Of a DNA stretch of 13,143 nucleotides, positions 1 through 13,143 are shown piece after piece. Numbering within the stretch: position 1 is the stretch's first letter; each line of letters starts with the position of its first letter. The stretch spans positions 1 to 13,143 of the forward strand of contig CALMVM010000361.1 in assembly GCA_937873255.1 (NCBI GenBank), given 5' to 3'. The stretch comes from an uncultured Verrucomicrobiota bacterium (GTDB lineage: Bacteria > Verrucomicrobiota > Verrucomicrobiia > Chthoniobacterales > SZAS-18). The notes beneath the pieces were generated by a model. That model saw only the letters and a program-made list of their open reading frames with translations. It was not told the DNA's origin and did no database searches. A program made the position numbers and the translations under genes.

Positions 1-1
1 G

Positions 2-949
2 AACGGGGCGATCCTGTTGTTCTATCCCGGCCGGGCCGACATGTTCCGGCTCGATGACGGCGAGCCATTGTCTTCGGTCGAAGGCCCGGAGGGAATGTGC
101 TGGAGAAGCGGGCGGTATTACCGGCTTTATCCGGGGAGCGAGGCCCAATGGTACCACGCGGCCTGGGACGGACTGGAAGGCGGGTTCCACCCCATCAACG
201 GCGACGTGGGAGCGGCCCGCGTCGTGTTCGACCGCACGGGGCGGCCCGGCCCCTGGATGTTGACGGACCGGGGCGAGGTTTGCCACGTCGAGAGCCGGGG
301 CAGCATTTTCTCCCTCGGCAAACCCGTGGACGCAAATCGGTGGGTCTGCGTCTCGCGCGACGGCCATCATCTTTATCTGTCGTCGAACAAATCGGGTATG
401 ATGGAGTGCATCGACCTGAAGAACAACCGCGTCCAAGATCTGGTCTTCGATGCGAGACTCACGACGGGATTGATCGGCGAACCGTTCCTGGTCAAGCCGG
501 CCTACCCGATCATGAACCGCTTTTCCGCCGTGGGCGTGATGCCGTCGGGAAATCTCGCGCTGCAAAACCGCTGGGGCTGGTGGTGGGAATTCCTCGAGTA
601 CGAGCAAGGGGCCGTCGGACTGCGCCGGCTGCCGGTGCGCGACGAACTCAGCCTGCGAAGGCGCGCCCGTCCCTTCGTCCCGTTGGCGCTCCCACGTCGG
701 GCCGGCTACCGGCTGAAGGAGGCGCGCTGGCCTGACGGCAGCCGGGCGTTCCTCGACAGCCGGGGGTTGCTGCACCTGAAATTTTCCACGGCGGAGTTCA
801 GCCTCGTTCTGACCGACTGTCCGTCCGCGCTCTGGGCCAGCGACGGTCGGACGGCGGGAGCGGATTTCTTTCTCGGCCCCGACCAATCCAGAACGGGCCT
901 CGACAATCTCATGCCGACCTTCCGCGCGCTTTGCGGACGCCTCCAATGA
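2..949 (+). CDS. Beta-propeller protein of a bpX-type ternary system (5' end cut off)
   Basis: The frame is open to the left edge, reading NGAILLFYPGRADMF from base 2, so the true start lies outside and the TTG at 17 is not a credible start. The visible 315 residues are all beta-strand-like, with short blades built around aromatic/Gly and DG turns: YYRLYPGSEAQWYHAAWDG, VVFDRTGRPGPWMLTDRG, WVCVSRDGHHLYLSSNKSG, RAFLDSRGLLHL, ALWASDGRTAG. This fits a beta-propeller. There is no signal peptide or membrane segment in the visible part, so it is probably cytoplasmic. It overlaps the next gene by ATGA (946-949), so the two are translationally coupled. The neighbour is a bpX6-type protein, which makes this one of the other bpX propeller subunits of a MoxR-vWA-beta-propeller system. 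I cannot say which bpX family. In these systems the propeller is thought to act as scaffold or sensor beside the MoxR ATPase and vWA protein; that role is family knowledge, not visible here. Confidence 0.75.
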   Translation, partial: NGAILLFYPGRADMFRLDDGEPLSSVEGPEGMCWRSGRYYRLYPGSEAQWYHAAWDGLEGGFHPINGDVGAARVVFDRTGRPGPWMLTDRGEVCHVESRGSIFSLGKPVDANRWVCVSRDGHHLYLSSNKSGMMECIDLKNNRVQDLVFDARLTTGLIGEPFLVKPAYPIMNRFSAVGVMPSGNLALQNRWGWWWEFLEYEQGAVGLRRLPVRDELSLRRRARPFVPLALPRRAGYRLKEARWPDGSRAFLDSRGLLHLKFSTAEFSLVLTDCPSALWASDGRTAGADFFLGPDQSRTGLDNLMPTFRALCGRLQ

Positions 950-3783
950 ACCCGCCGGACGAACCCCGACCGTTGCGCCTGACACCCGCGCCGCCCGCTT
1001 CCGGCGAACGGACGGCCGCGTGGTTTCTTTCCGGCGGCGAACCGTCGGCGTGGCTGTCGGAAATCTGCGAACGGACGCCGGGCAACGCCCAGGCGGAACT
1101 CAAACTCTACGTCGTCCCGCGTTCGGGCGCGGACCGTCGTCCCGCAGGGGCGCTGGTCGTCTGGCCGGGGGAGGAACCGACTCCCGCCTCGGCCCGTTCC
1201 CAACCGTACCGGGTGCTGATCGGGCGCTTCTATCTGCCGGCCGACGCGCGGCTCGAACCGCCCGTCGGCGACGACGAACTCACCCGACTCTGCCCACCGG
1301 GGGGATTATTCGTCTTCCATCCGGGTGCGGGGCTGTGCGCCTTCCGCGCCGACGACGCCCTGTCGTTGTCGGACCTCCTTTCCGCGCCGGCCGTCTCGAT
1401 GGAGAACTGGACCGGCGCACACCCGGGACTGACGCCCAACACCCGGCTGCGGTCCGTCCGGTTGGAGATGCCCGCCGACCTCGGATCGCTCTTCAGCGAG
1501 GCCGCCCGGGAAATCGGCGTCGATCCCCCGAACACCGGGGAAATGCCGCCCGCGCCCGGCGAGGCGGCGACCGGACCCGCCGCGTCGCTGGGCCGGAAAT
1601 GGCAGGAGTGGCTGGCCTCTCTGACGCTGGGGTTCACGGGGATGCTGCCGCGCACGGCTTCGGCGCGCACCTGGGTCAATGACCTGGAGGATTGGGCCAA
1701 AAACGCCCGTGGCCGGGTCAGCCGGGACCTCGGCGAGATCCGCCACCGCGAGCTCCACCGCCTGCTGCATCTGCTGGAGAATAATCCCGCCGAAGGACTG
1801 CGCCGCGCGCTGCCGCTCGCGGGGCTCTTCCGGCGGCGGGGGGTCGCGCCGCCCGGCGGTCAACTCGTCCGGCGGGACCCGAACTTCCGCCTCGGCGCGC
1901 TCGCCGGCGGCGGGGCGGCGGACGCCTGGGACGTACCGCCGGACCTGCAAGCCCGCCTGCGCGAGCGTTACCGGCAGTTGGCCAACGAGGAAACGCGTCT
2001 GGGCCGATACCGTCGCGCGGCCTACATCCACGCCGAGCTGTTGGGCGACCTGTCTTCCGCCGCCGGCTGTCTCAAGCAGGGGGAACATTATCACGAGGCC
2101 GCCGTCCTCTACCGCGACCACCTCGCCCGCCCGCTGGAAGCGGCGGATTGCCTCGCGGCGGGCGGCGAGTACGCGGAGGCCGCCAAACTTTACGAGAAGG
2201 AAAAATGCTTCCTCCAGGTCGCCGCGATGCACCACGCGATGGGCGACGAAGGGGCCGCCGCCGGCGCCTACCGCCGCGAGGTGAACCGGCTCGTGGCGGC
2301 AGACGACCGGATCGGCGCCGCCGAGTTGCTCGAAACGAGACTCGGCGTCCCGGACGAAGCCCTTGGTCTGCTGTGGGGAGGCTGGACCGGCGGATCGCCG
2401 CAGGCCAGCCGCTGTCTGGAAAAATTATTCGAGCGGTTCGGTGCCCGGGGAATGCACACGCGGGCGGCCGGACTGATCGTTGATTTGTCCGCCGAAAACC
2501 TCGCTCCCGCGCGCGCCGTTCTGCTGGCGCGGCAGCTGGCCACGGCGCAGGAAAGCTATCCTGACGAAACCGTGCGCCACGCGGCGCGCGACCTCGCGCG
2601 CGTGACCGTCGCCGGCGGGCTGCCCGCCGCCGAGCCGACGGAGGTACGGGGCCTCGTGGAACTCCTCGGCCGGCTGGCCCCGCAGGATCGGCTCCTCGTC
2701 CGCGACGGCCAGCGTTACCTTGCCGACCGTCTCGAACAGGAAAAACGCCGGCCGGCTCCCGGCCCGATCACCGCAAGAACGACGCCCCCCGCGCTGGCCT
2801 CGCGCCGGACCGTGCGCCGGGCGGGTTCGTTCCAGATGCCGCCGGGGGCGCGTTGGCAGCAGTTCCGTTCGATGGGGAATTATTTCCTCGCCGCCGGCCA
2901 TGTTCCCGACAAGAGGCAGGTAAAGCTGGCACGCGTTGCCTGGGATGGATTCAGCCAGAGCGTGGTCTGGCCGGACATCGGCCCCTGGAAGGTGGGCGAA
3001 GAGCACAATCCCTTGCTCTTGGAAGCGGCAGGGCAGGCGGGCGGGTTTGTGGTGTGTGCCCCGGTGTTCGGGGTCGGGCCGATGCTGGGACCCCGTCGTT
3101 TTGCGGTCGCGGATCGCTCCGGGTGGCAGTCGATGGAGTGCGGACAACCGACCTGGTGGCCTGGGATGGTGCTCGCCGTTTCGTGGGCCGCCGACGGCAA
3201 CCTCTGGCTCCTGCGCGTGCAGGATGACGGCGACGATCCGATCCTTGTCTGTCACGCGCCGCATGGGGGGATCGTGTCGCAAATGACGTTCCCGCTGTCG
3301 GCCGCGCAGATGGCCGCAGGACAAAAACCGTCCGGCTTCCACATCATCCATTCGAGGGATTGTCTGCTCATCGCCTTCGCCGACCGGCTCCTGATGCGTC
3401 AAGGGGCGTCCACTTGGAAGGAACTGGCTTTCGACGCGCCGATCACCGGGCTCGTGCCGACGCCCGCCCTGGCGCGGGCGGGCTGTGCGGTGCAGTTGGA
3501 AAATGGCGTGGCGCTCCTGTGGCTCGACCAACCATCGGAGGCGCAAACCGTCGTCACCGGCCTGGCGCGACCGCTGGCGGCGTTCACCCGGCTGGGCACT
3601 CTCGCGGTCGTTTCCAGGGAAGATCGCGCGGGGAGATTGTTCGAAATCGTCGTCGGAGAAGCGCGCGAGGCGGCTGCTTTCAGCGGGGTGGGGGAGAAGC
3701 CCGTGGTCTTGCTCGGCACCGCCGACCGCGAGGCGTTCGCCATCGTCGATGAGGCTGGGCCCGTGCATCTTTATACGGGCTGA
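946..3783 (+). CDS. bpX6-type ternary-system protein: bpX6 region, TPR-like repeats, C-terminal beta-propeller
   Basis: A 945-residue protein starting at the ATG inside the ATGA overlap with the upstream gene; the in-frame TTG at 931 is less likely. Residues about 88-155 hold the pattern I associate with bpX6 (RVLIGRFYLPADARLEPP, HPGAGLCAFRADDALSLSDL, a Trp near 155). Residues about 236-330 carry a second conserved stretch (RTASARTWVNDLEDWA, RELHRLLHLLENNPAEGLR, DAWDVPPDLQ). Residues about 330-540 are paired helices of TPR or clathrin-repeat type, for example YRRAAYIHAELLGDL, HEAAVLYRDHL, YAEAAKLYEKE. Residues about 625-945 form a beta-propeller, with strands ending GPVHLYTG. No signal peptide or membrane span is evident. 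Known of the family: bpX6 proteins accompany MoxR AAA+ ATPases, vWA proteins and other propellers in predicted conflict or regulatory systems. The repeats plus propeller suggest a large assembly platform. Family assignment is from memory of sequence patterns; the biochemical role is unknown. Confidence 0.82.
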   Translation: MNPPDEPRPLRLTPAPPASGERTAAWFLSGGEPSAWLSEICERTPGNAQAELKLYVVPRSGADRRPAGALVVWPGEEPTPASARSQPYRVLIGRFYLPADARLEPPVGDDELTRLCPPGGLFVFHPGAGLCAFRADDALSLSDLLSAPAVSMENWTGAHPGLTPNTRLRSVRLEMPADLGSLFSEAAREIGVDPPNTGEMPPAPGEAATGPAASLGRKWQEWLASLTLGFTGMLPRTASARTWVNDLEDWAKNARGRVSRDLGEIRHRELHRLLHLLENNPAEGLRRALPLAGLFRRRGVAPPGGQLVRRDPNFRLGALAGGGAADAWDVPPDLQARLRERYRQLANEETRLGRYRRAAYIHAELLGDLSSAAGCLKQGEHYHEAAVLYRDHLARPLEAADCLAAGGEYAEAAKLYEKEKCFLQVAAMHHAMGDEGAAAGAYRREVNRLVAADDRIGAAELLETRLGVPDEALGLLWGGWTGGSPQASRCLEKLFERFGARGMHTRAAGLIVDLSAENLAPARAVLLARQLATAQESYPDETVRHAARDLARVTVAGGLPAAEPTEVRGLVELLGRLAPQDRLLVRDGQRYLADRLEQEKRRPAPGPITARTTPPALASRRTVRRAGSFQMPPGARWQQFRSMGNYFLAAGHVPDKRQVKLARVAWDGFSQSVVWPDIGPWKVGEEHNPLLLEAAGQAGGFVVCAPVFGVGPMLGPRRFAVADRSGWQSMECGQPTWWPGMVLAVSWAADGNLWLLRVQDDGDDPILVCHAPHGGIVSQMTFPLSAAQMAAGQKPSGFHIIHSRDCLLIAFADRLLMRQGASTWKELAFDAPITGLVPTPALARAGCAVQLENGVALLWLDQPSEAQTVVTGLARPLAAFTRLGTLAVVSREDRAGRLFEIVVGEAREAAAFSGVGEKPVVLLGTADREAFAIVDEAGPVHLYTG

Positions 3784-3787
3784 TTTT
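3759..3787 (+). terminator. Possible hairpin at the end of the bpX operon
   Basis: GCCCGT (3759-3764) and ACGGGC (3775-3780) are a perfect 6-base inverted repeat with a 10-base loop, extendable by G-T wobbles at both ends. It is followed by the stop codon and a short TTTT. The stem lies within the last codons of the bpX6-type gene. The short stem and four-T run make it a weak intrinsic-terminator candidate only. Confidence 0.3.
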
Positions 3788-3824
3788 CCGGTGTTTTTGC
3801 GTGACCCGGGCGGGGGTTTTCGGT

Positions 3825-3828
3825 AGGA
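3825..3828 (+). promoter_or_regulatory. Ribosome binding site deciding the GTG start at 3837
   Basis: AGGA lies 8 bases before the GTG at 3837. The competing in-frame GTG at 3801 has no such motif, and its extra 12 residues do not look like family sequence. Confidence 0.5.
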
Positions 3829-3836
3829 TTTTCCTC

Positions 3837-4148
3837 GTGAAATCTACCTGCTACCGGCAAGGCGACGTGTTCCTGATTCCCGTCCGCGCGATGGCCGCAA
3901 ACGCCGAGCGCCAACATCGCCACGGCGTCCTCGCCGAAGGCGAGGTCACGGGCCATTCCCACCGTTTCGCGGTCCCTGCGGAAGCCGACGTTTTCAAGGC
4001 GGGCGGGAACCTCTACGTGGACGTGCTCGCCGACGACGCCGAAGTCATCCACCAGGAACACGGCACGATCCGTTTGCCGCGCGGAACGTACGAAGTGCGC
4101 ATCCAGCGTGAGTACACCCCCAAGGGCATTCGGCGGGTGGTGGACTGA
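3837..4148 (+). CDS. Small conserved protein of unknown function, next to the LRR/DUF6745-like gene
   Basis: 103 residues from the GTG at 3837, preferred over the GTG at 3801 because AGGA (3825-3828) sits 8 bases ahead and the recognisable family sequence starts at CYRQGDVFLIPV. Conserved-looking stretches are YRQGDVFLIPV (6-16), VLAEGEVTGHSHRF (31-44), HQEHGTIRLPRGTYEV (72-87) and QREYTPKGIRRVVD (90-103). The rest is mostly beta strands with no signal peptide or membrane span, so it looks like a small cytoplasmic beta-barrel. Histidines pair up as H40/H42 and H72/H75, which could be a metal site; that is inference. I recall this family (YRQGDV, EVTGHxH, EEH, QREY) as a short hypothetical protein commonly located beside DUF6745-like proteins, as here, where such a gene follows 30 bases later. 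It may serve as an accessory or antitoxin-like partner, but nothing in the sequence establishes a function. Confidence 0.78.
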   Translation: MKSTCYRQGDVFLIPVRAMAANAERQHRHGVLAEGEVTGHSHRFAVPAEADVFKAGGNLYVDVLADDAEVIHQEHGTIRLPRGTYEVRIQREYTPKGIRRVVD

Positions 4149-4178
4149 ACCGACGGCATCCCGATTTTTCCTCGTGCC

Positions 4179-5126
4179 ATGAACCGCCCCACGAAAACCG
4201 CGCCCGAATGGAAACGGCAACTCCTGCTCGGCCAGTTGCCGCAGGAGACCGTTCTACGCAGCATTGACCTGTCCGGCGAAGGCACGTTGTCCACGCTGCC
4301 GGACGGGTTGCGTTGCTTCAGCCTCAACCTGAGCAAGACGGGGGTCTGCGGATTGCCGGCCGATCTGCTCGTCGAATTCAAGACCGACCTCAGCGATTGC
4401 ACGGCCCTGGAGAGCCTGCCTCGCGGGTTGAAAACCGGCTCACTGGTGCTCAGCCGTTGCGTCGCCCTGAAGGCGTTGCCGGAGGATCTCGAAGTCAATT
4501 TCCTGACTCTGGACGGCTGCGCGAACCTGGAGCACTGGCCCGAAAGCGCCCGCGTGAGCATCGGCACGGTCAGCGCGCGGGAGTGCGCGAACCTCTCCCG
4601 GTTGCCCGCCACGCTGCAAAGCCTGACCAACCTGGACCTGCGCGGTTGCCGCCGCATCGGTGCCCTGCCGCCTGGCCTGCGGTTGAGCGGTTGGCTCGAC
4701 CTGGCGGGCACGGGCATCCAAAGTTTGCCGGATTCGCTGCGGGGTGTGCGCCTGCGGTGGCGCGGGGTGGAGATCAACGCGCAAATCGCCTTTTTCCCGG
4801 AAACGCTGACGGCCGCGCAGATCCTCGCCGAGCCCAACGCCGAGGTGCGGCGCGTCATGCTGGAACGCCATGGGCTGGAGAATTTCCTGCGCGATGCGCA
4901 CGCGCACGTTCTCGACGAAGACACCGACCCGGGCGGCCCGCGCCGATTGTTGCGCGTGCCGATGGCGGGCGACGAAGCCCTGGTCTGCGTGTCGCTGCGC
5001 TGTCCGTCCACGGCGCGGCAATACCTCATCCGCGTGCCGCCGGAGACGAAAACCTGCCACGCGGCGGTGGCCTGGACGGCGGGTTACGACGACCCCGACG
5101 ATTATCACCCGCTCGCCGAGACCTGA
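4179..5126 (+). CDS. Leucine-rich-repeat protein with DUF6745-like C-terminal domain
   Basis: 315 residues from the ATG at 4179, 30 bases after the small gene, with no good Shine-Dalgarno. Residues about 25-200 are bacterial LPx-type leucine-rich repeats of about 21 residues: LSTLPDGLRCFSLNLS, LESLPRGLKTGSLVLSRC, LKALPEDLEVNFLTLDGC, IGALPPGLRLSGWLDLAG, IQSLPDSL. Residues about 211-315 form a separate conserved domain: ILAEPNAEVRRVMLERHGLE, DEDTDPGG (246-253), RRLLRVP, CPSTARQYLIRVPP (275-288), TCHAAVAW, AGYDDPDDYHPLAET (301-315). I recall this tail, ending in RVPP..T..AAAW..G and a final LxET, as DUF6745 or a close relative. There is no signal peptide, so it is probably cytoplasmic. LRR plus domain implies protein recognition coupled to an unknown activity. 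Its 3' end overlaps the convergent ATP-grasp gene by 22 bases. LRR identification is strong; the DUF6745 link is from memory. Confidence 0.82.
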   Translation: MNRPTKTAPEWKRQLLLGQLPQETVLRSIDLSGEGTLSTLPDGLRCFSLNLSKTGVCGLPADLLVEFKTDLSDCTALESLPRGLKTGSLVLSRCVALKALPEDLEVNFLTLDGCANLEHWPESARVSIGTVSARECANLSRLPATLQSLTNLDLRGCRRIGALPPGLRLSGWLDLAGTGIQSLPDSLRGVRLRWRGVEINAQIAFFPETLTAAQILAEPNAEVRRVMLERHGLENFLRDAHAHVLDEDTDPGGPRRLLRVPMAGDEALVCVSLRCPSTARQYLIRVPPETKTCHAAVAWTAGYDDPDDYHPLAET

Positions 5127-6268
5127 GCGGGCGGCGGCCGTTCCAGCAGCCGGGCAAACTCGGCCGTGTAGGTGTCGCGTCCCTCGTGCGGAAGATTGGG
5201 CAACAGGTCGCCGAAGGCGTTGACCTCCGCCACGGCGAACCGGCGAAACCCCGGAGCCACCAGCAGATCGACCGCCACGTAGAGAGAGGCCGGGAACGCC
5301 CCCGCCGCGCGTTCGGCCACTTCCAGCGCGGTCTGCCACGCGACAGGTCCCATTCGCCGCCGCAACCCGTCGAGATCGCCGCGCCGGTTGCCGAGGTGCA
5401 GGTTGGTGATCGGTCCGGCGCTCTGACGCATCACCGCGTGCGCCGACCGGCCCCCGATGACCAGAATTCGCAGGTCGAACCGTTCCCCGTCGTGACCCGC
5501 TTTCGGGAACCAGCGTTCCGCGACGCTGCGCTGGCGGCAAACGGCATCGACCAGTTCCGCGATCAGGCGGGGGTCGCGGTATTCCCGCACGGTCAGCGAG
5601 TTGAACAACCGTCCCTCTGCCATCTCCACGGTGCTGAACGCCCGTGCGCCCGTCCGGCTCGTTTCCAGCGCGACCACGCCCGAGGCCGACGAACTGTGGC
5701 ACGGTTTCAAGAACGCCCGTCCGCAACCCGCGTCGCGCATGATCTCGCGCAGATGTTCGTACGACTCCGGCAGGCCGAGCAGTTGCGGACGCGGCACATC
5801 CGACGCGCCGAGGATTTCGTGGCACTGTGCCTTGTCGAACATCGCGGCAATGTCCGCCGGCGGGTTCATGGCGCGGCGGTCTTTCGCTTTCGCCAATAGA
5901 TGCGCCAGCCGCTGCAGAGTCTTCCGCCAGCCCAAATACCACTGACGCATTGGCAAAATCTCTCCTCGGCGGAAGGGAAGGGCCTCTAATTCCTCCGGCG
6001 CAAGGCGTTCGAAAGCCTCCGCCGCCGCTTCGTCAGCACCGAGACGGAGCAGCGCCTTCTCGACCCAAAAATCCTCGCCTGGCGATTCGATGCGCAGCCA
6101 GCCATCGGGCCGCATGTGATTCGCTAACCTCTCCGGGTCGTGCAAAAACTCCCGCCACGATACCGTCGATACCTCCCGCCAGCCGAGCGAATCGGCCGCG
6201 CGTTGGGCGAATACAACTCGGCGGTTCCACGGATTCCCCAGGATGACCAGCGGCGGCCGTGCGGACAT
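5105..6268 (-). CDS. STM4014 family ATP-grasp protein
   Basis: 387 residues. GGAG sits only 3 bases before the ATG, and the upstream STM4015-type gene ends 15 bases earlier, so the two are probably co-transcribed. The N-terminal part (about 1-130, VILGNPWNRRVVFAQRAADS) resembles a pre-ATP-grasp domain. The ATP-grasp fold follows: DKAQCHEILGASDVPRPQ (145-162), AFLKPCHSSSASGVVAL (185-201) with the ATP-contacting Lys188 and a Ser/Gly loop, FDLRILVIGG (264-273), NLHLGNRRG (289-297), YVAVDLLV (330-337) and AEVNAFGDLLPNLP (347-360), where D334, E348 and N350 are the expected magnesium ligands. Known: ATP-grasp enzymes join a carboxylate to an amine or thiol through an acylphosphate; RimK-like relatives ligate amino acids to proteins or peptides. 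The STM4014 assignment rests on this fold together with all four other STM4011-4015 partners being adjacent. The substrate is unknown; the LRR neighbour is a candidate. It is probably cytoplasmic. Confidence 0.88.
   Translation of the reverse strand: MSARPPLVILGNPWNRRVVFAQRAADSLGWREVSTVSWREFLHDPERLANHMRPDGWLRIESPGEDFWVEKALLRLGADEAAAEAFERLAPEELEALPFRRGEILPMRQWYLGWRKTLQRLAHLLAKAKDRRAMNPPADIAAMFDKAQCHEILGASDVPRPQLLGLPESYEHLREIMRDAGCGRAFLKPCHSSSASGVVALETSRTGARAFSTVEMAEGRLFNSLTVREYRDPRLIAELVDAVCRQRSVAERWFPKAGHDGERFDLRILVIGGRSAHAVMRQSAGPITNLHLGNRRGDLDGLRRRMGPVAWQTALEVAERAAGAFPASLYVAVDLLVAPGFRRFAVAEVNAFGDLLPNLPHEGRDTYTAEFARLLERPPPAQVSASG
5108..5131. terminator. Hairpin at the convergent gene junction, possible bidirectional terminator
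   Basis: CCCGCTC (5108-5114) and GAGCGGG (5125-5131) form a perfect 7-base, GC-rich inverted repeat with a 10-base loop. It lies exactly where the LRR gene and the ATP-grasp gene end tail to tail. Neither side has a T tract, so if it ends transcription it is not a canonical intrinsic terminator. The stem also forms part of both coding ends. Confidence 0.38.
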
Positions 6269-6283
6269 GAACTCCGACCCGGT

Positions 6284-7195
6284 CTACTCCGAAACGGCGA
6301 TGTAGCGGTCGTCCTCCTCCTCGCCCTGCTGCTGCTGGCTCAGGTCCACGTTCACACCGCTGTTTTTGAGCCGCGCCATCATGTCGTCGGAGAGATAGTG
6401 ATGGTGCAGGTCCAGTTTTTTCAATCCGTAGAAAGCGTCGCTGCCGAGCAGTGCCGCCGCGCCCTCGTCGGTGAGCGTGCCGAGCGACAGATCGAGCGTT
6501 TCCAGCCGGGCAAGAATCGGTGCGAGGGCGATGGCGGCGGCAATCTCGTCCTGGAATTCGCTGTCGCGCAGACCCAGATATTTCAGCCTGGGAAATTTCT
6601 TGCCCGACAACACCGGTTCCAGATCGCTCAGGGTGATGTTGCCGCCGTAGTTATCGCTGCCGAGCCAGATTTCCAGGTGTTCCAACCCGGGCAGGTCTTC
6701 TGCGACGGCTTCCCGCAAGACGCCCACGTCCAGGCCACCCGACTCGATGACGAGCGATTTTAGTTTGGCGTGATGGATTTCGCCGAATTCGAGTCCGTTG
6801 GACCCACGGATGCGGAAATGCTCCAGGTTCGGGTAGGCTCGGAAAAGCGGCGACACGTCGCTTTGGTTGATCCAACTGATCTCGCATTCCTCGCTGATGA
6901 TGTCGCCCAGGAAAATGCCGCGCAGTTTCGGCAGGCGCGCCCGCAGGGCGACCAGCGCCTCGACGATGGCCACCGGCGTGCTGTCGTGCTCGCCGTACAG
7001 ACCGAAGATGAGCGCGGGCGTCTCCTCGCTGCCGGGACCACCGATGAACCGGGCGAGAACGTCGGTCAACGGCTCTTCCGCCTCGTAGTCCGAGGCGAGG
7101 CGGTAGACCTTGTTGCGATAGTCTGGCGTGCCATTGGCGGGGTCGTAAAGTTCGACCGGATAACCGAGCCATTCCGTGGCGTGTTCGGGGATCAT
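6284..7195 (-). CDS. STM4015 family leucine-rich-repeat protein
   Basis: 303 residues from the ATG at 7195, first gene of the minus-strand pair. The N-terminal 110 residues (GYPVELYDP, YRLASDYE, ALIFGLYGEHD, PKLRGIFLGDI) form a conserved lead-in. Residues about 105-285 are ribonuclease-inhibitor-like leucine-rich repeats: YPNLEHFRIRGS, AKLKSLVIESGG, LPGLEHLEIWLG, FPRLKYLGLRDSEFQD, LARLETLDLSLGTLTDEGAA, FYGLKKLDLHHHYLSDD. It ends in a glutamine-rich acidic tail finishing RYIAVSE, which I recall as a feature of the STM4015 family. There is no signal peptide or transmembrane segment. Family knowledge: STM4015 proteins are encoded with the STM4011-4014 enzymes and have no known activity. As the only non-enzymatic member, it may be the adaptor or the protein substrate of the radical SAM and ATP-grasp enzymes. 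That is inference. It differs in repeat type from the LPx-type LRR protein at 4179-5126. Confidence 0.86.
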   Translation of the reverse strand: MIPEHATEWLGYPVELYDPANGTPDYRNKVYRLASDYEAEEPLTDVLARFIGGPGSEETPALIFGLYGEHDSTPVAIVEALVALRARLPKLRGIFLGDIISEECEISWINQSDVSPLFRAYPNLEHFRIRGSNGLEFGEIHHAKLKSLVIESGGLDVGVLREAVAEDLPGLEHLEIWLGSDNYGGNITLSDLEPVLSGKKFPRLKYLGLRDSEFQDEIAAAIALAPILARLETLDLSLGTLTDEGAAALLGSDAFYGLKKLDLHHHYLSDDMMARLKNSGVNVDLSQQQQGEEEDDRYIAVSE

Positions 7196-7247
7196 GGGGC
7201 TTTCGGAAAAGGGGCGTTCGGGATAGGGTCAGGATTAACACGGCGCG
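7196..7247. promoter_or_regulatory. Divergent intergenic spacer, expected to hold both operon promoters
   Basis: Only 52 bases separate the ATG of the STM4015-type gene (minus) from the ATG of the HAD gene (plus), so promoters for both arms should lie here or inside the opposing genes. It contains the least GC-rich bits locally (GGAAAAGG, GGATTAACA), but I cannot point to a convincing -35/-10 pair on either strand. AGGA at 7231-7234 is 13 bases before the HAD start, rather far for a ribosome binding site. Confidence 0.45.
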
Positions 7248-7934
7248 ATGCTCGATCCAAGGACAATCTCGGTGGTGGCCTGGGACCTGGACAACACACT
7301 CTTCGACCGCGATGCTGCGGTGCGACGCTTTTTCCAGTGGTATCTGGCGCGGCTCGGCCGGGACGCGCCGGAGAGGGGTGGACCCGTCTTGCTGGAAGCG
7401 ATCATGGCGCTGGACAACGGCGGGCACGGCGACCGGCTGGCCTTTTGCCGAGAGGTGCGCGTGCTCTGCGGACACGACCCCGCTACGGCCGGCCAATTGT
7501 GGACCGCCTGGCAGAAGAAACTGCCGGAGTTCATCCAACCCGACAGCGCGACCGTCGGCGCTTTGTTCTGGCTGCGGAACCGCTTCCGCCACGCACTGAT
7601 CTCTAACGGCGGCGGTGCGTTGCAGCGCGCCAAACTGCGGAGCGCAGGCGTGCGGCACCATTTCGGGGCAGGCGACATTTTCATCTCGGGCGAGGTCGGG
7701 TTCGAGAAGCCCGACCGGCGGATATTCGAGGCGGCACTGTGCGCTTGGGGCATACCGCCGGAACAAATTCTCCACGTGGGCGACCATCCGACAAACGACA
7801 TCATGGGTGCCGCCGCCTTGGGGATGCGGACGTGCTGGGTATCGCGGGGTCGTATCCCGCCGCCGGACATGCGCGCGGACGCGACGGTGGAACATTCCCG
7901 GGAGGTTGCGTCCCTGATCTTGCCAAAACGATGA
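7248..7934 (+). CDS. HAD-superfamily hydrolase (subfamily IA type), first gene of the radical SAM operon
   Basis: 228 residues from the ATG at 7248. All four HAD motifs are visible: motif I WDLDNTLFD with the nucleophile Asp13 and Asp15; motif II LISNGGG with Ser119 and Asn120; motif III Lys154 in GFEKPDRRIFE; motif IV HVGDHPTNDIMGA with Asp179 and Asp184. A helical cap of about 85 residues (roughly 20-105) lies between motifs I and II, as in subfamily IA/C1-cap phosphatases and dehalogenases. It is probably a cytoplasmic phosphatase; substrate cannot be read from the sequence. Its stop overlaps the next start by ATGA (7931-7934), tying it to the STM4013-type gene. I do not recall a HAD protein among the five Salmonella STM4011-4015 genes, so here it is an added member. 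It could dephosphorylate a pathway intermediate or clean up a by-product. Confidence 0.9.
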   Translation: MLDPRTISVVAWDLDNTLFDRDAAVRRFFQWYLARLGRDAPERGGPVLLEAIMALDNGGHGDRLAFCREVRVLCGHDPATAGQLWTAWQKKLPEFIQPDSATVGALFWLRNRFRHALISNGGGALQRAKLRSAGVRHHFGAGDIFISGEVGFEKPDRRIFEAALCAWGIPPEQILHVGDHPTNDIMGAAALGMRTCWVSRGRIPPPDMRADATVEHSREVASLILPKR

Positions 7935-8734
7935 TCCGAGACATGAACCGGCTCGTGGGCACGCACGACGTGGTGTTCATCACGCTGGACACCCTGCGTT
8001 TCGACGTGGCGGACCAGTGTTTCCGCCAGGGCCGGACGCCGAATTTCTCCTGGTGGTTCCCCGGCGGCTGGGAGAAACGCCACACCGCCGGCAGTTTCAC
8101 CTACGCCGCGCACCAGGCATTTTTCGCGGGATTCCTGCCGACGCCGGTGGACGCGCCCGGCGCTCCCCGGCTGTTCGCCGCACGGTTCGCGGGCAGCGAG
8201 ACGACCGGCAAGGAAACCTGCGTGTTCGACGCGCCGGACATCGTCGCGGGCCTGCATGGACGCGGCTACCACACGGTCTGCATCGGCGGGGTGGGGTTCT
8301 TCAACAAACTGACCCCGTTGGGCAGCGTCCTGCCCGGCTTGTTCGACGAGAGCCACTGGTCGCCGGAACTCGGTGTGACGAACCCGGACTCGACGCGCGC
8401 GCAGTTCGCCCTGGCAGTCCGGCGGTTGGAGGAATTGCCGCTGGCGCAGCGCGTTTTTTTGTTCATCAACGTCAGCGCGATCCACCAGCCGAACCGGCAC
8501 TATCTCGACGGCGCGGCGGAAGATTCGCTAGCCAGCCACGCCGCCGCGCTTTGCCATGTGGACGGGGAGCTTCCCCGGTTGCAGCAGGCGCTGGCGCGGC
8601 GGGGCGCGGCGGTCGTGATCGTGTGTTCCGATCACGGCACGCTTTATGGGGAAGACGGTTTCACCGGGCATCGGATCGGGCATCCGGCGGTCTGGACGGT
8701 GCCCTACGCCGATGGCATCTTCCCCGCCACATGA
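7931..8734 (+). CDS. STM4013/SEN3800 family hydrolase (alkaline-phosphatase superfamily)
   Basis: 267 residues, started at the ATG of the ATGA overlap with the HAD gene. The frame stays open back to 7739, but that stretch reads the HAD gene out of frame and is not protein-like. The next ATG, at 7943, is an alternative. Superfamily metal-site features are in the expected order: VVFITLDTLRFDVADQ (14-29) with Asp20, a likely nucleophile Thr58 in GSFTYAAHQAFFAG 38 residues later, IVCSDHGTLYGEDGF (230-244) with Asp234/His235, and GHRIGHPAVW (246-255) with His247 or His251. Sulfatases and phosphatases of this fold use two metals to cleave sulfate or phosphate esters. It is short for a sulfatase (usually over 400 residues) and has no CxPxR formylglycine motif, so phosphoester hydrolysis or transfer is more likely. 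There is no signal peptide, so it is probably cytoplasmic. Family call is from sequence pattern plus the STM4011/4012/4014/4015 context. Confidence 0.88.
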   Translation: MIRDMNRLVGTHDVVFITLDTLRFDVADQCFRQGRTPNFSWWFPGGWEKRHTAGSFTYAAHQAFFAGFLPTPVDAPGAPRLFAARFAGSETTGKETCVFDAPDIVAGLHGRGYHTVCIGGVGFFNKLTPLGSVLPGLFDESHWSPELGVTNPDSTRAQFALAVRRLEELPLAQRVFLFINVSAIHQPNRHYLDGAAEDSLASHAAALCHVDGELPRLQQALARRGAAVVIVCSDHGTLYGEDGFTGHRIGHPAVWTVPYADGIFPAT

Positions 8735-10056
8735 GCCTGCGCGAACGTCTCCAGCTCCAGCCGTTCCAGGGTTACGCGTACTCCTACCCGCACAAGCTGG
8801 CGTATCGCCCGTTCGCGCCGGCGCTGCCGCTTGCCCCGCTCTGGGCAAGGGAGGATCGGCGGGCGCTTTTTTTGTACGTGCATCTTCCATTTTGCGAGAT
8901 GCGCTGCGGCTTTTGCAACCTGTTCACCACGGCGAATCCGCAGGAAGGCGTGGTGGACGCCTACCTGGCGGCGCTGGAGCGTCAGATGCGGGTCATGGGA
9001 GCGGTCCTGACCCCCGCGCGTTTCGCCCGGGCGGCGTTCGGCGGTGGGACGCCGACGTTTCTTTCCGAGGGGGAAATCGAGAGGATTTTCGCCGGGATCG
9101 ACCAGCACCTGGGCGGCATTGCGCCGGGGGTGCCCGTGTCCTTCGAGATGTCGCCCGCGACCGTCTCGGCCGGAAAATTGCAAACGTTGAAAAACCTCGG
9201 AGTGACCCGGGCGAGTATCGGCGTGCAGAGTTTCCTGATCGAAGAAACGAAGGCGCTCGGCCGCCCGCAGAATCCGGCCGACGTGGCCCATGCGCTGACC
9301 CTCATGCGGGAGGCCGGGTTCGCGGTGTTGAATCTCGACCTGATCTACGGCGCGCCGAACCAGACGACGAAATCTTGGGAACATTCGCTGCGGGAAGCGA
9401 TGCGCTGGACGCCCGAAGAAATCTACCTTTATCCGCTCTACGTGCGTCCACTGACCGGACTGGAACGGTTGCGCCGGGAGCCGTCCGACCTGCGTTTGGA
9501 GTTGTACCGTCGCGGGCGCGATTTTCTTCTCGCTCATGGCTACCGGCAGCTTTCCATGCGGCTATTCCGCCGCGCGGAAGTGGAGGCCGATCCCACGGAC
9601 GGCGGCCCGGTTTATTGTTGCCAGGAGGACGGCATGGTGGGCCTCGGGGCCGGCGCGCGCTCGTACACGCGGGACGTGCATTACAGCAGCGAGTACGCCG
9701 TGGGCCGGGCCGGGGTGCGCGGGATCATCGCGGATTTCAGCGCCTGGTCCGACGCGCGGCTCGAAACGGCGGATTACGGCTGCGCGCTGACCCCTGACGA
9801 GCGGCGGCGGCGCTACGTGATCAAGTCGCTGTTGCGCAGCAGCGGATTGTCGCTGACGGCTTACCGCGAGGAATTCGGCGGGGACGCGATGGAGGACTTC
9901 GCCGAACTCGGGGAGTTACCCGGGTATGGGTTGGCCGAACGCGAGGGCGACCGGCTCGTGTTCACCGCCGCCGGCCTGGAACGTTCGGACACGGTCGGTC
10001 CGGCGCTTTTTTCACGCGACACCGAGCGGCGGATGGAGGAATTTGACCTTGCATGA
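8731..10056 (+). CDS. STM4012 family radical SAM protein (HemN-like)
   Basis: 441 residues from the ATG in the ATGA overlap with the STM4013-type gene; the open frame back to 8017 is antiphase to real coding sequence. The N-terminal YAYSYPHKLAYRPF (15-28) is typical of this family as I recall it. The SAM/4Fe-4S motif is CEMRCGFC (Cys55, Cys59, Cys62) in LYVHLPFCEMRCGFCNLF, followed by FGGGTPTFLSEGEIERIF (103-120), SFEMSPATV (137-145), RASIGVQSF (160-168) and LNLDLIYGAP. This is the order seen in HemN/HemW. The C-terminal part (RRRYVIKSLLRSSGLSLTAY) resembles the HemN C-terminal domain. The fourth cysteine of the HemN CX3CX2CXC signature is replaced by Leu64. Radical SAM chemistry generates a 5'-deoxyadenosyl radical; the HemN branch includes oxidases and methyltransferases. 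It is not expected to be a heme enzyme, given this motif and context. It is probably cytoplasmic and oxygen-sensitive; substrate unknown. Confidence 0.92.
   Translation: MSLRERLQLQPFQGYAYSYPHKLAYRPFAPALPLAPLWAREDRRALFLYVHLPFCEMRCGFCNLFTTANPQEGVVDAYLAALERQMRVMGAVLTPARFARAAFGGGTPTFLSEGEIERIFAGIDQHLGGIAPGVPVSFEMSPATVSAGKLQTLKNLGVTRASIGVQSFLIEETKALGRPQNPADVAHALTLMREAGFAVLNLDLIYGAPNQTTKSWEHSLREAMRWTPEEIYLYPLYVRPLTGLERLRREPSDLRLELYRRGRDFLLAHGYRQLSMRLFRRAEVEADPTDGGPVYCCQEDGMVGLGAGARSYTRDVHYSSEYAVGRAGVRGIIADFSAWSDARLETADYGCALTPDERRRRYVIKSLLRSSGLSLTAYREEFGGDAMEDFAELGELPGYGLAEREGDRLVFTAAGLERSDTVGPALFSRDTERRMEEFDLA
10035..10040 (+). promoter_or_regulatory. Strong ribosome binding site ahead of the STM4011-type gene
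   Basis: GGAGGA inside the 3' end of the STM4012-type gene is 12 bases before the ATG at 10053. It is the best Shine-Dalgarno in the operon, though the spacing is long. It could let the last gene be translated independently of coupling. Confidence 0.45.
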
Positions 10057-10931
10057 AGGCGTGGTCCATCCTTTACCGAGGCCCGCTTTCCAGTTGCAAC
10101 TACGGTTGCGATTATTGCCCGTTCGCCAAGACGACGAACACCCGGGAAGAACTGCGCGACGACGAGGAGAAACTCATCCGGTTCGCCGATTGGGTGGAGG
10201 GCAGGCGGGAGAGCATCGGCGTTCTGTTCACGCCGTGGGGCGAGGCGCTTTTTCATCGTGCGTACCAGCAGGCCATCACGCGGTTGAGCCGCCTGCCCAA
10301 CGTGCGCCGGGTGTCGATCCAGACCAACCTTTCCGCGCCCCTCGACTGGCTGGCGGATTGCGCGGCGGGGACGGTCGCGCTGTGGACGACGTTCCACCCG
10401 ACGCAGACCACCCGGGCGAGGTTTCTCGCGCGGTGCGCGGAGTTGGACCGCCTCGGCGTCGCGCACAGCGTGGGAGTCGTCGGATTGATCGACGTCCTCG
10501 CCGACATCGAGGCCCTCCGCCGGGAACTCAACCCGGCAACGTATCTGTGGGTGAACGCGTACAAGCGGCAGCCCGACTATTATTCGCCCGTGGACCTCGC
10601 CCGGCTCGAACGGGTGGACCCGTTGTTCCCGCTGAACGCTCGCCATTACCCTAGCCTGGGTGAGAGCTGCCGGGGCGGGGCCAGCGTGTTTTCCGTGGAC
10701 GGCGAGGGCACGATGCGGCGCTGTCATTTCATCCGCGCGCCCATCGGCAACATCTACGAACCCGGGTTTGAGTCTGCCCTGCGCGAGCGGCCCTGCACGA
10801 ACGAAACGTGCGGCTGTCACATCGGCTACGTGCATCTCGACCGGCTCGATCTTTACGGGACGTTCGGCGAAGGGGTGCTCGAACGGATTCCCGTCCGGGG
10901 CAGCTTTTCCTCCGCGCGTCGCACCGCTTAG
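10053..10931 (+). CDS. STM4011 family radical SAM protein with SPASM-like C-terminal cysteines
   Basis: 292 residues from the ATG in the ATGA overlap with the STM4012-type gene. The N-terminus reads WSILYRGPLSSCNYGCDYCP, with the SAM-cluster motif CX3CX2C at Cys15, Cys19 and Cys22. GVLFTPWGEALFH (56-68) takes the place of the usual GGE stretch, and VSIQTNLS (87-94) matches the beta-strand/Asn motif of radical SAM activases and SPASM enzymes. The C-terminus adds Cys206, Cys224, Cys248, Cys253 and Cys255. Cys206-X12-Gly-X4-Cys224 fits the first half of the SPASM consensus, and CX4CXC follows. This suggests at least one auxiliary Fe-S cluster, as in enzymes that modify peptides or proteins. It is last in the operon; 147 bases separate it from the next gene. 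Family assignment is strong by context and pattern; the reaction is unknown. It is probably cytoplasmic. Confidence 0.92.
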   Translation: MKAWSILYRGPLSSCNYGCDYCPFAKTTNTREELRDDEEKLIRFADWVEGRRESIGVLFTPWGEALFHRAYQQAITRLSRLPNVRRVSIQTNLSAPLDWLADCAAGTVALWTTFHPTQTTRARFLARCAELDRLGVAHSVGVVGLIDVLADIEALRRELNPATYLWVNAYKRQPDYYSPVDLARLERVDPLFPLNARHYPSLGESCRGGASVFSVDGEGTMRRCHFIRAPIGNIYEPGFESALRERPCTNETCGCHIGYVHLDRLDLYGTFGEGVLERIPVRGSFSSARRTA

Positions 10932-11078
10932 GAAACGGGCCGGACGCTCCGCGGTTGTTCTGTCCGGTGGTGCATCCTGCCAGGAAGCAGTCGGCGCGCG
11001 ACAACGCCGGTTCGGCAACGCGGATGGGCGGTTTCTGGCACTTCATCTGCTCACCATGGGGTTCTCCCTGCGAGTGCC
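10932..11078. other. Intergenic gap after the STM4011-type gene
   Basis: 147 bases with no convincing gene. It contains CCGGAC (10940-10945) and GTCCGG (10962-10967), a 6-base inverted repeat with a 16-base loop and no T tract, so only a weak terminator candidate for the radical SAM operon. A promoter for the ankyrin gene is expected here, but I see no clear sigma-70-type boxes. Confidence 0.4.
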
Positions 11079-12710
11079 ATGGTTCATCCCTGTTTTCCTT
11101 CCACCGGCGGACGCGACCCGGAACGCCGGAGACTCGTTCCAAGCACTGCCAGGTTCTTCCTGCCGGGCCTGTTCGCACTCCTGAGCGCCGTTTCCTTTCC
11201 CGCCGCCGCCGCTGAGACTCCCGGCCGCGCGCCGCAGCGCGACCCGCGACTGGACGCCCCTCTGCTGGAGGCAGCGGAAGCCGGCGACGCTGCGAAGGTC
11301 AAAATTCTCCTGGATCAGGGGGCCGACCCAAAAACGTGCAACCGTTTCGGCTGGCCGGCTTCCGTCCTCGCCGCCCGGCGCGGACACACGGAAGTGTTGC
11401 GCCGACTCTACGAGCGCGACGAAGACACGGCCGAACAAAACGCCCCCGGCCATTGGACGCCCATCATCGAAGCCGCCAAGCACAGCCACCTGGAAGCCGT
11501 CCGCTTCCTGCTGGCCTGCCACGTGGAACCGCAAGAGGAGACCGACGAGGGAGACTCTGCGGAAGGCTACGCCGAGGGACGCGGCTATCGGGAAATCGTC
11601 GCTCTGTTGCGCCAGGCATCGGGCCAGCCGCCTGAAATCGCCCCGGCGACCGACGGCGAATCCCCGCTCGTATCCGCCGCCACCGACGGGGACGCCGCCG
11701 TGCTCGCCCGGCTCCTCGACGGGGGCGAATCGGTCGAGTCGCGCAACCAGCAGGGCCAGACCCTCTTGATTTGCGCGGTCAGGGGCGACCGGACCGAGGC
11801 GGTGCGGCTGCTGCTCGCCCGGCACGCCGATCCCAACAACCTCTCGCTCTTCGGCTGTTCAGCGTTGGATTTTGCCGTCGACCGTGGCCGCGAGGAAATC
11901 GTCAAGCTGCTGCTGGAAGCCGGCGCGGATCCGAACGGCTTCCGCTCGCACGACGCCTTCGGCGACGGTTTTTCGCCTCTGTTCCAATCGTTCAAGGCCG
12001 GCCGGGTCGAACTTGTCAAGCTCCTGCTGGCTCACGGCGCACGGCTAGATGACACCAACAACGCCGGAGACACCGCGCTGCTGCAAGCCGCCCGGTGGCC
12101 GCACGTCGAGACGCTCGCCTTTCTGGTGGCGCAGGGTCAGTCCGTCCAAACGGCCAACCGCTACGGGTGCACCCCTCTGATGTACGCGGCGACCAACGGC
12201 TGCGAGGAGAATATCCGCTTCCTGCTCGCCCACGGGGCGGACCTGCAAGCCAAGGCCAAAAACCGCAACCCCGAACGGCGCACGGGCCAGCCGTTCGGCG
12301 CGCTCGAAGCGGCCATCATCCACGGCGAGCCCTACGCGCAGGAAATCCTGATCGACGCCGGGGCCAGGCCGGCCAACCCCGGGGCCGCGCTCACCGAGGA
12401 ACTCTTCAAGGGCATCGACGGGAAAGATTTCGAGCGTGTGCAGGCTGCTTTGCACAAAGGCGCTTCCGCGAACGACCCCGACGACTCCAACCGGCATCCC
12501 CTCCAAGTCGCCGTCCTCGAAGGCGAGCTGGGCCTCGTGCGACTCTTGCTCAAGTCGGGCGCGGACCCGAATGGCTCACCCGGCGACGGGCCGGCCTCCA
12601 CTCCCCTGGGCTACGCGCGGGAACGTCTGGGGGCTGCCGAGGACGCGGGCGAAAAACAGATCTTCACCCGCATCATCGAACTCCTCCAGCAGGCTCACGC
12701 CACCCGATGA
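11079..12710 (+). CDS. Exported ankyrin-repeat protein
   Basis: 543 residues from the ATG at 11079; no later ATG/GTG/TTG start lies before the signal sequence. An unusually long, Arg-rich n-region (RDPERRRLVPSTAR) precedes the hydrophobic FFLPGLFALLSAVSF and an Ala-rich cleavage region near residue 45 (PAAAA/ETP). It therefore looks like a Sec signal peptide with no lipobox, placing the protein in the periplasm or outside. Residues about 58-540 are ankyrin repeats, about eleven in number: APLLEAAEAGDAAKVKILLD, GQTLLICAVRGDRTEAVRLL, SALDFAVDRGREEIVKLLLE, CTPLMYAATNGCEENIRFLL, HPLQVAVLEGELGLVRLLLK, with GADPN and GARLDDTNNAG loops. Around residues 145-190 and 395-460 the repeats are degenerate (EETDEGDSAEGYAEGRG, KAKNRNPERRTGQPF), which may be spacers. 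Ankyrin arrays bind proteins; no catalytic domain is seen. The gene overlaps the CsgG-like gene by ATGA (12707-12710), so the two products may work together in the envelope. Confidence 0.88.
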   Translation: MVHPCFPSTGGRDPERRRLVPSTARFFLPGLFALLSAVSFPAAAAETPGRAPQRDPRLDAPLLEAAEAGDAAKVKILLDQGADPKTCNRFGWPASVLAARRGHTEVLRRLYERDEDTAEQNAPGHWTPIIEAAKHSHLEAVRFLLACHVEPQEETDEGDSAEGYAEGRGYREIVALLRQASGQPPEIAPATDGESPLVSAATDGDAAVLARLLDGGESVESRNQQGQTLLICAVRGDRTEAVRLLLARHADPNNLSLFGCSALDFAVDRGREEIVKLLLEAGADPNGFRSHDAFGDGFSPLFQSFKAGRVELVKLLLAHGARLDDTNNAGDTALLQAARWPHVETLAFLVAQGQSVQTANRYGCTPLMYAATNGCEENIRFLLAHGADLQAKAKNRNPERRTGQPFGALEAAIIHGEPYAQEILIDAGARPANPGAALTEELFKGIDGKDFERVQAALHKGASANDPDDSNRHPLQVAVLEGELGLVRLLLKSGADPNGSPGDGPASTPLGYARERLGAAEDAGEKQIFTRIIELLQQAHATR

Positions 12711-13143
12711 AGCGGCGTCAGTCTCCAGTCGTATCCCTCCTCGTCCTGTTCGTGGCGGCGGGTTGGCCCGGCTCAATCGTGAGCCCGGCCAGAGCGGACG
12801 AGGCGAAAGCAGGCTGGCGCGTCGTGATGGCCGATTTCACCACCGACGACGGCCTGGTTGCCAGCGCGGAGGGAGCGGCCCAATGGTCGCTCGTGACCCA
12901 GGCGGCTCTGACCGGACGGGAACCGGACGCGCAATGGATCGAGCGCGCGCAGTTGCACCTCGCAGCCGATGAACTGCACCTGTCGGCGGGCGGCTTCACG
13001 AGCGCGGCCGGCGCGTTGCGGGCGGGCCGGTGGCTCAAGGCGGCCGTGGCGGGCCTGGGCGGGTTTACCCGCCACGGGCCCGACGATGCCGGGCACACGC
13101 TGCGGTTGGAGATCGTCGATCTCGACCACGCCGACACGCTCGC
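12707..13143 (+). CDS. Exported CsgG-like protein, 3' end cut by the window
   Basis: The frame is open from the ATG at 12707, overlapping the ankyrin stop, to the right edge; 145 residues are visible. The N-terminus MKRRQSPVVSLLVLFVAAGW ends in SPARA/DEA near residue 30, a normal signal peptide with no lipobox cysteine. The mature part starts GWRVVMADFTTDDGLVASAE, then AQWIERAQLHLAADELHLSA, ALRAGRWLKAAVAGLGGF and LRLEIVDLDHADTL. This order (VADF opening, an ER-x-QL helix, then A/LGxxLxADxxxxGxF) matches CsgG/HfaB-type and related outer-membrane-associated domains as I remember them. CsgG forms the curli secretion pore, but many relatives in Verrucomicrobiota-like genomes are standalone periplasmic proteins without a lipid anchor, as this would be. 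The CsgG call is moderate; the export signal and coding status are firm. Confidence 0.62.
   Translation, partial: MKRRQSPVVSLLVLFVAAGWPGSIVSPARADEAKAGWRVVMADFTTDDGLVASAEGAAQWSLVTQAALTGREPDAQWIERAQLHLAADELHLSAGGFTSAAGALRAGRWLKAAVAGLGGFTRHGPDDAGHTLRLEIVDLDHADTL

Follow-up and report, generated by a model that had tools for sequence, protein, structure and literature searches.

The five proteins STM4011 to STM4015 are encoded side by side in the window, a stretch of 13,143 nucleotides from an uncultured Verrucomicrobiota bacterium, and comparative evidence strongly supports their forming one pathway. The preliminary description of this DNA had suggested the installation of an unusual group on a peptide, protein or small molecule; this is still plausible but was unspecific. 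The evidence now points to a single site, the glutamate at the C-terminus of STM4015, and to a first step of a single class, in which STM4014 would carry out a LysX/RimK-type ligation. On the overall reading, to which a probability of about 45% is assigned, STM4014 would charge the terminal glutamate of STM4015, and the radical SAM and phosphatase-type enzymes would then act on the group so attached.

In a profile search, all five window proteins passed the curated NCBIfam cut-offs, and the divergent arrangement and the span of 5105-10931 given in the preliminary description were both borne out. On the minus strand lie STM4014 (5105..6268), an ATP-grasp ligase of the LysX/ArgX/RimK kind (NF038074, 363.9 bits against a cut-off of 175), and STM4015 (6284..7195), an LRR protein that is the proposed carrier or substrate and has a solved relative, 2RA8 (NF038076, 347.9 bits against 275). 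The plus strand carries STM4013 (7931..8734), an alkaline-phosphatase-superfamily hydrolase (NF038075, 398.2 bits against 250), STM4012 (8731..10056), a HemN/NocN-like radical SAM enzyme (NF006067, 550.3 bits against 380), and STM4011 (10053..10931), a radical SAM enzyme whose C-terminal part is rich in cysteine (NF038073, 383.2 bits against 200). This plus-strand operon is headed by a HAD-IA family phosphatase (7248..7934; PF00702, 59.0 bits against 26.4), which a divergent spacer of 52 bp, the presumed promoter region (7196..7247), separates from STM4015. By sequence, STM4013, STM4012 and STM4011 start at ATG codons at 7931, 8731 and 10053, each forming an ATGA overlap with the stop of the preceding gene (matches below 100 bits were not counted in this mapping). 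A DUF6745 protein with an LRR-like N-terminal part (4179..5126, plus strand; PF20530, 80.7 bits against 27) overlaps the 3′ end of STM4014 by 22 bp at its own 3′ end, and its small partner of about 103 amino acids occupies approximately 3837..4148 on the same strand, with an uncertain start codon (GTG at 3837 or 3801). The HAD phosphatase, the DUF6745 protein and the small protein had been absent from the gene set first described. No sigma-70-like promoter sites were found in 3700-11100, no RNA elements reached Rfam gathering scores, and 11 terminator-like sites were counted, where shuffled sequence gave 7.1 on average. A role in anti-phage defence was considered and rejected, with PADLOC matching 0 of 8 proteins, apart from STM4012, which hit PDC-M51A weakly and partially (27.7 bits, E 2.7e-7).

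Support for a single pathway, as the preliminary description had also claimed, comes from the behavior of the genes as a unit across about eleven phyla (by our own grouping). Genes were mapped in 82 chromosomal loci, comprising the window, one other locus (L034) and 80 contigs found through STM4011, and in 57 of them all five lie within 4.9-11.1 kb; at least one of the five is missing from the fetched stretch in the other 25, an uncorrected count that includes many short or edge-cut contigs. Whole-genome searches for 18 loci without a local STM4015 recovered it elsewhere in the genome at E≤1e-8 for 16, including 15 at E<1e-50 and 8 over the family cut-off, and found none for two. Of the 64 loci that have both STM4015 and STM4014, 63 place STM4015 immediately upstream of STM4014. 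Further, STM4015, STM4014 and STM4011 were found in the same 10 of 145 genomes of one cyanobacterial class, a sample that includes one genome picked because it bears the cluster (G378). A phylum-wide search for STM4013 at a loose E value was dominated by general sulfatases, with matches in 142 of 288 genomes and 3 over the cut-off.

The gene set is larger than five, as HAD phosphatases and the pair of DUF6745 and small protein accompany it in some loci. STM4013 directly follows the HAD-IA gene in all 27 loci that have one, and the HAD phosphatases near the cluster are of two kinds. DUF6745 is present in 21 of 90 loci, with small-protein homologs beside it in 20 of 90 and in 17 of the 18 chromosomal loci with DUF6745; among 97 relatives, it occurs in two, the same two that have STM4015. 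No other neighborhood family appeared in more than 9 of the 90 loci, for which gene calls are crude and rarer families lack annotation; those seen by eye include histidine kinases, ABC ATPases and FtsH-like proteins, and Pfam annotates only one. Likewise, no recurring peptidase or exporter family was seen near the cluster in these 90 loci with their crude gene calls, and the product may therefore stay bound to the protein.

The C-terminal end of STM4015 consists of an acidic linker followed typically by RYVAV[GS]E; in the window, the tail reads RYIAVSE (6287..6307, minus strand) and ends in E303. Glutamate is the last residue in 90 of 93 STM4015 open reading frames, arginine and tyrosine are conserved at positions -7 and -6 (75/91 and 73/91, with different residues in Salmonella and Bacteroides), position -2 is glycine in 37, serine in 32 and threonine in 7 of 91 tails, and no constant serine, threonine or lysine occurs in the 91 tails; one genome (G378/L094) is counted in both tail sets. 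The preceding linker is freely variable (≤1.91 bits). The tail is ordered both in the predicted model and in 2RA8, a structural genomics entry from 2007 (Bacteroides fragilis Q64V53) whose N-terminus is longer than that of the window protein and whose construct has 8 residues beyond the native end, probably a tag. For folding, alignments of 45 rows were used (A5 and A6), drawn from 56 and 79 non-redundant open reading frames; sequences from plasmids were omitted, as were several that are divergent or longer, and in A6 also L034. Searching 20 genomes for the DNA pattern encoding [RS]Y..V.E plus a stop gave 18 matches, compared with 2 for a reversed-pattern control; four of the 18 end in TGG, which is no stop, and the other 14 sit at STM4015 genes, judged by position or tail letters. 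No other protein with the same tail was thus found among the 14 true-stop matches, for a pattern that represents one tail type and is matchless in 10 of the 20 genomes.

STM4014 has the ATP-grasp fold and its conserved catalytic residues, with a presumed ATP/Mg site around K188, R267, E348 and N350, and PDB profile and fold matches place LysX/ArgX and then RimK as its nearest solved relatives, by a modest margin. The folds of Ddl, PurK and glutathione synthetase are almost as close as LysX, and PsnB, a graspetide ligase, ranks fourth in Foldseek. LysX/ArgX and RimK extend the C-terminal glutamate of a protein, and the RimK partner S6 ends in glutamate.

The remaining enzymes were compared in hand-picked alignments (A1, A7 and A8, of 8, 14 and 13 sequences). 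STM4012 matches HemN (1olt, 2.4e-58) and NocN (9p2u, 1.2e-34) in the PDB and has invariant CX3CX2C and GGGTP motifs (13/13 aligned), yet falls short of the model cut-offs for HemN (145.1 of 324.95 bits) and HemW (162.3 of 205.4 bits). In STM4011, CX3CX2C and five further C-terminal cysteines, which may be auxiliary-cluster ligands of the SPASM/twitch kind, are invariant (8/8); its best PDB match, SkfB (6efn), is weak (E 0.001), and no domain model matched. SkfB is a peptide-modifying radical SAM enzyme. STM4013 resembles arylsulfatase and NPP most closely in the PDB, with Pfam matches below gathering scores, and its D20, T57, D234, H235 and H251, which we take to be the metal ligands and nucleophile, are invariant in 14 of 14 aligned sequences.

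What was observed directly is which genes are present and how they co-occur, the conservation of the tail, and the solved folds nearest to the ligase; every reaction, the attached group and its fate are inferred. STM4015 would serve as a carrier protein, or be itself the end target, and would work through its C-terminus, with the LRR body displaying the acidic linker and, after it, RY[VI]AV[GS]E-COOH. STM4014, as a LysX/RimK-type enzyme, would use ATP to activate one carboxylate of the terminal glutamate and couple an amine-bearing group to it. STM4012 and the SkfB-like STM4011 would subsequently remodel the attached group or neighboring tail residues, while STM4013 and the HAD phosphatase may work on a phosphate-bearing substrate or intermediate.

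The same genes could instead make a free small molecule, with STM4014 ligating free amine or amino-acid substrates, STM4015 serving as an enzyme-holding scaffold and its tail as a docking peptide. LRR proteins are commonly binding scaffolds, the closeness of Ddl, PurK and glutathione synthetase to STM4014 would fit such substrates, and the presence of the HAD phosphatase and STM4013 hints at phosphate chemistry with small molecules as substrates; however, a docking peptide would have no need to stand at the exact chain end, where the glutamate is found in 90 of 93 frames, STM4015 pairs specifically with STM4014, and an exporter family did not recur under the crude gene calls, making this alternative unlikely, if a serious one. 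Radical SAM enzymes cross-link or alter core-peptide residues in PQQ and mycofactocin biosynthesis, and an ATP-grasp ligase does so in graspetides. By analogy, the STM4015 tail could be a core peptide that is altered by either kind of enzyme and then cleaved off, as the weak SkfB match, the rank of PsnB and the conserved arginine and tyrosine would allow. Near-invariance is nevertheless limited to the glutamate, given the divergent Salmonella and Bacteroides tails, a constant serine, threonine or lysine partner is missing from the tail, and a peptidase family was not seen to recur under the crude gene calls, and such RiPP-like processing is considered distinctly unlikely.

Two narrower explanations concern the tail itself. 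STM4014 might, like RimK, tag STM4015 for regulation by adding a glutamate or several, the radical SAM enzymes acting elsewhere; RimK is among its nearest solved relatives and has a partner ending in glutamate, but STM4011 accompanies STM4015 and STM4014 in 10 of 10 cyanobacterial genomes, which suggests one pathway and renders a separate tag improbable. That the tail is only a structural LRR C-cap, left unmodified while the cluster acts on some other substrate, agrees with its order in the model and in 2RA8, but the linker ahead of it is freely variable and the precise chain end is conserved, and this explanation is very improbable.

Charging of the STM4015 glutamate by STM4014 would have wider consequences. 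The five families are named by Salmonella locus numbers, and the prediction of a specific site and enzyme makes the cluster testable by mass spectrometry. If true, the carrier-protein idea would reach beyond amino-acid synthesis into radical chemistry, and 2RA8 would gain a link to a pathway. It is conceivable, though doubtful, that the cluster represents a new carrier chemistry scattered across many phyla, in which an LRR protein replaces LysW, a LysX/RimK-like ligase loads the glutamate, and two radical SAM enzymes with phosphatase-type partners build a group on the tail, perhaps leaving a new protein-bound cofactor.

Compared with known systems, the five window proteins are members of the NCBIfam STM4011-STM4015 families, whose models bear the labels subfamily, equivalog or hypothetical equivalog without naming a function; to these, the window adds the HAD-IA gene, the DUF6745 pair and the divergent layout. 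The likeness to LysW/LysX lies in the nearest solved folds of STM4014 and in a partner with an acidic stretch and then a final glutamate, the C-terminus of LysW being EEDWGE in four fetched genes. LysW itself is a small cysteine-rich protein (short in the fetched genes, with CxxC pairs), whereas STM4015 is an LRR protein, and STM4014 scores 17.7 bits against the TIGR02144 (LysX) cut-off of 275.6. The LysW system also has its own pathway enzymes for lysine and arginine synthesis, in place of which STM4014 is partnered by radical SAM and phosphatase-type enzymes. RimK is set apart in a similar manner, as STM4014 reaches 25.1 bits against the TIGR00768 cut-off of 143.4 and is accompanied by an LRR protein dedicated to it and by radical SAM enzymes.

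All five STM4011-STM4015 genes lie in the window, which spans one contig (1-13,143) of a 642-contig, 5.0-Mb assembly, and the ORF list and NCBIfam matches, each above its curated cut-off, bear out the divergent layout claimed in the preliminary description. Three further cluster genes join the five recognized there: a HAD-IA phosphatase gene (7248-7934, plus strand) between the two divergent arms, an LRR/DUF6745 gene (4179-5126, plus strand) whose 3′ end overlaps that of STM4014, and a small gene (about 3837-4148, plus strand) preceding the latter. STM4013, STM4012, and STM4011 start on the plus strand with ATG codons at 7931, 8731, and 10053, respectively, and because each start overlaps the stop of the preceding gene, the HAD-IA phosphatase gene and these three read as one coupled operon. 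A 52-bp gap separates this arm from the start of STM4015 on the opposite strand, where STM4014 follows. Just upstream of the small/DUF6745 pair, a large protein (931-3783, plus strand) carries the bpX3 domain of the MoxR-vWA-beta-propeller ternary system (PF19919, E = 6.9e-35), with relatives at 3 of 90 loci, the window counted; a VWA protein is encoded near the Deinococcus cluster. Downstream of STM4011 is an ankyrin-repeat protein (11079-12710, plus strand) whose NCBIfam matches all fall far under cut-off.

Relatives of STM4011 were sought in genome_contigs, where at least 592 stretches matched and 583 of the listed matches encode a relative; the best 80 of these 583 were retained for the locus sample, which also includes the window and other loci. 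Profiles built here detected STM4011 at 89, STM4012 at 84, STM4013 at 80, STM4014 at 68, and STM4015 at 70 of 90 loci, in a sample picked via STM4011 and rich in short contigs, so that lower partner counts do not as such represent losses. DUF6745, small, and HAD-IA genes were found at 21, 20, and 27 of these loci, and no further recurrent neighbor family exceeded 9 of 90 when 1339 crude gene calls were grouped. All five genes occur at 57 of 82 chromosomal loci, spanning 4.9-11.1 kb. Eighteen loci had no STM4015 in the fetched stretch; it was located elsewhere in 16 of the 18 genomes at E ≤ 1e-8 (in 15 at E < 1e-50, in 8 above cut-off) and was absent genome-wide from two of those searched, one Myxococcales and one Armatimonadetes MAG. 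Across 145 genomes of the class of a Calothrix (G378), STM4015, STM4014, and STM4011 each occur in the identical 10, G378 included; in a set of 97 genomes, the window's own plus relatives, two carry STM4015, and those two are also the ones with DUF6745. The cluster is a genuine unit, and NCBIfam already has names for its members.

STM4014 is immediately preceded by a same-strand STM4015 at 63 of 64 loci with both, with the pair on the strand opposite STM4011 at 21 of the 64, and the STM4013-STM4012-STM4011 order is kept at 74 of 77 loci when only STM4011-STM4014 genes are counted; the cluster therefore consists of two combining units, STM4015-STM4014 and STM4013-STM4012-STM4011. STM4013 directly follows the HAD-IA gene wherever the latter occurs (27/27). 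At two loci, a Bacteroides finegoldii plasmid (L041) and a contig that IMG/VR lists as viral (L122), the C-terminus of STM4011 is fused to a different HAD (PF08282), which also adjoins or lies near STM4011 in Salmonella and Deinococcus records. Having HADs of two types in this gene context suggests that a phosphatase reaction is important. L122 holds all five genes, with a Cof-type HAD in the fusion, and resembles the Bacteroides plasmid version. In L041, STM4013 and STM4012 are reduced to remnants (5935-6316) between intact STM4014 and STM4011. A Streptomyces plasmid (L040, 3848-7889) encodes an STM4013-type hydrolase but none of its four usual partners; the gene is neighbored by radical SAM, thymidylate kinase-like, NUDIX, and lasso-peptide genes.

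The STM4015 C-terminus comprises a variable acidic linker and then, typically, RYVAV[GS]E. Of 93 ORFs, in a set retaining near-identical rows, 90 terminate in Glu, two in Asp, and one in Gly; all three exceptions are extra paralogs. In a second set, 36 of 42 ORFs over 100 bits end in Glu; among the other six, one is the upstream fragment of a gene split in two, the downstream fragment of which carries the RYVAVSE end; another (G497), the sole copy found in its genome, has a frame that ends short of the tail; and four are extra paralogs, of which one also counts among the first-set exceptions. Each of 69 STM4015-bearing loci has at least one Glu-ending copy. Over 91 sequences, the information content is 4.08 bits for the final residue, 3.24 at -6, and 3.31 at -7, compared with at most 1.91 from -8 to -30. 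By our grouping of record titles and taxonomy lines, Glu-ending tails occur in Verrucomicrobiota, Planctomycetota, Bacteroidota, Cyanobacteriota, Chloroflexota, Myxococcota, Acidobacteriota, Pseudomonadota, Actinomycetota, Deinococcota, and Bacillota. LRR proteins beside STM4014 at two planctomycete loci (L042, L073) match STM4015 weakly (42-67 bits) and have another tail type that retains the Glu end (GDYE, GDIE, GDWE). Clusters L083, L085, L078, and L099 hold three or four STM4015 paralogs each, mostly with terminal Glu; one copy in each of L083 and L085 lacks it. STM4011-STM4014 of the same loci have no comparably uniform C-terminal residue; DUF6745 (T in 19/21) and small (D in 20/20) proteins do.

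A related protein of known structure, B. fragilis Q64V53 (PDB 2RA8; structural genomics, 2007; titled with its UniProt name only), is of the STM4015 type. Its native sequence terminates in SYPMITE, with the final Glu at residue 354 of a 362-residue construct; the last eight residues are probably a tag. The alignment extends to residue 357 of 2RA8 against residue 303 of the window STM4015 model, in which residues 291-303 have pLDDT 86-88, so the tail is at least partly ordered. Such order argues against a tail that is simply a floppy arm and is compatible with a structural function. The reading in which STM4014 would charge the C-terminal Glu of STM4015 is given somewhat under even odds.

STM4013 retains D20, T57 (by superfamily precedent the nucleophile), D234, H235, and H251 in 14/14 sequences, and matches arylsulfatase (9.8e-7) and nucleotide pyrophosphatase/phosphodiesterase (1.5e-5) chains. 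In STM4011, the CX3CX2C motif and a further five cysteines in the C-terminal part are conserved in 8/8, and the protein matches SkfB weakly (E = 0.001). STM4012 keeps CX3CX2C and GGGTP in 13/13, and resembles HemN (2.4e-58) and NocN (1.2e-34).
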